From Herpetosiphon geysericola (GTDB lineage: Bacteria; Chloroflexota; Chloroflexia; Chloroflexales; Herpetosiphonaceae), in assembly GCF_001306135.1 (NCBI RefSeq), contig NZ_LGKP01000035.1, forward strand, positions 1 through 64,000: 64,000 nucleotides of DNA, in the 5' to 3' direction. The position numbers and the translations under genes were made by a program. Positions within the stretch are counted from its first letter, which is position 1. Each line of letters begins with the position of its first letter. Below the pieces are notes generated by a model. That model saw only the letters and a program-made list of their open reading frames with translations. It was not told where the DNA came from and did not search any database. Of this stretch, positions 1-64,000 are shown one piece after another.

Positions 1-78
1 GCGGCCACGGCGGGTTTTGGTCGGTAAGAGCGGGGCAATTAATGCAAACTGGGCATCGGTCAATTCATGGCGAGCCAT
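1..78 (-). CDS. IS5-type transposase, N-terminal fragment (runs off left edge)
   Basis: The reverse strand encodes 26 residues starting MARHELTDAQFALIAPLLP and remaining open to the window edge. This is the typical N-terminus of IS5-group transposases (the DUF4096-like 'xLTDxQWxxIxPLLP' opening). The ATG at 78-76 is preceded by a good ribosome binding site (caggaggt, 5 bases away). Only the start of the gene is inside the window, so it cannot be said whether the element is intact. Terminal inverted repeats could not be identified from one end alone. Confidence 0.75.
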   Translation of the reverse strand, partial: MARHELTDAQFALIAPLLPTKTRRGR

Positions 79-131
79 AGACACCTCCTGCCGAAGAGTC
101 TACCATGGAATTATCAGACAGAACCTAGGCT

Positions 132-159
132 TTGACATTTACCCATGGCCTCGTATAAT
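132..159 (+). promoter_or_regulatory. Near-consensus sigma70-type promoter next to the IS end
   Basis: TTGACA at 132-137 and TATAAT at 154-159 are separated by 16 bases, both hexamers matching the consensus exactly. It points into the DUF2270 / GH57 / PP2C operon, away from the transposase fragment. The predicted transcription start (about 165-167) coincides with the in-frame ATG at 166, so translation may be leaderless. Whether part of the promoter belongs to the insertion sequence is unknown. Confidence 0.7.
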
Positions 160-165
160 GCCTAT

Positions 166-921
166 ATGCGACCTTCACGTTCGGCCCAACAGGCAGCCCC
201 ACCAGCAGCGATGGTTCATCTCTATCGTGGTTTGATGGATCGCGCAGTCACTTGGCGTTCACGGATCGACACGCCAACTAACTGGGCGGTGGCCATTACG
301 GGCACCGTTGCCAGCTTTGTGCTTGGCGATGCTGATCATCATCATGCCGTTGTGCTGCTGACAATTGTGTTTTGTATGGGCTTTTGGTTTATCGAAGCGC
401 GGCGCTATCGCTACTACGATTTATGGGCTACATGGGTTCGTATCCTCGAAACTGATTATTATGTGCCATTGCTTGGCCAAAATACCCTCGCGGTTGATCA
501 ATATTGGCATAAATTGCTGATTACCGACATGAACACGCCCCATTTTAAGATTTCTACCGTCGAAGCTTTGGGGCGGCGTTTACGCCATAATTACATGGCA
601 ATTTTCTTGTTTTTGCTATTTATTTGGCTGCTTAAGCTGATGATTCATCCGCAGATTACCAATCGGCCATCACTGGAAACCTTCATTTATGATGCCAGTT
701 TGGGGCCGTTCGGTGGCAAATTGGTCATTTTATCGGTCTTAGGCTTTTATGCATGCTTGATTATCATGGCCCTGATTACGATTCCCCGTTGGGGTTCGCG
801 CACCGAGATGGTGGGCCATGAACGGGTGCTGCGCAAGCTCGCGTTGCCAGAAGCCATGCCAGTGGGTAAAGCCAAACGCCGAGGAGGGCGACGTAAATCA
901 TATGGAAAAGCCCACGACTAA
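166..921 (+). CDS. DUF2270 family predicted integral membrane protein
   Basis: About 251 residues with a hydrophilic N-terminus and four hydrophobic stretches: two in the first half (around WAVAITGTVASFVLG and VVLLTIVFCMGFWF) and two in the second (IFLFLLFIWLLKL and the segment around LGFYACLIIMALI). The conserved FWFIEARRYRYYD motif after the second helix is characteristic of DUF2270, a family of unknown function. The reading frame is open from ATG 145, but that codon lies between the -35 and -10 boxes of the promoter at 132-159, so the start must be ATG 166 (leaderless) or ATG 211. The C-terminus is very basic (KAKRRGGRRKSYGKA). The last 20 bases overlap the start of the GH57 gene, so the two are translationally coupled. 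Confidence 0.75.
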   Translation: MRPSRSAQQAAPPAAMVHLYRGLMDRAVTWRSRIDTPTNWAVAITGTVASFVLGDADHHHAVVLLTIVFCMGFWFIEARRYRYYDLWATWVRILETDYYVPLLGQNTLAVDQYWHKLLITDMNTPHFKISTVEALGRRLRHNYMAIFLFLLFIWLLKLMIHPQITNRPSLETFIYDASLGPFGGKLVILSVLGFYACLIIMALITIPRWGSRTEMVGHERVLRKLALPEAMPVGKAKRRGGRRKSYGKAHD

Positions 922-2341
922 CCAGCCAACCGATCTCTGCATTATTATGCATGCTCACGCGCCGTTTGTGCGCCAACCTGGGCCTTCGAGCCATGGCGAG
1001 GAAGAGTTGCATGGCTTGATGGCCGATTGCTATATTCCGCTGCTGCGTGGCCTCGCCGACTTGATTGAGCAAAACAAAGCGGTTAAACTGGGCTTGGCTA
1101 TTAGCCCCATCCTCTTGCATCAATTGAATGATCCCGTCGTGCAAAAGCATATGTTGCATCATCTTGATGAGGCAATTGCCCAGGCCGAGCGCCGCCTCGA
1201 AGCTGCCAAGGGTGGCGATGAACATAGCGCCTACCTGGCGCAATTTTATTTGCAATTGCACCAACGCACCTTACACGTGTTTGAAAAGCAGTGGAGCCGC
1301 AATATTGTGGCCATGACCCGCGAGTTGGTCGAGGCCGAAGCGCTCGAAGTGCTTGGCCATACTGCCACCTATCCCGTGCCGCATTTGTACGATCGGCCAA
1401 CTCTGCGCACCCAAGTGGAAGTTGGCACGATTGCCTTGATGCACATGCTCGGCCAACCCCCAAGCGTCCTCTGGAGCGCCGAAGATCCAGTTACGCCAGA
1501 ATGGGAGCAGATTCTTAAGCCGCTCGATATGCGGGCCTTGGTGGGTACTGCCAACCCTGAATTGCGTGGCCAAGCGCTTTCGTGGCTTTCCGAAGCCCGC
1601 CAAACTGCGGTGATCACGCCTGATCAGCGTTTGTTGACCCATATTCGCTCGGTTGGCTTGGGCTATCCTGGCGATCCATTGTATCGCGCGCCGATGCTAA
1701 TTCCGCTCGATGATGGCATGCTGAGCCGTGATGGCAACGCCTATGATCCGTTTTATGCCTATGCCCGTGCTCGCCAACATGCCCGTCATTTCACTGCCGT
1801 GCTAACTGAAACTGCTAGCAACGGCCAGCCGCTGGTGATTGTGGCCGATATGGAATTGTTTGGCAGCGGCTGGTTTGAGGGTGGGCTGTGGCTGCGCACC
1901 TTGCTCGAAGAATTGCCAAGCCATTTTCGCTTGGTCACCCCAAGCACGCTGCTCAAGCGGCATAAACCAAGCGTCGTTGTGCCACCGCAGCATTTTTCGG
2001 GGATTATTGATGGTCGTTTGAGTGCCGCTCATCGTCAATTGCAAGCTGCGGTTGCTGAATATCCCCAAGCCTATGGCGACCGCGAACAGGTGCTCAACCA
2101 AGCGGCTCGCGAGTTTTTACTGGCCCAATCGGGCGATTGGGATCGTTGGGTTGGTACGCCAGGCGCTGATTATGCCAATGCTCGCCGTAGCGACCACCTG
2201 CAAAAGTTCGATTGGCTGATGCAGTTGTTGCCCCATGAAACCTTGTTGCCAGTTGCAGCCCGTGAATTTGCCGCCTTACAAGAGCGTGACAATCCTTTTC
2301 CCACCCTGAATTATCGGTTGTTTGGGGATTTTGAACGATGA
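902..2341 (+). CDS. Glycoside hydrolase family 57 protein
   Basis: A 479-residue protein of the GH57 alpha-glucan amylase/branching-enzyme type. Visible family signatures in order: HAHAPFVRQPG at residues 17-27 (the N-terminal H-x-PFV motif), the W-S-A-E segment with Glu194 in the place of the GH57 nucleophile, and ADMELFGSGWFEGG with Asp316 in the place of the catalytic acid (canonical form D-x-E-L-F-G-H-W-W-x-E-G; here HW is replaced by SG). It probably acts on alpha-glucan in the cytoplasm, as no signal peptide is seen. The start at ATG 902 is chosen because GAGGAGGG lies about 12 bases upstream; the longer frame from 818 would begin deep inside the DUF2270 gene. It overlaps the following gene by ATGA. 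Substrate (amylase versus branching enzyme) cannot be decided from sequence. Confidence 0.85.
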   Translation: MEKPTTNQPTDLCIIMHAHAPFVRQPGPSSHGEEELHGLMADCYIPLLRGLADLIEQNKAVKLGLAISPILLHQLNDPVVQKHMLHHLDEAIAQAERRLEAAKGGDEHSAYLAQFYLQLHQRTLHVFEKQWSRNIVAMTRELVEAEALEVLGHTATYPVPHLYDRPTLRTQVEVGTIALMHMLGQPPSVLWSAEDPVTPEWEQILKPLDMRALVGTANPELRGQALSWLSEARQTAVITPDQRLLTHIRSVGLGYPGDPLYRAPMLIPLDDGMLSRDGNAYDPFYAYARARQHARHFTAVLTETASNGQPLVIVADMELFGSGWFEGGLWLRTLLEELPSHFRLVTPSTLLKRHKPSVVVPPQHFSGIIDGRLSAAHRQLQAAVAEYPQAYGDREQVLNQAAREFLLAQSGDWDRWVGTPGADYANARRSDHLQKFDWLMQLLPHETLLPVAAREFAALQERDNPFPTLNYRLFGDFER

Positions 2342-3141
2342 CGACCTACACTTGGCTGGGCCACAACCAGCCCCATCTTGATACGCTGTTCGTTCATGAC
2401 CTTGGTTCGATGGTTTTTGCAAGTTTTGGCGGGGTAACTGCCCAAGGTGCGCACAAAAACGAAGATGCCGCTGCAATCTTCATCGATCCTGCTGGGGCAT
2501 GGGAATTGGCTTTGGTGATCGATGCTCATCATTCGGCCCAAAGTGCGCAGCTGATTTTAAACACGGTGGTTGAAGCAGAAAGCCAATTGCGCGATTGCTT
2601 GAACCAACCCTTGAATCAAGCCTTTTTTAGCCTTGATCGGGCTTTGCTCGATTTGTTTCGCAGCAATAGCTTTCGGGCGCGCTGTGCCACAATTCAAGGC
2701 GAAGCATCGTGCCTGTTTGTAGCGCGCAAAGATGAATACGTTTGGTATTGGGCGGTCGGCGATTGCATTGGCTATATTTTTCACCCCAGCATTGCGCGGC
2801 TTGGCGAGATGCAGCTCAATCAACGACGCTTCTACGAATGGATTGGCAATGTGAATACCTGGGATGGCGTGTTGCCCTCGTACTCCACCGGCATTCGTTT
2901 GCTGCAACCTGGCCTTACCACGATGATGCTTACCAGCGACGGCTTGCTCGAATGCGGCAAGCGCCCATTTGAGCAACCAACCACCTTGTATAACACCGTT
3001 TGTTGGCAGCATAGCACTCTGCCCCGCGCCGCCCGCGCCTTGCTCGAACGCGTGCAAACTGAAGGCGGTCGCGATAGTGCAACCGTCATTTTGTGGCAAT
3101 TCGATAGCACATGGGCTGGAATGAATCGCGACTTCCGTTAA
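2338..3141 (+). CDS. PP2C-like protein serine/threonine phosphatase
   Basis: A 267-residue protein with the PP2C (PPM) layout: KNEDA with metal-binding Asp43, IDAHHS with Asp62 where typical members have DGMGG, TSDGLLE with Asp201, and RDSATV with Asp246. All four metal-coordinating aspartates can be matched, but the glycine-rich loop after the second one is changed to AHHS, so activity should not be taken for granted. There are no membrane segments. It begins inside the stop of the GH57 gene (ATGA overlap), indicating co-translation, and may control glycogen/alpha-glucan metabolism or simply share its promoter. Its stop overlaps the stop of the convergent SRPBCC gene. Confidence 0.75.
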   Translation: MTTYTWLGHNQPHLDTLFVHDLGSMVFASFGGVTAQGAHKNEDAAAIFIDPAGAWELALVIDAHHSAQSAQLILNTVVEAESQLRDCLNQPLNQAFFSLDRALLDLFRSNSFRARCATIQGEASCLFVARKDEYVWYWAVGDCIGYIFHPSIARLGEMQLNQRRFYEWIGNVNTWDGVLPSYSTGIRLLQPGLTTMMLTSDGLLECGKRPFEQPTTLYNTVCWQHSTLPRAARALLERVQTEGGRDSATVILWQFDSTWAGMNRDFR

Positions 3142-3605
3142 ACTCCAAGCGTTTGTTGGTATGCCTGCTCAAGCGTTTGTTTGAGAATGGCGAAATGGGT
3201 GACAACTTGGCCGACTAAGATTGTTTGAAAAAGCGGGGCAACCAAACGCAACCACAGCGGCAAAAAGCGAATCTGGCTGCGCATCGTGAAGGTGGTTAAG
3301 CCATCCTGCTCGCTAAATTCATAGCGCACCAGACAGATCATTACGCCATGCGAGGTAATTGTGAACTCCATCGACTCATGCGGCGTGTAGGCTGTGATTT
3401 CGATCAACGATGAAAATTGTAGCGCGCCAACGCTGGCAAATTGCTCGTAGATTGCGCCCATGCCATGGCCGCAAATTCGCTGCGACGAGGCAAGCGATGG
3501 CCACCATTCAGGATCATGTTCGAAGTCGCTGATATAGCCAAAGCAAAACGCTGGGGGGGCGGTAATCGAGCACGTATTTACAAATGAAACGTGACCAATA
3601 GGCAT
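3138..3605 (-). CDS. SRPBCC (polyketide cyclase/START-like) family protein
   Basis: About 155 residues with an N-terminal strand, then PPAFCFGYISDFEHDPEWWPS, the helix-and-tryptophan pattern of SRPBCC proteins (usually 'vF.yisD..n.peW.p'). Later come alternating beta strands and a long C-terminal helix ending in LKQTLEQAYQQ. Proteins of this type bind small hydrophobic ligands; no specific ligand can be assigned. An upstream GTG at 3620 is in frame, but it overlaps the likely ribosome binding site (GTGGAG), which sits 9 bases before ATG 3605, so 3605 is preferred. The gene is monocistronic in appearance, separated by 24 bases from the next minus-strand gene. Confidence 0.7.
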   Translation of the reverse strand: MPIGHVSFVNTCSITAPPAFCFGYISDFEHDPEWWPSLASSQRICGHGMGAIYEQFASVGALQFSSLIEITAYTPHESMEFTITSHGVMICLVRYEFSEQDGLTTFTMRSQIRFLPLWLRLVAPLFQTILVGQVVTHFAILKQTLEQAYQQTLGV

Positions 3606-3629
3606 AAATTTATTCTCCACAAAACAAGC

Positions 3630-4409
3630 TCACTCCGCTTGCAAGGCGTCGTTGGCCAAGCGTTCAATCAAGCTGCGCATGCTGGGATCGACCTGGGTAT
3701 GCTGGGCCAAAAATTCGACAATTGCCAAGGCTGAGGCTGGGCTATGCTGATAGCCTTGCACCCATGCAGCCAGCAACGGCTTCAATTGTGGCAAGCGTTG
3801 CTCAATGCGGCGTTCGTTGGCAAAAACATCGCCAGCAGCAAGCCCAAATTGTGGCCATGTGCCAATTAATTCTAGCACCCGATCGACCGCAAAATGTTGG
3901 ATAAAGCGCTGCGCCGAAAGCCACTCGCCACGCTGATAGCGACATAAACCAATATACAAACAGGTTAATGCTTCGCCCAACAACCATGCAGGCTGCTGCC
4001 GATTGGAGGTTGGGAGCGCAAGCTGTGGTAAGGCAATTGTCGCATCAACATGGGCTGCTTGCCAAATAATCTGGCCTGGCGCAAAGGGAATATTGGGCAA
4101 TTCTGCTGGCTCGAACACCGCAAACTCACAAAAAATCTCGTCACTATAGAGCAGTTTATAGCCATCGACGGTATTTTGAAAGGCATAACTAATTGGCTGA
4201 ATCGCCGCTAGCCAACTAAGATCATTCAGAAATTGGGCTTTGCTGCCAGGTTCTACGATCGCAAAAAAATCCAGATCCGACCATTGATCAAGTCGTTCGC
4301 GTTCCAAGCCAACCGAGCCAAGCCCGATTAAGGCCAAGCCATGGCCAGTTGCTGCCAGCGCTTGGCCAATCGCAGCTAAGCGCTCTAAAATTTGTTGGGG
4401 GGTAGGCAT
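3630..4409 (-). CDS. Nucleotidyltransferase-fold protein
   Basis: 259 residues. The N-terminal region holds the minimal nucleotidyltransferase signature G31-S32 followed by SDLDFF with Asp45 and Asp47 (GS...D-x-D), and a later acidic strand (around CEFAVFEP) that could supply the third carboxylate. The C-terminal half is helical and resembles the substrate-binding helical domains of antibiotic nucleotidyltransferases and related proteins. The substrate is unknown. ATG 4409 has GGAGG six bases upstream. It lies just downstream of the membrane glycosyltransferase gene on the same strand (16-base gap), so the two may be co-transcribed. Confidence 0.65.
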   Translation of the reverse strand: MPTPQQILERLAAIGQALAATGHGLALIGLGSVGLERERLDQWSDLDFFAIVEPGSKAQFLNDLSWLAAIQPISYAFQNTVDGYKLLYSDEIFCEFAVFEPAELPNIPFAPGQIIWQAAHVDATIALPQLALPTSNRQQPAWLLGEALTCLYIGLCRYQRGEWLSAQRFIQHFAVDRVLELIGTWPQFGLAAGDVFANERRIEQRLPQLKPLLAAWVQGYQHSPASALAIVEFLAQHTQVDPSMRSLIERLANDALQAE

Positions 4410-4425
4410 GGCGCGCCTCCATCAA

Positions 4426-5751
4426 TTAACGTTTCTGATAAATAATCATGCGATCAGGAATGCTGTAGAGTTGCTGCCATTGGCTTTGATCGCGAAAGCC
4501 AGCTGCTGGCCAGCCCATGCGGGCTGAATAATGCTGATCCCACACGACCAACGTGCCCGATTGCATTGTTTCGAGCTTGGGCACGCTCCACCAAAGTTTA
4601 TTGGGCGCTTGGAGTGGTAATTTTTGAAAATAGTAAAACCAGACGTGGGTTGCATAGACTGGTTGCGCTTGCGGTTGGTTTTGGGCAATCCAACGTTGGG
4701 CTTCAAGGCTCGCTTGGGCCTCAAGATCAACCGGAATCGGACGCAATTTGGCGGGCAAACTCAAGGCAACCAACACAAACACTGCTACCAACGGCCAGAA
4801 AATTTGGGCTGGGCCAACCCAGCGATTGAGCGCTGTCTGGACAATCTCAAGGCCTTGGGTTGCCCAGATAGCAACCACAAAGGCAAATGGGAGCAGAAAA
4901 TAACTGTAACCGCCTGATGCAAACAAGCCAAAGCGATAGATCACCACGTGGCTCAGCAGATAGACCACGCTGGGCCAAACAACGACCCAAACTTGGCGCT
5001 TACGCCAGCTCCAAGCTGCGGTAGCAACCACCAAAACGACCAATGGCCAACCAATGCCTGCCAATAAATCTGGGCCGAAGTGCCACCAAGTGCCCGAGCC
5101 ATAGAAATCGGTTGGTTTTGGCTCGAAGAAAATCATCCATGGCCGATTGCCCAATACTAGCCAACACAACCCATAATAAACCAGCATTGGCAAGCCACTA
5201 AGCAAACCTGAGCGCCAATCACGCTGTGCTAGCCGATAGAGACCCCAAAGGCCAAGCAGCAATAGGCCTTCGTGGCGCATTAATGGCAAACAGCCAATTG
5301 CCAGCGCGGCCCAAAGCCAACGCCGATTGAGGCTCGCATAGGCAGCCAAACCCAAACAAACAGCATAGGGCAAGACGGTTGTCGCATAGGCAAATTGGCT
5401 GACCCACGGCTGAAGATAGACAAACAAGGGCACAAGATACCAATAGCGCAGCCCTACTTGGCGTGCAATCAACAGATAAAGCCCAGCAGTGAGCGCGGTC
5501 ATGAGCACCGCAAAGGCCCGCGCCACATACAAACCACCAAGGGCTGCTGGCATATAAAAAAGCGTGTTGCCAAAGCGGCCCCATGTATCCAACACAAAGG
5601 CTGGCTGCTGCCAAGCCCGTTGCGAGATCACAATATGGCCAACTTCATCTTGCACAATCGTGCTCAGTGGCGAAAAATAGGCCAACATGCCAATCCATAC
5701 CGAACCAAGCACAATTAGGATGCCACTTATCAGCCAATAGCGCCGCTGCAT
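4426..5751 (-). CDS. Membrane glycosyltransferase-like protein (GT39/GT-C type)
   Basis: 441 residues with about 10-11 hydrophobic segments. After the first helix it carries QDEVGH with Asp35-Glu36, which matches the acidic D-E motif in the first extracytoplasmic loop of GT-C enzymes that use lipid-linked sugars (ArnT/PMT-like). The C-terminal 100 residues are soluble and probably extracytoplasmic. The sugar and acceptor are unknown. Start ATG 5751 has GGAGGA upstream; the frame extends to 5832 but without a ribosome binding site. Confidence 0.7.
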   Translation of the reverse strand: MQRRYWLISGILIVLGSVWIGMLAYFSPLSTIVQDEVGHIVISQRAWQQPAFVLDTWGRFGNTLFYMPAALGGLYVARAFAVLMTALTAGLYLLIARQVGLRYWYLVPLFVYLQPWVSQFAYATTVLPYAVCLGLAAYASLNRRWLWAALAIGCLPLMRHEGLLLLGLWGLYRLAQRDWRSGLLSGLPMLVYYGLCWLVLGNRPWMIFFEPKPTDFYGSGTWWHFGPDLLAGIGWPLVVLVVATAAWSWRKRQVWVVVWPSVVYLLSHVVIYRFGLFASGGYSYFLLPFAFVVAIWATQGLEIVQTALNRWVGPAQIFWPLVAVFVLVALSLPAKLRPIPVDLEAQASLEAQRWIAQNQPQAQPVYATHVWFYYFQKLPLQAPNKLWWSVPKLETMQSGTLVVWDQHYSARMGWPAAGFRDQSQWQQLYSIPDRMIIYQKR

Positions 5752-5784
5752 ACAACACTCCTCCAATTTGGGCGATTCAGCCTC

Positions 5785-5845
5785 GTATGGTAGCATACAA
5801 GTCAGCCCTAAGCCGCATAGCAATTGTGTCATCGTATGTCACAAT
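5785..5845. promoter_or_regulatory. Two inverted repeats in a divergent promoter region
   Basis: Between the divergent glycosyltransferase and DUF3291 genes there are two dyads. One is GTATG-N4-CATAC at 5785-5798. The other is ATTGTG-N11-CACAAT at 5823-5845. Either could be an operator. No regulator gene is adjacent, so this is only a candidate site. Confidence 0.35.
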
Positions 5846-5895
5846 GCTGCTGTTTACTAGCAAGCGCATTGCATAGCGTCAAGCAAGGAGGGTTT

Positions 5896-6363
5896 ATGCC
5901 CAGCTATCAGCTTGCCCAACTAAATATTGGCACGATTAAAGCGCCCTTAGATAGCCCATTGATGGCCGATTTTACCAATAATTTGGCTCGGATTAATGCT
6001 CTGGCTGAGGCAAGTGCTGGCTTTGTTTGGCGTTTAAAAGATGATTCTGGCAATGCGACCGATTATCGCCCACTCGACCCGCTGACGATTGTAAATATGT
6101 CGGTTTGGCGCGATCTCGATGCCTTGATGCAGTATGTCTATCAATCAGAGCATGTTGCGCTTATGCGGCGGCGCAGAGAGTGGTTTGAACGCATGGATAC
6201 GGCTTTTATGGTACTCTGGTGGGTTCCAGCAGGCCACGAACCAACTGTTGCTGAAGCCCTTGAGCGTTTGGAGCATTTACGCGCCAATGGCGAGAGCAGT
6301 GCTGCGTTTAGTTTTCGCAAGCCATTTGCCGCACCCGACCAACAGCTTGTAGCTGAGGCTTAA
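5896..6363 (+). CDS. DUF3291 domain-containing protein
   Basis: 155 residues. It opens YQLAQLNIGTIKAPLDSP, the standard beginning of DUF3291 proteins, followed by INALAEASAGFVWRL and later FMVLWWVPAGH. The fold is thought to be related to the dimeric ferredoxin-like (ABM/monooxygenase) group; the biochemical role is unknown. ATG 5896 follows AAGGAGGG. The GNAT gene starts four bases after the stop, so the pair forms an operon. Confidence 0.8.
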   Translation: MPSYQLAQLNIGTIKAPLDSPLMADFTNNLARINALAEASAGFVWRLKDDSGNATDYRPLDPLTIVNMSVWRDLDALMQYVYQSEHVALMRRRREWFERMDTAFMVLWWVPAGHEPTVAEALERLEHLRANGESSAAFSFRKPFAAPDQQLVAEA

Positions 6364-6366
6364 TCA

Positions 6367-6840
6367 ATGCCTGAACTGTATTTACGCCCACTTGAAGAGG
6401 CTGATCTAGCTAGCTTTTTCGCACAGCAACAAGATCCAGTGGCAATTCACATGGCTGCCTTTACTGCCAAAGATCCCAGCGATTATGCTGCGTTTCATGC
6501 GCATTGGCAAAAAATTATGGCCGATAGTAGCATCATCAAGCGGGCAATCATCTGGGATAATCAACTGATTGGCCAGATTGCTCAATTTGAACAATTTGGC
6601 GAACCAGAAGTGACCTATTGGCTTGATCGGCACTTTTGGGGCCAAGGGCTTGCCAGCCAAGCCTTGCACTTATTGCTCAACGAAATTAAGCTGCGGCCAT
6701 TGTTTGCCCGTGTTGCCCAAGATAATCATGGTTCGCTGAAAGTATTAACCAAAGCTGGCTTTCAGATTATTGGCGAAGATTCGGGCTTTGCGAATGGCCG
6801 TGGTTGCGACGTAGCCGAATATGTGCTGCGGCTTGATTGA
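6367..6840 (+). CDS. GNAT family N-acetyltransferase (RimJ/RimL-like)
   Basis: 157 residues with the N-terminal LRPLEEADLASFF strand-helix typical of RimJ/RimL acetyltransferases, VTYWLDRHFWGQGLASQAL (motif A, with the acetyl-CoA pyrophosphate loop G-Q-G-L-A), and NHGSLKVLTKAGFQIIGED (motif B). It transfers acetyl from acetyl-CoA to an unidentified amine. It is the second gene of the DUF3291 operon. Confidence 0.85.
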   Translation: MPELYLRPLEEADLASFFAQQQDPVAIHMAAFTAKDPSDYAAFHAHWQKIMADSSIIKRAIIWDNQLIGQIAQFEQFGEPEVTYWLDRHFWGQGLASQALHLLLNEIKLRPLFARVAQDNHGSLKVLTKAGFQIIGEDSGFANGRGCDVAEYVLRLD

Positions 6841-6892
6841 TTCACCCCACGTTCGAGTTGGTAAGAGTTTGTTTTTTTAGGAGGATAACGCA

Positions 6893-7405
6893 ATGACACA
6901 ACCACCAATGCCACCCCAAGGTAACTATCAATTGCCACCCCAAGGCAACTATCAAATGCCAACCAATCAGCAAGCTGGCGGCAACAAAGCCAAAGCGCTC
7001 TTGATTGGGCTGGCTGCTGTTGTTTTGGGTGCGATTGTTTGGGGCTTATTGGCTTATTTCACCGAACGAATCTTCTTCTATGTTGCTATTTTGATTGGGA
7101 TGGGCATTAGCTATGCGATGATCTCGCCCTTTCGCAAGCCTGTTTCCAAGCCGATTCTTTTTTCCTTAGTCGTGCCAGCAATTCTTTTTACCTTGCTTTC
7201 ATTGGAAATCGGTAGCTTGATTACCTTGGTAATCTTTGTGCAACGTGAGTTAGAGGGTTCAATTCCATTAGGCCAAGCAATTTCGTTTGGCTTCGAGGCA
7301 CTCTTCAGTAGTGAATGGCTCGCCAGTAGCGATCATATTTTGACGGTCGTCTTTGGGGTCTTAGGGGCTGGTTTAGGCTTCTACAATACCTTGAAACGCT
7401 CATAA
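6893..7405 (+). CDS. Small membrane protein with PPQGNYQ repeats, unknown function
   Basis: 170 residues. The first 25 contain a short tandem repeat (PPQGNYQL PPQGNYQM), a proline/glutamine/asparagine-rich cytoplasmic tail common in small Chloroflexota membrane proteins. It is followed by about four membrane segments. No enzymatic motif is seen. ATG 6893 follows AGGAGG. The gene ends at a strong bidirectional terminator shared with pepF. Confidence 0.6.
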   Translation: MTQPPMPPQGNYQLPPQGNYQMPTNQQAGGNKAKALLIGLAAVVLGAIVWGLLAYFTERIFFYVAILIGMGISYAMISPFRKPVSKPILFSLVVPAILFTLLSLEIGSLITLVIFVQRELEGSIPLGQAISFGFEALFSSEWLASSDHILTVVFGVLGAGLGFYNTLKRS

Positions 7406-7415
7406 GCTTAACCTA

Positions 7416-7448
7416 CAAGGCGGGGCTAGTTTAACCAGCCCCGCCTTG
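7416..7448. terminator. Bidirectional intrinsic terminator
   Basis: A perfect 12-bp inverted repeat (CAAGGCGGGGCT / AGCCCCGCCTTG) with a 9-base loop lies between two convergent genes. The flank toward pepF is A/T-rich, but there is no long T tract on either side. It probably ends both transcripts. Confidence 0.75.
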
Positions 7449-7457
7449 GTATTTAAT

Positions 7458-9275
7458 TTATTTATTGGTCAGCAATTGCTCTAAGCGATCAACATAGCTT
7501 GCCAACACCCGGAAGGCGGCCTCAACTGGCTCGGCTGAAGCCATATCAACCCCAGCCAATTTCAGCGCATCCAACGGTGCCAACGAGCTACCAGCGCTCA
7601 AGAAGGCCAAATAGTTGCTTTGGGCATCGGGCTTGCCTGCCAACACACCTTCGGCCAAGGCATGGGCCGCGGCAATCCCTGTTGCATATTGATAGACATA
7701 GAAATTGGCGTACATATGGCCTGAGAAGGTGGCCCAGGTAATCCCCATGCGGTCTGCATCGGGCACAACTTCTTCGCCATAGCCTTCGCGGAACAAATCG
7801 AACATGATGCCGTTCAGGGTGGCGGCGGTTAATGGCTCGCCGCGTTGGCCGCGTTCGTGAATTTCAAGCTCGAATTGGGCCAAAATTGGCATGATGAAGA
7901 AATAGCGATGGAAGTTGCTCATGGCTTCTTCGATCAAGGCAATTTGGAAATCTGGGTCTTGGTTGGTGTTAAACAGGTGGTTGCGCACCAAAGCTTGGTT
8001 GAAGTTTGAAGCAACTTCGGCCACAAACAAGCCATAGTTGCTATACACCGTTGGTTGGTTTTGCCAGGTCAGATACGAGTGCATCGAGTGCCCAAGCTCG
8101 TGGGCCAAGGTGCTCATGCCAAAAATATCGTTGTTGTAGTTCATCAAGATATAAGGCGGCGTGCCTTTCCAGCCACTCGAAAATGCTCCGGCGCTCTTGC
8201 CTTTGTTGGGGTAAATATCAACCCAGCGATCGTCGAGCAAGCCACGTTTGGCAACGCTGGTGTAGCCTTCGCCCAACGGTTTCATGCCTTCAATAATCCA
8301 ATCGACTGCTTCGGTATAGGGAATATCAAGTTTTTTGGTGCTCAATGGGGCTTTGATGTCGTAAACGTGCAGTTGATCGTAGCCCAAGGCTTCACGACGT
8401 AAGCGCCAGTAGCGATGCCAAGTTGGGTAGTTTTTGCGCACTGTCGCCACCAATTGATGAAACACATCGGTTGGGATGTTGTTTTCGCCAAGCGCTGCCG
8501 CCAAGGCTGAGCTATAGTTGCGCACTCGAGCATTAAAAACATGTTGTTTGACACAGGTCGCCATACAATTGGCCATGGTGTTTTTGTTGGCCAAGTGGGC
8601 ATCGCTATAGTTTTCAAAGGCGGTGCGTCGCACTTCACGATCGGGGTCGGTGAGCAATAAGCCAATCGTGCCTTGGGTCAATTCCAATTCGGTTGCATCA
8701 GGGCCATGAGCTGCTGGATAGGCCAAATCAGCATCGGTCAAAATGCGGTGGGTCGAGTTGGCCGAGTCAAAGGCATCGCTGACCAAGCCCAACACTTGCT
8801 CAACTTCTGCTGAACGCACATGGGCTTGGCGGCGCTCAACTTCGTTGAAATATTGGCCATAGCTGACTAAATCGGCGTTTTCTGCTTGCCATTGCTTCAG
8901 TGTTTCAAAGCCAATGCCAATAATTTCTGGCTCGATAAACGCCGAGCTTGCCATTGTGCGAGCATAGACACCTAAGACTCGATCCATTTTGGCTTTGGCA
9001 ACTTGATCGGTGGTATCGACGCTATAGAAGAGGCTGGCATAAATATAGAGCTTGCCAACCCGCTCGTTGAGCTGATCGGCATAGTTTAGCGTTGCCAAGA
9101 GGGTTGGCGCACCTTCAGCCAAACGGCCTTGATATTGTTCGATCTCAGCAATCGATTGAGCATAGGCATCGAGCGCTTGTTCCCATTCAGCATCAGAAGC
9201 GAAAACTTTGGTTGCATCCCACGTATCGGCGAGGGCTACTTCCTGACGAGTTGGGACTGTTGCAGCGGTTGTCAT
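7458..9275 (-). CDS. pepF: Oligoendopeptidase F (M3 family zinc peptidase)
   Basis: 605 residues, the normal length for PepF. The zinc site is HELGH with His392, Glu393 and His396 inside STLAHELGHSMHSYL, and a distal Glu is expected about 25-30 residues later (around FVAEVASNFN, typical of M3). The N-terminal helical domain is complete. It cleaves oligopeptides in the cytoplasm; no signal sequence is seen. ATG 9275 has GGAG eight bases upstream. Confidence 0.93.
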   Translation of the reverse strand: MTTAATVPTRQEVALADTWDATKVFASDAEWEQALDAYAQSIAEIEQYQGRLAEGAPTLLATLNYADQLNERVGKLYIYASLFYSVDTTDQVAKAKMDRVLGVYARTMASSAFIEPEIIGIGFETLKQWQAENADLVSYGQYFNEVERRQAHVRSAEVEQVLGLVSDAFDSANSTHRILTDADLAYPAAHGPDATELELTQGTIGLLLTDPDREVRRTAFENYSDAHLANKNTMANCMATCVKQHVFNARVRNYSSALAAALGENNIPTDVFHQLVATVRKNYPTWHRYWRLRREALGYDQLHVYDIKAPLSTKKLDIPYTEAVDWIIEGMKPLGEGYTSVAKRGLLDDRWVDIYPNKGKSAGAFSSGWKGTPPYILMNYNNDIFGMSTLAHELGHSMHSYLTWQNQPTVYSNYGLFVAEVASNFNQALVRNHLFNTNQDPDFQIALIEEAMSNFHRYFFIMPILAQFELEIHERGQRGEPLTAATLNGIMFDLFREGYGEEVVPDADRMGITWATFSGHMYANFYVYQYATGIAAAHALAEGVLAGKPDAQSNYLAFLSAGSSLAPLDALKLAGVDMASAEPVEAAFRVLASYVDRLEQLLTNK

Positions 9276-9319
9276 TCCAAAACTCCTTCAACACACAGGT
9301 TTATGGCAATTGGCAACGA

Positions 9320-10078
9320 TTATTCATCGTCATCATCATCAAAATCATCGTGATCATCGTCAAAATCAGCTTCGATGTCACCATTCGCAGGGCGGAGATT
9401 CAGGCGATGTAACAAGCGCACCGCCAACGCCCAGCCAGCTTCCGAAAAGTCCATGCTTTGTTTGTCGTGGCTCTTAGCCAACAATTCAAGCATCGCCCGA
9501 TATTGGGGTGGCAAGCTGAATTCGATTGGCAAACTATAACTGCCATCAGCATTGATGCTGCTATCGATTTCAATATCTGCATCGTAGGTGGCGTGGGCAT
9601 AGCCCAATAATACGGCGGCATCTTCGCTCAGGGTCGCTAATTGCGCGCTATTATTTGGCAAACGCTCAATCCGAAAATAATCGCCGCCAGTCCGCGAACG
9701 GCGACGACGAGCAGCTCGATGTTCTTCAAAGGCCACAAATAAGCGTGAGCCGTTGGCTTGGGCTTCGACAGCTTGCCAGGTTAAGGTTTCGCCATCAAAG
9801 CGAAACCATTGATCGCGTGCTCCAGTTTCGATTTGCAGCAGATTGCCTGGTGCTTGCACATTGGGCATTTCTGGCAGCCGATCGATTTTATCCTTGAGGG
9901 TGACAACCCGATAATTGCGGGTGCGCAAACGGGCAATCAAGCCCAAGCCGCGTGCCGATGTGAGGGTAAACGAGTGGCCGTTGACCGTGCCCTCGCCACG
10001 TAAAATCGGAATCATTGCCGTATCGGCAATTAAAAAGGTATTGACGCTCACTTCTTCAAGATCTGGCCGACGAACCAT
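9320..10078 (-). CDS. Hypothetical protein with acidic low-complexity C-terminus
   Basis: 252 residues, family not recognised. The first half is predicted beta-rich (VNTFLIADTAMIPIL, GHSFTLTSARGLG), the middle has an RAARRRRSR basic patch, and the last 20 residues are almost entirely Asp (FDDDHDDFDDDDDE). No membrane segment or signal peptide is seen. The ATG follows the ruvC stop directly, with GGAGG inside the ruvC 3' end, so it is co-transcribed with ruvC; that does not prove a repair function. The acidic tail is encoded by an ATC/TCA trinucleotide run and could vary in length. Confidence 0.7.
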   Translation of the reverse strand: MVRRPDLEEVSVNTFLIADTAMIPILRGEGTVNGHSFTLTSARGLGLIARLRTRNYRVVTLKDKIDRLPEMPNVQAPGNLLQIETGARDQWFRFDGETLTWQAVEAQANGSRLFVAFEEHRAARRRRSRTGGDYFRIERLPNNSAQLATLSEDAAVLLGYAHATYDADIEIDSSINADGSYSLPIEFSLPPQYRAMLELLAKSHDKQSMDFSEAGWALAVRLLHRLNLRPANGDIEADFDDDHDDFDDDDDE

Positions 10079-10576
10079 CTAGGAATCCTCCTGAATTCGG
10101 TTAAGATAGGGTGCTGCGTAGGCGTGGCACATGGCAACGGCAAGGGCATCGGCGGCATCATCTGGCTTGGGAATATGATCCAAATTGAGGGTCATTTGCA
10201 CCAGATGTTGCATTTGCTTTTTGTCGGCGTTGCCATATCCAACCACGGCCTGTTTCACAGACAACGGTTTATATTCAAAAATTGGTAGTTTGGCTTGGCG
10301 CAACGCTAGCAAGGCCACGCCCCGCGCATGGCTTACGGCCATGGCAGTTGTCACATTTTTGGCAAAAAAGAGTTCTTCAACTGCCGCAACTACAGGTCGA
10401 TACTCGGCCAAAACATGCGCTAAATCATTGTAAATGCTCACCAAGCGATCAGGCAATGGCTGTTTGGCTGGTGTGGTAAAAGCGCCATAGGCAACCATGC
10501 TCAAATCGCTGCCATCAGCCTCAATAATGCCCCAGCCCATAATTGCCGTGCCTGGGTCAATCCCGATAATGCGCAT
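10079..10576 (-). CDS. ruvC: Crossover junction endodeoxyribonuclease RuvC
   Basis: 165 residues, standard RuvC size. IIGIDPGTA gives the first catalytic Asp7; VEELFFAKN provides the catalytic Glu; KPDDAADALAVAMCHA carries the C-terminal acidic pair. It resolves Holliday junctions with RuvAB, neither of which lies nearby. First gene of a two-gene unit with the acidic-tail hypothetical. Confidence 0.96.
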   Translation of the reverse strand: MRIIGIDPGTAIMGWGIIEADGSDLSMVAYGAFTTPAKQPLPDRLVSIYNDLAHVLAEYRPVVAAVEELFFAKNVTTAMAVSHARGVALLALRQAKLPIFEYKPLSVKQAVVGYGNADKKQMQHLVQMTLNLDHIPKPDDAADALAVAMCHAYAAPYLNRIQEDS

Positions 10577-10621
10577 TGTGTTTCCTCAATGATCGTGCTG
10601 CTTGCATTATAACGGCTTTCG

Positions 10622-11773
10622 CTATTCCGCCCGTCCGCGTCCCGTGTCGCCATAGCCAGTCAATTCAACATAGCCATAGCCCGTCGCATTGCCGCTAATT
10701 GCCACCGAGCCTTCCCAATAGCGAATTGTCAGCGGCATTTCTTGGTTGGCAACTTGGGGCGTAATGCTCAATTCAAGTTGTTCGCTGGGCATGCTCAAGC
10801 GCCATTGGCCTGGATACTGAATGCCTTGCGCGCTTTGCCATTGCTTGGTTACTTCGAGGGTTAGCTCGCTTTGGGCAATTTTGCGGGTCGAGCCATCGGC
10901 CAAGGTCAGTGTTCCGCCCGATAAATGGTTGATCGAGCCATCTTGATTACGAATATTAAAATAGGTGATTTCACGTTGATCATCAAGCTGGATGGCAAAC
11001 CAATCCCAGCCAACCGCTTGATCTTCGAGTGCCCCCGAACCCCATTCGTGATCCATCCATGCTTTGCCAGTCACGGCAATTTCACGACCATCAATGTTCA
11101 GTGTGCCGCTGGTGGTCATGTTGGTCAGCGAATAATAATACGAAGCATTGCCCAACTCAGCGCCTTTTTGGCTTAAGCCACGATCGCCTTGCAAGGTTGG
11201 GGTTTTGCTCGATTCAAGTTTGAGGTTCAGCGCAATTGGGGCTTGCTGCGCTGTAAGCTGCATGGTCATTCCTTCAGGGCCGCTACCAACTGCCTGCCAA
11301 TCTTCAACAAACACCTTGAAGGGATCTCCAGTTGCGTTGGCGAGTTGCGGGTTGCCACGCATAAAGCGTTCGAAGGCATAAAAGCGTTGATTGGCCACAT
11401 CGGTTAATCCCAAGTGGGCCATATAAATGTCGCTGGTTGCCAAACTCGCCGTGCGACTAATCACTTGATCGGTGGCGGCTGAGCGAAAAAAGGTCAGCTG
11501 AAAGCCAAAACGCTGGCCATCAGCACTCACCAAATTGCCAGTGTAATACCACCATTCGGTGCGATAACCTGCATGCACCCCATGATCTGCAGGAAATTGA
11601 AATGGCCGTGGCTCGGTTGCACGCACATAATCGCCCTGATTGGCTTGGCTCAGCATCCCAACGGCGCTGATCGAGGTTTGAATTTCGGTTTGGCTTGGTT
11701 GCAACAGCCACCAAGCGCCACCTGCAAGTAAGGCCACAATCAGCAATGAACCTATAACCAAACGTATTCGCAT
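10622..11773 (-). CDS. AttH/carotenoid 1,2-hydratase-like lipocalin-domain protein
   Basis: 383 residues. A signal anchor or signal peptide (residues about 1-25) is followed by FPADHGVHAGYRTEWWYYTG, then GFQLTFFRS, AWMDHEWGSG and QLDDQREITYFNIR, the hallmarks of the AttH / CrtC-like family (two lipocalin-like beta-barrel halves). In other bacteria AttH homologues are encoded with an AttEFG-type ABC exporter; none is adjacent here. No carotenoid genes are nearby, so a hydratase activity should not be assumed. ATG 11773 is preceded by AAGGAG; the frame extends to 11827 without a ribosome binding site. Confidence 0.85.
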   Translation of the reverse strand: MRIRLVIGSLLIVALLAGGAWWLLQPSQTEIQTSISAVGMLSQANQGDYVRATEPRPFQFPADHGVHAGYRTEWWYYTGNLVSADGQRFGFQLTFFRSAATDQVISRTASLATSDIYMAHLGLTDVANQRFYAFERFMRGNPQLANATGDPFKVFVEDWQAVGSGPEGMTMQLTAQQAPIALNLKLESSKTPTLQGDRGLSQKGAELGNASYYYSLTNMTTSGTLNIDGREIAVTGKAWMDHEWGSGALEDQAVGWDWFAIQLDDQREITYFNIRNQDGSINHLSGGTLTLADGSTRKIAQSELTLEVTKQWQSAQGIQYPGQWRLSMPSEQLELSITPQVANQEMPLTIRYWEGSVAISGNATGYGYVELTGYGDTGRGRAE

Positions 11774-11852
11774 ACGATATACTCCTTGAAAACAGCAACG
11801 CATCCAGTCCAATCCTGGATGCGTCACATAGCAATCGTATCACGAAATCTGC

Positions 11853-12434
11853 TTAGGCGAATAACCAAATTAGGCCGGCAATCACCAACGTAAGCAAACC
11901 AAAGAGCCAAAAAATGCGCCGTTGAACGCGTGAAACGCCACTAAAATCAAATGCCACTTGATAGTTGTTGGTCGCTGGCAGTTGTTGCAACAACAATGGC
12001 CATAGTTTGGCGATGTTTGCCCAGCGCAATGGATTGATAATGACAATCGTATCACGCAGATCTTCGCTTGCTAAACGCCGTAGTTGTGGCTCTGGTAAAT
12101 TGGCATAGGGCTGGCGCAAAATTAGATAGGGCAGGGCTAGCCCCGCAATGCTCTGCAACGTGCCAACTCCTGCAACCTGCTCCCAATCAATCGTCACTGG
12201 CTTGCCTGAGTGCTTGATGATCAAGTTGGTTGCGCTGATGCTGAGCCGCTGATTCAGCCCCCGCCCAAGCCAAATCAGGATGCCGACTAAAAATAAGAGG
12301 CCAATCCCGAGTTTTACGCCTGGCTCGCTCAAGGCTTGCACGATCAGCATAATCAGCAGTGCACTAGCAATCCCAATAAAGCCAATGGTTGGCCACCAAA
12401 AACGCGGGCGAATGGTTATTATGTGTTTGGTCAT
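11853..12434 (-). CDS. Tandem membrane paralog 1 of 8 (possible PH-like domain), most divergent
   Basis: 193 residues: two N-terminal membrane helices (about 11-34 and 41-58), a soluble central domain beginning RLSISATNLIIKHSGKPVTIDWEQVAGVG, and a C-terminal helix (about 172-192). The core pattern 'xLxIsxxxLxIxxxxxxxxIxWexVxxVG' and the following YLILRQP are shared with the seven genes upstream and resemble bacterial PH domains; this fold is an inference. It lacks the E-Q-Q-Q-R-T segment found in copies 6 and 8. It is the last gene of the array and is noticeably richer in G+C than copies 2-8. Confidence 0.65.
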   Translation of the reverse strand: MTKHIITIRPRFWWPTIGFIGIASALLIMLIVQALSEPGVKLGIGLLFLVGILIWLGRGLNQRLSISATNLIIKHSGKPVTIDWEQVAGVGTLQSIAGLALPYLILRQPYANLPEPQLRRLASEDLRDTIVIINPLRWANIAKLWPLLLQQLPATNNYQVAFDFSGVSRVQRRIFWLFGLLTLVIAGLIWLFA

Positions 12435-12437
12435 GGA

Positions 12438-12998
12438 CTATTGTAAGCTCCATGCTAGCAATGCTGCACCTAAACCAAATATAAAAATTGCATATGGAAA
12501 TATTTTATTCCAGCTTTTGCCAGCTATTGGCACAAATAATTGGTTTTTAGGTTTAAAGCTAACTTTTGTTTGAATATGTTTAATGATTCTTGTATGATTT
12601 TCCCAAGCATCTAAAATAATCGCTCGATTACGATAATATTTGGGTAGATTTTGGCTATAGGGTAAATTTGGTAATTTCAAAGTTTGATTTAATGTAATAT
12701 AATGAAAATTACGATGGTAATTTGTGAATTCTTGGATGCCTTCAATGTCATTCCAAGATATAAAAATATCCTTTTGAAAAATTTGGTAAATAAGTATGCC
12801 ATCATTATTAATAGATAATCTAGCGTATAGCCTATTGATCATATTAATCAGGCCAAGCGATAGATAGAAACATAAAGATAATATTGTTTTCAATTCAAAT
12901 GTATTATCGAAAAATAGAAATATTGGTAATAAAATACATATAACAATACCAATTAAGATTAATCTATGATCTTTTGTTCGAAAAACTTCGTTTTGCAT
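12438..12998 (-). CDS. Tandem membrane paralog 2 of 8 (possible PH-like domain)
   Basis: 186 residues with the array's architecture: two N-terminal helices, a central domain starting RLSINNDGILIYQIFQKDIFISWNDIEGIQ, and a C-terminal helix after NQLFVPIAG. The LFVPxxx motif and the ILDAWE segment link it to copies 5 and 7. Codon use is strongly AT-biased. The gap to copy 1 is three bases. Confidence 0.65.
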   Translation of the reverse strand: MQNEVFRTKDHRLILIGIVICILLPIFLFFDNTFELKTILSLCFYLSLGLINMINRLYARLSINNDGILIYQIFQKDIFISWNDIEGIQEFTNYHRNFHYITLNQTLKLPNLPYSQNLPKYYRNRAIILDAWENHTRIIKHIQTKVSFKPKNQLFVPIAGKSWNKIFPYAIFIFGLGAALLAWSLQ

Positions 12999-13026
12999 AT
13001 ATGAAATCCTTTATGGATTTATAATC

Positions 13027-13602
13027 CTAGCCCCAAAGAATAAGCAGCGGAATCATAATTGGAATCATAATTAGCGAAAAGAAAAACACTCGTTTCGTAT
13101 AGTCCGAAAAACTAACCGTAAAAGGCACAATCAAATTATTATCTGCTGCCGATTGCATGTTTTGTTCTGCCAAATGCTTAATTTGCTGATGATTATCCCA
13201 TTCTTGCAACATTAATGTACGCCGATGATATGGTTTGGGGATAATCGAAGGAAAAAGCGAATCCAACAAATCAACATCACGCTCAAAAAAGATATATTCA
13301 ATTGGCCGATTGGATAGAATAAAATAGTGTAGATTTGAAATTTCATGCCATTTTGCAGTTTTAGTAGCATTAAATAAGCGTTTAACCGTAATCCCGTGTT
13401 CATCGACGATTAATTTTCGATAGTATTCGCTCAATAAAAAATACGCATACAACACAGACATAACAATAAATAGTACTGGAAATTTTCTCAGATTAAACAT
13501 TGTTTTATAGACGATAATCATAATAATCAATAGAACAAACCAGCCTAATGTGATTAACATTGTCTTTTTAAGCTTAGCTGCCCTAAATGTCATCGGTTGC
13601 AT
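13027..13602 (-). CDS. Tandem membrane paralog 3 of 8 (possible PH-like domain)
   Basis: 191 residues. Two N-terminal helices, a central domain with KLIVDEHGITVKRLF and AKWHEISNLHYF, then LQEWDNHQQIKHLAEQ, LIVPFTVSF and a long C-terminal hydrophobic segment (about 172-190). Related to copies 2, 5 and 7. AAGGGATTT lies before the ATG. Function unknown. Confidence 0.65.
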   Translation of the reverse strand: MQPMTFRAAKLKKTMLITLGWFVLLIIMIIVYKTMFNLRKFPVLFIVMSVLYAYFLLSEYYRKLIVDEHGITVKRLFNATKTAKWHEISNLHYFILSNRPIEYIFFERDVDLLDSLFPSIIPKPYHRRTLMLQEWDNHQQIKHLAEQNMQSAADNNLIVPFTVSFSDYTKRVFFFSLIMIPIMIPLLILWG

Positions 13603-13613
13603 AAATCCCTTGC

Positions 13614-14108
13614 CTAAATCTGAATATTGAATTGAACCCGAACTTGGTCGAATGTTTGCTGTTCGAGCTGCTGCTTGATCGATTCAAGCAATTCTGTGCT
13701 ACGCTCCCAGCGATCAAGGTACATCACGCGATAGGCATGATTATCGTTTGTCAGTTGGTTAATCAGTTGCTCGGACACCAATTGGTTGGCTTGCTGCACG
13801 ACCAAATATGGCCGCGGCTCGTGATCATGCTCAGTATAATTGATATAGGCAACCTCGTTCCAGCCAACCAGCGTGCGCTGTGGCATTTGATACATATCGA
13901 GACCTTGCTCGCTCACAATAATTCGTTCACGCGATTTCCAGAAGAGATTGATTAATAGCAAAACTAAACCAAGATTAATCACATATAATTCAATTTTTGC
14001 TGGCTCGCGAATAAGCCATAAGCCAAACGCTACCAATAAAAATCCACCAATCAAGCCAAAATTTGGTAGTAATAAATGGTCACTACGTTTAAAAATATGT
14101 GTTTGCAT
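13614..14108 (-). CDS. Tandem membrane paralog 4 of 8, lacking the C-terminal helix
   Basis: 164 residues, about 25 fewer than its neighbours. It has the two N-terminal helices and the central domain (RIIVSEQGLDMYQMPQRTLVGWNEVAYINY, then YLDRWERSTELLESIKQQLEQ) but stops shortly after VRVQFNIQI, so the final membrane segment found in the other copies is absent. It may be a natural soluble-tail variant or a truncated copy. It is separated from copy 5 by a 92-base, very AT-rich gap that may contain a promoter; ribosome binding site is weak. Confidence 0.6.
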   Translation of the reverse strand: MQTHIFKRSDHLLLPNFGLIGGFLLVAFGLWLIREPAKIELYVINLGLVLLLINLFWKSRERIIVSEQGLDMYQMPQRTLVGWNEVAYINYTEHDHEPRPYLVVQQANQLVSEQLINQLTNDNHAYRVMYLDRWERSTELLESIKQQLEQQTFDQVRVQFNIQI

Positions 14109-14200
14109 ATTTAGCTTAATCTATATTTGAATAGATAAAAAATAACCATTAGAAAAAATAAATATGTGGAAATTTAACCGTATTTTACGAATATAGTTAC

Positions 14201-14764
14201 TTAAAACAACAATAGAATTGTCACTGTTGTTACAATAACCCCAATAAGCATCACAATTAGGGCAAGCTTGGTGGTTGCAGTTTCTCGGGTGCTGGTAAAT
14301 GGCACAAACAGCTGATTTTCTGAGCTTGTGGCTGGCAGTTGCTGCTTGATTAATGCTTGCACTTTGCTTGCTTGCTCCCATAGATTAAGAATTAAGGTTG
14401 TTGCTTGGTTGGCTTTTGGTACATCGGCATATTCTAATGGCTCGACAAGTGGAATTGGTTTGCGCAAGACTAAATATTGCACTTCACGCGTGCCAAGCTT
14501 AACCTGCTGCTGCCCAAGAATATCGGCCCACTCAATTTGAATCGGTTGGCGAAAGATACGCCGAATAACCAAGCCATCTTGATCAATCAATAAGCGCGTT
14601 GTTAAACCATTGATTTGGCTTAGGATGAGAATAATGCATGAGCCAAGTACGAATAGGCTGCTATAAATATTTGTCGCTAGCCAAATTCCAAGTAAAATAA
14701 TCGCAACTATCAAAACAAACAGCTTTGTTTTATACTTTGCTAATTTGAATATATGCTCTTCCAC
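14201..14764 (-). CDS. Tandem membrane paralog 5 of 8 (possible PH-like domain)
   Basis: 187 residues, GTG start with AAAGGAAAGG upstream. Two N-terminal helices, then RLLIDQDGLVIRRIFRQPIQIEWADILGQQ, YLVLRKPIPLVEP, LNLWEQASKVQALI, NQLFVPFTSTRE and a C-terminal helix. It is closest to copy 7; they share DQDGLVIRR, the LRKxIP motif, WEQ and LFVPFT. No enzymatic motif. Confidence 0.7.
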   Translation of the reverse strand: MEEHIFKLAKYKTKLFVLIVAIILLGIWLATNIYSSLFVLGSCIILILSQINGLTTRLLIDQDGLVIRRIFRQPIQIEWADILGQQQVKLGTREVQYLVLRKPIPLVEPLEYADVPKANQATTLILNLWEQASKVQALIKQQLPATSSENQLFVPFTSTRETATTKLALIVMLIGVIVTTVTILLLF

Positions 14765-14795
14765 AGCCTTTCCTTTCTCATTTTTAAATCAAATA

Positions 14796-15386
14796 TTAAA
14801 TTGAACCAATAATTAACATGGCAATTACATTTACGATAATAATATAAAGATTGATTTTATCGTAATACATAAAGCTTTTTGGATATTTTTTAATCTCTGG
14901 AATGACATAATATGAATCATGATTTTGATATACTCGATGATAAATTGCTTCAAACAATTGCTGCTGTTTATTCCAGCCTTCAAGGGTAATGGTACGTTGT
15001 TGTTGCTCAGGTTTTACTTCCAGCAGCTTAACGTTTGGAAACTTAGCAATCGGCTCACGCAGTACGATAAAGGGAATCAAGCTGAAGCGTTTCCCATTGG
15101 CAATCCCTACTGATTCGATTGCATTCCAAGGAATAAACGCTCGCTGCCAGCCGCGCCGAATCAATAAACCACTATCGCTAATGCGCAATAAGGCGGTTGC
15201 TTGAACGAGACTTGGTAGCGCCATCGCAAGAAATAGCCATATGATGGTTAATCCCGAGAACTCAAACGACTGACCAATTGTATACATCAAAAATAGAATG
15301 ACCGCCAAATAGGTTATGCCATACAGGCGATAGGCTGAGCGAAAATTCAGTTCGGATGGTTTAATCGAATCGTTTGTTTCTAGCAT
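14796..15386 (-). CDS. Tandem membrane paralog 6 of 8 (possible PH-like domain)
   Basis: About 196 residues. Two N-terminal helices, then LLRISDSGLLIRRGWQRAFIPWNAIESVG, PFIVLREPIAKFP, PEQQQRTITLEGWNKQQQL and a C-terminal helix. With copy 8 it forms the second subfamily, marked by RRGWQ and EQQQRT-LTLEGW. ATG 15386 is preceded by GAGAG at five bases, as in copy 8; an in-frame ATG at 15398 is the alternative start. Confidence 0.7.
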   Translation of the reverse strand: MLETNDSIKPSELNFRSAYRLYGITYLAVILFLMYTIGQSFEFSGLTIIWLFLAMALPSLVQATALLRISDSGLLIRRGWQRAFIPWNAIESVGIANGKRFSLIPFIVLREPIAKFPNVKLLEVKPEQQQRTITLEGWNKQQQLFEAIYHRVYQNHDSYYVIPEIKKYPKSFMYYDKINLYIIIVNVIAMLIIGSI

Positions 15387-15452
15387 GGTGTCTCTCATTG
15401 CTCAAATCAATCGCTAGCCATTACGTCGGTAGCTGTTTGAAGGTTACACGCC

Positions 15453-16013
15453 TTAGCGAAACGTGTTTAAGCTGAAAAGCACGATTGCAATACCGATCGC
15501 AATAAGCAATGGTAATGCTTTGCGCAGATTGCGATCAACCGTAAAGGGCACAAAAAGTTGATCAGCTGGACTTTTTGCTGGCAAATGTGGCTCGATTAAT
15601 GACAATAAGCGAGTTGGTTGCTCCCAAGCCTCAAGAATAAAAACATTCGCCTGAAATTCTTTTGGTATAAAGATCGGTCTAAGCGTAGGAATGGCTTTCC
15701 GCAAGAGAAGATAGCGCATCTCACGCTGGCCAAGGTTGAAATAGTGTTGTTCAAGAATGTCGTCCCAAATAATGCGTACATCCTTACGAAACAAGCGCCG
15801 AATAACCAAACCATCCTGATCAACAATCAATTTGATGCTTAACTCGTAGATTGTGCTGGGAAAACTGACGAGAATGAGCAGCGTAAAGATCCAATTCAGA
15901 TCAAAATTACTATAGATTAATATAATAAACATAAGTATTTTGACGAATCCGATGGCAATGATTAATCGATAATTGCTTACTTTAAACGTAACTGAATTCA
16001 CGTTAGGATCCAT
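15453..16013 (-). CDS. Tandem membrane paralog 7 of 8 (possible PH-like domain)
   Basis: 186 residues from ATG 16013, which has GGGAG six bases upstream and overlaps the end of copy 8 by 11 bases; the open frame reaches 16157 but that would lie inside copy 8. Architecture: two N-terminal helices, KLIVDQDGLVIRRLFRKDVRIIWDDILEQ, YLLLRKAIPTL, ILEAWEQPTRLLSLIE, DQLFVPFTVDRN and a C-terminal helix. Closest to copy 5. Confidence 0.7.
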   Translation of the reverse strand: MDPNVNSVTFKVSNYRLIIAIGFVKILMFIILIYSNFDLNWIFTLLILVSFPSTIYELSIKLIVDQDGLVIRRLFRKDVRIIWDDILEQHYFNLGQREMRYLLLRKAIPTLRPIFIPKEFQANVFILEAWEQPTRLLSLIEPHLPAKSPADQLFVPFTVDRNLRKALPLLIAIGIAIVLFSLNTFR

Positions 16014-16599
16014 ATTTCGCTCCCAAATAAATAAAAATTGAAACGACAATGAAAAAATAGCAGAGATTGAATTTTTGATACGAGTAAAATCTTGGATGGG
16101 TTTTTGAGAAATTTGGAATGACCTGCCATTTGTGATTCTCGATATTGACGCAGACATGCAAGGCTTTGGCGATTAGCTTTGAATTGACCCAGCCTTCTAA
16201 GGTTAATGTTCGTTGCTGTTGTTCTGGTGTTAGTTCTTTGATTTTTATGCTTGGTAAGCCTTTAATCGGCTCGTACAAGACGATATATGGCATATGGATG
16301 CGTTTACCAACTACGCCGATGCCGAATGCTTCGACTTGCTCCCAATTAATTGCAAAGTATTGCCAGCCCCGGCGCATTACCAAGCCGCTGGCACTAAGAT
16401 CGAGATACGAAATCGCATTCATGGCAAATGGCATAGTCCCAATCGGAATAATGATGAGCTTCCAGAGGCTAGTCCAATCAAATTGCCACCTAATGGTTGT
16501 AATCATCAAAATGTATAGGATCAAAGATGTAATGACTAATCCAATTTGGATGCGTTGGTAGGGTGGACGTAAACGATATTTCAAGGATGCTGATTGCAT
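16003..16599 (-). CDS. Tandem membrane paralog 8 of 8 (possible PH-like domain), first of array
   Basis: 198 residues. Two N-terminal helices, then YLDLSASGLVMRRGWQYFAINWEQVEAFG, PYIVLYEPIKGLP, PEQQQRTLTLEGW and a C-terminal helix. Closest to copy 6. It is the promoter-proximal gene of the array, since all eight read leftward and the next gene upstream ends about 100 bases away. AGAGAGAACGT precedes the ATG. Confidence 0.7.
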   Translation of the reverse strand: MQSASLKYRLRPPYQRIQIGLVITSLILYILMITTIRWQFDWTSLWKLIIIPIGTMPFAMNAISYLDLSASGLVMRRGWQYFAINWEQVEAFGIGVVGKRIHMPYIVLYEPIKGLPSIKIKELTPEQQQRTLTLEGWVNSKLIAKALHVCVNIENHKWQVIPNFSKTHPRFYSYQKFNLCYFFIVVSIFIYLGAKYGS

Positions 16600-16656
16600 A
16601 CGTTCTCTCTGTATTCAGCAGAATCTCGATTATTACGTTGGTAACGCAACAACGTT

Positions 16657-16684
16657 GCGGCAGCAACCAGGCTGGCTGCTGCCG
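16657..16684 (-). terminator. Possible hairpin terminator after the thioredoxin-like lipoprotein gene
   Basis: GCGGCAGCA and TGCTGCCGT form an imperfect hairpin just downstream of the stop at 16697 (minus strand). No clear T tract follows, so the assignment is tentative. It would separate the lipoprotein gene from the eight-gene array. Confidence 0.35.
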
Positions 16685-16696
16685 TAGGCAATGAGC

Positions 16697-17590
16697 CTAG
16701 ATACCTTGGCTTAAAATGGTGTCGATCATAGGTCCAAGCTCTTCAGTGGTAATCCCACCTTCGTACTTGTTGACAATCGTGCCATCTTTGCCTAGCAAAA
16801 ACAGCCATGGCTCGCTTTGCAAGCGCCATTCGCTCATTGCTGGCACCAACAACGGCGGATTGGCTTGAACTGATTCGCTAAATGGAAATTTATAAACTTC
16901 AACATGGATGAAGTTCATTTTATCACCATAAGTTTTTTGCAAACTGCCCAAAACCGTGACGCTTGGGCCGCAAGTAGCGGTTTTGCAAAAGCCTGGTGTG
17001 CCAAACAAGATAGCGGTTGGTTTGCCGCTTTTAATCGCATCGGCAATGCTCAATTGATATAAGGCTGGGTTTGGTTTGGGATCAGAGCTAATTTGGCTGA
17101 GATCGGGGTTGGTTTTCACGGTTGGAGTATCAACCGCAATTGCCTTGCTGCCAAGCGCCGGAGTTGGATCTTGGGCGAGGACTGAAAGCCGCAGGGTGCT
17201 GACGGTTGGGGTTTGGCCTGGCAAGGTGGCCTCGACTTCAACGCCCCAATCGCCTGCCTGTTTAAAATCGGGGTAGGTTACGTAGATGCCTGCTGGCAAG
17301 CCTTGGCCAAAATACTCGGCGCTGCCTTCGCCTGCAACTTGGGTTTTCTCAGCATCGGTGCCATCAAGATAGTACAAGCGGAGTTTTACTTGCACTTTGG
17401 GATCGTTGATTGGCGAGCCATCGACGATCAAGCCAATTGGCAAGCGATTGGGGCCGACGACCAAATTCGATGCCGCCAATACTGCTTGCACGCGGCTCTT
17501 GACCACGGGGGTTGCGGTTGGGGTCGCTGCGCCACAGCCCACCAAGCCAACAATAATCACACCATATAGAATACGCCACCAACGCTGCAT
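16697..17590 (-). CDS. Lipoprotein with C-terminal thioredoxin-like domain
   Basis: 297 residues. A signal helix ends in the lipobox L-V-G-C with Cys19, followed by a T/P-rich linker, so it is probably anchored outside the cytoplasmic membrane. The middle resembles an Ig-like/FixH-type beta domain. The C-terminal 120 residues (AILFGTPGFCKTATCGPS, then EPWLFLLGKDGTIVNKYEG) look like a thioredoxin/SCO-like fold with a CX4C pair instead of CXXC. ATG 17590 has GAGGAG at seven bases; the frame extends to 17647. The role may be metal or thiol handling; no partner gene is adjacent. Confidence 0.7.
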   Translation of the reverse strand: MQRWWRILYGVIIVGLVGCGAATPTATPVVKSRVQAVLAASNLVVGPNRLPIGLIVDGSPINDPKVQVKLRLYYLDGTDAEKTQVAGEGSAEYFGQGLPAGIYVTYPDFKQAGDWGVEVEATLPGQTPTVSTLRLSVLAQDPTPALGSKAIAVDTPTVKTNPDLSQISSDPKPNPALYQLSIADAIKSGKPTAILFGTPGFCKTATCGPSVTVLGSLQKTYGDKMNFIHVEVYKFPFSESVQANPPLLVPAMSEWRLQSEPWLFLLGKDGTIVNKYEGGITTEELGPMIDTILSQGI

Positions 17591-17768
17591 ACTTGTGCTC
17601 CTCATACGGATTAATTGGTTATAGCTGCCAGCCAAAAATACTGACAATATTCACTCTAGCACAGATTCAATCGAAGACTATCAGTTACGCAACCGACCAA
17701 GCGCTCAGCCAGCTAAGGGCTATGCTACAATCGGGCTACAATTGCGATGCCCTAGCAAGGAGGCTGTG

Positions 17769-18929
17769 ATGTCGCTGTATTTTAATCCCGATCATGAAAT
17801 GTTTCGCCAAACCATCCGCCGTTTTGTCGAACGTGAAATCAACCCTTTTGTCGAGCAATGGGAGCATGAGCGCTGTTTCCCAGGCCATGCACTCTTTAAA
17901 AAATTAGGCGAATTGGGGGCGTTGGGCGTTTCGTACCCTGAAGCCTATGGCGGGGCTGGCCTCGATTATTGGTATAACGTGGTCTTGGCCGAGGAAGTTG
18001 GCCGCGCCGATTGTGGCGGTGTGCCAATGGCCATTTTGGTGCATACCGATATGGCCACCCCAGCCTTGGCCGAATTTGGCAGCGACGAGTTGTGCCAGCG
18101 CTTTTTGGCTCCCGCGATTCGCGGTGAGTTGATCGCCGCTGTCGCCATCTCCGAGCCTGATGCTGGCTCCGATGTAGCGTCGATTCGCACCCGCGCCGTG
18201 CGTGATGGCGATGAGTATGTGATCAATGGTAGCAAAATGTGGATCACCAATGGCACCCAAGCCGATTTTATTACCTTGTTGGCGCGCACCAGCGACGAAG
18301 CAGGCTTCAAAGGCATGTCGTTGATTATTGTGCCAACCAACACACCGGGCTTTCATGTTTCGAAAAAACTAGAGAAATTGGGCAATCATTCCAGCGATAC
18401 CGCCCTGTTAGCCTTCGATGATCTGCGCGTGCCAGTTGCCAATCGGATTGGCGAAGAAGGCCAAGGCTTTGTGCTCCAAATGCAGCAATTTCAAAAAGAG
18501 CGCTTAATTGGCTCGGTTTCGGCGGTTGCAGGCATGGAACGAATTGTTGCAATGACGATTAATTATTGCCGTGAGCGCCAAACCTTTGGCAAAGCCCTGA
18601 TTGACAACCAATATATTCATTTTCGCTTAGCCGAGTTGTTGACCGAGATTGAAGCCCTGCGCCAGCTTAATTATCATTGCACCCGTTTGCTGATCGCAGG
18701 CCACGATATTACCAAAGAGGTTTCGATGGCCAAACTCAAGGCTGGACGCTTGGTGCGTGAAGTGGCCGATAGTTGTTTGCAATTCCACGGCGGTATGGGC
18801 TATGTTGAGGAGTATCCGTTGGCGCGCTATTTTCGTGATTCGCGCTTGCTCTCAATCGGGGGCGGTGCTGATGAAATTATGTTGGGGATTATTGCCAAAT
18901 ATGCTGGGATGATTGGCAAGCGTCGGTAG
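17769..18929 (+). CDS. Acyl-CoA dehydrogenase
   Basis: 386 residues with the full ACAD layout: N-terminal helical domain, AISEPDAGSDVASI (substrate/FAD-binding beta domain), MWITNG, and the C-terminal RQTFGKALIDNQ and QFHGGMGYVEEYP motifs. The C-terminal catalytic motif usually written EG-T-xEI is IGGGADEI here, without the Glu, as in long-chain and isovaleryl-CoA dehydrogenases; in those enzymes the base is on an earlier helix, and Glu244 in FQKERLIGS fits that position. Transfers electrons from acyl-CoA to ETF. ATG 17769 follows AAGGAGG. Substrate chain length is not predictable. Confidence 0.93.
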   Translation: MSLYFNPDHEMFRQTIRRFVEREINPFVEQWEHERCFPGHALFKKLGELGALGVSYPEAYGGAGLDYWYNVVLAEEVGRADCGGVPMAILVHTDMATPALAEFGSDELCQRFLAPAIRGELIAAVAISEPDAGSDVASIRTRAVRDGDEYVINGSKMWITNGTQADFITLLARTSDEAGFKGMSLIIVPTNTPGFHVSKKLEKLGNHSSDTALLAFDDLRVPVANRIGEEGQGFVLQMQQFQKERLIGSVSAVAGMERIVAMTINYCRERQTFGKALIDNQYIHFRLAELLTEIEALRQLNYHCTRLLIAGHDITKEVSMAKLKAGRLVREVADSCLQFHGGMGYVEEYPLARYFRDSRLLSIGGGADEIMLGIIAKYAGMIGKRR

Positions 18930-18978
18930 TTGCGATTGGTATTCACCACCCTTCCGTCCCGCCTCAAGGCAGGCAACG

Positions 18979-19008
18979 CAGGGGGGGTGCAGCCCCCTGC
19001 ACCCCCTG
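18979..19008. repeat. G/C-rich inverted repeat
   Basis: CAGGGGGGGTGCAG and CTGCACCCCCTG flank a four-base loop, making a very stable hairpin 50 bases past the acyl-CoA dehydrogenase stop. It has no T tract. It lies next to a short stretch (gcctcaaggcaggcaacgc) of the sort seen in dispersed extragenic repeats, but no second copy exists in this window. Confidence 0.5.
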
Positions 19009-19117
19009 AAGGACAAGCAGTGGTTACTAATCGTTAATCGATGAACTTGACATTCTTCGATCACAGTTGAGCACTACTAGCTACCAACCTGTATAAATTG
19101 GAGCTGAGTGCAACGTA

Positions 19118-20755
19118 TCAATTCTGATCTTCGACCAACATTGGCACGCGAATGATGATTTGGGTGCCTTCGCCAGCAGATGAGCGAATTTCAAACGAGC
19201 CGCCAGCGAGGGTTGCCCGCTCGCCCATATTCAACAAGCCAAACGAGCCACGTTCTTCATACGAGGTCGTGATGCTTTGCAGATCAAAGCCGATGCCACT
19301 ATCGCGCACAACTGCCGTCAGCATATGGCGCTCGCTATCTTGAAACAGCTCGATCCAGACCATCGAAGCTTTGGCATGCTTGCGGGCATTATTCACTGCT
19401 TCTTGAATGATCATAAAGGTTGCGGCGGCAGTTTGCGGGGCCAAGCGGCCAACGAAATTGCCCGGCGTAAAACGCACTTGCATGCCCGAAGGATCGCGGA
19501 ATTTGCTGGAGTATTCGTGTAAGGTTGCAATCAAGCCCTGGGTTTCGAGTCCCAGCGGTCGCAACTCAAACAACAGGGTGCGCAACTCTTGATAGGTTTT
19601 TTTGACCAACGCGGCTAACGAATTCAGCTCATCTTCAACCCGCTCAGGCATTGCGTGCATCAATTTTTTGATAAACTCAATATTCATCGAAATCGCTGCG
19701 ATCGATTGAGTTGGGCCATCGTGCAAATCGCGGTTGATCTGGTGGCGCACTTCTTCTTCTTTGCGAATCAAGCGATCGCGTTCTTCCTTGAGTTTTGTGT
19801 AGAGATTGGCGTTTTCAATCGAGATTGCTGCTTGGTTGGCCAGCATGGAAAGCGTGCGCAAATCGTGCTCGGTAAACGGGCCGTTGCGCTTGTTGACTGC
19901 CTGAATCACGCCGACGGTGCGCTCGCGCGAACGCACTGGCACAGTCAGAATATTGCGGGTTTGGTGCGAAATATCGCTATCGACTTGGCGATAAAAGCGC
20001 GCGTCGTTCTGCGGATCATCGACGATCAAGCCTTGGCCGTGGGTTACAACCCAGCCAGCAAAGCCTTGGTCCATTGGCATGCGATAGGAGCGTAATTCTT
20101 GGTTATTGCTCGATGGCGTTTCAAAATAGAGCTCTTTGTGAACGTCATCAACCAACAGCAACGAGGCGCTTTCGCTATCGACAATTTGGGTAACTTTTTC
20201 AATAATCGTGCGCAACAGGCTGCGCAAATCGATGTCGCTGGCAATCGATTGGCTAACTTGATAAAGCAAATTCATCTCATCAAGCTCGCTGCGGGTGGTG
20301 TTGAGCAAGGCCACCCGATCGGCAGCTCCGCCTGCAACGCCCACCAAAAGTAGCGCCAATTCGCCCTCGTTTTCTGGGGATACGCGGTCGGCTGCGACGA
20401 TTAAGTGTAATAGGCCAACCTCAGCGTCGCCAGAGCGCAAAGTTAATTCGACCAAGGCTAGCTCATCGTTAATCCCATAGACCCCTAAATCCTGCTCGCC
20501 GCCAGTGGTGCGCTCAAACACCGATCGGGCCTGTTCAATCATCTCATGGCCATCAGCGGGCAATTCGCCATGCTCCAACGAAAACGGCGCATTCATCGGA
20601 TCAATATAGAGCAATGCGCCCGCTTGGGCTGGCCAAAATTCAATTAAGCGTTGCAAAAACGATTCAAGCAATGCTTGCGGATTTTGGTAGGCCGTTGCGG
20701 TGAGCAACTGACTAAATGTTTGCCAGCGTTGAGCATCGAGAGTTATTGATGGCAT
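19118..20755 (-). CDS. GAF-domain sensor histidine kinase, NarL/LiaS type
   Basis: 545 residues, no membrane segments. N-terminal GAF-like region (about 10-150), a clear second GAF domain (about 165-325, including VDSESASLLLVDD and GFAGWVVTHGQGLIVDD), a short coiled coil (ERDRLIRKEEEVRHQ), then RDLHDGPTQ with phospho-acceptor His345 (HisKA_3), and HATPase_c (NNARKHAKAS, DSGIGFD, GSFGLLNMGERA). It is expected to signal to a NarL/LuxR-type response regulator, but none is adjacent, so it is an orphan kinase. ATG 20755 has AAGGAGG at seven bases. Confidence 0.9.
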   Translation of the reverse strand: MPSITLDAQRWQTFSQLLTATAYQNPQALLESFLQRLIEFWPAQAGALLYIDPMNAPFSLEHGELPADGHEMIEQARSVFERTTGGEQDLGVYGINDELALVELTLRSGDAEVGLLHLIVAADRVSPENEGELALLLVGVAGGAADRVALLNTTRSELDEMNLLYQVSQSIASDIDLRSLLRTIIEKVTQIVDSESASLLLVDDVHKELYFETPSSNNQELRSYRMPMDQGFAGWVVTHGQGLIVDDPQNDARFYRQVDSDISHQTRNILTVPVRSRERTVGVIQAVNKRNGPFTEHDLRTLSMLANQAAISIENANLYTKLKEERDRLIRKEEEVRHQINRDLHDGPTQSIAAISMNIEFIKKLMHAMPERVEDELNSLAALVKKTYQELRTLLFELRPLGLETQGLIATLHEYSSKFRDPSGMQVRFTPGNFVGRLAPQTAAATFMIIQEAVNNARKHAKASMVWIELFQDSERHMLTAVVRDSGIGFDLQSITTSYEERGSFGLLNMGERATLAGGSFEIRSSAGEGTQIIIRVPMLVEDQN

Positions 20756-20916
20756 TAGCGAGCCTCCTTGCAGTATCAACTCAATCTACCCTAGCCGTGC
20801 AACAGCGTCAAGCCTTGAGCATTGATGATTTGGATTAGCAATTGTGAGCAACCCAAACTCAATCAACTAATCGTTATGCTGATTGAGCGTGGATGCTCAA
20901 GCGCGCAACCCAAGCC

Positions 20917-21324
20917 TTATTTCCAAAATAGATAGCGCGCGCCGATGATAAACAAAAATGCCCCATAGAACTTTTTCATGGTTGCTGATGAAATTGGCGC
21001 AGCAATTTTGGCTCCAAAAAAGGTTCCGATCAACAAGCCAATTGCAATAATGATCGAGGCTCGCCAATCCAAATTGCCTTCTTTATAGTAAACAAACGCG
21101 CCTAGCAAACCAACAGGCAAGATCTGTGCGCCAATTGAGGTGCCAGTGGCAAACTTTTGGTCAAGCGCCAGCAACAAGACCATGGCCGGAACCATAATTG
21201 CGCCGCCACCAATCCCGAACATTCCGCCAGCCACCCCAGCGACCAAGCCAATCAGTAGCAGATTGATAATCATGCCAACACTTAGGGTAATCACGCGCTT
21301 TTGCTCCTTTGGTTGCTGATCCAT
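20917..21324 (-). CDS. Half-length TauE/SafE family membrane protein
   Basis: 135 residues with about four membrane helices. The motif GGMFGIGGGAIMVPAMVLLL followed by GTSIGAQILPVGLLGA is the standard N-terminal half of TauE/SafE (DUF81) sulfite/organic-anion transporters, which are normally about 250 residues with two homologous halves. Only one half is present, so it should act as a dimer. ATG 21324 follows GGAGG; an in-frame ATG at 21336 overlaps that ribosome binding site. Confidence 0.85.
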   Translation of the reverse strand: MDQQPKEQKRVITLSVGMIINLLLIGLVAGVAGGMFGIGGGAIMVPAMVLLLALDQKFATGTSIGAQILPVGLLGAFVYYKEGNLDWRASIIIAIGLLIGTFFGAKIAAPISSATMKKFYGAFLFIIGARYLFWK

Positions 21325-21399
21325 TGATTCCTCCATTGACAGCTTGACGCTATAATAGCGCAAACCGACAACTAACTTAGCACCGAATAGGAATCTACT

Positions 21400-22140
21400 T
21401 TGGAATTATTATATGGACGAAATGCAGTTTTAGAGGCCTTGCGCGCTAATCGCCGCAAATTGGGTCGTTTGCTGGTTGCCGATGGCATCAAAGAAGGCGA
21501 ATCGATGCAGGCAATTAATGCTGTTGCCCGCGAACGGCGGATTCAAGTTGCCAAAGTGCAGCGCGGCGAGCTTGATAAACGCACAGCTGGCGCCAATCAT
21601 CAGGGCATTGCGCTTGAATGTGGGCCGTATCCGTATGTTGAGGTTGATGATATTATCGAGCTGGCCCGTGAGCGCGGCGAGCAACCGCTAATTTTAATTT
21701 TCGACCACTTGCAAGACCCGCAAAATATTGGCACGCTGATGCGCACCGCCGAAATTGTGGGCGCGCATGGCATTATTTTTCCCGATCGGCGCTCGGCCAG
21801 CATTACGCCAGCAGTGATTAATGCCTCGGCTGGCGCGGTTGAACATTTGTATGTCGCCCAAATTACCAATATTTCCCAAACCATCAAGCACCTGCAAGAC
21901 TACAATATTTGGGTTGCTGGCGTTGAGGACGATGAGCGGGCGGTCGATTTTGATCGGGCGAATTTGCGCGGAGCTTTGGCCTTGGTGATTGGCGCTGAAG
22001 GGCCTGGCTTGGCCCGCCTAACTCGCGAGCGCTGCGATTTGTTGTTGCGTTTGCCAATGCGCGGCAAAGTTGCCTCGTTGAATGCCGCCACCGCAGGCTC
22101 GATTATTCTTTATCACGCTTGGCGAGTGCGTGCACAGTAG
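21400..22140 (+). CDS. rlmB: SpoU-family 2'-O-ribose RNA methyltransferase (RlmB-like)
   Basis: 246 residues starting at TTG 21400 (LLYGRNAVLEAL; AGGA about eight bases upstream). N-terminal substrate-binding domain with YGRNAVLEAL typical of RlmB/TrmH, then the SpoU knot: DHLQDPQNIGTLMRTAE (motif 1, with Asn and Arg), ALVIGAEGPGL (motif 2) and LPMRGKVASLNAATA (motif 3). It methylates a guanosine ribose, most likely G2251 of 23S rRNA. The specific rRNA position is by family similarity. Divergent from the TauE gene. Confidence 0.88.
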   Translation: MELLYGRNAVLEALRANRRKLGRLLVADGIKEGESMQAINAVARERRIQVAKVQRGELDKRTAGANHQGIALECGPYPYVEVDDIIELARERGEQPLILIFDHLQDPQNIGTLMRTAEIVGAHGIIFPDRRSASITPAVINASAGAVEHLYVAQITNISQTIKHLQDYNIWVAGVEDDERAVDFDRANLRGALALVIGAEGPGLARLTRERCDLLLRLPMRGKVASLNAATAGSIILYHAWRVRAQ

Positions 22141-22550
22141 AGCATAGAGCATAGAACATAGAGCATAGGGAATTTGGCTATAGGCTATGGGCTAGCGGAA
22201 CATTTTTCTCGGATTCTCACAATTGTGCATCCTATAGCCAAAAGCCTGTAACCTCATCCTTCGTGGAGCAAGCATTCAACGCAGAGGCGCAGAGATTGTG
22301 TGGCTCTTGGCTATGGGCTAGCGGAACATTTTTCTCGGATTCTCACAATTGTGCATCCTATAGCCAAAAGCCTGTAGCCTCATCCTTCGTGGAGCAATCA
22401 TTCAACGCAGAGGCGCAGAGATTGTGTGGCTCTTGGCTATGGGCTAGCGGAACATTTTAAAGGATTCCTGCAATCTGCATCCTATAGCCAAAAGCCTATA
22501 GCCTTATCCTTCGTGCGCTTCGTGTCCTTCGTGGATCAATCACATCGCCC
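22141..22550. repeat. 126-bp tandem repeat block of the dispersed intergenic family
   Basis: No credible gene. A short run of 'atagagc'-type words (22141-22170) is followed by a 126-bp unit repeated from 22183, 22309 and 22435 (the third copy is partial). Each unit carries ggctatgggctagcgga near the start and tcctatagccaaaagcc further on, so it can fold, and ends with words such as cttcgtggagca and cgcagaggcgcagag. Those same words recur at 25.4, 32.2, 38.2, 48.7 and 50.6 kb. The last part (ttcgtgcgcttcgtgtcc) abuts the M50 gene. Confidence 0.85.
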
Positions 22551-22562
22551 GTGGAGAACCCC

Positions 22563-23240
22563 ATGCTACGCAACAACGAACTTTGGATCGCGATTGCCAT
22601 CGCGGTAACATCAACGATCATCGCGCGGTTGCCAGTGCTGCATTGGCTGGTGTATCCGTTTGAGTTGTTCAATACTTTTGTACATGAGCTTGGACATGGC
22701 TTTGCCACCCTGCTGACTGGCGGCAAATTTGATCGCTTCGAGGTGTATGCCAATGGCGAGGGCGTGGCTTGGACGGCTGGCGGCATTCGTTGGATTGTGG
22801 CGAGCGCTGGTTATTTAAGCAGTGCTTTGGTTGGCGGAGCTTTGCTGATTCTCTCGGCTCGTGGCATTAGCGCCAATCGGGTGACATTAATTATTGGGAT
22901 TGCGCTGTTTGTGCTGTGTGGCTTGTTTGTGCGTAATCTGTTTGGCATTTTGGTGGGCGTGGTGCTAGCAGGTGCGTTTATTGCCGCCAGCTACAAATTG
23001 GCCTTGCACTTGAACGAATGGCTATTGCTGATTTTGGGTGTGCAGACCATCTTAAATGCGCTCGATAGCTTATGGGATTTGCTGCGGCTCTCATCATACC
23101 GCCGCCATGTCACCAGCGATGCCTTAATTATGCAGCAAGCGACAGGCGTGCCAGCAATTTTATGGGCTTTGGTTTGGAGCGGTATCGCACTGTTAATTTT
23201 GTGGCAAGCGATTCGATTTGCCTACTTCCGTGACATTTAG
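22563..23240 (+). CDS. M50-type (peptidase M50B-like) membrane metalloprotease
   Basis: 225 residues, about six membrane helices. HELGH with His41, Glu42 and His45 sits at the end of the first or second helix, as in M50B-like proteins, and the second half contains the LDSLWDL segment that gives the third zinc ligand in the family. It lacks PDZ or CBS domains. Substrate unknown. ATG 22563 has GGAG six bases upstream; the GTG at 22551 that starts the longer frame overlaps that site. Confidence 0.8.
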   Translation: MLRNNELWIAIAIAVTSTIIARLPVLHWLVYPFELFNTFVHELGHGFATLLTGGKFDRFEVYANGEGVAWTAGGIRWIVASAGYLSSALVGGALLILSARGISANRVTLIIGIALFVLCGLFVRNLFGILVGVVLAGAFIAASYKLALHLNEWLLLILGVQTILNALDSLWDLLRLSSYRRHVTSDALIMQQATGVPAILWALVWSGIALLILWQAIRFAYFRDI

Positions 23241-23306
23241 CCCATTCAAGCAGCGCCAGATGTGATATGCTCTAGGGGTGATCGAAGTAACCCGGAGGCA
23301 ATCGCT

Positions 23307-25400
23307 ATGCTGGAGGAGATTTTCGCTCCGCAATCGGTGGCTGTGGTGGGAGCATCTCCCGATCCATCACGTCTTGGTCACCGTGTCCTCAAAAATGTTA
23401 TTGACAATGGCTATCAAGGGCGAATCTACCCGATTCATCCCACAGCCAAAGCAGTTTTAGGCCAAACGGCCTACCCGTCGGTCGCTGCTGTTCCCGCTGA
23501 TGTTGAATTGGCAGTTTTAGTTATTCCACCGCAACATGTGCTCAATGTCGCCGAAGAGTGCGGCCAAAAAGGCGTGCGCGGTTTAGTGGTGATCACTGCA
23601 GGTTTCAAGGAAGTAGGCGGTGAAGGGGTTAAGCTTGAACACCAATTGGTAGAGATTGTGCAACGCTACGGCATGCGCATGGTCGGCCCCAATTGTCTTG
23701 GTGTGATTGATACCGTCAGCCATTTGAATGCTTCGTTTGCAGCATTAATGCCTGCTGATGGCGAAATTGCCTTTATGTCGCAGTCGGGCGCGGTCTGTAC
23801 TGCCATCCTCGATTGGAGCAAAGAGGCCAATATTGGGTTTTCGCGCTTCGTCAGCCTTGGCAATAAATCCGATGTTGATGAAGTGGCGCTGTTGCAGGCT
23901 TGGGGCAACGACCCGCAGAATAAAGTCATTTTGGCCTATCTGGAAGGCATTTCCGATGGCCCGGGCTTTATTCAGGCCGCTCGTGAAGTGACCAAACGCA
24001 TGCCCGTCATCGCGATCAAAAGCGGCACGACGGCTGCTGGCACGCGGGCAATTTCCTCGCACACTGGCTCGTTGGCGGGCAGCGAAAGCGCCTATGAGTC
24101 GGCCTTTGGCCAAAGCGGGATTGTGCGGGCGCGCACGATGGAGCAATTGTTTGATTTTGCTTTAGTCTTTGCCTATCAACCCTTGCTGGCAGGCCCACGG
24201 GTGGCAATTGTCACCAACGCTGGTGGCCCGGGCATTATCGCCACCGATGCAATTGAGCGCGATGGTTTGCAAATGGCCGAATTTAGCCCAGCAACCATCA
24301 GCCACTTGCAAGCCAACTTACCGCCAACCGCCAATGTCTATAATCCGATCGATGTGATTGGCGATGCTAAGGCCGATCGCTATCGGACGGGGATTGAGAT
24401 GGCCTTGGCCGACCCCAATGTTGATGCAGTCTTGGTGCTGTTTACGCCGCAAGCTGGCAGCGAAGCCGAAGCCACGGTAGAAGCCATGGCCGAGCTTTCA
24501 GCCAACCAAAGCAAGCCGATTGTGGCAAGCTTTATGGGTGCATATAGCATCAAGCCAGCGCTCAAATTGCTCAATCAACATAAAATCCCCAACTACGAAT
24601 TTCCCGAACGGGCTGTAGCCGCCTTGGCCGCAATGTGGCAACATCGGCGCTGGCGCGAACAACCAGCCCTAACCTATGCCCGTTTTGATGTTGATAAAGA
24701 CCATGTGCGCGATTTGTTTGCCCAAGTGCGCGCTGCTGGGCGGGTTGAGCTTGGCGAAATTGAGGCTCGCGAAGTGATGGCGGCCTATGGCATGCGCTTG
24801 CCCGATAGTCGGCTGGCACGCTCGCCTGAAGAAGCCGCCGAAATCGCTAAGGAAATTGGCTTTCCGGTGGTGATGAAAATTAGCTCGCCCGATATTTTGC
24901 ACAAAAGCGATATTGGCGGCGTGCGCGTGGGCATTACCGACCCCCAAGCTGCCAGCGATAGCTACGAGTTGATCGCCTATCGTGCGCGTAAATTCAGCCC
25001 GAATGCCCGAATATGGGGGGTGTTGGTGCAGGAGATGGCGCGCAAAGGTCGCGAAGTCTTGGTTGGTGTCAGCCGTGATCCGCAGTTTGGGGCATTAATT
25101 GGCGTGGGCATGGGCGGCATTTATGTTGAAGTGCTCAAAGATGTGGTGTTTCGACTTGCGCCGTTGAGCCGTGAAGAAGTGCGCGAACAACTGCGGGCTA
25201 TTCGTTCGTTCCCATTGTTGCAGGGCGTGCGGGGCGAGCAAACCGCCGATTTAGAGGCGGTCGAAGATATTGTGTTGCGGGTCAGCCAATTAGTCAGCGA
25301 CTTCCCCGAAATCGTCGAAATGGATATTAATCCGTTGGTTGTCTACAACCGTGGCGAAGGCGTAATCGTGCTCGATGCCCGCATTATTCTGCAAGGATAG
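23307..25400 (+). CDS. Acetate/acyl-CoA synthetase, ADP-forming (fused alpha-beta)
   Basis: 697 residues. Order of domains: CoA-binding Rossmann (FAPQSVAVVGASPDPSRLG, residues 5-130), succinyl-CoA ligase-like with the phospho-His motif SSHTGSLAGS (His252), a linker, and a C-terminal ATP-grasp (GFPVVMKISSPDILHKSDIGGV, about residues 510-697) holding the second His. This is the fused alpha-beta form of ADP-forming acetyl-CoA synthetase, which makes ATP from acyl-CoA, ADP and phosphate, in the reverse or forward direction. ATG 23307 has GGAGG in front. The gene two steps downstream (25703) is a phosphotransacetylase-like protein. Confidence 0.92.
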   Translation: MLEEIFAPQSVAVVGASPDPSRLGHRVLKNVIDNGYQGRIYPIHPTAKAVLGQTAYPSVAAVPADVELAVLVIPPQHVLNVAEECGQKGVRGLVVITAGFKEVGGEGVKLEHQLVEIVQRYGMRMVGPNCLGVIDTVSHLNASFAALMPADGEIAFMSQSGAVCTAILDWSKEANIGFSRFVSLGNKSDVDEVALLQAWGNDPQNKVILAYLEGISDGPGFIQAAREVTKRMPVIAIKSGTTAAGTRAISSHTGSLAGSESAYESAFGQSGIVRARTMEQLFDFALVFAYQPLLAGPRVAIVTNAGGPGIIATDAIERDGLQMAEFSPATISHLQANLPPTANVYNPIDVIGDAKADRYRTGIEMALADPNVDAVLVLFTPQAGSEAEATVEAMAELSANQSKPIVASFMGAYSIKPALKLLNQHKIPNYEFPERAVAALAAMWQHRRWREQPALTYARFDVDKDHVRDLFAQVRAAGRVELGEIEAREVMAAYGMRLPDSRLARSPEEAAEIAKEIGFPVVMKISSPDILHKSDIGGVRVGITDPQAASDSYELIAYRARKFSPNARIWGVLVQEMARKGREVLVGVSRDPQFGALIGVGMGGIYVEVLKDVVFRLAPLSREEVREQLRAIRSFPLLQGVRGEQTADLEAVEDIVLRVSQLVSDFPEIVEMDINPLVVYNRGEGVIVLDARIILQG

Positions 25401-25700
25401 ATTGAAAGGCAAAAGTCAAAGGGCAAAAGGCAAAATGGATTTTGAAATAGCAATAGCTTTCAAATCCATGAGCCAGTTTATGATGAACCACGAAGTTTAG
25501 TTTTTTGACTTCTGACTTTTGATTTGATAATTGAAAATCAAAGGGCAAAAGGCAAAATAAATTAAAAATCATAGGACAAAAGGCAAAATAGATTCTGAAA
25601 TAGCAATAGCTTTCAAATCCATGAGCCAGTTTATGATGAACCACGAAGTTTAGTTTTTTGACTTCTGACTTTTGCCTTTTGACTTGATAAAGGAGTTTCG
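25401..25700. repeat. Two direct copies (153-bp offset) of the dispersed intergenic repeat
   Basis: No gene. A unit of about 105 bases, beginning caaaaggcaaaat and containing ctttcaaatccatgagcc, occurs at about 25424-25525 and again at about 25577-25678 with few changes. Both include the words gatgaaccacgaag and ttttgacttctgac. The second copy ends directly in front of the ribosome binding site of the next gene, so its transcript or promoter region includes repeat sequence. Confidence 0.85.
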
Positions 25701-25702
25701 TT

Positions 25703-26764
25703 ATGGCAACGCTGTATGTTGCATCAACAGAATCATATGTTGGCAAGAGTGCAGTTTGTGCTGGCTTGCTGCGCCAACTCAAGGATCGCCAGATTGATGC
25801 TGGCTATATGAAGCCAGTCAGTGTTTCGGTAACTCACACGCCTGAAGGGGCGTTTGATGAAGATGCTGCTTTTATTCGCGAGAGTTTTGGCCTGAGCGAG
25901 CCGTTGGAGCAAATTGCCCCAGTGCTTTTGCGCCGCACCACCATCGAAAGCATTTTGCGTGGCGAGCAGCACGATTGGGCTGGCGCGGTGCAACAGGCGT
26001 TTCAGGCAATTAGCAGCCAACATCAAGTAACAATTGTCGAAGGCACCAATAGTTGGTATGAAGGTGCGCTGGTTGATCTCAGCGCCGATCGGGTGGCCGA
26101 TTTAATCGACGCGCCGATGGTGTTGGTTTCGCGCTATCGCACCACCCTGACCGTCGATGCAATTTTGTCGGTGCAACGCTTCGTTGGCAAACGGCTCAAG
26201 GGCGTTATTCTCAACCAAATTGAGGAAACTCGACTAGATTTTGTGCAATCGCATGTTGTGCCCTTCCTTGAGCAACGCGGGATTGCGGTGCTGGGCTTGT
26301 TGCCGCAAGATATTGCGCTCTCTGGGATTCCAGTTGAGGATTTGGTCAGCGAGCTTGGCGGCAGCGTGATTGGTGCTGAATATGGCCAAGGCAAAATCGT
26401 CGAGTCGTTGATGATTGGGGCGATGGGAGCCGAGGCGGGTTTATCGCACTTCCGGCGTCGTGCCAACAAAGCTGTGATCACAGGTGGCGACCGCACTGAT
26501 TTGCAACTAGCAGCCTTGGAAACCTCAACCAACGCCTTGGTGCTGACGGGCAACTTCCGCCCGCAACAATCGGTGATTGATCGCGCTGAACAACGCAACG
26601 TGCCGATCATCACGATTGCCGATGATACCTTGACCGCCGTTGAACGGATTGAAAACATGTTTGGCCATGTGCGCTTGCACGAACGCACCAAACTCGAACG
26701 TTTCACCAAACTGATGGCCGAGCGCTGCGATTGGGCACGCTTGGACGCGATTTTGGGCTTGTAG
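25703..26764 (+). CDS. Phosphotransacetylase-N-domain protein (AAA_26 + DRTGG)
   Basis: 353 residues: an AAA_26/BioD-like P-loop domain (STESYVGKSAVCAGL, residues 6-20; about 1-200) followed by a DRTGG-type domain (about 215-320). This matches the N-terminal part of long phosphate acetyltransferases, but the catalytic Pta domain is missing. Such free-standing proteins are thought to be regulatory. Position just after the ADP-forming acetyl-CoA synthetase suggests a role in acetyl-CoA control. AAGGAG precedes the ATG. Confidence 0.85.
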   Translation: MATLYVASTESYVGKSAVCAGLLRQLKDRQIDAGYMKPVSVSVTHTPEGAFDEDAAFIRESFGLSEPLEQIAPVLLRRTTIESILRGEQHDWAGAVQQAFQAISSQHQVTIVEGTNSWYEGALVDLSADRVADLIDAPMVLVSRYRTTLTVDAILSVQRFVGKRLKGVILNQIEETRLDFVQSHVVPFLEQRGIAVLGLLPQDIALSGIPVEDLVSELGGSVIGAEYGQGKIVESLMIGAMGAEAGLSHFRRRANKAVITGGDRTDLQLAALETSTNALVLTGNFRPQQSVIDRAEQRNVPIITIADDTLTAVERIENMFGHVRLHERTKLERFTKLMAERCDWARLDAILGL

Positions 26765-26778
26765 GTTTGAGCAACAAA

Positions 26779-26819
26779 AACCCCCGTGTTCTATGTTGAA
26801 CACGGGGGTTTGTTTTTTA
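26779..26819. terminator. Bidirectional intrinsic terminator
   Basis: AACCCCCGTGTTC and GAACACGGGGGTT (13-bp perfect stem, six-base loop) are followed by TGTTTTTT on the plus strand; on the minus strand the stem is followed by TTTGTT. It separates the convergent DRTGG and PPC genes. A 17/18-base tandem duplication (ttgttttttagccttgaa, twice) lies at 26811-26846. Confidence 0.9.
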
Positions 26820-26860
26820 GCCTTGAATTTGTTTTTTAGCCTTGAAGCTGAGGATTTAAA

Positions 26861-29170
26861 CTAGCGGTAGCGCCATTGTTCGTAGTGTTGGCCGACGTTA
26901 CCCATTTCGACTTGCCAATCGGCGGGATTGCTGGGCGTGTAGGTCAGCACGCGGCGCTCGAAGGCTTGCACCAGCACTGTTTGTTCAACGCCGCCAACAT
27001 ACACTTTGGCCCAGTAAGCTTCGCTAATTGGGTAGCCTAAGGCAAAGACCCAATCCATCACTTGGCCTTCTTGAACTTTACCGTTTTGATTGACTAAGCC
27101 TTGGCGATTGACAAAATTCCAGAAGGCGCTGGGAATGTTGTGGCCAGTTTCGGGCACATAATGCACCAATTTGGCAGCATCGTTGAGGTTGCCAGCATAG
27201 GCACTAACCTTGCCACTGCGCGCTAATTGCTGGTCGGCAAATTTGCCTGTGCGGTCATTGGTTGCGCCAAGCAAATTGCTAAAGCTCGCATAGGTTGGAG
27301 CAGAAGCATCGCCTAAGTCGCCAGCAATGTTAATTTGGGCTGGGGTGCGCTGCACATAGTTGCTATCGCCAATTTGAATTTGGCCTTGGATCAATTCCTT
27401 GGCCAACAACCCGTTGGTGACAAACCATTGGCTTTGGCGATCACTCTCGAAATCGCTAATTTCCATGCGCGATTTATCGAAATATTGCACTTGGCGCAAA
27501 CCACCAGGCGATTGATCATAGACTTCGGCGCGGGCTTGGCCGCTGTTTGGCCCCCATAACCACGAACGCACAGCTTGGCCGCTGGCCACCGGCGCATCGG
27601 CATGGGACCAAACCTTGTTGAAGGCTGGATCAGCAAATTTGCCATTGCTGCGGGTATCGAAGTTTGGCAATTTGTTGCTCGAAAAATTGGTTGGGGTTGG
27701 ATAGGCCGAGGTTGGCGTGCGCGTTGGCGTGCCCGTTACCGTGCCAGTTGTCGTCGGCGTGCGCTCATCATCAAAGGTCGGGGTCAGATCATCTTCATCG
27801 AAGGTTGGCGTAATTTCGCCATCATCGAAGGTTGCGGTTGGCTGCATCGTTGGCTGGCCTTGGTTGGCGTTGCTCTTGATCTGGAAGGTCAAGGTGTAAT
27901 CGATAAATTGATTGCCAACATCGCCCACATTTTTGACTTGCACAAAGTAGAAGCCATCGACGACTGGCGAGAAATCGATCCGCGAATCTAAGCCCGATTC
28001 ATAATCGTCGTTGAAATCGATAATTGTCGTGCCGTCACGATCGGCGAGCACCATCACTGTATCAGCCCCAACGCTGAGATCCGAGGTAAACAGCGAATAG
28101 ACTTTGCCCGCTTTGCCGAAGAATTTGACCCAATCTGCATCGCCGCGTGGGCACAGACGATGGTCGGGATGCACTTCGCCAACCACAATCAAGGGCGCGA
28201 TTTCCGGCAAACCATCTGGCTCATACAAATCTTCGCAAATTTCGGGAATGAGCGTTGGCGTGGGGCCATAGCTTTCGCTGTTGAGCACCACCGTGTAGAG
28301 GGCATCAATAAAGCCGCGGCCTGCTGAATCGCGCACCTTGATATAGTATTGGCCGTTGGCTGGCGCGCGCCACGATTGAATCCGTGGCTTGATATCGCTG
28401 GGATCGTTGTTGCGCGGAAAGTCGTCGTTGAAGGCCAATTGATTGCCATTGCTATCGTAAAGCGTCAACGAAAGGTCAAGGCCATCGGTCATTTGCGAGA
28501 CATCGATGGTGTAGACTTTGCCCTCTAAACCGCCAAACAAGAGCCAATCTTCATCGCCAACTGGACAAATCGCGTGGATTTGGGGCACATCAACTTCAAT
28601 TCGGCGCGCTTGGCTACGGGTGTTATTTGGTTCGAAACCATCGTTTCTGGTATTACCACTTCCATTACAAACCCGCACAGGAGTGCCAGAAACAATCGGA
28701 GTAAGTGTTGCGGTTGTTGTTGGAAGCGGCGTTGCTGTGGGAGCCGGTGCAACTCGCACTCGCAAACCTGAAAGCCTTGCAATTGAAGTAGGTGTCGTGG
28801 TTGACGCAGCTTCAACACTAAGGGTCGCAACATCACCATTATTGGCGGTTGGAGGAATATCAACCGTAAGACTAAAATCCTGCGATCCGTTATTTGGAAC
28901 AGGAACGGGACTTCCTACAGAAAGTGTAGCATTCCAGCCAGGAACGATCGAGAAATTAATATTGAACGAATCCGTGCCTGGTCCTAAGTTATCGAGAATA
29001 ATCCTAAAGGTTACACTTGTGCCTGCTGGGCCAGTTAAAGTAGGATTATTTGGGCTAAGTGATAAACTAGGGGTTGCAGCATGTACTTTGTCTGGCTCTG
29101 GTACTATCAAAAATAGTGGTAGCAACATAGCCAAGAGCACCACAAACATCAATAAACGCATCCGTTTCAT
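26861..29170 (-). CDS. Large secreted protein with PPC-type domains and T/P-rich linkers
   Basis: 769 residues. A signal peptide (residues 1-33, ending near VHAAT) is followed by a beta domain of the 'CARDB/NEW3' type (LSLSPNNPTLTGPAGTSVTFRI, about 35-140), a T/P linker, and two copies of a PPC-like domain (FEPNNTRSQARRI... CPVGDEDW, and EPDGLPEIAPLIV... CPRGDADWVKF). Then come a low-complexity T/P/D linker with repeated TPTFDD, and a C-terminal 250-residue domain that ends VGQHYEQWRY, common in Chloroflexota secreted proteins of unknown role. ATG 29170 is used (GGAG at nine bases); the frame begins at TTG 29176. It is likely on the cell surface. No catalytic motif. Confidence 0.8.
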   Translation of the reverse strand: MKRMRLLMFVVLLAMLLPLFLIVPEPDKVHAATPSLSLSPNNPTLTGPAGTSVTFRIILDNLGPGTDSFNINFSIVPGWNATLSVGSPVPVPNNGSQDFSLTVDIPPTANNGDVATLSVEAASTTTPTSIARLSGLRVRVAPAPTATPLPTTTATLTPIVSGTPVRVCNGSGNTRNDGFEPNNTRSQARRIEVDVPQIHAICPVGDEDWLLFGGLEGKVYTIDVSQMTDGLDLSLTLYDSNGNQLAFNDDFPRNNDPSDIKPRIQSWRAPANGQYYIKVRDSAGRGFIDALYTVVLNSESYGPTPTLIPEICEDLYEPDGLPEIAPLIVVGEVHPDHRLCPRGDADWVKFFGKAGKVYSLFTSDLSVGADTVMVLADRDGTTIIDFNDDYESGLDSRIDFSPVVDGFYFVQVKNVGDVGNQFIDYTLTFQIKSNANQGQPTMQPTATFDDGEITPTFDEDDLTPTFDDERTPTTTGTVTGTPTRTPTSAYPTPTNFSSNKLPNFDTRSNGKFADPAFNKVWSHADAPVASGQAVRSWLWGPNSGQARAEVYDQSPGGLRQVQYFDKSRMEISDFESDRQSQWFVTNGLLAKELIQGQIQIGDSNYVQRTPAQINIAGDLGDASAPTYASFSNLLGATNDRTGKFADQQLARSGKVSAYAGNLNDAAKLVHYVPETGHNIPSAFWNFVNRQGLVNQNGKVQEGQVMDWVFALGYPISEAYWAKVYVGGVEQTVLVQAFERRVLTYTPSNPADWQVEMGNVGQHYEQWRYR

Positions 29171-29299
29171 AGGCAACTTCTCCGCTTCAAGGCTGGTGAT
29201 TAATTGAAAGAGATAGGGTTAAAAAGAGCAGCATTGCTATGCTGGTCCATTATAACGTCAAATATTGATTTTGGGGCAGGCGCTTAAGCTTGCTTTGAC

Positions 29300-29950
29300 C
29301 TATAACTGGTTGATCATGCTGTTTTCGAGAATTGGCTGAGGCCCACCATTTTGGGCCACGCGCAGCATGGCTTGGGCTAATTGATCAGTTGTCGTCACAT
29401 ATTGAGGCATGAAGCGTTGCAACACGGGGTAGAATGGGCCAATCAGGCGATAGAGCAGCCGATAGAGCCGCGTTTTGGAAACCACACCATGCTGCGGTTG
29501 AATAAAGCCCGGGCGCAACATATAGGACTCAAATTGCAGTTTCAACAACGCTTGCTCGGTTTGACCCTTAACCCGTGCCCACATTGTCCGCGAGTTGGGA
29601 TTGGTTCCAGCGCCAGAAACATACAAAAAGCGCGATTGCGGATTAAGCCGGGCCAAGGTTTGGGCCACATGCATGGTCAAATCGTAGGTAATTGAACGAT
29701 AGGCTGCCTCGGTCATGCCCGCCGCTGAAACTCCTAGGCAAAACAAACAGGCATCATAGCCAACTAATTCATGTTCAATCGAGGCTAAATCATAGAGATT
29801 GCAATGCACGATTTCGCCAAGCTTAGGGTGGCTTTGGCCAGTCGGGGTGCGACCAACACACAACACTTGCGCAACCGCCGGATTCAACAAACACTCACGC
29901 AACACCCCTTGCCCAACCATGCCAGTCGCCCCAAAAATAAGTATCTTCAT
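29300..29950 (-). CDS. NAD(P)-binding Rossmann protein (atypical SDR, HTATIP2-like)
   Basis: 216 residues starting MKILIFGATGMVGQGVLREC, the GATGxVG variant of the Rossmann nucleotide motif; CLGVSAAGMTEAAYRSITYD and YVSGAGTN...WARVKGQTEQAL provide the SGxxT and x-x-x-K features of atypical SDRs, with no Tyr in the YxxxK position (the visible form is RVKG). Function unknown; may act as a redox sensor or epimerase. ATG 29950 follows GAGGGA; the frame begins at 29965. Confidence 0.8.
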   Translation of the reverse strand: MKILIFGATGMVGQGVLRECLLNPAVAQVLCVGRTPTGQSHPKLGEIVHCNLYDLASIEHELVGYDACLFCLGVSAAGMTEAAYRSITYDLTMHVAQTLARLNPQSRFLYVSGAGTNPNSRTMWARVKGQTEQALLKLQFESYMLRPGFIQPQHGVVSKTRLYRLLYRLIGPFYPVLQRFMPQYVTTTDQLAQAMLRVAQNGGPQPILENSMINQL

Positions 29951-30169
29951 CGGCAGTTCCCTCATTTTTTAAGCTAAAGCCTAGAGTTCATACCTGGAGC
30001 CTTAGCGATCCACAACCTAAATATTAGGGGTGCAGTGGTAGTGATCAATCACCATCCACAGCTTGTTTTGAAAATACAAAAGCTTTATTTAAGCCTAGCA
30101 CGATTTACTGCCAACGGAGCGCCAAAATTAGTGCGAAGAAAAACGGTAGCCGCCAAGCCCAACCATCGG

Positions 30170-30184
30170 TATACTGAATTCAGT
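30170..30184 (+). promoter_or_regulatory. Palindrome overlapping a -10 hexamer in front of ogt
   Basis: TATACT (30170-30175) looks like a -10 box, and ACTGAATTCAGT (30173-30184) is a perfect 12-base palindrome overlapping it, about 30 bases before the ogt start. No -35 box is evident. This arrangement suggests repression or activation of the repair operon at this site. Confidence 0.4.
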
Positions 30185-30213
30185 CAATCGGTCACAACCA
30201 CAGGAGTGTCGCA

Positions 30214-30750
30214 ATGCAACAACTAACGGTCGAACAAGTCGCAACGCCGATTGGCGATGTGGTCATTATCAGTAGCCCTCAGGGCGTGGTTTATCTTGAT
30301 TTTGGCGATAATCAAGCCCGCTGCCAACGCTTGCTCAGCCAACGCTATGGCTCGTTTGAATTAATCCCAACTGCGCAAAGCGATTTGAGCGCAGCAGTTG
30401 CCCACTATTTTGCAGGCGATCTGGCGGCGCTTGATCCAATTAAGGTTGATCTGGCTGGCAGCGAGTTTCAGCGCAAAGTTTGGTTGAGCCTGCGCGAAAT
30501 TGGCGTTGGCCAAACCATGAGCTATGGCCAATTGGCGGCCAAAGTTGGTACGCCTAGCGCCGCTCGCGCCATCGGCATGACCAATGGCCTGAATCCAATT
30601 AGCCTGGTTTTGCCCTGCCACCGCGTGATTGGCGCCAACAAAAGCTTGACTGGCTATGCTGGCGGCTTGGAACGCAAACGCTGGTTGTTGCGCCACGAAG
30701 GCGCTCAATTTAAAGATCTGCCCAAGCAAACGAGTTTTGAATTAGTCTGA
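30214..30750 (+). CDS. ogt: Methylated-DNA--protein-cysteine S-methyltransferase
   Basis: 178 residues. FQRKVWLSLREIGVGQTMSYGQLAAKVGTPSAARAIGMTNGLNPISLVLPCHRVIG contains the helix-turn-helix, the Arg finger and the active Cys135 in PCHRV (shown here in words only beyond those pieces). It repairs O6-alkylguanine by irreversible transfer to its own Cys. ATG 30214 has CAGGAG upstream. The Ada-AlkA fusion follows 11 bases after the stop. Confidence 0.95.
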   Translation: MQQLTVEQVATPIGDVVIISSPQGVVYLDFGDNQARCQRLLSQRYGSFELIPTAQSDLSAAVAHYFAGDLAALDPIKVDLAGSEFQRKVWLSLREIGVGQTMSYGQLAAKVGTPSAARAIGMTNGLNPISLVLPCHRVIGANKSLTGYAGGLERKRWLLRHEGAQFKDLPKQTSFELV

Positions 30751-30761
30751 AAGCAGCAAAA

Positions 30762-32225
30762 ATGTTAACTGAAATTGAGCCAACCCTCCCAAGCCACAGC
30801 GACATGGTTGCGCATATGTTGCAATCGGATGCCAGCTATAACGGCAAATTTATTACTGCGGTCAAAACCACAGGCATCTATTGTTTGCCAAGCTGTCGGG
30901 CGCGCAAACCCAAGCCCGAGAATGTTGAGTTTTTTCATAATCCGAACGCGGCCCAAGGGGCGGGCTATCGCGCCTGCAAACTTTGTCGGCCTGATGATTT
31001 TTATCGTGGCTTCGACCCTGAGGAACATTTAACCGAGCAATTGATCGAATCGGTGCTGGCCCAACCTGCTGCCTTTGGCGATGTTAAGGCTATGGCGCAA
31101 GCAGCTGGCGTTGGCCAAACCAAATTATTCGAATTGATGCGGGTTTATTATCACACCACGCCAGCAGATTTGCTGTTGCATGGGCGCATTGAGGCTGCAT
31201 GCGCTTTATTGTTGAACAGCGACCAAACGATTATTGCGATTGCCAATGAAGTTGGTTTTGATAGCCTTTCGAGCTTCAACGAGAATTTTCGCAAGCAGAC
31301 GTTGCTCACGCCAAGCGATTATCGCCGCATGCCAGAAACTGGCCATTTTAGCCTTAGCTTGCCCAACGATTATCCAAGCCGCCAAATTTTAGGCCAGCTT
31401 GGCCGCGATCCACTGAGCTTAACTGATCGGGTTGTGGAGCAGACTTGGCTTAGCACGTGCCGTTTGAATGCGCAAACTGGGGTTTTGCTCAGCGTCACAA
31501 TCACCCAGCAGCATGCAGAATGTTCAATTGTGGATCAGCCAACGCTTACGCCAAGCGACTATGCCACAATTCACCAGCATATCGTTGCTGGCTTGGGTTT
31601 GCGCAACGATCCCAGTCGCTTCGAGGCCCACGTTGCCAAATCGCCAGCACTTTTACCTTTGATTGAGCAACAACGCGGTCTGCGCATGCCCTTGGTGCAT
31701 AATCCGTTCGATGCCTTGGTTTGGGCAATTTTGGGTCAACAAATCTCGCTGGCGGTAGCCTATCGCTTGCGCCAACGCCTGACCGCGCTGGTGGGTCAAC
31801 CATTAAATGCTGAGTTTTATCTTGCGCCAACGCCGAGCGCCGTGGCTGAACTAAGCGTTGAGCAATTATTGCCGTTGGGCTTTTCCAATTCCAAGGCGCG
31901 CTATTTAATTGATACGGCGCAGGCGATTGTGGCTGGAACTCTGCCCTTGGCCAGCTATGGCAGCAAATCAGCCACGCGGATCGAGCGCGAACTTTTGGCC
32001 TTGCGCGGCATCGGCCCATGGACAGCCCAATATGTGCTGATGCGCTCGTATGGGTTTAGCGATTGTGTGCCGGTGGGCGATAGTGGCTTGACCAGTAGTT
32101 TGCAGGCATTTTTTCAGCTTGAGCAACGGCCTGATCGCTCAACAACGCTGGCCTTGATGGCCGCCTTTAGTCCCTATCGCAGCCTTGCAACCTTTCATCT
32201 CTGGCAACGCTTGAAGCCAATGTAA
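30762..32225 (+). CDS. alkA: Ada metal-binding / AraC / AlkA fusion DNA-3-methyladenine glycosylase
   Basis: 487 residues. N-terminal Ada zinc domain with the four cysteines of IYCLPSC and RACKLC (about residues 5-90), an AraC helix-turn-helix (about 95-190, with IAIANEVGFDSLSSFNENFRK), AlkA_N-like beta domain, and a HhH-GPD glycosylase domain (LALRGIGPWTAQYVL, then GDSGL with catalytic Asp440). It senses methyl phosphotriesters via Ada Cys, probably activates its own operon, and excises alkylated bases. Partner of Ogt. The ribosome binding site is weak, so coupling with ogt is likely. Confidence 0.93.
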   Translation: MLTEIEPTLPSHSDMVAHMLQSDASYNGKFITAVKTTGIYCLPSCRARKPKPENVEFFHNPNAAQGAGYRACKLCRPDDFYRGFDPEEHLTEQLIESVLAQPAAFGDVKAMAQAAGVGQTKLFELMRVYYHTTPADLLLHGRIEAACALLLNSDQTIIAIANEVGFDSLSSFNENFRKQTLLTPSDYRRMPETGHFSLSLPNDYPSRQILGQLGRDPLSLTDRVVEQTWLSTCRLNAQTGVLLSVTITQQHAECSIVDQPTLTPSDYATIHQHIVAGLGLRNDPSRFEAHVAKSPALLPLIEQQRGLRMPLVHNPFDALVWAILGQQISLAVAYRLRQRLTALVGQPLNAEFYLAPTPSAVAELSVEQLLPLGFSNSKARYLIDTAQAIVAGTLPLASYGSKSATRIERELLALRGIGPWTAQYVLMRSYGFSDCVPVGDSGLTSSLQAFFQLEQRPDRSTTLALMAAFSPYRSLATFHLWQRLKPM

Positions 32226-32231
32226 CAATGT

Positions 32232-32423
32232 TTTGATCCACGAAGGACACGAAGAGCACAAAGATACGTTTTTAACCACGAAGGACACGAAGAGCACAAA
32301 GATACGTTTTTAACCACGAAGGACACGAAGAGCACGAATGTTGGGTTTCGTGGTTCGCTGAGATTTTTACAATTATCAAGGAACCACTGAACTAAACTTA
32401 GCGACCCTTCGCGTTCTTCGCGG
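32232..32423. repeat. Three tandem 38-bp repeats plus dispersed-family words
   Basis: The 38-base unit starting ccacgaaggacacgaagagc is repeated at 32238, 32276 and 32314 (the third copy changes after gagcac). The rest (gtggttcgctgag, cccttcgcgttcttcgcgg) belongs to the same phrase set as other intergenic repeats. No gene is present, and no terminator could be distinguished. Confidence 0.85.
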
Positions 32424-32903
32424 TTACAGGTGCAATTGCGTGGCTGGGTAGGCGATTGCCAAGACGCTGCCTTGGCTGGCCTGGGCTAATTGTTCGGAGC
32501 TGACAAGCTTGGGGGCAATTTCAGCCAGTGGTCGCAGCACAAAATCGCGCTCGAACATCCGCGGATGGGGAATGATCAGATCAGCGCTCTGCAATTGCTG
32601 ATCGCCATACAACAAGATATCGAGATCAAGCGGCCGCGGGCCATAGCGCAAGCCTGGCCGTCGCCCACAAGCGTGTTCAATTTGTTTGAGCAAGGCGAGT
32701 AGCGCATGCGGCGCTAAATCGGTCGTGCCAGCAACCACCGCATTCAAAAACGGCGGTTGATCTTCCACATAGGCGGCGGCTGTTTCATACACGCTCGAAT
32801 AGCTGGTTAATTGAACAGCTGGCGCTAAGGCAGCCAAACCAGTTTGCACATTGGCGAGCCGATCGCCTTGGTTGCTGCCGATGGCTAAATAAATTATGGT
32901 CAC
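32424..32903 (-). CDS. folK: 2-amino-4-hydroxy-6-hydroxymethyldihydropteridine pyrophosphokinase
   Basis: 159 residues, normal HPPK length. YLAIGSNQGDR (N-terminal), SSVYETAAAYVEDQPPFLNAV (substrate loop), and RPLDLDILLYGD with HPRMFERDFVLRPLAEI (ATP/Mg-binding DxD and C-terminal motif) are all in place. It makes the folate precursor diphosphate. It overlaps the patatin gene by four bases (ATGA), so the two are translationally coupled; other folate genes are not in the window. Confidence 0.96.
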   Translation of the reverse strand: MTIIYLAIGSNQGDRLANVQTGLAALAPAVQLTSYSSVYETAAAYVEDQPPFLNAVVAGTTDLAPHALLALLKQIEHACGRRPGLRYGPRPLDLDILLYGDQQLQSADLIIPHPRMFERDFVLRPLAEIAPKLVSSEQLAQASQGSVLAIAYPATQLHL

Positions 32904-34027
32904 GCTTGCCCCTGTCGTTGATCTAAGGCTCGCAGCGCATCGCGATAGCCCATATCGAACAAAGCTTGATGATTTTTGCCCTCATAATCGACGATCCATT
33001 CTAAGGGCATCAGTTTTTGGGGCGCAATGACCAATGGCTCGGCCACGCGATAGGGCATTGTGCCCGGCCAGCGCAATGATTGATCGCCAGTTTTTTCGGC
33101 GGCTGCGGTTAGGCGATGCGCCGCTTCAGCAATTTGGTTATAAACTTTGAGCAGCTTAAACGATGCGCGATACGAAGCCAACAACGCCCAATCAAGGGTC
33201 AACCACAGCGATTGCGCCAAATCGCTAGGCATGGCTTCGAGATGTTGGTCGCCATCGTTGGGGTCGGCATCCCACGGAGTCATCATCACTACAATAATTT
33301 CTACATCGCCGCCAGCATGCTCAATGACTGGGCCAAGCGGCGTATTGGCCAACACCGCGCCATCCCAATACATATCATCGCCAACTTGGGTCCACGGGTA
33401 CACCGCTGGAATGCTCGACGACGCCATAATATGCTCGATGTTGAGCTGATCTTGGGTTTGACCATCGAGTTTGTGATTGCAAAACACCCGCAACGTGCCA
33501 CGTCGCACATCGGTGGCGGTGAGCAGCAAAGTTGGTGCAGCTGGGCTATTGATGTGCTCGAAGTTCATCCATGCGCTGAGTGTGCGGCGCCATGGCGTGG
33601 TATCGAGCAAACTTTTGAATGGCGTAGCACTAAAAATGCTGCGAAATTTATGCCAAATGCTGGGGCTGTGTAAATTGCGCTCAGCCTCAGGCGTTTCGGC
33701 TTCAATCTGATCGTCGCCGCCATGCTCGTCAGAGGTCAAAATCGAGCGCAGCAAAAAGCGCATCAGCGGGCGGCTAATCGTCGGCAAATCGTTTGAAAGC
33801 TGTTGCACATCTTCTGAGTGCATATGCAGCCAGCGTTGGCGCAATTGAGCCACAGTCATGCCCGAAGCCAAGGCCGCGCCATTGACTGCGCCAATCGAGG
33901 TGCCAGCAATAATATCTGGCCCTTGGCCATCGAGCATCCAGCCACGTTCGACTAGCGCTTGCATTACGCCAACGTGATAGGCTCCTCGGCCACCGCCCCC
34001 AGAAAGCACCAAGGCTTTTTTCGTCAT
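32900..34027 (-). CDS. Patatin-like phospholipase
   Basis: 375 residues. LVLSGGGGRGAYHVGV (oxyanion hole, GGGxRG) and AGTSIGA with nucleophile Ser44 (GxSxG) are followed by YWDGAVLANTPL, with the catalytic Asp in the DG(A/G) motif. This is the complete Ser-Asp dyad of patatin. It has no signal peptide; it hydrolyses lipid acyl esters in the cytoplasm or at the membrane. ATG 34027 follows GAGGG; coupled to folK downstream. Confidence 0.92.
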   Translation of the reverse strand: MTKKALVLSGGGGRGAYHVGVMQALVERGWMLDGQGPDIIAGTSIGAVNGAALASGMTVAQLRQRWLHMHSEDVQQLSNDLPTISRPLMRFLLRSILTSDEHGGDDQIEAETPEAERNLHSPSIWHKFRSIFSATPFKSLLDTTPWRRTLSAWMNFEHINSPAAPTLLLTATDVRRGTLRVFCNHKLDGQTQDQLNIEHIMASSSIPAVYPWTQVGDDMYWDGAVLANTPLGPVIEHAGGDVEIIVVMMTPWDADPNDGDQHLEAMPSDLAQSLWLTLDWALLASYRASFKLLKVYNQIAEAAHRLTAAAEKTGDQSLRWPGTMPYRVAEPLVIAPQKLMPLEWIVDYEGKNHQALFDMGYRDALRALDQRQGQA

Positions 34028-34114
34028 CGCACCCTCGCAGCTTGGCAAAACTCAAATACACCATTGCTCAATGTTCGGCAAGGCGTTTGCATCTGTCAGT
34101 TATTAGCACGCGAT

Positions 34115-35317
34115 TTAGAAGATGTCGTCCTCGTCGTCGTCGTCGCTGATGCCAAGGTCGAGCAGCACCAAATTATTTAGGCTTGGCGATTGACCAAAAG
34201 CCTCTTGGCTGTTGCGAGTTAGTTGGTTGCCCCACAAATCAAGCTCTTGCAACTGGCCAAGGTTGCTCGTATTGGCCAAACTGGTTGCAGCAACATCGCC
34301 AATCGCATTTTCAGCCAAATAGAGCACCGCTAAATTGCCCAAGCTTGTGCTGGTAGTCAAGGCTTGGACTCCAGCGTCGCCAATTGCATTATCATTGAGC
34401 AACAAGGCCTTGAGGTTGGTGACGTGCGCCGATTGGGCCAAGGCACTCAAACCTGGATCGCCAATCGCATTCGAGCGCAAATCGAGCCGTTCGGTGTTGG
34501 CCAGCACTGGCGAGTTGGCAATTGCGCTAAGGCCTGCTGCATCAATATTGGTCGATGAGAGATTGAGGGTTGCAATGCTGCGCAGATAGGGCGATTCGGC
34601 CAATGCTTTGGCTCCAGCAAAACCCACATCATTATCGCTCAGGTCAAGATGAGTCAGATTGCTCAATTGCTCATCTTCGGCGAGGGCTTTAATTCCATCG
34701 GGGCCAATAGCGTTGTTGCTCAAGTTGAGGGCAGTTAATTGATTGAGATGTTGGGCTTTGGTGATTGCAATAATGCCAGCATCGCCCAACTCGTTGTGGT
34801 CAATATCGAGCAGTTGCAAGTTGACCAAGGCCTTGCCTGCGACCAAGGCTGCGCCACCTTCAGGGCCAAGCTGATTGCGATAGAGCCGCAGCTTGGTTAA
34901 TTGGGTTAGGTTGGTCGAGGTGCTCAAGGCTTGCACGCCAGCAGCGCCAATTCGATTGCGATACAGCTCTAGTTCGGTGAGTTTACTGAGGTGAGGTGAT
35001 TGGGCCAAGGCAATCAGGCCTGCATCGCCAATGTGGTTGCGTTGCAAGCGCAGGGTGCGCAATTGGCTTAAGTGAGGCGATTGAGCCAGCGCGATCACTG
35101 CGTCGTCAGTTAATTGATTTTCGCTAAGATCAAGCACGCGGACTGTGGCCATATGTGGTGAGCGTGCCAACGTGTGAGCGACAGCATCACCCCAATTGCG
35201 ACCATTGAGGGTTAGTTGGGTCACGCCAACTAAACGCCGTTCACGTAAGGCGGCCTTGAGTTCTTCGACGGTGGACACATCATCCAAGGAGACTATGTAA
35301 TTTTTAAGCTTTGCCAT
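34115..35317 (-). CDS. Leucine-rich repeat protein, RNase-inhibitor type
   Basis: 400 residues made almost wholly of about 13 leucine-rich repeats with an exact 27-residue period, consensus Lxx-LxxLxLxxN-xIGDAGxxALAxSPx. This is the RI-like pattern (27-29 residues) with the GxxALA helix. A short N-terminal cap (about 50 residues) and an acidic C-terminus (SDDDDEDDIF) bound the array. No signal peptide or membrane helix, so it is probably a cytoplasmic binding protein. No partner can be named. GAGGTC stands before the ATG. Confidence 0.9.
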   Translation of the reverse strand: MAKLKNYIVSLDDVSTVEELKAALRERRLVGVTQLTLNGRNWGDAVAHTLARSPHMATVRVLDLSENQLTDDAVIALAQSPHLSQLRTLRLQRNHIGDAGLIALAQSPHLSKLTELELYRNRIGAAGVQALSTSTNLTQLTKLRLYRNQLGPEGGAALVAGKALVNLQLLDIDHNELGDAGIIAITKAQHLNQLTALNLSNNAIGPDGIKALAEDEQLSNLTHLDLSDNDVGFAGAKALAESPYLRSIATLNLSSTNIDAAGLSAIANSPVLANTERLDLRSNAIGDPGLSALAQSAHVTNLKALLLNDNAIGDAGVQALTTSTSLGNLAVLYLAENAIGDVAATSLANTSNLGQLQELDLWGNQLTRNSQEAFGQSPSLNNLVLLDLGISDDDDEDDIF

Positions 35318-35456
35318 CGTAACGACCTCTGTGTCGGGTTATTTCATTGTTGGTTCATTGTAGCATACTGCCCTTGGCGATTGAGTCCCCCCAAATGGCT
35401 AGGCTACGAAGCGTGTTCGTAAGGGGTGTTGCTGGTTCGCATCAGCCTCTGCCTGC

Positions 35457-35485
35457 TTGACGTTGCCTACACTCTACCGTACACT
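35457..35485 (+). promoter_or_regulatory. Promoter of the parA-type gene
   Basis: TTGACG (35457-35462) and TACACT (35480-35485) with a 17-base spacer match a sigma70-type promoter; transcription would start about 23 bases before the ATG at 35515. Confidence 0.55.
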
Positions 35486-35514
35486 GCAAGCAGTCTACTC
35501 AGGAGTTGTATCCT

Positions 35515-36540
35515 ATGCCTCGCGTAATTGCCGTCACCAACTTCAAGGGCGGTATTGGTAAGACGACTACCACAGTCAATGTAGCCGCCGGTTTTGCCCT
35601 CAAAGGTGCCTCAGTGCTTGTGATCGATGTCGATCCACAGAGCAATGTGCGTATGTGTTTTGGGCATGCCGAACCCCGCCGCTCGCTGTACGATGTTTTG
35701 ATCGATAATAAGAAAATTCCTGATTGTGTCGTGCAAGTACGCCCAAATATCGACCTACTTGCTTCTAGCGATGCCTTGTTGCAGGCTCAATCGGATATTG
35801 GCAAACGCGCAGATTGGGGGCGGGTGCTCGAAATTGCCTTGCGCCCAGTGGTGCGTAATTATGATTTTGTGCTGATCGATTGTAGCGCTTCGTTGACCGT
35901 GCTGAACTTAAATGCGCTTATGGCAGCCTCAGATATTATTGTGCCAACCGCCTTGGAGCACTTGGCGTTGCAAGGTTTGCGCCAACTTGGCCGGAATATC
36001 ACCCGCATCAAAGGCACAATGGGCGCACTACGCATGATTATTCCAACTATGTTCGATGGCCGTAATCGCCAATCGCATCGCTTACTCGCGAGCTTGCGCG
36101 AAGAATATGGCAGTTTGGTCACCGATCCTGTACGGGTTAATGTGCGGCTTTCTGAGGCTACCGCCGAAGGCAAAACGATTTATGAGTATGATCCACGCTC
36201 GAATGGGGCGATTGATTATGCTGCCTTGGTCGAAAAGCTCAGCGATGTGTTTAATTTTCAAGCCAAGCCAATGCCTGAACAGCTTGCTCAGCCAGCAGCT
36301 AATAAACAGTTGAACCCTGCCCGATCTGCTACGCCAGTTGACCTTCCGCCGCCACCAGAACCAGCGCTCGTGAGCAATTTGCAAGCTGAAGAAAAGCCAA
36401 GCTTTCGTGGCCCAGTACGCGAGGAATGCCCGCATTGTGGCAGGCCCTTAGAGCAAGTGATGCTGGCAGGCTATCGGGTCTATTTTTGCGATCATTGCAA
36501 ATACAAGCGCCAAGAATTGGCCTCGGGCGTGCGACGCTAA
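35515..36540 (+). CDS. ParA/Soj-type ATPase with C-terminal zinc ribbon
   Basis: 341 residues. Deviant Walker A FKGGIGKTTT (residues 10-19), DVDPQSN (Walker A') and VLIDCSASLTVLNLNAL (Walker B region) form a ParA ATPase domain (about 1-245). After a proline-rich linker, the C-terminal 50 residues carry ECPHCGRPLEQ and FCDHCKYKRQ, a four-Cys zinc ribbon not usual in ParA. The start is ATG 35515 because AGGAG ends at 35505; the frame begins at TTG 35506. There is no parB or parS in view, so it may position a cargo other than chromosomes. Confidence 0.85.
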   Translation: MPRVIAVTNFKGGIGKTTTTVNVAAGFALKGASVLVIDVDPQSNVRMCFGHAEPRRSLYDVLIDNKKIPDCVVQVRPNIDLLASSDALLQAQSDIGKRADWGRVLEIALRPVVRNYDFVLIDCSASLTVLNLNALMAASDIIVPTALEHLALQGLRQLGRNITRIKGTMGALRMIIPTMFDGRNRQSHRLLASLREEYGSLVTDPVRVNVRLSEATAEGKTIYEYDPRSNGAIDYAALVEKLSDVFNFQAKPMPEQLAQPAANKQLNPARSATPVDLPPPPEPALVSNLQAEEKPSFRGPVREECPHCGRPLEQVMLAGYRVYFCDHCKYKRQELASGVRR

Positions 36541-36830
36541 GAATATTTATGCACTCGTTGTAGGCCAAAGAGTATAGCAACCATCCAAATTGCAGCAAAG
36601 CCAAGCCTTAAACGGGCTAGGTTGGTTGGGCTGACTGTGAGCCATGACCCTAATAATTGATCAAGTCCACTGGCAATTAATTCAACTCCAGCCAAGTTTA
36701 GGCCAAATAAGCTGGCATAAATCGCGAAGATGATCAACCGTCGCCGCCCATTGCTGATGCGCCAAGCTAAAATAGCACAGCCAAGCACCACAACGCCGCT
36801 GGCCAGCCAACTCCAAAATTCAATTGTCAT
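36537..36830 (-). CDS. Small membrane protein, unknown
   Basis: 97 residues with three or four hydrophobic helices and no recognised family. Its stop overlaps the ParA stop region on the other strand (convergent, four bases). The N-terminus (MTIEFWSWLASGVVVLGCAILAW) is a clear membrane segment. No ribosome binding site of strength is seen. Confidence 0.5.
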   Translation of the reverse strand: MTIEFWSWLASGVVVLGCAILAWRISNGRRRLIIFAIYASLFGLNLAGVELIASGLDQLLGSWLTVSPTNLARLRLGFAAIWMVAILFGLQRVHKYS

Positions 36831-36929
36831 TGAGGTACCTTAAATCAAACAGCCGTGGGGAAGTATAGCATGGGGCAATCGCAAGAGGATAGAAAACACA
36901 ACCCTGTGTTGAAGCAATAACAATTAAGC

Positions 36930-37091
36930 TTATTGGCCACAAAAAGTGCAAACGGCTTGGGCTTGTGGCTCAAACGCTGCTGCTAATGGCGCAGGATTGA
37001 TCAGGCTGGTTGCCAAAATCAACAAGGCCAAGGCGGTGATGATTGCCAGAGCCAATGTGCGATTGAATGGTTGGGTTTGGATGTTCAACAT
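36930..37091 (-). CDS. Small single-pass membrane protein with C-terminal CxxC
   Basis: 53 residues starting at ATG 37091 (GGAGG 6-7 bases upstream; the longer frame to 37163 has none). One helix (about residues 12-33) with a short tail ending AVCTFCGQ. The CxxC tail might bind a metal or be modified. Unknown function. Confidence 0.55.
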   Translation of the reverse strand: MLNIQTQPFNRTLALAIITALALLILATSLINPAPLAAAFEPQAQAVCTFCGQ

Positions 37092-37187
37092 AGCCTGCCT
37101 CCGAATTAACATTGCGTTAGAACTAAGGCTAGTATCGCACCCTGTTGTGACAAACAGCGTCACACTGGTTTAGGGCTTTGTAAAGCT

Positions 37188-37222
37188 AAAAAAAGCCCTA
37201 CTTACGTGGGTCGTAAGTAGGT
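37188..37222 (-). terminator. Intrinsic terminator of the tRNA-Arg gene
   Basis: Read on the minus strand: CCTACTTACG, loop ACCCA, CGTAAGTAGG, GC then TTTTTTT. A 10-bp perfect stem with a T tract, directly after the tRNA 3' end. Confidence 0.9.
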
Positions 37223-37227
37223 GCTAT

Positions 37228-37303
37228 TGGCGCGACCGGAGGGACTCGAACCCCCGACACTTGGTTCCGAAGACCAATGCTCTATCCACTGAGCTACGGT
37301 CGC
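37228..37303 (-). tRNA. tRNA-Arg (anticodon TCG)
   Basis: 76 bases including encoded CCA. Acceptor arms GCGACCG / CGGTCGC pair fully; the D arm is TAGCTCAGTGGATAGAGCA; the anticodon arm TTGGT-CTTCGGA-ACCAA gives anticodon TCG (reads CGA); the T arm is GGGGG-TTCGAGT-CCCTC. Discriminator is G. Stand-alone gene followed by its own terminator. Confidence 0.97.
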
Positions 37304-37425
37304 AACGCCTATAGAATACCCTAAACTAGGCTTTGTTGCAAATGCTAAAAACCTAACGCCCATGGAATTCCATGGGCGTTGGGCTGTTCTCAATGCTGTG
37401 TGGAGGAAACCGAGGGCGAACTGGT

Positions 37426-38157
37426 TTATTTGGTCAAGGCTTCGCGAGCGCGTTCAAGCTCGGTGTTCAAGCGTTCTTCGCCTTTGGTGCGCAAGTTGGC
37501 AATAATGTCGTCAACGGTTTTGCCATTGGCTTGTGCAACTTGCTCCAAGGTTTTGCCTGCTTGAACTTCGGCTTTGACTTGTTCAACGGTCAAGCCCGTT
37601 ACTTCAGCGGTTGCTTGCACCAGCAAATGCTGGCCCCGCCCGCCGCGACCTGGGCCTTTAGCGCCAACCACGCCTTTTTGGTTCATCAGGGTTGGGGCTT
37701 CGGTTTTGGCGTTGCTCAAGCGTTCGGTTTTTTGAGCTTCAGTAATTTTGCCACTGCTGACTGATTCGTTCAGTTTGGTTTCTAATTGAGCCACAGCTGC
37801 GTCAATTACTGCTTGTTCGCTGCTGCCGTTGGCGGTGGCGATTTCGGTCAGTGAAGCGCCTTCAACCAATTTGGTGTGTACATCAGCAGTGGTCAGTTTG
37901 GTCAAGGCTGCGGTTTGCTCAACCAATTGATGATGAATGCCCATGCCGCCGCGTTGACCCATACCACCACCACGTCCGCCACGCTTGCCAAGGCCGAAGC
38001 CTGGGCCGACGCTCGTGCTATCAGGTGTGGCTGGCTGAGTTGTGGTGCTATCAGGCGTGGTTGGGGTTTGGGCGCTGGTGTTGGTTAAACGCCCACCAAC
38101 AAACACTAAGCTAAAAGCGATTGCCACAATTGCTAGCCATTTTCCGATTGTTTTCAT
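37426..38157 (-). CDS. Secreted protein with two DUF2680-like repeats
   Basis: 243 residues. A signal peptide (about 1-30, ending near TSAQ) leads into a T/P/Q linker and a Gly/Arg-rich stretch (GLGKRGGRGGG). Two similar helical units follow, each of the form 'Q-x-TA-x-LT-x-x-V-x-x-x-L-x-x-G-x-(S/T)L-x-x-(I/V)A-x-(A/Q)NG' (around residues 75-130 and 170-220), the pattern of DUF2680/'LtdA-like' secreted proteins of unknown function. ATG 38157 follows CGGAGG. The second start, 38193, has no ribosome binding site. Confidence 0.7.
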   Translation of the reverse strand: MKTIGKWLAIVAIAFSLVFVGGRLTNTSAQTPTTPDSTTTQPATPDSTSVGPGFGLGKRGGRGGGMGQRGGMGIHHQLVEQTAALTKLTTADVHTKLVEGASLTEIATANGSSEQAVIDAAVAQLETKLNESVSSGKITEAQKTERLSNAKTEAPTLMNQKGVVGAKGPGRGGRGQHLLVQATAEVTGLTVEQVKAEVQAGKTLEQVAQANGKTVDDIIANLRTKGEERLNTELERAREALTK

Positions 38158-38214
38158 ACAGCCTCCGTTGTGTTTTCGATATGGATTGAGCATAAACCAT
38201 TGCTGTGAAGAATA

Positions 38215-38720
38215 TATGAAGTAAAGGATGAAGGATGAAGGATGAGGGATGAATGCCGAAAGGCAGAAGGCAAAAGGCAGAAATCAAAAGTCAAAATAGA
38301 TGTTAGGAATGGCAGGCTATTGGTGAGTAGCAACAGAATCCAACTAATCTGTGCCAATCTGTGGCGAAAACAGCCTTCGCGTCCTTCGTGTTCTTCTCGG
38401 TTACAACTTCTTCGTGTGCTTCGTGGATCAGTTTTTAACGCAGCGGTGCAGAGAGCAAAAGGATGAATTATGAGGGATGAAGGATGAAATGTGGGGCATA
38501 GCAGGATAATCATCGTAATCTGTGCTAATTTGGGGCAAAAAATAATTCTCATTCCTAGAATTCGTGGCTAAAACTTCAACGTAGAGGTGCAGAGCAAGAA
38601 TGGCTTTGGGCTTTGGGCTATCGGAGATTGTTTTGAAATACAATATTCCAATAGCCAAGAGCCCAAAGCCAACAGCTAGCTTTCGCGGTTGCAACTTCTT
38701 CGTGCTCTTCGTGGCTCAAC
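38215..38720. repeat. Mosaic of dispersed intergenic repeats, no gene
   Basis: About 500 bases without a credible gene. It consists of recurring words: runs of ggatgaagg (38224-38260), caaaaggcagaa and caaaagtc, ccttcgtgttcttc, cagcggtgcagagag, gcatagcaggataatc and, at 38603-38672, an inverted pair of ggctttgggct.../...agcccaaagcc. The stretch 38441-38524 is nearly the same as 50912-50982. Confidence 0.8.
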
Positions 38721-38737
38721 TATTTTACAGACTTCGG

Positions 38738-39217
38738 TTAGATTTGCGGCGTATAGCGCTTAAACAACCGATATGGAATAAAATAGAATTGAAAGATACA
38801 TTGAACGAGATAACTAATAATAAATGTAAGAATTTTTGTGTGATCATAGTCATCAACAATCAACCAATAAGCTAATCCCACCCATAGAAATAGAACCCAA
38901 AATGCAATTAATGCCACACTCTTGCGATAGCTATTGAGATTAACTTCCTTTGTTCGAAATTTATACCAAAGCATAACTGCATAGATTAATCCTGCGATTA
39001 CATTCATTGGCAAAAAAATAAAGAACCAGGAAACTACTATTAACTGAACAATCGATGTCTGTTGAACTTCAGCGGGTGTTTGGGTAACAATATAGTGAAT
39101 TGTGTAGATTAATGCTGCAATAATACTGGGCTTGAATTGCTGAGCCATAACGAATAATAGAAATTTTTTGAAATTTTGAATCAAAAATTGATTGCTTACC
39201 ATATTCATATTGTACAT
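38738..39217 (-). CDS. Small AT-rich membrane protein, unknown
   Basis: 159 residues with four hydrophobic segments, and charged C-terminal end. No family recognised. AAGGAG precedes ATG 39217 by eight bases. Strongly AT-biased compared with its neighbours, as is the next gene upstream, which is 23 bases away on the same strand. Confidence 0.6.
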   Translation of the reverse strand: MYNMNMVSNQFLIQNFKKFLLFVMAQQFKPSIIAALIYTIHYIVTQTPAEVQQTSIVQLIVVSWFFIFLPMNVIAGLIYAVMLWYKFRTKEVNLNSYRKSVALIAFWVLFLWVGLAYWLIVDDYDHTKILTFIISYLVQCIFQFYFIPYRLFKRYTPQI

Positions 39218-39240
39218 AATAGATGCTCCTTATGTTGAAT

Positions 39241-39972
39241 TTATTGTAATAACTGCATTCTTATGTTATTGCTAATAAACGTATCTGAAATTCCAGGAAT
39301 AGAAGATATTAGACTATTTATGCATAAATGCGCACCATAGTTATCAAAATCGAATCCATTTAAGCTGCTAGATGCAAATACATATATTGCGGCACTACTT
39401 GTTGCCCAACGAAGATTATCTGGATTTGATGAGGAAATATCAAAATATAATACAAGATCTGTATCACTTGGATCATTATCACAAATAGTAGTATAACGCT
39501 GATGCCATGTTGGTGCTTTATCTTCCAAATAGTTAACATAGGGTGTAAAATATTCAATGAACTGTCTCCAACAGAATCCTTGCTGTTGAGCAGTTGGATC
39601 ACATCCAGCTTTATTGGCATCGATCTGCACACTGTCTAGTAATTTTCTTTCATTAGTCAAACCTTGATCTATAGCCTGACTTGATTCATTTTTGTAGACA
39701 AATTCTTTGTTTATAATCTCATTCATTTCAATAAATTTCTCGTTATCTAATGATTTTATGAATATTTCAGCTTCATTTACCGTTATATTTTCATCTATTG
39801 CCAGACTGATAAAATCTCTTAAGTCATCTTTACTTAAATCTTTAGAATCTTTTGTTAGTACAGTTTTGCGATCATCTATCCTATCTTCAGACCTTGCTTT
39901 AATCGATGGCGTTTCCTTCATAATAGCTATTAATAAGATACATACCATGATTAAAAAACTGAGCTTTTTCAT
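39241..39972 (-). CDS. Secreted AT-rich protein, unknown
   Basis: 243 residues. Signal peptide (MKKLSFLIMVCILLIAIM), a charged helical first half (repeated SKDDLRDFIS-like acidic segments), and a second half rich in Cys and aromatic residues (CDPTAQQQGFCW, TTICDNDPSDTDL, AHLCINSLI), suggesting disulfides outside the cell. No family recognised. Very low G+C suggests late acquisition. Confidence 0.6.
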   Translation of the reverse strand: MKKLSFLIMVCILLIAIMKETPSIKARSEDRIDDRKTVLTKDSKDLSKDDLRDFISLAIDENITVNEAEIFIKSLDNEKFIEMNEIINKEFVYKNESSQAIDQGLTNERKLLDSVQIDANKAGCDPTAQQQGFCWRQFIEYFTPYVNYLEDKAPTWHQRYTTICDNDPSDTDLVLYFDISSSNPDNLRWATSSAAIYVFASSSLNGFDFDNYGAHLCINSLISSIPGISDTFISNNIRMQLLQ

Positions 39973-40096
39973 GTGTTGAAACTCCTATAAAAGATCTTAC
40001 AATTCTTATAGTATCAATTTTTAGTTGTACTTTCTACAATTCTATGTAACAAATGTGTAACAACGTAGTTATATTTAGAGATATAGGAGCATTATC

Positions 40097-41389
40097 GTGC
40101 TAGGCCTCTACCAACGCTTATTGGGCTTTATGCTCATGATTTTTTTGCTGATTCAGCTGCCTGCACTGAGTCATGCCGAGCCGCCAACCAACCAGCCAAG
40201 CGATTGGTGGGGCATTGTCGTGCGCGATCCAGCCTACGAATGGAATACGAACCCATCTGCTTATCCCAACGCCGTCAACCAAGCCTTTATCAATCGCATG
40301 TTCGATGAGATTGTGGCCATGGGCGGGCGTTGGGTGCGCTTCGAGTTTCATGGTGAATGGAATGGTTCAAGTTATGGCAGTTTTAATCTGGCTCAAGCTG
40401 ATTATTTCGTTAGTGCTGCGCATAGTCGGGGCTTGAAGGTGCTGGCCTTGCTGGGCAGCGATATTTTGCGTGGCCCACAGGCTGGTATGCAGCATTTTGA
40501 TGGCGGCACGGTTTCGGGCAGCATTCCAACCAGCAATCCCGACCGCGAGCTGAATCCATGCCCAGCAGCGCCGATTGGCTGCGGCGTGAATGCCTATCAA
40601 AAAGCATGGCTCGAACGCGCGATCAGTATCGCCGATTATTATCGTGGCCGCATTGATGCCTATGAGATTTTCAACGAGCCAAATTTCTATTTTGCGTTGA
40701 TTGGCGATACTAATGGCCAGCAAGATGAGATGAATCCCTATTATCTGGCCCAAACGATTACCAAGCTGTATCGGATTTTGCGCGATGCCAGCCGCAACGA
40801 TCAAACGCCGCTGATCATTGGTGGCCTTCACCCGTTGACTTCCAATGAATCGGGGCGCACTGATCGCGGCTACTTGCAAGCGCTCTACCAAGCTGCACCG
40901 TTCAGCAATTGGGCTAATAGCCATAACGGCAAATACCCAATCGATGGCGTGGCCTATCATCCCTACCCAGCAGAAATGCGACGCTTGGTCGATGATAACG
41001 ACTTTTTGCCTTTGGTTGGGCCACGCCTAGATAGTTTGGTAGCGACCATGCGCATGTTTGATCAAACCAGCAAACTCTGGTTGACCGAAATTGGTACCCG
41101 TGGCGACCCAACCAATGCCAACGATCTGCAACGTCAAGCAGCTTTTATGCGTCAATTTGTTGCAACGATTTATAGTCGTCCAGACATTGCTAACTGGTTT
41201 TGGTTTAAATACGAAGATTTTCCTGGTGAGGCTTGGGGCGTGGTGCATATCAATTACGATGGCAGCGGAGCCTACGATCTGAATGGTGCGGTGAGTTTGT
41301 ATAAACCAAGTTTCTATGCCTACCGCGATTTAGTGCACAATTTTCGCCAGCGGGTTTGGATTCCGCAAGTGCTCAATAACATTAATTAG
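40097..41389 (+). CDS. Secreted clan GH-A glycoside hydrolase-like protein
   Basis: 430 residues from GTG 40097 (TAGGAG seven bases upstream). Signal peptide ends near LSHAEPP. A TIM-barrel core shows IDAYEIFNEPN (acid/base Glu194, typical N-E-P of clan GH-A) and LWLTEIGTRGD (nucleophile Glu331). It is likely to act on extracellular polysaccharide. The GH family (5, 39 or relatives) is not certain. Confidence 0.85.
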   Translation: MLGLYQRLLGFMLMIFLLIQLPALSHAEPPTNQPSDWWGIVVRDPAYEWNTNPSAYPNAVNQAFINRMFDEIVAMGGRWVRFEFHGEWNGSSYGSFNLAQADYFVSAAHSRGLKVLALLGSDILRGPQAGMQHFDGGTVSGSIPTSNPDRELNPCPAAPIGCGVNAYQKAWLERAISIADYYRGRIDAYEIFNEPNFYFALIGDTNGQQDEMNPYYLAQTITKLYRILRDASRNDQTPLIIGGLHPLTSNESGRTDRGYLQALYQAAPFSNWANSHNGKYPIDGVAYHPYPAEMRRLVDDNDFLPLVGPRLDSLVATMRMFDQTSKLWLTEIGTRGDPTNANDLQRQAAFMRQFVATIYSRPDIANWFWFKYEDFPGEAWGVVHINYDGSGAYDLNGAVSLYKPSFYAYRDLVHNFRQRVWIPQVLNNIN

Positions 41390-41517
41390 CGCATTCTGAC
41401 GGCCTAAAAAGCGTTTGCAGGCCAGCAGTAACAGTCTGCTCAATTCGACCGTGTGTGCTATAATCGAAGCAAACAACTGCCAACGAATTGAGTACATCAC
41501 TTGGGGATAGAGTAGCA

Positions 41518-44001
41518 ATGTCAACGCGAAAATCTGCGCCAAAGCGCCAAAGTGGCAAAAAGCCAGCCGCAACTGCCCGCAAACGTGGCGCAGCCAAACC
41601 AACCATTACCCCGCAAATCCAGCTTTCCCAAAATCTTCAGCGTGAGATTTTTGCGGTTATTTTGGTGTTTCTGGGTTTATTGACCTTGCTATTCAGTACA
41701 TTTAGCGGCGATCAAGGGGTTATTGGCACGCAATGGAACACTGCCGTGGCGCGCGCTTTTGGCACTGGCAAGGTGCTGGTTCCGGTTGCGCTTGGCATTT
41801 TGGGCGGCCTGATGATCTTTCAAGAGCGATTTAGCGACAATCGCCTGAGCGGCGCGAATATTCTTGGCACGCTGATGGTGCTGCTCTCGCTTTTGATGCT
41901 GCTGGAATATCCAGGCTACGAGATTCACCGCGAACACCCTGAGTTTCATGTTGGCGCTGGCGGCGGCGTGGTCGGCCAAACCTTGCTTACGATTTTGATT
42001 AGCGGCATCGGCAAGGGCGGGGCATTGCTCTTTGCCGTTACCATCGGCCTGATCGGCATTATGCTGACCTTTAATTTAACCTTGCGCCAAATTATGGCCG
42101 CGCTGTTGTATTACACTGGCGGCTTGCGTATTTTAGGCCGTCGCTTGGTTGGCGCGCCGGTGCAGCGTGCGCCAATGTTTGATGATTATCCCGAGGAGCA
42201 CTACCGACCGCTGGAGTTGCCCGCGCCTCAAGCCATGCCCAAGGTGAGCAACAAACGGCGCCAAGCGATTATTGAAGATACGACCAGCCAAGAAGTGATG
42301 CTTACACCGATTGCTGAACGACCTGCGCAAGCCAGTTTGTTCAATCGCGATCTGCCTGACCCAAGCAGACCACCCCGCCGCAAGGAAGTTGCGCCACCGC
42401 CAGTTGCTCCCAATGGCTCAACCAGCATGGCTCCAACCAAACGGCTTAAACCTGCCGATGATGCTAAAGCCAATCAGCAAAAAGCTAGTGCCGAAGAAGC
42501 TGCCTTTATCGAGCCAGATGAAGCCTTGACCCACCGCGCATGGCCGTTGCCAACCCTGCCAACCCTCGATGATTTTGTCGAAGGTCAAATTGGCGATGAA
42601 GAAAAACGCGAAAAAGCCCGCATTATCGAGGAAACTTTAGCCTCGTTTCGGGTTGAAGCGCGCGTGGTCGAGGCCAACACTGGGCCAGCAGTCACTCAAT
42701 TTGCGCTCCAACCAGCAATCGGGGTCAAGATTAACAAAATCACCAGCTTGCAAAACGATTTGGCCTTGGCTCTTGCTGCGCCATCGTTGCGAATTGAAGC
42801 GCCAGTGCCAGGCCGCTCGGTTGTGGGCATCGAAATTCCTAACTCGGCGATTGCCACGGTGGCGATGCGCGATGTGATTGGCAGCGAAGATTTTGATGCC
42901 AAACGTGGAAAGCTCAAAATTCCGCTTGGCAAAGATGTTTCGGGCAACGTCGTGATTGCTGACCTCGCCAAAATGCCGCACTTGCTAGTGGCTGGCAGCA
43001 CTGGCTCGGGGAAAAGTATTTGTATCAATTCGATTATTATTTCGCTCTTAATGAAGCACACGCCCAACGAGCTGAAATTCATCATGGTCGACCCCAAGAT
43101 GGTCGAATTGATTGTGTACAACAACATTCCGCATTTGCTCACGCCAGTCGTGACTGAGCTTGAACGGGTGGTTAGCTCGCTCAAGTGGGCAGTGCGCGAG
43201 ATGGAGCGGCGCTACAAGGTCTTTGCCAAAGGCGGTTTCCGTAATCTCGAAAGCTATATGCAAGCGGCGCGCAAACGCCCCGACCTTGAGCCAATGCCCT
43301 ATATCGTCGTTATCATCGACGAGTTGGCCGACTTGATGATGCTTGCTCCTGATGAAGTTGAAACCTTGATTTGTCGTTTGGCCCAAATGGCGCGGGCCAC
43401 TGGTATCCACTTGATTTTGGCGACCCAACGGCCATCGGTTGATGTGGTAACTGGTCTGATCAAAGCCAACTTCCCAACCCGGATTGCCTTCGCCGTAACC
43501 TCACAAATCGATTCGCGGGTTATTTTGGATACGCCTGGAGCTGAGCAATTGCTTGGTCGGGGCGATATGCTCTATCTGGCGGTCGATGCAGCCAAGGCAA
43601 TTCGGGTGCAAGGCACGTTTGTTTCCGATGGGGAAGTTGAGCGGGTGGTGCAATTCTGGCGCTTGCAAATTCCCCCAGAATTAGCCCAAGCGAATGGATC
43701 CAATACTGGTACCGCCACGAATGCCCAAGCAGCGCCAGCAGCCAATAGCCAAACCAGCATGGGCGATGTCTTTTTGCAGGCAGACGAGCAAGATGAGCTA
43801 CTGCCCAAGGCGATTGAATTGGTGCGCCAACATCAACGGGCTTCGGCCTCGATGCTGCAACGACGCTTGCGGATTGGCTATAGCAAAGCTGCCCAATTAA
43901 TCGAATTGCTCGAACAGCGCGGCATTGTCGGGCCAGCAGAGGGCAGTCGCTCGCGCGAGGTGCTAAATCCAAATCAAGGTGCGCAAGCTAGCGACGAATA
44001 A
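41518..44001 (+). CDS. ftsK: DNA translocase FtsK/SpoIIIE
   Basis: 827 residues. Basic N-terminus, four membrane helices (about residues 45-215), a disordered P/A-rich linker (about 230-340), the translocase motor with Walker A AGSTGSGKS (residues 492-500) and Walker B VVIIDELADLM, and a C-terminal winged-helix gamma domain (LVRQHQRASASMLQRRLRIGYSKAAQLIELLEQRG). It moves chromosomal DNA through the division septum and recognises KOPS-like sites. Start ATG 41518 (GGGGAT in front); the frame opens at TTG 41488. Confidence 0.95.
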   Translation: MSTRKSAPKRQSGKKPAATARKRGAAKPTITPQIQLSQNLQREIFAVILVFLGLLTLLFSTFSGDQGVIGTQWNTAVARAFGTGKVLVPVALGILGGLMIFQERFSDNRLSGANILGTLMVLLSLLMLLEYPGYEIHREHPEFHVGAGGGVVGQTLLTILISGIGKGGALLFAVTIGLIGIMLTFNLTLRQIMAALLYYTGGLRILGRRLVGAPVQRAPMFDDYPEEHYRPLELPAPQAMPKVSNKRRQAIIEDTTSQEVMLTPIAERPAQASLFNRDLPDPSRPPRRKEVAPPPVAPNGSTSMAPTKRLKPADDAKANQQKASAEEAAFIEPDEALTHRAWPLPTLPTLDDFVEGQIGDEEKREKARIIEETLASFRVEARVVEANTGPAVTQFALQPAIGVKINKITSLQNDLALALAAPSLRIEAPVPGRSVVGIEIPNSAIATVAMRDVIGSEDFDAKRGKLKIPLGKDVSGNVVIADLAKMPHLLVAGSTGSGKSICINSIIISLLMKHTPNELKFIMVDPKMVELIVYNNIPHLLTPVVTELERVVSSLKWAVREMERRYKVFAKGGFRNLESYMQAARKRPDLEPMPYIVVIIDELADLMMLAPDEVETLICRLAQMARATGIHLILATQRPSVDVVTGLIKANFPTRIAFAVTSQIDSRVILDTPGAEQLLGRGDMLYLAVDAAKAIRVQGTFVSDGEVERVVQFWRLQIPPELAQANGSNTGTATNAQAAPAANSQTSMGDVFLQADEQDELLPKAIELVRQHQRASASMLQRRLRIGYSKAAQLIELLEQRGIVGPAEGSRSREVLNPNQGAQASDE

Positions 44002-44070
44002 CGGTGATATTCCTGCACCTGCGGCGTAGAGCCTGCTACCCAGCAAATCGACGAAATCGTTTATCATGGG

Positions 44071-44134
44071 GGTATAGGCTATGCGGTTCTTGGTTCGTAG
44101 TACTGATAGCGCCCAGTTAGCCTATCACCTATAG
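44071..44134 (+). promoter_or_regulatory. Inverted repeat in the pgk leader
   Basis: GGTATAGGCTA (44071-44081) and TAGCCTATCACC (about 44118-44129) form an imperfect stem with a 36-base loop just before the pgk ribosome binding site. The arms resemble the ggctat/atagcc words of the dispersed repeats, so it may be a repeat remnant rather than a regulator. Confidence 0.35.
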
Positions 44135-44154
44135 CCTTGTACAAGGAGATCACT

Positions 44155-45339
44155 GTGAACAAGCAGACCATTCGTGATGTAGCGTTGAGCGGAAAACGAG
44201 CTTTAGTTCGGGTTGATTTCAATGTGCCTCTTGATGAAGCACGCAAAGTCACTGATGACACACGGATTCGGGCAGCGTTGCCAACGATCAACTATTTGCT
44301 CGAACAAGGTGCAAGCGTGGTTTTGATGTCGCACTTGGGTCGACCGAAGAAAAAAGTAGCCGAAGAATTTCGGCTCAAGCCAGTTGCCGATCATCTCCAA
44401 TCACTGCTGGATGCCCCAGTGAACTATATTCAGACCACAACTGGCGCTGAGGCCGAAGCAGCTGCGAAAGATTTGCAGCCTGGCCATGTGTTGTTGTTGG
44501 AAAATACCCGCTTCGACCCGCGCGAAGAATCGAACGACCCTGCCATGGCCGAAGAATTGGCCCAACTTGGCGATGTGTATGTGAATGATGCCTTTGGCGC
44601 TGCCCACCGCGCCCATGCCTCAACCGAAGGCGTAGCCAAATTCTTGCCTGCTGTGGCTGGCTTCTTGATGGAAGCAGAGTTGGCAGCCCTTGGCAAGGCC
44701 TTGGATGATCCTCAGCGCCCCTTCGTGACGATCATCGGTGGTGCGAAAATCAGCGACAAAATCGGTGTGATCGAAAACTTGCTTGGCAAAGTCGATTCGT
44801 TGCTAATCGGTGGCGGCATGGCCAATACCTTCTTGCTGGCTCAAAACAAAGCTGTCGGCGATTCATTGGTCGAAGCAGAGAGCGTAGCCGAAGCAGCCCG
44901 TTTGATCGACGAAGCCCAAGGCCGCGGCGTGAAATTGTTGTTGCCAAGCGATGTGGTGGTGGCCGATGCCTTCAGCGCTGAAGCCAATACCCAAGTGCTG
45001 AGTGTCGATGATGTGCCCGATGGTTGGCGGATTCTTGATATTGGGCCAGAAACGCGCCAAACCTATTCCCAAGTTGTTAGCGAAGCCAAAACCGTGATTT
45101 GGAACGGCCCAATGGGTGTGTTTGAGCTAGAGCCGTTTGCCGCAGGCACGCGCGCCGTTGCTCAAGCCTTGGCCGATAGCAGCGCAATCACCATCATTGG
45201 TGGTGGCGATTCAGTCGCAGCGATTGAGCAGATGAAGCTTGGCGAAAAGATGAGCCACATCTCAACTGGTGGTGGTGCCAGCCTCGAATTGCTCGAAGGC
45301 AAAGTGCTGCCAGGCATCGCCGCACTCAACGATAAATAA
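44155..45339 (+). CDS. pgk: Phosphoglycerate kinase
   Basis: 394 residues from GTG 44155, which is six bases after AAGGAG; the open frame starts at TTG 44137 without one. [34 protein letters not shown], and [23 protein letters not shown] and [14 protein letters not shown] are all PGK hallmarks. Glycolytic step from 1,3-bisphosphoglycerate to 3-phosphoglycerate with ATP formation. Full length. A hairpin with a T tract follows. Confidence 0.97.
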
Positions 45340-45362
45340 TCGGTTCGCTTACCTAAATTACT

Positions 45363-45398
45363 CAGCCCTACAGAATTATGCGTTCTGTGGGGCTTTTT
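45363..45398 (+). terminator. Intrinsic terminator after pgk
   Basis: CAGCCCTACAGAA and TTCTGTGGGGCT form a stem with one mismatch and a seven-base loop, followed by TTTTTG. Confidence 0.85.
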
Positions 45399-45452
45399 GT
45401 TAGCGATAACCTTTAACCTGCAAGCATTCTTTGAACTGAGAGGAGCAGCGCT

Positions 45453-45878
45453 ATGTATGAAGTGCCGCATAATACAAGACCTATTAGCAAATGGCCAATA
45501 ATGCTGATAAGTTTGTATTATATGGTGTTGGGGAGTCTTGCGGCAATTAACAGCATCTCTTTTTTTATCACGATGATTTATAGCGATATGTTGGATAGCC
45601 ATCGCATTATGAGTACGCTTTGGCTTGCGCTGATAGTAATTGCGAATGCTGGTCGTTTGGCTTTCTTTGTAGGATTAATAAATTATCGCCGCTGGGCATA
45701 TTGTGGAAGTTTAATTATTGAAACGCTGATGATTATGCATGCTGGCTATACTTTAGCCTTCAGTAAAATCCGAATTTATGAATGGATAATCATCAGCATC
45801 GGAATGATTGGTATTGTAATTCTTGGCTATCTCTTTCGACCAAAGGTATGGCGTACATTTTTTGGCGTAGAAGAATAA
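45453..45878 (+). CDS. Tandem MY(E/Q)VP-type membrane paralog 1 of 3
   Basis: 141 residues starting MYEVPHN. Four membrane helices; conserved GRLAFFVGLINYRRWAYCGSLIIE and IIVILGYLF-type C-terminus. No family recognised. GAGGAG precedes the ATG. It is more AT-rich than the second and third copies. Confidence 0.6.
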   Translation: MYEVPHNTRPISKWPIMLISLYYMVLGSLAAINSISFFITMIYSDMLDSHRIMSTLWLALIVIANAGRLAFFVGLINYRRWAYCGSLIIETLMIMHAGYTLAFSKIRIYEWIIISIGMIGIVILGYLFRPKVWRTFFGVEE

Positions 45879-45916
45879 TTATTTTTACAGAAGTGTCATT
45901 TTGAGAGAGAAACATA

Positions 45917-46327
45917 ATGTATCAAGTACCGCATAATCCACAAAATAAACTTCGTTGGCCAATCGCGCTGATTTTCTTTTATTATGCGATTGTTGGGATT
46001 GGTGCAGCAATTGGTGGCTGTTTATTGGTTGCCAGCATTGTATATGGTAAGCAACGAGTAAGTTTATTCTGGCCATTTTTCTTCTTTTTGTTCAATATCA
46101 GTCGTTTAGGCTTCGCTGTGGGGTTTGTGCGATTTCGGGCTTGGGGCTATCGCGGGATTGTGCTCGTCGAGGCGTTATCGATTATGAGTCTGCTCGGTCG
46201 ATTTGTGCTCCAGAGAGAACGCATTTCGTGGGTTGAAATTGCCTTGAGCATGATGGCTATGCTGATTCTTGGCTATCTCTTGCACCCTCGGATTAAACAT
46301 CAATTTCTGCAATCAAATAGAGTATAA
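45917..46327 (+). CDS. Tandem MY(E/Q)VP-type membrane paralog 2 of 3
   Basis: 136 residues beginning MYQVPHNPQNKLRWPIALI with four membrane helices. SRLGFAVGFVRFRAWGYRGIVLVE matches the third-helix loop of the other copies. Function unknown. AGAGAGAAA stands before the ATG. Ends just before a terminator. Confidence 0.65.
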   Translation: MYQVPHNPQNKLRWPIALIFFYYAIVGIGAAIGGCLLVASIVYGKQRVSLFWPFFFFLFNISRLGFAVGFVRFRAWGYRGIVLVEALSIMSLLGRFVLQRERISWVEIALSMMAMLILGYLLHPRIKHQFLQSNRV

Positions 46328-46351
46328 GCGTTACAAGCAATTAATCTGCGT

Positions 46352-46387
46352 ACACCCACGGCGTTGCTATGCTGTGGGTGTTTTTTA
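46352..46387 (+). terminator. Intrinsic terminator after the second paralog
   Basis: ACACCCACGGC and GCTGTGGGTGT pair around a short loop and are followed by TTTTTT. It separates the second and third paralogs, so the third has its own promoter. Confidence 0.85.
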
Positions 46388-46439
46388 ATTGGTAATCGTG
46401 TAGCAATCACATGCGTCTCTAGCTAAAAAGGAGCGAATG

Positions 46440-46877
46440 ATGTATCAAGTGCCCAAAAACCCGCAATTGCAACGCCAAGGGCCTATTTTATCGATTTGTG
46501 GCTACAATGCGATTGTAGGCAGTTTTTTTGCACTCGCTAGTTGCTCATATATCGGCACAATTCTGATTGGGATTGCTGTTTCGCCGCCAGCAAGCCTGAG
46601 CAGCGGCATAAATGCTGAGATTTTTTGGACGGCGTTGTCGTTATTGCTGAATGCTAGTCGTTTGGCTTTGTTTGTTGGTTTATTGCGGGCGCGACGCTGG
46701 GCCTATCGGGGAATTGTGCTGGTTGAAGGCATCACAATCATCAATATGCTCTATGAGCTTTTTGTGGGCCAAGCGCCAATGACGATCTGGCCTTTGTTTA
46801 CTATCGCAACCGGAGCGGCGGCGGTATTGATTTTAAGTTATCTTTCGCAACCACATATTCAAAAAGCAATTAACTAA
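46440..46877 (+). CDS. Tandem MY(E/Q)VP-type membrane paralog 3 of 3
   Basis: 145 residues beginning MYQVPKNPQLQRQGPIL. Four membrane helices; SRLALFVGLLRARRWAYRGIVLVEGI is the best conserved part. Two consecutive ATGs (46437 and 46440); the second is six bases from AAGGAG and is preferred. Function unknown. Confidence 0.65.
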   Translation: MYQVPKNPQLQRQGPILSICGYNAIVGSFFALASCSYIGTILIGIAVSPPASLSSGINAEIFWTALSLLLNASRLALFVGLLRARRWAYRGIVLVEGITIINMLYELFVGQAPMTIWPLFTIATGAAAVLILSYLSQPHIQKAIN

Positions 46878-46879
46878 AA

Positions 46880-46910
46880 AAACCTGCCATGCAAGCACCA
46901 TGGCAGGTTT
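46880..46910. terminator. Bidirectional intrinsic terminator
   Basis: AAACCTGCCATG and CATGGCAGGTTT are a perfect 12-bp inverted repeat with a seven-base loop, between two convergent genes, with A-rich and T-rich flanks. Confidence 0.88.
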
Positions 46911-46922
46911 AATTAATCAGAT

Positions 46923-48317
46923 TTAGATCACGAATTCGCTGCGGCTGCGGCCCCGAGCTTGCTCAATTTCGTGACGCCGAGCATCGTAGCCTTCGCGGCC
47001 CATCAAGGCGTAGGTGGCGATTTTGCCAGCCTCAACCCCAGGTTGGTCGAAGGCATTGATGTCGTACAACTCGCCAGCAAAGGCGGTTTGCATTTCGAGC
47101 ATGTAGTAGAACTGACCAAGCGTAAAGGCATTGACCGCTGGGAAGTGGTGGGCGATGCTTGGGCGGCCAGCTTCGGCAATTGCCAACTGAGTTGCTTCGC
47201 CTTCAGCCTTGAGCAATTGGCTAAAGCTCTTGCCATCGAGATACGAAAGCTCGTTAATGTCTGGGTAGGCATTGGTCAGCGGTGCTTCAACTTGGAACTG
47301 ATCAACAAACAAGAAGTGCATTAATTTATCGAATGGGCCTTCTGCATACAATTGCACTTGCGAGTGTTGGTCGGTTGCGCCCAACGATTTGATTGGTGTA
47401 GGGCCGACGTTAACCACATTGCCAGCCCGATCAACCCGCTTGCCCAAACTTTCGGCCCACAATTGACGGAACCAATCGGCTACATCGCGCAAACGCTGGG
47501 CATAGGGCATCATTACGACCATATTTTTGCCCTTCTTATCGAGCAAAAATTGAATCAAGGCGCACATTGCGGCTGGGTTTTTGCGTGGGTCGCGCTCTTG
47601 GCTGCGTTTGTCGGCATACGCAGCGCCAGCCAACAATTCGTCGATATCAATCCCAGTAACCGCTGCCGGGAACAAGCCGACCGAGCAAAGCTCCGAGAAA
47701 CGTCCGCCAACACTGGCTGGAATTGGCAGCGTTGGATAGCCTTCGCGATCAGCAATTTGGCGCAAAGCACCCTTTTTGGGATCGGTGGTCAGCACCAAGT
47801 GATCGACCAATTTATCTTGGCCGAGGCGTTTGGCCAAGGCTTCGCGGAAGTAGATGAAGGAGGCCATGGTTTCGGCGGTCGTGCCCGATTTGGTGATTAC
47901 ATTGAAGACGGTGCGCTCAAGATCAAGTACATCGAGCAAGCCAGCGTTCAATTCTGGGTCGACGTTATCGGGCACAAACAGGGTTGGGCCACGGCGCAAT
48001 TCACGGGGCAAATTATTGTAAAACGGGTGCTGAAGCGCCGTTTGAGTGGCGATTGGGCCAAGTGCTGAGCCACCAATGCCTAAAACGACCAAGGTATCGG
48101 CGCGGGCACGCACAGCTTGGGCTTGGGCAATAATTTCACTCGTATCTTGGTAGGGCAAATCCATCCAGCCTAATTCGGCGCGCTGAGCGTAAACAGCCTC
48201 AATCGCGGCGGCGGCGTGGGGCAATGCTGCCTCAATTTCAGCCTCAGTTAATCCATGTTCACCAATCACATCGGCCATCACATTGTTGTAATCAAAGCGA
48301 ATAGCTTGAGTACTCAT
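46923..48317 (-). CDS. pgi: Glucose-6-phosphate isomerase
   Basis: 464 residues from ATG 48317 (AAGGAG four bases before GTGTC). Two SIS domains: LGIGGSALGPIATQTAL, then NVITKSGTTAETMASFIY, and C-terminal parts up to FTLGQFYYMLEMQTAFAGEL. It catalyses glucose-6-phosphate/fructose-6-phosphate exchange and is close to the bacterial/archaeal Firmicute-type Pgi in length. Upstream frame to 48398 has no ribosome binding site. Confidence 0.95.
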   Translation of the reverse strand: MSTQAIRFDYNNVMADVIGEHGLTEAEIEAALPHAAAAIEAVYAQRAELGWMDLPYQDTSEIIAQAQAVRARADTLVVLGIGGSALGPIATQTALQHPFYNNLPRELRRGPTLFVPDNVDPELNAGLLDVLDLERTVFNVITKSGTTAETMASFIYFREALAKRLGQDKLVDHLVLTTDPKKGALRQIADREGYPTLPIPASVGGRFSELCSVGLFPAAVTGIDIDELLAGAAYADKRSQERDPRKNPAAMCALIQFLLDKKGKNMVVMMPYAQRLRDVADWFRQLWAESLGKRVDRAGNVVNVGPTPIKSLGATDQHSQVQLYAEGPFDKLMHFLFVDQFQVEAPLTNAYPDINELSYLDGKSFSQLLKAEGEATQLAIAEAGRPSIAHHFPAVNAFTLGQFYYMLEMQTAFAGELYDINAFDQPGVEAGKIATYALMGREGYDARRHEIEQARGRSRSEFVI

Positions 48318-48418
48318 GACACTCCTTATCGTTGCGAAAGTGGGTCTTTGTAGCAGGCTGCTGCGGTGCAGTTTCTGGCGTCGTTGCCAAGCGACCAACT
48401 ATGCCCATCGTACCATAC

Positions 48419-48727
48419 TCAGTGGCTGCTGGTGGTAGTATTCTCTTCACCAGCCACAAGCGTGCCACCATTGATCTCGCAATTGAGCAATTGGCGCTTG
48501 GGGTTAAACACGGCCTCAAGCTCGATGCGGCTGTAGCAGCGGTCGTCAACCAAGGTTTTGCGCACAAACAAGTTCTCGTCGTCATCGCGCTGCGACAGAT
48601 CGTTGCGGCTATCGATGCGCAATCGAATGACGCTGCCACAGCGTTTGCAACGCACCTGTAAATAAATTCCAGCATCGCTGGTTGGTTGGCTGCTGCCACC
48701 ACCAAAAAGCTTGCGAAAAAAACTCAT
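48419..48727 (-). CDS. Small protein with a Cys pair, possible zinc-binding
   Basis: 102 residues starting MSFFRKLFGGG, GGGGAG five bases before ATG 48727. Contains RCKRCGSVIRLRIDSR, a CxxC in a zinc-ribbon-like setting, and two further cysteines (DDRCYSRIE, LLNCEING) that could complete a site. Family not recognised. The frame extends to 48958, but that part is repeat sequence. Confidence 0.65.
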   Translation of the reverse strand: MSFFRKLFGGGSSQPTSDAGIYLQVRCKRCGSVIRLRIDSRNDLSQRDDDENLFVRKTLVDDRCYSRIELEAVFNPKRQLLNCEINGGTLVAGEENTTTSSH

Positions 48728-48744
48728 AAAGACTCCCCAAGAAA

Positions 48745-48905
48745 GTATGAAGGATGAGGTATGAAGGATGAATGCAAAAGTCAGAAAGCAAAAGTCAAAA
48801 GCCCATAACCTCAGCTTCTTCGTGTAATTCGTGAAATTCGTGGCTAAAACAGCCTTCGCGATCTTCGCGATCTTCGCGGTTTCAAACCTTCGTGCGCTTC
48901 GTGGA
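48745..48905. repeat. Dispersed intergenic repeat between two minus-strand genes
   Basis: Contains runs of atgaaggatga, agtcagaaagcaaaagtc, cttcgtgtaattcgtg, and cgatcttcgcgatcttcgcgg, all words seen in the other repeat blocks. It ends at cttcgtggatcaatt, which overlaps the stop codon of the UbiB-like gene. Confidence 0.8.
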
Positions 48906-50594
48906 TCAATTATCTTTAAAGCGTGGCAACAAGGCCCAGAGCAGCAAGCCACCAGCAAGCCACCACATCCAAGGGTTATCGATGTGCATGGTTTGCAAAA
49001 TACTGGCGCTAATCAGCAGCGCGCTGGCGGCGATGCCCGCAGTCAGTCGCGTAAATGCGCGTTCGATGCGTTTGGTGGTGCGCTCAAGTTTAACAATCTC
49101 GGTGCGAACTTGCAGATCGCCTTGGGCAGCCTTGGCATAAAATTGCTTGGCATGACGGGGAATTTGGCTGAGATCGGTGATTAATTCGCGGCCTTCATTG
49201 ACCACCCGTTCGCGCAGATCGCGGCCACTCGTTTGCTCGCGGATAAAGCGCAAAGCAAAGGGCTTAGTCACGCTAAAAATATCGAAATCTGGCGCTAAAC
49301 CAGCAGCCACGCCGCCGATAATCCCAACCGTGCGCCCCAAAAAGAGCAACGATTGCGGCAACTGAAACGGCAAATCATAGAGCAATTCGCTTAATCCGCC
49401 GACGAAACCCTCAACATCGATTTGTTGGAGCTCGCGAATTGTGCGCCCATAAGTATAGGAAAACCAAATTTCCAAGGCTTGGCGCAATTGCTGATCGTTG
49501 GCGCTGGCCATTACCACGCCGATCGAACGCGCGCCGTCGATCATGCGCTGTGGTTCTCGCATCACCACGCCAGCGGCAATCGTCGCGAGGCCATCCATCA
49601 CATGTTGGGGAATCGCATCGACCATGCCAAAATCGAGGAAGGTGATTACAAAGGCGCGTTTGCCATTGGCCAATGGTTCGCCAACAGGCCGCACAAACAG
49701 ATTGCCTGGGTGCGGGTCGGCGTGAAAAAAGCCATCGGTAAAACATTGTTGCAAATAGGCCAAATAAAGTTTTTCGGCCAATTCCAGCCGATCAATTCCT
49801 GCTGCATCAAGCGCCGCATATTCCGAAATCTTAATGCCCTCAATCCGTTCCATCACCAAAACGCGCTCGGTCGAGTGCTCGCGATAGATTTGGGGCACGT
49901 AAATATGCTCGTTGCCTGCAAAATTGCGCCGAAAGCGCTCGGCATGCTCGGCTTCGCTCAGGTAATCAAGCTCGCGCAAGGTAATGCGTGAAAATTCTTC
50001 GATTAGCGCAGGCAAATCGGTGCGACGACGAATCGGGCCATAATATTGCATCCAACCAGCAACCCAACGCAGCGCGGCAATATCGATCGCAACAAATTGC
50101 TCGATCTGCGGGCGTTGAATTTTAATCGCAATTGGCTGCTCGCCGTGAAGCGTAGCAAAATGCACTTGGCCAAACGAGGCCGCCGCAACTGGTTGGCGCT
50201 CAAAATGAGGAAAGATTTGGCTGAGCGGTTGGCCCAATTCTGCTTCGATGGTGGCTTGAATCAGCCCAAAGGGCACAGGCGAAACTTCATCTTGCAGGCC
50301 AATTAAATCTTCAACAACCTCTGGCGGCAGCACGTCGACCCGGGTTGAGGCAAATTGACCAAGCTTGATCATCACGCCACCGAGGTCGATCGCCAAATCG
50401 CGAAAACGCCGCGAAAAGCGCCGATAGCGCTCGATCCGCGTGCGATCCGCGTACCAGCGAAACCAAAATTGTCGTCCAAGCAACAGATCCCAGACGATGA
50501 TATGGGCGACTAAGCGCACAAAAAACCACGCGACGCGGAAGAAACGGCGGCGACGTGGAACGTTCGGCAACGACACCAACTCTGTTTTACTCAT
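48906..50594 (-). CDS. AarF/UbiB (ABC1) family atypical kinase
   Basis: 562 residues. KLGQFASTRVDVLP (the ABC1 'KxGQ' motif), QPVAAASFGQVHFA (the A-rich loop that replaces the P-loop), IAIKIQRP (Lys), FFHADPHPGNLFV (Asp) and FLDFGMVDAI (DFG-like) are present. Two C-terminal membrane helices (about 515-560) anchor it. UbiB-like proteins are needed for isoprenoid quinone biosynthesis and lipid handling. ATG 50594. Confidence 0.93.
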   Translation of the reverse strand: MSKTELVSLPNVPRRRRFFRVAWFFVRLVAHIIVWDLLLGRQFWFRWYADRTRIERYRRFSRRFRDLAIDLGGVMIKLGQFASTRVDVLPPEVVEDLIGLQDEVSPVPFGLIQATIEAELGQPLSQIFPHFERQPVAAASFGQVHFATLHGEQPIAIKIQRPQIEQFVAIDIAALRWVAGWMQYYGPIRRRTDLPALIEEFSRITLRELDYLSEAEHAERFRRNFAGNEHIYVPQIYREHSTERVLVMERIEGIKISEYAALDAAGIDRLELAEKLYLAYLQQCFTDGFFHADPHPGNLFVRPVGEPLANGKRAFVITFLDFGMVDAIPQHVMDGLATIAAGVVMREPQRMIDGARSIGVVMASANDQQLRQALEIWFSYTYGRTIRELQQIDVEGFVGGLSELLYDLPFQLPQSLLFLGRTVGIIGGVAAGLAPDFDIFSVTKPFALRFIREQTSGRDLRERVVNEGRELITDLSQIPRHAKQFYAKAAQGDLQVRTEIVKLERTTKRIERAFTRLTAGIAASALLISASILQTMHIDNPWMWWLAGGLLLWALLPRFKDN

Positions 50595-50639
50595 GCTCAG
50601 TATTATAGCAGGCTAGGGATGCCGATGTAAGGAATCAAG

Positions 50640-51100
50640 TGCAGACTGAAGAACATAGAGCAGAGAGCATAGAACAGAGAGAAATTATGAAGGATGAAGG
50701 ATGAGGGATGAAAATCAAAAGGCAGAAGGCAAAAGTCAAAATGATGAATTATGAGGGATGAAGGATGAATGGATAAGGGTCTAGGCTATAGGCTATTGGC
50801 TTTGGGCTATCGGAACATTGTTCGGGCAATTCGTGGAATTCGTGGCAAAAACGGCCTTCGCGATCTTCGTGTTCTTCGCGGTTCCCATCCTTCGTGGATC
50901 GGATTTTAACGCAGCGGCGCAGAGAGCAAAAGGATGAAGGATGAAATGTCGGGGCATAGCAGGATAATCATCATAATCTGTGGCTAAAAAATCAGCCTTC
51001 GTGGAATTCGTGCAATTCGTGGCTAAAACGTCCTTCGCGCTCTTCGTGCTCTTCGCGGTTTCTACTCTTCGTGCTCTTCGTGGATCGATCATGCGGTATG
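50640..51100. repeat. Mosaic of dispersed intergenic repeats, no gene
   Basis: About 450 bases built from the shared words: gcagagagcatagaac, gaaggatgagggatg (several), aaaggcagaaggcaaaag, ggctataggctattgg, ttcgtggaattcgtgg, cgcagcggcgcagagag and cttcgtgctcttcg. The part 50912-50982 matches 38441-38524 nearly base for base. Confidence 0.8.
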
Positions 51101-51156
51101 ATGCTACACTGGATGACGGTTAAAAACCTTCTAGATCTATTGAAAGGGTTAGTTCA

Positions 51157-51792
51157 ATGCCCGATGGAAATGCGTATGATCAGGCCTACTATGCTATGTC
51201 GCGGCCTGAAGCTGGGCGCAAAAGCCTCGTTGATACCTTGCGCGACCGTTATATTCGTCGCCATGTGTTGCGCTTTCGCCAAACTGGCCGTTTGTTGGAT
51301 ATTGGCTGTGGTTTGGGTTTGTTTTTGCAATCGATGACTCCGCCATTTGAGCCATTTGGCACCGATATTTCGGCCTATGCTGTGGCTCAAGCCCAACAAC
51401 GCCTGCCCAATGCCAAGTTGTTCGTTGGCAGTATTTTGGATGGCATTCCATTTAGCGTTAATTTCGATGTGATTACAGCGATCAATGTGGTTGAGCACTT
51501 GGAGCAACCAGCTTTGGCGGTTGCCGCCATTCGTGAACGCTTGCAATTGGGTGGCTTGTTTGTGGCTCACTTGCCAACAATTGGCAACCGTTTGCAAGCG
51601 CGAATCTATCGCGGCTCGTATGATGCCGACCCGACTCACATCTATCGGCCAAGTGGCCGTGAGTTTCGCGGGGTTGCCGAGGCAGCAGGCTTTAAAACGG
51701 TGTTTGAAACCTACTCGCCCTTTGCTCCAGCGCTGGTCTGGCGCAATCTACCTTGGCATCCAGCCTATTTGGCAATATTTCAAGCTTGCTAA
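51157..51792 (+). CDS. Class I SAM-dependent methyltransferase
   Basis: 211 residues. LLDIGCGLGLFLQ (motif I), FGTDISAYAVAQA (acidic end of strand 2, Asp), DVITAINVVEHLEQP (motif post-I/II) and LQLGGLFVAHLP define the fold. A methyltransferase of unspecified substrate. AAAGGG stands 6-7 bases before the ATG. It is a single gene with no obvious partner. Confidence 0.85.
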   Translation: MPDGNAYDQAYYAMSRPEAGRKSLVDTLRDRYIRRHVLRFRQTGRLLDIGCGLGLFLQSMTPPFEPFGTDISAYAVAQAQQRLPNAKLFVGSILDGIPFSVNFDVITAINVVEHLEQPALAVAAIRERLQLGGLFVAHLPTIGNRLQARIYRGSYDADPTHIYRPSGREFRGVAEAAGFKTVFETYSPFAPALVWRNLPWHPAYLAIFQAC

Positions 51793-51851
51793 TGTGCGAA
51801 ATTCCTTCATCCCTCGCTGGCGTTGAGCTGGTTGGGGGTGAAGGAATCACG

Positions 51852-53120
51852 TTATTTTGGCAGCTTAATTAGCATCGTTGTGCCTGTGCCAAGCTTGCTT
51901 TGAACCTCAAGTGTGCCATTATGGGCTTGGATGAGCGCTTGCGCAATCGATAAACCAAGCCCGTTGCCGCGTCCGCCTGCTATTCGTGCGCTATCCACCC
52001 GATAAAAACGCTCGAAAATATGCGCTAAATGCTTGGGATCAATGCCTTTGCCAGTATCGATCACGCTCATTTGATAGTTGCTTGCTTGGCGTTCAGCATG
52101 AATCACAACACTGCCACCGCGCGGCGTATGGGCAATTGCATTATCCAATAAAATTAACAACACTTGGCGCAAACGAGTACGATCGGCTTTGATCTGGCCC
52201 TCGGCATGGGCCACTCGCACCTCAACTCCTGCATCGTGGGCTAAATGCCCAGCAGCATGGGCAACCTCATGGCATAACTCAGCGAGATCAACGACTTCAC
52301 GTTGTAAGCTTGTTTTTGCTGCATCTAAGCGCGAGAGCAAGAGCAAATCTTCAACCAAGCGACCCATATGGTAGGTTTCGGCCAAAATATCTTCAAGCAA
52401 TTCGTGTTGTTCGGTGGGGTCGGTCGATTCGCGCAGGGCAATTTCGCTGCTGGCGCGCATTAAGGTCAGCGGCGCACGCAATTCGTGGCTAGCATTGGCG
52501 ATAAAAGCTTGCTGGCGCTCCCAAGCTTGTTGGGCCGGACGCAACGAACGCCCAGCTAACCACCAACCAAACCAGCCCAAAACTACCACACTGCCAGCCC
52601 AAAGCGCTACCAAGCCAGTTAATAAGGTGTTGAGGGCTGCTTCTTGTTCGTTGAGCACCCGCCCAACTTGCAAAAACGCTGGGCCATCGGCGCGAGTTAA
52701 TTGTTCGGTCAGCAGCTCAACCCGCGTGCCATCTGCCAAGCTGATTGTGCGCAGATCGAGCTTGCCAGCGCGGGCTGCCTCAATCGCCGCCTGGTCTGGC
52801 TGAATTGGTGGATTCCACGGATTGGGATTGAAGACTTGGCCGTTTTGATCGATCGTAAAGACAAAAGTGCTGGCCAAGGTGCCATTATCAACTGGCCGTT
52901 CGTCGGGCAATTGCTGCGGGCGATAGGCTTGCAAGGCTGGCGGCAAGGGCGCTGCCAATTGCTCAAACTCCAGCGTCATCCGTTCGAGCAAGGCACGCTC
53001 GGTCGCAAAGCGAAAATAGCGCACCGTCATCCAATAGACGCTGCCGCCAACCGCCGCCAGCAGCAGCAACGCGGTGCACGCATAAATCAGGGTCAAGCGC
53101 CAGCGCAAACGATTAAGCAT
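51852..53120 (-). CDS. Membrane sensor histidine kinase
   Basis: 422 residues from ATG 53120, which overlaps the response regulator's stop (a GTG at 53126 is an alternative). Two membrane helices (about 10-32 and 160-182) enclose an extracytoplasmic domain of 125 residues; then SHELRAPL with His212, NAIAHTP (N box), DTGKGID and GNGLGLSIA (G boxes). It senses an outside signal and phosphorylates the adjacent OmpR-type regulator. Confidence 0.93.
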   Translation of the reverse strand: MLNRLRWRLTLIYACTALLLLAAVGGSVYWMTVRYFRFATERALLERMTLEFEQLAAPLPPALQAYRPQQLPDERPVDNGTLASTFVFTIDQNGQVFNPNPWNPPIQPDQAAIEAARAGKLDLRTISLADGTRVELLTEQLTRADGPAFLQVGRVLNEQEAALNTLLTGLVALWAGSVVVLGWFGWWLAGRSLRPAQQAWERQQAFIANASHELRAPLTLMRASSEIALRESTDPTEQHELLEDILAETYHMGRLVEDLLLLSRLDAAKTSLQREVVDLAELCHEVAHAAGHLAHDAGVEVRVAHAEGQIKADRTRLRQVLLILLDNAIAHTPRGGSVVIHAERQASNYQMSVIDTGKGIDPKHLAHIFERFYRVDSARIAGGRGNGLGLSIAQALIQAHNGTLEVQSKLGTGTTMLIKLPK

Positions 53121-53793
53121 AGTCACTCACCCAGCGATAGCCAACCCCACGCACGGTTTGAATTGGGTCGCGCTTGCCTGCTTGCTCCAGTTTGCGCCGC
53201 AAATACGAAACATACACATCGACCATCGATGGCTGCACATCACGCTCATACGACCAAACATAATCAAGCAATTGTTGGCGGCTCAGAGCTTGGTTACTAT
53301 TGCGAATCAAGCATTCAAGCAGATTCCATTCGGTTGCGGTGAGATCCAATTGTTGCGCTGCGCGCCGCGCAGTGTGCGCCCGCAGATCGAGCACCAGCTC
53401 ACCTGAGCGTAATTCTTCGCTGCTGAGAGTGCTGTTGAAGCGGCGGCCCAAGGCCCGCACCCGGGCTAGTAATTCCTCGAAGGCAAACGGCTTGCTCAAA
53501 TAATCATCGGCTCCACTATCCAAGCCAGCAACCCGATCTTCGATTTGGCTGCGTGCAGTCAGTAACAACAAACTGGTACTGAGTTTGGCGGCCCGAATTG
53601 CCCGACAAATGCTCGGGCCATCGCGCTCAGGCAGCATCCAATCGATCACTGCTACATCATACATACCATGCAGCGCCATATCCAAGCCACTATCACCCTC
53701 GTAGGCCACATCAACCTGATGGTGCTCATCGCGCAAGGCGCGCTCGATCAAGCGAGCCAATTTGCGATCATCTTCTATCAACAACACGCGCAT
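53113..53793 (-). CDS. OmpR/PhoB-family response regulator
   Basis: 226 residues. EDD acidic pocket, Asp51 in VIDWMLP as phospho-acceptor, Thr-78 region (LLLTAR), KPF (Lys), then a winged-helix DNA-binding domain (DLTATEWNLLECLIR, VDVYVSYLRRKL, VRGVGYRW). The kinase gene follows with overlap. It is the best candidate to bind the 11-bp direct repeats at 54395-54416. Confidence 0.95.
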   Translation of the reverse strand: MRVLLIEDDRKLARLIERALRDEHHQVDVAYEGDSGLDMALHGMYDVAVIDWMLPERDGPSICRAIRAAKLSTSLLLLTARSQIEDRVAGLDSGADDYLSKPFAFEELLARVRALGRRFNSTLSSEELRSGELVLDLRAHTARRAAQQLDLTATEWNLLECLIRNSNQALSRQQLLDYVWSYERDVQPSMVDVYVSYLRRKLEQAGKRDPIQTVRGVGYRWVSDYA

Positions 53794-53802
53794 GCTGCTT
53801 CC

Positions 53803-54345
53803 TTATTGCATTGCACTCAATGAAATACCGACCCCATGCTCATAAACGAGCTTACCACCATAATGGCCCGTTAAAACGACTAAAGCAATTGCTGCAACCC
53901 CAACGACCACCCAGCCAATTTCCAAGGGTTTATGCAATCTAATTGGCAGGCTGAACGAGCCACGCCAGCGGGCAAAGAATGGCTGACTTAGGAATAGCAA
54001 AAGTGCTTCGCTAATCAGCAACAGCATAAAGACTATGACGGTTGTTTCGGCCAAGGAGGCATGGGTTTCTAAGAGCGAGCCTTCGCCAAACATTGTTGGA
54101 ATTGTACCAGTTGCTTGAATGGCTTCAACATTGGCTGATCGTGCTTCGGCGGCGTGCTCAGCGGCCTCGCCACTTTCCTTTGCCAAAATCCCAAGCCCAA
54201 CGCCTGCAACCAACAACACGATTGCGGTGATGCGAAAGCCTGCTTTGGGCCAAATCAAGTGCAGCACCCGCAATAAAATCGCAGTGGGCAAGAGGATTAA
54301 TGGAGCATGAACCAACAATGGGTGATATTGAGCAAGATCGAGCAT
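53803..54345 (-). CDS. DUF2231-like membrane protein
   Basis: 180 residues with about five helices; starts HPLLVHAPLILLP, a DUF2231-like opening (His and Pro in the first helix may bind haem). ATG 54345 follows AGGAGG. Ten bases from the response regulator, so it is in one operon with it. In other bacteria this type sits in electron-transfer or c-type haem contexts. Confidence 0.7.
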   Translation of the reverse strand: MLDLAQYHPLLVHAPLILLPTAILLRVLHLIWPKAGFRITAIVLLVAGVGLGILAKESGEAAEHAAEARSANVEAIQATGTIPTMFGEGSLLETHASLAETTVIVFMLLLISEALLLFLSQPFFARWRGSFSLPIRLHKPLEIGWVVVGVAAIALVVLTGHYGGKLVYEHGVGISLSAMQ

Positions 54346-54394
54346 GAGCAACCTCCTATAAAACATACAAGTGATGCTCTTACTCTAATGATTA

Positions 54395-54448
54395 ATTCTT
54401 GGAAGATTCTTGGAAAATTCATAGCTATCATCAAGAATATTCCAAGAA
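54395..54448. promoter_or_regulatory. Candidate response-regulator binding site (11-bp direct repeats)
   Basis: Two adjacent 11-base direct repeats, ATTCTTGGAAG (54395-54405) and ATTCTTGGAAA (54406-54416), and an inverted TTCCAAGAA (54440-54448), lie in the 148-base divergent region between DUF2231/two-component genes and the PepSY operon. PhoB/OmpR-type regulators bind such repeats spaced about one helix turn. Binding itself is inferred. Confidence 0.6.
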
Positions 54449-54493
54449 AGGCTTGCTATGCTTGGGTCAGATGTTCGACAACAGGAGGTTTTG

Positions 54494-55312
54494 ATGAAAC
54501 CCAAGTTTGCCCTGTTAATTGCCGCTGTGCTGACCGCCTTTGTTTTGGTGATTGTAGCTGGCGTTGTGCGTTCGTTAGCGCAGCCAAGTCCGGTTGAATT
54601 GGCCGCAGGCTTGGATAATAGCCTGCCAAACGATAATGTTGCCCAAGCAACCGCAACCGTTCAAGCTTATCAACAACAATTGTTGGAAGCCAACCAACGG
54701 ATCGAAGAAGCCAACCGCACGATCGATGAGGCCAACGCTCGGTTGCAAGAGCCAATTGTGGTACGCGAGCCAGCTCCTGCTCAACAGCCAATTGCCCAAG
54801 CGCCAGCTCAACCGCAGCCAGCAGCCCAAGATCCATTGCCAGCAACTCAAGCACCTGCGGTGCCACAATATCCAATTTCTGCTGATCAAGCAGGCCAATT
54901 GGCTTTGGCGGCTGCACCAGGCGCAGGCTTGTTGGCAACCCCAGAGCTGGTTAATTATGCTGGCACTGCTGCCTACGAAGTGCGGCTTGATCGGGGCTTG
55001 GTGTATGTCGATGCCACGACTGGAGCTGTGTTGACCAATAATGCAGTAGTGCCGCCAACCCAAGTGCCCGCGCCAACGACGATTTCGGCGGATGCAGCTG
55101 CTAGCGCTGCTGTGGCCTACCTTGGCGGCGGAACGGTCGTGCGGGTTGAATTGGAAGAAGAGCATGGCGCGTTGGTCTACGAAGTGCGCTTTGCCAATGA
55201 TAGTCGCGTCTATGTCGATGCCTATAGCGGCAGCGTCGTTTATGCCAAAGTTGAGTCTGGTAGCAGCAACGATGATAAAAAAGACGACGACAAAAAAGAT
55301 GATGATAACTAA
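54494..55312 (+). CDS. Membrane-anchored PepSY-domain protein
   Basis: 272 residues. N-terminal helix (about 6-28), a coiled coil (QAYQQQLLEANQRIEEANRTIDEAN), an Ala/Pro/Gln linker, then two PepSY-like domains (ISADQAGQLALAAAPGAG...YEVRLDRGLVYVDATTGAVL and ISADAAASAAVAYLG...YEVRFANDSRVYVDAYSGSVV), and an Asp/Lys tail (SNDDKKDDDKKDDDN). It is outside the membrane. ATG 54494 has AGGAGG. Confidence 0.85.
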   Translation: MKPKFALLIAAVLTAFVLVIVAGVVRSLAQPSPVELAAGLDNSLPNDNVAQATATVQAYQQQLLEANQRIEEANRTIDEANARLQEPIVVREPAPAQQPIAQAPAQPQPAAQDPLPATQAPAVPQYPISADQAGQLALAAAPGAGLLATPELVNYAGTAAYEVRLDRGLVYVDATTGAVLTNNAVVPPTQVPAPTTISADAAASAAVAYLGGGTVVRVELEEEHGALVYEVRFANDSRVYVDAYSGSVVYAKVESGSSNDDKKDDDKKDDDN

Positions 55313-55324
55313 GGAAATAAACTG

Positions 55325-55753
55325 ATGAGCCATTTACCAAAACGTCGTAGCAGTCTGCTGCTCAATACCAGTATGAGTGTTGCCGCAATCGCGGCGACGC
55401 TCACTGGCTGGGCAGTGCTTGCCAACCAACAGGCTGTCGATTTCAGTGCCGAGCTTGCCACGCCTGAGCCAATTATTGCGGTAGCCGAAGTGCCTCAAGT
55501 TGAGTTACCAGCGCTGCCAACGGTTGCCCCACTCACGCGCCATGGCCATCGAATTATCCGAATTCCGAACGATAGTGCTGGCGGCAACACCCAGCCTAGT
55601 ACGCCCGACCAAGGTGCACCAGCAACTGGCGGCAATGGCAGTAGCGCCCCAAGCCAAGCGGCTCCGCAACCAGCAGCGCCGCGCCAAGTTGTGCCAGCGC
55701 CAGCCCCAGCAGCGCCTGCTGCACCATCACGCAACACTCGTTCATCACGCTAA
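55325..55753 (+). CDS. Small membrane-anchored Pro/Ala-rich protein
   Basis: 142 residues. One N-terminal helix (about 13-33), then a long low-complexity Pro/Ala/Thr region (APAPAAPAAPS) and basic tail (RNTRSSR). No domain recognised. It lies 12 bases after the PepSY gene and 10 bases before apbE, so it is in the operon and may be an accessory subunit or linker. Confidence 0.65.
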   Translation: MSHLPKRRSSLLLNTSMSVAAIAATLTGWAVLANQQAVDFSAELATPEPIIAVAEVPQVELPALPTVAPLTRHGHRIIRIPNDSAGGNTQPSTPDQGAPATGGNGSSAPSQAAPQPAAPRQVVPAPAPAAPAAPSRNTRSSR

Positions 55754-55763
55754 AAGGTGGTTT

Positions 55764-56663
55764 ATGGGCGAATTAATCTTTCGCGCAATGGGTTGTGAAG
55801 TTGCAGTGCTCAGCGATCAGCCAATTGATCTCACTGCTGTGCCGCAATGGTTTGAGGCTTGGGAGCAAACGCTTAGCCGCTTTCGCCCAAATAGCGAACT
55901 CATGAGCCTCAATCGGCGGGCTGGACGACCACTTGCGGTCAGCCAAACCTTGTGGGATGTGCTTGGCTTGGCGCTTGATGCGGCAGCTTGGAGCAATGGC
56001 TTGGTTGTGCCAACCATTTTGCCTGCACTCTTAAACGCTGGCTACGATCGCTCGTTTGAATTATTGGCCAATGCGCTGGGCGATTCGGCAGTGTGGCCTG
56101 CGCAACCGCCCATTGCTTTGGCAATTTCGCTGCGAGAGCAAGGCCATTTGGTGCAGCTTGCCCGTGATACAGCGCTTGATTTGGGTGGCATTGCTAAAGG
56201 TTGGGCCGCTGATCGGGCCGCTGAGCAGTTGGGCCACCATGCTGCTTGTTTGGTCGATGTCGGCGGCGATTTGGCAACCGCTGGTCAGCGCCACGATGGC
56301 TTGGCTTGGGCGGTTGGCGTGCCAAACCCACATACCCAAGAGCGTGAGGCTATGCTCTGGTTTGCATCGGGCGGAGTAGCAACCTCAGGAGTTGATTATC
56401 GGCGCTGGCGCAAAGGCGATCGCTGGCTCCATCACTTAATCGACCCGCGCACTGGTGAACCAAGCACCAGCGATGTGCTAAGCGCAACCGTGATTGCTCC
56501 AAGCGCAGCGCAGGCCGAAGTTGCTGCCAAAATCGTCGTCTTGTTGGGCATTGAACAAGGCTTAGCCTGGATTAATCAACACCCAAGCTTTGCCTGCATG
56601 GCGTTTGAACATAGTGGCCAAAGCCATGTTTGCGAACGCTTTAATCAATATCGTTGGGAGTAA
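55764..56663 (+). CDS. apbE: FAD:protein FMN transferase
   Basis: 299 residues from ATG 55764 (AAAGGTGG), the open frame starting earlier but in the Pro/Ala gene. FRAMGCEVAVL (N-terminal), LSRFRPNSELMSLNRRAG, LDLGGIAKGWAADRAAEQL, VDVGGDLAT and LIDPRTGEPST are all ApbE motifs. It attaches FMN to Thr/Ser in target proteins outside the membrane, but a signal sequence is not evident, so it may act in the cytoplasm. Flavinylated substrate not identified in the window. Confidence 0.93.
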   Translation: MGELIFRAMGCEVAVLSDQPIDLTAVPQWFEAWEQTLSRFRPNSELMSLNRRAGRPLAVSQTLWDVLGLALDAAAWSNGLVVPTILPALLNAGYDRSFELLANALGDSAVWPAQPPIALAISLREQGHLVQLARDTALDLGGIAKGWAADRAAEQLGHHAACLVDVGGDLATAGQRHDGLAWAVGVPNPHTQEREAMLWFASGGVATSGVDYRRWRKGDRWLHHLIDPRTGEPSTSDVLSATVIAPSAAQAEVAAKIVVLLGIEQGLAWINQHPSFACMAFEHSGQSHVCERFNQYRWE

Positions 56664-56668
56664 CGTAG

Positions 56669-57634
56669 ATGAGTGCTTCAGACCAAGATAAAGCAGCAAG
56701 ATTAGCGGCAATTCGTGCCCAAAACGCTGCCAAAAAAGCTCAATCAGCCGAGCCAGTTTCGCCAGCGCCGCAGGATAAAGCAGCAAGATTAGCAGCGATT
56801 CGTGCCCAAAACGCTGCCCAAAAAAACCAATCAGCGGGAGCAAACCAGGTTATGGCAACCTTGCCACTGGGCACAACTCAGCCTGTCGCTACGCCAGCAC
56901 CAGTTGCCAAACCATCTCCAAGCGTGCCAAGTCCTAGCACCGAAGAAATGCTTGAGGATGTTAGCGCCAACCTAATGAGCTTGATGCTGGCTTTGATTAT
57001 TGGAATCGTGGCTGCCGTGTTGGTGCTGCCGCGCTGGATTCCTGGCCTTAGTAGCTCGCTGCTTGGCGAGCAACCCAAAGCTTTTTGGTATCTTTCGCGC
57101 TCAAGCGGCTTGGTGGCCTATAGCTTGGTTTGGCTTTCGATGCTGTTTGGGCTTTCGCTGACTGGCAAAGTGGCGCGTTTGTGGAATGGCGGCCCAACCA
57201 TGCTCGATTTGCATCAACATGCGAGCATTTTGGGCATTGGTTTTGGCCTGTTTCATACAGTGATTTTGCTTGGCGATGGCTATAGCAATTACACATTAAA
57301 ACAACTGCTCGTTCCATTTGCCAGCAGCCAATATAAACCCTTGTGGGTTGGCTTGGGTCAAGTTGGGTTGTATGGGCTAGCGCTTGTCACTGTGAGTTTT
57401 TGGCTCAAACGCTGGATTGGGCGCAGCGCTTGGCGAATCATTCACTACGCGAGTTTTGGCTTATTTTTGCTGGTTTTGGCCCACGGTATTTTTAGTGGCA
57501 GCGAAACCAGCACGCCCTTGGTGACGCTCTGGTATTGGGGCACTGGCGCTAGTGTCGTCTTTATGACCATCTATCGGGTGTTGATTATGCGCCGCAAACC
57601 GTTGCCCGTTGTTGCTGCAACGCCGCGCGCTTAA
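56669..57634 (+). CDS. Ferric reductase-like transmembrane protein
   Basis: 321 residues. The N-terminus has two near-identical copies of QDKAARLAAIRAQNAA(K/Q)K (residues 5-22 and 35-52), a T/P linker, and a helical domain of about seven helices with conserved His (DLHQHASILGIGFGLFHTVIL, HYASFGLFLLVLAHGIFSG), typical of the ferric reductase/MsrQ-type haem b membrane domain. It may pass electrons across the membrane together with the PepSY and ApbE gene products. Confidence 0.85.
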   Translation: MSASDQDKAARLAAIRAQNAAKKAQSAEPVSPAPQDKAARLAAIRAQNAAQKNQSAGANQVMATLPLGTTQPVATPAPVAKPSPSVPSPSTEEMLEDVSANLMSLMLALIIGIVAAVLVLPRWIPGLSSSLLGEQPKAFWYLSRSSGLVAYSLVWLSMLFGLSLTGKVARLWNGGPTMLDLHQHASILGIGFGLFHTVILLGDGYSNYTLKQLLVPFASSQYKPLWVGLGQVGLYGLALVTVSFWLKRWIGRSAWRIIHYASFGLFLLVLAHGIFSGSETSTPLVTLWYWGTGASVVFMTIYRVLIMRRKPLPVVAATPRA

Positions 57635-57707
57635 TATGCTAATGCTTGCCAAACGTGATACCATAGCAGCATTGATTGATCGAGAAGTTTGATTAAAAGG
57701 TGTTGCT

Positions 57708-60626
57708 ATGGGCATGTCGTTTGTTACGCCACATTATTTATGGCTGTTATTGTTATTAGTGCCCGTTGTGGCGATGGGGTGGTTCAATGGGCGGCGCTTT
57801 CAACGCAGCCGCTTAATTGGCTCGTTACTGTTGCGCAGTTTGTTGCTGATCACGTTGATTGGCTCCTTGGCAGGTGCCCAAATCATCTCGCCAGTTAAAC
57901 AGCTCACCACAATCTTTTTGGTCGATACCTCCGACTCGATTACTCCCAACCAGCGCAGCCAACAAGACCAATTTATTGCCGATGCCTTGCAAACCATGCC
58001 CGATGATGATCAAGCGGCGATTATTGTGTTTGGCCAAAATGCCCTGATCGAACGCTTGCCCTCGGAAGTGCGCACGCTCAGCCGCATTCAATCGGTGCCA
58101 ATTGCGGCCCGCACCGATTTAGAGCAAGCCATGACCTTGAGTTTTGCCCTGTTTCCCGCCGATACCCAAAAACGGGTGGTGCTGCTCTCCGATGGTGGCG
58201 AAAACAGCGGCCAAGCGCTCAATGCTTTGGAATTAGCCCAAGATCGCCAAATTGTGGTCGATGTGGTGACGGTTGAGCAAATGGGCGGCGCCGAAGTGGC
58301 AATTACGGCCTTGCGCATGCCCGGCCAAGCCCGCATTGGCCAAGAGTTGCAAATTGTCGCCCAGATCGATAGTAACGAAGCGCAGGATGCCACAATTCGG
58401 ATTTTGATCGACCGCGAATTGTATGCAGAAGAAAATTTGGCCTTGCCCAAAGGTACTTTAGAATATACCTCAACCGTGGTATTGAATGATCAAGGTTTCC
58501 ATAAAGTTTCGGCCCAAATTATTCCAACTAATGATATTCGCAAGCAAAATAACGAAGCGACAGCTTTGGTAAATCTGCAAGGGCCACCAAAAATTTTGGT
58601 GATTGCCAACGAGCCTGCCGATGCAGAAAATATTGCACCTGCGCTCGAAGCTGCCAATTTGCAAGTTACCGTTGTTGGCCCAAGCGGCTTGCCCACAACG
58701 TTGGCCGATTTAGCCGATTACGAAGCTGTAATTTTAGCCAACGTGCCCGAACGCTTGGTTGCCGATGAATCGCAACAAGCGCTGCAAACCTTTGTGCGCG
58801 ACCTTGGGCGCGGCTTTGTGATGATTGGCGGCGAAAACAGTTATGGGATTGGTGGCTATGCAAGCACGCCAATCGAAGAACTATTGCCCGTCGAAATGCA
58901 ACTGCGCAATCGCGAAAAATATCCTCCGGTGAGCGTTGCGGTGGTGTTTGATATTTCTGGCAGCATGAGCGAGCAAGTTGGCGGGCGTCAAAAAGTAACC
59001 CTTGCTTCAGAAGGTGCGGCGCGGGTGGTGCAATTGCTGCGCGATTTCGATGAAATAACTGTCTTGCCATTCGATAGCGCTGTGCAAAACCAATATGGGC
59101 CAGTGGCTGGCTCGGAGCGCGAAGTAGCCCAAGGCGAAATTATTGCCCGTGGGGTAACTGGCGGCGGCGGCATCAACGTCCACGATTCGTTGGTGGCTGC
59201 TGGTAGCGTGCTGAAAGGCCGCAATGCGCCAATTCGCCACATTATTTTGCTTGCTGATGGCTCGGATTCGCAGCAACAAGAAAATGCTGTTCGATTGACC
59301 GATGAGCATCGACGCTTGGGCATTACGACCAGCACGATTGCGATTGGCAATGGTGGCGACGTTGGCTTTTTGAATAATGTGGCGGTTGCTGGTGGCGGGC
59401 GCCACTTTTTAGTTGAAAATGCGCTGGCGCTGCCCGATATTGTGTTGCAAGATGCCCAACTTTCGTTGGCCCCGTATATCGTTGAAAAAAGCTTTTTGCC
59501 CTTGCTCGGCAGCGATAGCGTGATTATGGCCAATTTGAATACGGCGAATTGGCCACAACTGCTTGGTTACAACGGCACAATGGCCAAAGATAACGCGAAT
59601 ATGGTCTTGTGGGCTGATGAAGATGCGCCCCTCTTGGCCCAATGGCAATATGGTTTAGGCCGTTCAGTCGCTTGGATGAGCGACATGAAAGGCAAATGGG
59701 GCACAAATCTCACCCGCTGGGATCAATTTCCGCGCCTCATTGCCCAAATGGTTGGCTGGACGCTGCCGGTTATCTCGAATGAAACAATTAGCGTCAATGC
59801 CAGCTTTGTTGGCCCTGAAATGGAAGTCATGCTTGTTGCCCGCGATCCCAACGATACGCCGATTACTGGCTTGCTTGTTGATGGCAATGTGGTCAATGAT
59901 GGTGGTTCGCAAGCTGGGATAAGCTTGGTCGAGGTCAGTGCTGGGATTTATCAAGGGCGCATCAGCAGCCCTGGCGCTGGCACCTACTTTTTGCAACTAG
60001 CTGGGCGCAATAGCGAAGGCCAAGCGGTGTTTCAAGAAACCGCTGGGGTCATCGTGCCCTATTCGCCTGAATATCGCCAAGGCCAATCCAACCCCAACTT
60101 GCTAAACACGATTGCCCAACGCAGCCAAGGCCGAGTGTTGACCGATCCAACGAAGGTTTTCGAGCATTCGCTAGAACTGGTAACGAGGGCTACGCCGATT
60201 CACTTCAATTTACTTTTGACAGCGTTGCTGCTCTTATTGCTTGATATTGCTGTGCGTCGTTTGCGCTTTGGCCAATTGAGCAAGGTTTGGGCTGGTGTGC
60301 GGCGGCGCCAAGCTGCGCCATCGCAAACCATGGGCGATTTGGCCGCCGCCAAGCAACGAGCACGCACTAAAATGGGCCAACCTACGTCGGAACCTAGCCC
60401 AATTGCTACTAAGGAAGCGCCAGTCTATAAGCCTGGAGCCAACTATACGCCACCAGTTGCGCAGCCCAAACCTGAGCCCTCAACCGTTGCAGTGCCGCAG
60501 CCCAAGCCAAGTGCTCCGGCACCAACGCCAACCCAAGGGCCACCACCCAAGCAAGCAAATCTCGATGAGATTACCGATCCATTAGAGCGTTTGCGGGCAG
60601 CCAAAAACCGTGCTCGTCGCCAATAG
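57708..60626 (+). CDS. Large VWA/GATase-like membrane protein
   Basis: 972 residues. Two N-terminal helices (BatA-like), a VWA domain (TTIFLVDTSDSITPNQ, with D-x-S-x-S-like MIDAS), a middle glutamine-amidotransferase-like segment (EAVILANVPERLVAD...DLGRGFVMIGGENSYGIGGY), a second VWA (VAVVFDISGSMSEQ...ILLADGSD), a beta-rich region, and a C-terminal helix and Pro-rich tail. Proteins of this layout are known in Chloroflexota and actinobacteria but not assigned. AAAGGTG in front of the ATG. Confidence 0.85.
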   Translation: MGMSFVTPHYLWLLLLLVPVVAMGWFNGRRFQRSRLIGSLLLRSLLLITLIGSLAGAQIISPVKQLTTIFLVDTSDSITPNQRSQQDQFIADALQTMPDDDQAAIIVFGQNALIERLPSEVRTLSRIQSVPIAARTDLEQAMTLSFALFPADTQKRVVLLSDGGENSGQALNALELAQDRQIVVDVVTVEQMGGAEVAITALRMPGQARIGQELQIVAQIDSNEAQDATIRILIDRELYAEENLALPKGTLEYTSTVVLNDQGFHKVSAQIIPTNDIRKQNNEATALVNLQGPPKILVIANEPADAENIAPALEAANLQVTVVGPSGLPTTLADLADYEAVILANVPERLVADESQQALQTFVRDLGRGFVMIGGENSYGIGGYASTPIEELLPVEMQLRNREKYPPVSVAVVFDISGSMSEQVGGRQKVTLASEGAARVVQLLRDFDEITVLPFDSAVQNQYGPVAGSEREVAQGEIIARGVTGGGGINVHDSLVAAGSVLKGRNAPIRHIILLADGSDSQQQENAVRLTDEHRRLGITTSTIAIGNGGDVGFLNNVAVAGGGRHFLVENALALPDIVLQDAQLSLAPYIVEKSFLPLLGSDSVIMANLNTANWPQLLGYNGTMAKDNANMVLWADEDAPLLAQWQYGLGRSVAWMSDMKGKWGTNLTRWDQFPRLIAQMVGWTLPVISNETISVNASFVGPEMEVMLVARDPNDTPITGLLVDGNVVNDGGSQAGISLVEVSAGIYQGRISSPGAGTYFLQLAGRNSEGQAVFQETAGVIVPYSPEYRQGQSNPNLLNTIAQRSQGRVLTDPTKVFEHSLELVTRATPIHFNLLLTALLLLLLDIAVRRLRFGQLSKVWAGVRRRQAAPSQTMGDLAAAKQRARTKMGQPTSEPSPIATKEAPVYKPGANYTPPVAQPKPEPSTVAVPQPKPSAPAPTPTQGPPPKQANLDEITDPLERLRAAKNRARRQ

Positions 60627-60661
60627 CTAGGCTCAATCTACTCTCTACAGAGGAAAGCTCC

Positions 60662-61924
60662 GTGTTGAATCCTTCGAATGGTAACGCTACGATCGTGCGC
60701 TTTATTAAGCCAACATTAGTGCTGGTAGCACTTTTTAGTTTTATTAAGTTCATCATTATCTATGGAATTAATATTGCGATTCATAAAAGTACGCTTGATT
60801 TTCCATCATTCTATTGGGCGAGTGATGCTTTATTCAATAACAATATTTCTCCCTATAATATTGACTATATTCAAAAAAATACCGGCTTAGCTGTATTCCC
60901 ATTTATTTATCCACCACCAAGTATAATTTTTTTCTTTCCAATGTCGTTATTTACCTATGATCAAGCGTTTCTTATTAATTTATTGCTTAATCATCTGGCG
61001 ATGATTTTGCTTATTGGATTATTGGTTAAAATTTTCGAATTTGCATATTTTTCTTATCAGTCGATCCTTATAACAATTTTAGTCTATACATCTTTCCCAT
61101 TTATGCAAAATGTTTATCTTGGTCAGATAAATACATATATAATTATTTTTGTGTTGCTATTTTTGATAATGAGACATAAGTATGAAAACATTGCCTGTAT
61201 TTTATTAGGTATTTCGATAATTGTAAAAATGTATCCAGCGGTTATTCTGCCACTATTACTTTTCAATAAAGATTATCGAATATTGATTAAAACGAGTTGT
61301 GTCATTGTTTTTACAACAATTATTGCAGCGTTTGCTATTCCAAGCTTTGTCTGGCAAGATTGGTGGCTTAATATTATTCCTAGTGGTGGCTACGGTAAAT
61401 ATCCAAAAGGTTTATTACAAACAGCATCAGTCTACAATCAAAGCCTCAATGGTTTATTTGCTAGAATTTTTACAAATCAAGAAGATTCATATCAACTTAT
61501 TTATAACCCAAGCTTAGGAACAGCTTTAACCTATGTGTGTTGTGGCTTCTTATTCTTTATAACGCTGTTTGTGACTGCTAAATATATCAATAAGAACGCA
61601 AAAGATGCCCTAGAAAAAATAGTATTTGTCACAATGCCATTGATTTTCCTCATTGCTCCTTTTTCATGGAGCGTTCACATTGTCACGATCTATCCGACAA
61701 TGATTTATTTGATTAAAATAGCCTATGAACATCAATCGAAGCTAGCCGGTGTTCAATTGCTCTTCCTAATTGCAGTTATGATTCTCTTTTTTTCACCAAT
61801 TGTAAGTACATTTTGTTTATGGGCTATCTTTATTATTTGGCTGCTGATGCTGAACGTGATTATCAAGCAACGCTCGTTAGCGTCAGCTACTGATCAGCCC
61901 CAAATAGCTGTAACAGCGCATTAA
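60662..61924 (+). CDS. GT87-like membrane glycosyltransferase (DUF2029)
   Basis: 420 residues, GTG start with GAGGAAAG upstream. About ten membrane helices; LDFPSFYWASDALFNNNISPYN is the DUF2029-type first loop (D-F-x-x-F-Y) and GISIIVKMYPAVILPLLL the later conserved segment. A polyprenyl-phosphate-mannose-dependent mannosyltransferase type. Very AT-rich relative to neighbours, with a strong inverted repeat at the end, so possibly horizontally acquired. Confidence 0.8.
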   Translation: MLNPSNGNATIVRFIKPTLVLVALFSFIKFIIIYGINIAIHKSTLDFPSFYWASDALFNNNISPYNIDYIQKNTGLAVFPFIYPPPSIIFFFPMSLFTYDQAFLINLLLNHLAMILLIGLLVKIFEFAYFSYQSILITILVYTSFPFMQNVYLGQINTYIIIFVLLFLIMRHKYENIACILLGISIIVKMYPAVILPLLLFNKDYRILIKTSCVIVFTTIIAAFAIPSFVWQDWWLNIIPSGGYGKYPKGLLQTASVYNQSLNGLFARIFTNQEDSYQLIYNPSLGTALTYVCCGFLFFITLFVTAKYINKNAKDALEKIVFVTMPLIFLIAPFSWSVHIVTIYPTMIYLIKIAYEHQSKLAGVQLLFLIAVMILFFSPIVSTFCLWAIFIIWLLMLNVIIKQRSLASATDQPQIAVTAH

Positions 61925-61928
61925 ACGC

Positions 61929-61974
61929 AACCATCCTACGAGCAGCAGGCAAGCGCAACACTCGTAGGATGGTT
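61929..61974. terminator. Bidirectional intrinsic terminator
   Basis: AACCATCCTACGAG and CTCGTAGGATGGTT form a 14-bp perfect stem with an 18-base loop, between the convergent GT87-like and Roadblock genes. TTTT follows closely on the plus strand. Confidence 0.85.
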
Positions 61975-61979
61975 GGATT

Positions 61980-62342
61980 TTAGAGGGTATCTTGGAGTTT
62001 TACAACCAATTGTTTGAGCGCAAAGCGGGCGCGGCCAAGATTGCCGCCGCCATTGACTGCCAACACAGCGAAGTAGCCGGGGATGATTTGCGATGCCAAA
62101 TAGGTGGCATTATCGGTCTCAACCGCGACATCACGGACTTGGCCAGCCTTTAAGCGCGAGGCGGCTCCCGCAGCGGCGGCAGCAAGGCCACCAAGCTCCA
62201 CTTCAGCAACATCTTTGCTAAAGTTTGCATCAACATCGTTGAGGAGCATTTCAACGCCCAGCCCGTCTGTCCCCACGACTCCGGCCAATTTAACACCGGG
62301 TACGTTTTCAATCGCGCTGGCCAAAATGTCTTTCATCCCCAT
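61980..62342 (-). CDS. Roadblock/LC7 domain protein (MglB-like)
   Basis: 120 residues, the whole being a Roadblock/LC7 domain (DILASAIENVPGVKLAGVVGTDGLGVEML, GGLAAAAAGAASRL, NATYLASQIIPGYFAVLAV). Such proteins dimerise and often regulate small GTPases, as MglB does for MglA. No GTPase gene is adjacent. AAGGAG before ATG 62342. It follows recR by 84 bases. Confidence 0.9.
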   Translation of the reverse strand: MGMKDILASAIENVPGVKLAGVVGTDGLGVEMLLNDVDANFSKDVAEVELGGLAAAAAGAASRLKAGQVRDVAVETDNATYLASQIIPGYFAVLAVNGGGNLGRARFALKQLVVKLQDTL

Positions 62343-62426
62343 AGTGGCTCCTTATCAACAAACTGTGCAGTGAGTTCTGATGTTTGAGCTATCATACCAC
62401 ACCGCGCCCGCTCTGCAATGCGCTGC

Positions 62427-63041
62427 TTACATTTCGCGGCGGCCTTGCAGCGCGCGGCCCAAGGTTACTTCATCGGCATACTCTAAATCGCTGCCCATCG
62501 GCAAGCCGCGCGCCAAGCGAGTTACCCGAATGCCCAAGGGAATAATCTCCCGCGCCAGATAGGCTGCGGTTGCATCGCCCTCAAGGTTGGGGTTGGTCGA
62601 AAGAATCACTTCTTCGATTGGCTCAACCCGTAAACGGCCAAGCAACTCGCGAATCTTCAAATCTTCGGGGTTAATGCCTTCGACAGGCGAAATTGCTCCG
62701 TGCAGCACATGATACAGGCCTTTGAACTCGCCAGTGCGCTCCAACGCCACCACATCGAGCGGCTCCTCGACCACACAAACTTGGCGTTCGTTACGATTGG
62801 CATTGGTGCAAATGCTACATGGGTCATCAACCGTAATGTTAAAGCAGCGATTGCAAAAAATTGTTGTATCTTTCATGGCCATAATTGCATTGGCCAAGCG
62901 CTCAGATTGCTCACGTTTGGCGCGCAGCAGATAAAAAACTAAGCGCGATGCCGATTTTGGCCCAATGCCAGGCAAGCGATTAAATTCATCAATTAATTTT
63001 GAAACTGGTTCTGGTGTAATTGTATCGTACCCAAATGCCAC
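62427..63041 (-). CDS. recR: Recombination mediator RecR
   Basis: 204 residues from GTG 63041 (GGAG before it). HhH motif LPGIGPKSASRLVFYLL, four-Cys zinc finger (FCNRCFN...CSICTN) and Toprim (VVEEPLDVVALERTG, EVILSTNPNLEGDATAAYLARE) in order. It acts with RecO and RecF in loading RecA at gaps. Order dnaX-ybaB-recR is conserved in many bacteria. Confidence 0.97.
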   Translation of the reverse strand: MAFGYDTITPEPVSKLIDEFNRLPGIGPKSASRLVFYLLRAKREQSERLANAIMAMKDTTIFCNRCFNITVDDPCSICTNANRNERQVCVVEEPLDVVALERTGEFKGLYHVLHGAISPVEGINPEDLKIRELLGRLRVEPIEEVILSTNPNLEGDATAAYLAREIIPLGIRVTRLARGLPMGSDLEYADEVTLGRALQGRREM

Positions 63042-63067
63042 AGTATACGCTCCACAGTTAAGTTAAA

Positions 63068-63094
63068 ACAGGGTGGTCGCACGACCACCCTGAG
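63068..63094 (-). terminator. Hairpin with T tract between ybaB and recR
   Basis: CAGGGTGGTCG and CGACCACCCTG (11-bp stem) lie between the two genes and, read leftward, are followed by TTTTAAC. It could reduce read-through from ybaB into recR. Confidence 0.7.
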
Positions 63095-63112
63095 TCGGGT
63101 TTAGCCGCCGTT

Positions 63113-63418
63113 TTAGAACAAGCCAGGAATGTTCAAGCCGCCAGTGAGTGGCCCCATTTTGGCGTTTGAAATCTCTTCGGCCTTCTTCGAGGCATCGTTG
63201 ATCGCCAACATTAGCAAATCTTGCAGCATTTCGATTTCGTTGGGGTCAACCGCTTCTGGCGCGATGGTAATGCTGATAATTTCGCGGTGGCCGTTCATTT
63301 TGACTTCGATCACGCCGCCGCCAGCGCTACCTTCGACCTGAGTTTTGCCCAAATCTTCTTGAGCTTGCATCAATTTCTTTTGCATTTGTTGCAATTGATT
63401 GAGCATTTTGCGATCCAT
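63113..63418 (-). CDS. ybaB: YbaB/EbfC nucleoid-associated protein
   Basis: 101 residues: LNQLQQMQKKLMQAQEDLGKTQVEGSAGGGVIEVKMNGHRE is the family opening (long helix and strand), and LQDLLMLAINDASKKAEEIS its end; the pieces are listed in words only. A small DNA-binding dimer. It lies between dnaX and recR as usual. ATG 63418 follows AGGAG. Confidence 0.95.
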   Translation of the reverse strand: MDRKMLNQLQQMQKKLMQAQEDLGKTQVEGSAGGGVIEVKMNGHREIISITIAPEAVDPNEIEMLQDLLMLAINDASKKAEEISNAKMGPLTGGLNIPGLF

Positions 63419-63495
63419 TATGATACTCCTTTGTAGAAAATTGCTATCCTAAAGCAGTGCAAGTATAAGAAATTCAATCTAAATGTCAACGTAGT

Positions 63496-64000
63496 TTAGC
63501 TGCCATCCTCTTGGACGCCAACAATCCGCGCATCGAAGATGTTGCGCGCTGCTTTGACAATCTGATCCTTCATAATCTCTTCGCGTTGGCGACGAGCATC
63601 ACGGGCGCGATTTTGCTGATCGCGGTTGGCTTCTTCGCCACGCACAAAGATTTGGCGGCCAACTGCTTTGGCAAGCAGATCTTCGATCAAACGGCGCTGG
63701 GTTTGGTCATCAAGTTGTTTGGTGTGAAACGGCGATGGCGTGCCAATCAGCAAGGTATTATCTTCTAAACCCAATGGCTCGCAGCTTTTGAGCACCGCTT
63801 GCAAACGTGGATTATAGGGCTTGAGATCTTCGATGACTTGCAACCAAACCGCCTCAACTTCGGCCAGCAAAATCTCCGATTCAGCCAAAACGATATGTTG
63901 CTCGGCTTCGGGCAGCGGTTGAGCCACTACAACCGCAGCAACTGGCGCTGCTTCAACAACCTGTGGTGGTTGCTCAACGATTGCTGGCTCTACTTTCGCA
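63496..64000 (-). CDS. dnaX: DNA polymerase III gamma/tau subunit, C-terminal part (runs off right edge)
   Basis: 168 codons are visible, read in from the right edge. The visible end has a P/A/V-rich linker (QPPQVVEAAPVAAVV) and the C-terminal domain with LQVIEDLKPYNPRLQAVLKSCEP and DQTQRRLIEDLLAKAVGR. GTG 63927 is only an in-frame codon, not the start. Identity rests on this domain and on the ybaB-recR neighbours; the ATPase part is outside. Confidence 0.85.
   Translation of the reverse strand, partial: AKVEPAIVEQPPQVVEAAPVAAVVVAQPLPEAEQHIVLAESEILLAEVEAVWLQVIEDLKPYNPRLQAVLKSCEPLGLEDNTLLIGTPSPFHTKQLDDQTQRRLIEDLLAKAVGRQIFVRGEEANRDQQNRARDARRQREEIMKDQIVKAARNIFDARIVGVQEDGS

Follow-up and report, generated by a model that had tools for sequence, protein, structure and literature searches.

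The window analysed here, 64,000 nucleotides of Herpetosiphon geysericola DNA from a genome of 6.14 Mb in 46 contigs, contains eight consecutive paralogous genes on the minus strand (11853-16599) that encode membrane proteins with a predicted PH-like domain. This array is real, specific to the genus and unusual in scale. From its evolutionary pattern, and by analogy with YdbST and with PH proteins encoded in bacteriocin loci, we tentatively propose that it is a diversifying, immunity-type set that would protect the cell against membrane-active antibacterial factors.

All eight genes, c1 to c8, were confirmed in the ORF listing of the window, and they are transcribed from c8 to c1, opposite to the numbering of the preliminary description, which we retain. 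The first gene is thus c8 (16003..16599, 198 aa), followed, always on the minus strand, by c7 (15453..16013, 186 aa), c6 (14796..15398, 200 aa), c5 (14201..14764, 187 aa, with a GTG start), c4 (13614..14108, 164 aa), c3 (13027..13602, 191 aa), c2 (12438..12998, 186 aa) and, last, c1 (11853..12434, 193 aa). The most likely start of c7 is the ATG at 16013, which gives an 11-base overlap with the stop of c8, and not the one at 16157 that defines a longer ORF. Intergenic spacing ranges from -11 to 92 bases. GC content is 27-42% in c2-c8 (27% in c2), 50% in c1 and about 51% in the flanks, in agreement with the AT-richness previously attributed to copies 2 to 8. Upstream of the array, an intergenic leader conserved in six species (16600..16696, minus strand) contains a repeat (GGCAGCAGCC...GGTTGCTGCC) able to form a hairpin, which follows the upstream gene and precedes the presumed array promoter. 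Directly downstream of c1 a terminator-like hairpin of 13 pairs, a consensus match only, is found at 11795..11827 (minus strand); such sites are no more numerous in the scanned stretch than in shuffled sequences, and the one after c1 has the longest stem. Given the compact spacing, the hairpin repeat before the array and this stem after it, the eight genes are likely to form a single transcription unit and hence to be cotranscribed.

The common origin of the copies was evaluated with leave-one-out profiles, in which any seven members retrieved the eighth with E-values from 3e-12 (c1) to 7e-35 (c5) (Z=5000), and two tryptophans are invariant in all of them. The closest pairs by blastp are c5/c7 (37% identity, 1.5e-34) and c6/c8 (36%, 1.7e-28). 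The same groupings were recovered by maximum likelihood from 39 Herpetosiphon copies, in a tree where c5 and c7 form a clade with support 95/92 (94/86 in the other tree) and c6, c8 and the solo copies described below form another with support 83/91 (98/98 in the other tree). Duplication of the physical neighbours, c7 with c8 or c5 with c6, was rejected by the AU test (p-AU 3e-5 and 6e-9). Both pairs are accounted for by a single duplication of two adjacent genes, since the copies are transcribed in the order 8-7-6-5. The trees support an array that would have been built by repeated duplication, including that of a two-gene block, so that both the paralogy of the eight genes and the pair duplication suggested earlier hold. 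The history in the relatives appears richer than one pair duplication, as in H. llansteffanensis CA052B (G005) the order is 8-7-5-6' and 6' is only 52% identical to c6, branching outside the c6-type gene of another genome, G002.

Concerning the proteins, AlphaFold models were built for c2 and c8 from 29-row alignments (pLDDT 78; pTM 0.63 and 0.67). In both, a short strand at the N terminus is followed by two membrane helices, at least five strands and a further helix, and the chain ends in a third membrane helix. Hydrophobic helices are distributed as the preliminary description had counted them, with two N-terminal ones in all eight copies and a C-terminal one in seven, the exception being c4. 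Almost all top VIA-align rows of both models are PH, PTB, FERM (F3) or GLUE domains, with bacterial 3dcx and 3hsa among them; it should be noted, however, that their Z values are 6.4-8.3 and that a Z of 7-8 alone may arise by chance, and that the Foldseek E-values are weak (0.007-0.05). Array members also give sub-threshold Pfam and NCBIfam matches of PH type (DUF6585, bPH_6, bPH_7 and STM3941_fam), and it is the consistency of the structural matches, together with these families, that makes the assignment credible. We therefore propose with moderate confidence that the array proteins carry a PH-like beta sandwich with a C-terminal helix; the bPH domain, first suspected from a residue pattern, is backed by the predicted structure of both modelled copies. 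Matches to STAS, Mating_N and UspB (E about 0.005) and weak, scattered PADLOC matches (DrmC 1e-3 and others) were taken as chance, and a search of the array profile against sequences of solved structures gave nothing meaningful (best E 0.24). VIA alignments begin at residues 1-7 and skip across the hairpin, and in the models a strand precedes it, which suggests that the PH domain may be split by the two-helix transmembrane hairpin. Two to four K/R residues are found before TM1 and few charges in most hairpin loops; this distribution suggests that the PH domain of these presumably inner-membrane proteins is cytoplasmic.

The closest named family appears to be STM3941, which has, like the array, two N-terminal transmembrane helices ahead of a PH-like domain that carries a GI/GL...W..I motif, while the array differs by the added C-terminal helix of most members and by its long tandem arrangement. 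The best score in the window against STM3941_fam (NF041635), that of c2, is 30 bits, below the curated cut-off of 40; matches below this cut-off were obtained for c2 (4e-7, its best NCBIfam match), c4 and c3, and 9 of 29 array members match at E<=0.01 (best 1.3e-7). When the array profile was aligned by hhalign to the Chloroflexota STM3941 matches, a probability of 86% was found over the TM2-PH part.

A second likeness comes from structure. With the c2 model, Foldseek ranks chain D of 8kei (NOX2-p22phox-EROS) first, over 168 columns and near full length, although this match is weak (E 0.047, TM 0.39/0.43) and belongs to the c2 model only; chain D is taken as EROS from its length and shape. In EROS and PIGH two membrane helices are described as inserted between strands of a PH domain (PMC9767466), and EROS, whose plant orthologue is given as Ycf4, is described as a chaperone (PMC13296129). 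On the models, the array would share with EROS (CYBC1), Ycf4 and PIGH an N-terminal strand, a transmembrane hairpin and then the rest of a PH-like sandwich, but it has no sequence match to them, possesses an extra C-terminal helix, is multicopy, and its hairpin seems to follow strand 1 where theirs follows strand 2.

YdbS/YdbT and DdE/DdF are bPH_2 proteins. Like the array they are bacterial, membrane-anchored PH-domain proteins; they are encoded in pairs, and papers tie them to the export of bacteriocins or to resistance against them. In B. subtilis, YdbST confers protection from amylocyclicin (PMC8144471), and PH proteins similar to YdbS/YdbT are found in leaderless-bacteriocin loci (PMC10311245, PMC8657885). 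The array differs in that bPH_2 (PF03703) is absent from the Pfam matches of its 29 members and in that no bacteriocin genes lie nearby; a genome search for bPH_2 retrieved two proteins, both on another contig. Tandem, fast-evolving orphan immunity genes are moreover described as a pattern of defence against secreted effectors (PMC5361080, PMC12247911). With these arrays (Vibrio T6SS, Bacteroidales) the Herpetosiphon locus has in common fast-evolving tandem paralogues and gene turnover at fixed sites, whereas it has no linked effector gene or secretion system and displays genus-wide vertical retention instead of mosaic presence.

The array occupies one same site, between a gene for a CrtC-type lipocalin and the gene at 16697-17647, in all six Herpetosiphon genomes examined. 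Eight copies are present in the source genome (G000), in Herpetosiphon giganteus DSM 589 (G003) and in G005, and four in H. aurantiacus DSM 785 (G001), G002 and G004; the eight genes in a row initially described are thus true of the source genome and do not represent a fixed number, three of the six species having only four. The c8, c3 and c1 types are the only ones found everywhere. Besides these three types, the short arrays each hold one more gene, which resembles c7 in G001 and G004 and c6 in G002; c2, c4, c5 and either c6 or c7 are missing from some relatives. Solo c8-like genes occur elsewhere in G002, G004 and G005, in two cases adjoining a histidine kinase and a response regulator; among the ORF translations read around solo copies, a histidine kinase and ordinary genes were seen, and no toxin.

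Outside the genus, no array was detected by profile search among 400 Chloroflexota genomes, a count limited by the sensitivity of the profile. Across 158 genomes of the class and 400 of the phylum only single weak profile matches appeared, one genome having two, on different contigs. A tandem pair in G024 looks unrelated. No unoccupied site could be read outside the genus, as the two flanking genes are there on different contigs or far apart. A plasmid search with c2 gave no match and a scan of viral contigs with a c6/c8 profile gave no relative, so there is no sign of mobile carriage. The ORF translations read beside the array included no gene for a toxin, a bacteriocin or secretion.

Evolutionary rates were compared between the source array and its two nearest relatives. 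Protein identity among the three nearest species is 51-96% in the array and 90-99% in most flanking genes, and dN/dS is 0.14-0.49 against 0.01-0.12 in most neighbours. Averaged dN/dS is below 1 everywhere in the array, and from these values purifying selection acts on all its genes on average, though less strongly than on the neighbours. A few other genes of the window are also fast, for instance the one at 26861-29176 (dN/dS 0.25-0.27). Within one species pair dS goes from 0.06 (c3) to 0.5 (c8), neighbours being mostly at 0.13-0.43, and c6 compared with G005 gives 1.3. This unevenness along the array is most likely due to recombination or conversion, old paralogues being the other explanation, with a possible contribution from the AT-rich codons of c2-c4. 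The fastest-evolving copy, c8, has a dN/dS of 0.68 in the N-terminal hairpin, 0.17 in the PH part and 0.45 in the tail. Diversification of the membrane hairpin as a rule for all copies was discarded, since the contrast is clear in c8 only. The start codon of c4 is damaged in two sister species, G003 having a TAA right after the ATG and G005 an ATA in its place; for this reason, and with its C-terminal helix gone, c4 seems to be eroding.

The preliminary description had left two functional options, a membrane complex of homologous subunits or a diversifying set. An obligate complex of eight subunits was judged unlikely, as copy number varies from 4 to 8, gene order changes, and c2, c4, c5 and c6 or c7 can be absent; this turnover argues against it, and raised dN/dS, mosaic dS and lineage-specific copies fit the diversifying set better. 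The c8, c3 and c1 proteins could still be the basis of a smaller complex. More generally, the proteins may be complex subunits or chaperones of the EROS/Ycf4/PIGH kind, stabilising or assembling a partner membrane protein, with c8, c3 and c1 as the core and the rest as accessory; we consider this somewhat doubtful. Homologous subunits encoded in one operon would suit hetero-oligomers, and the universal presence of the three core types, the layout of EROS with its chaperone role, and the near full-length 8kei match all go in this direction, but that match is weak and confined to the c2 model, no partner is found among the flanking genes, and, besides the variable copy number and the changed order in G005, the second slot is of c6 type in one species and of c7 type in two.

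We favour the protective reading because one site carries the array in all six genomes while its copy number (4 or 8) and gene order differ, because dN/dS values of 0.14-0.49 indicate genes kept by selection and yet changing, and because change in c8 is focused on the hairpin. Herpetosiphon are predatory soil bacteria. Each copy would be specialised for a different membrane-active peptide or toxin, produced by the cell itself, by a sibling or by a competitor, with its membrane and extracytoplasmic face setting the specificity, and the PH-like domain would act as a conserved scaffold. The array itself keeps its fixed chromosomal position in Herpetosiphon even as its members change unusually fast by gain, loss and alteration. 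One locus with turnover, retained fast-evolving membrane proteins and membrane-face change in c8 fits a repertoire facing changing partners. Against this reading count the lack of a toxin, bacteriocin or secretion gene beside the array and of any mobile-element signature, the restriction of hairpin-focused change to c8, the averaged dN/dS below 1, which leaves positive selection unsupported, and the different bPH family of YdbST, which makes it a precedent by analogy only; moreover the retention of c1 and c3 in six of six species is closer to what a house function would show than to a repertoire directed at particular weapons. That the locus represents a new kind of envelope defence, a tandem and recombining repertoire of membrane-split PH proteins whose membrane faces diversify against membrane-active weapons while the PH domain stays constant, appears unlikely at present.

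It seems unlikely that the genes are weakly constrained, lineage-specific duplicates, produced by repeated tandem duplication and slowly decaying, with no distinct specificities. The state of c4, the generally relaxed dN/dS and the low GC would agree with this, but in three species seven of the eight genes have remained intact, with dN/dS of 0.14-0.49, and the c8, c3 and c1 types persist throughout the genus. Least probable to us is that the proteins act as accessory factors in the transport of, or self-resistance to, a peptide that Herpetosiphon makes, as DdE/DdF do for enterocin DD14. Export of EntDD14 requires these two PH-domain proteins (PMC8657885) and the geobacillin 6 cluster contains similar genes (PMC10311245); however, no peptide gene or ABC transporter was noted beside the array, and the only two bPH_2 proteins of the genome are encoded elsewhere.

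The building block of the array, STM3941-like or bPH membrane proteins, is already known, and what is new is the arrangement. A full-text literature search for STM3941 returned a passing mention in a single paper, and almost no function has been assigned to bacterial membrane PH proteins, those of STM3941 type included. With its many and visibly diversifying members of the family, Herpetosiphon is a tractable genus for learning what such proteins recognise, and through this array it can be asked whether they protect from membrane attack or give EROS-like help in the assembly of membrane complexes.

Genes resembling c8, the first transcribed copy of the array, also stand alone elsewhere in Herpetosiphon. 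The neighbours of one such gene, at L042:8035-8622 in a relative's genome, do not include a histidine kinase/response regulator pair, while in two other Herpetosiphon genomes the solo gene (L043:7910-8488 and L044:7532-8107) lies divergent from such a pair.

In the window itself, an AT-rich island (31% GC) was observed at 39-40 kb, with two minus-strand genes, one for a 243-aa protein that is probably secreted (39241-39972) and one for a multi-helix membrane protein with no Pfam match (38738-39217). Also AT-rich (34% GC) is the plus-strand gene of a 420-aa polytopic membrane protein (60662-61924), perhaps a glycosyltransferase, which is adjoined by a two-VWA-domain protein. An intergenic tandem repeat occupies 22175-22515 (unit of 126 bases, 2.7 copies, 93% matching). 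The large minus-strand protein at 26861-29176, matching the pre-peptidase C-terminal (PPC) domain, evolves at nearly the pace of the array (dN/dS 0.25-0.27).

Within the array, c4 (13614-14108, minus strand) lacks the C-terminal helix. Comparison of the window with L039 and L041 revealed that c4 begins with ATG and then TAA in Herpetosiphon giganteus DSM 589, and that ATA replaces the ATG in H. llansteffanensis CA052B; from these sequences, the copy is probably eroding or using an alternative start. Against H. giganteus, c3 (13027-13602), c4 and c2 (12438-12998) have dS of 0.06-0.14, at or under the low end of the flanking genes (0.13-0.43), which hints at recent exchange between species or at codon constraint.
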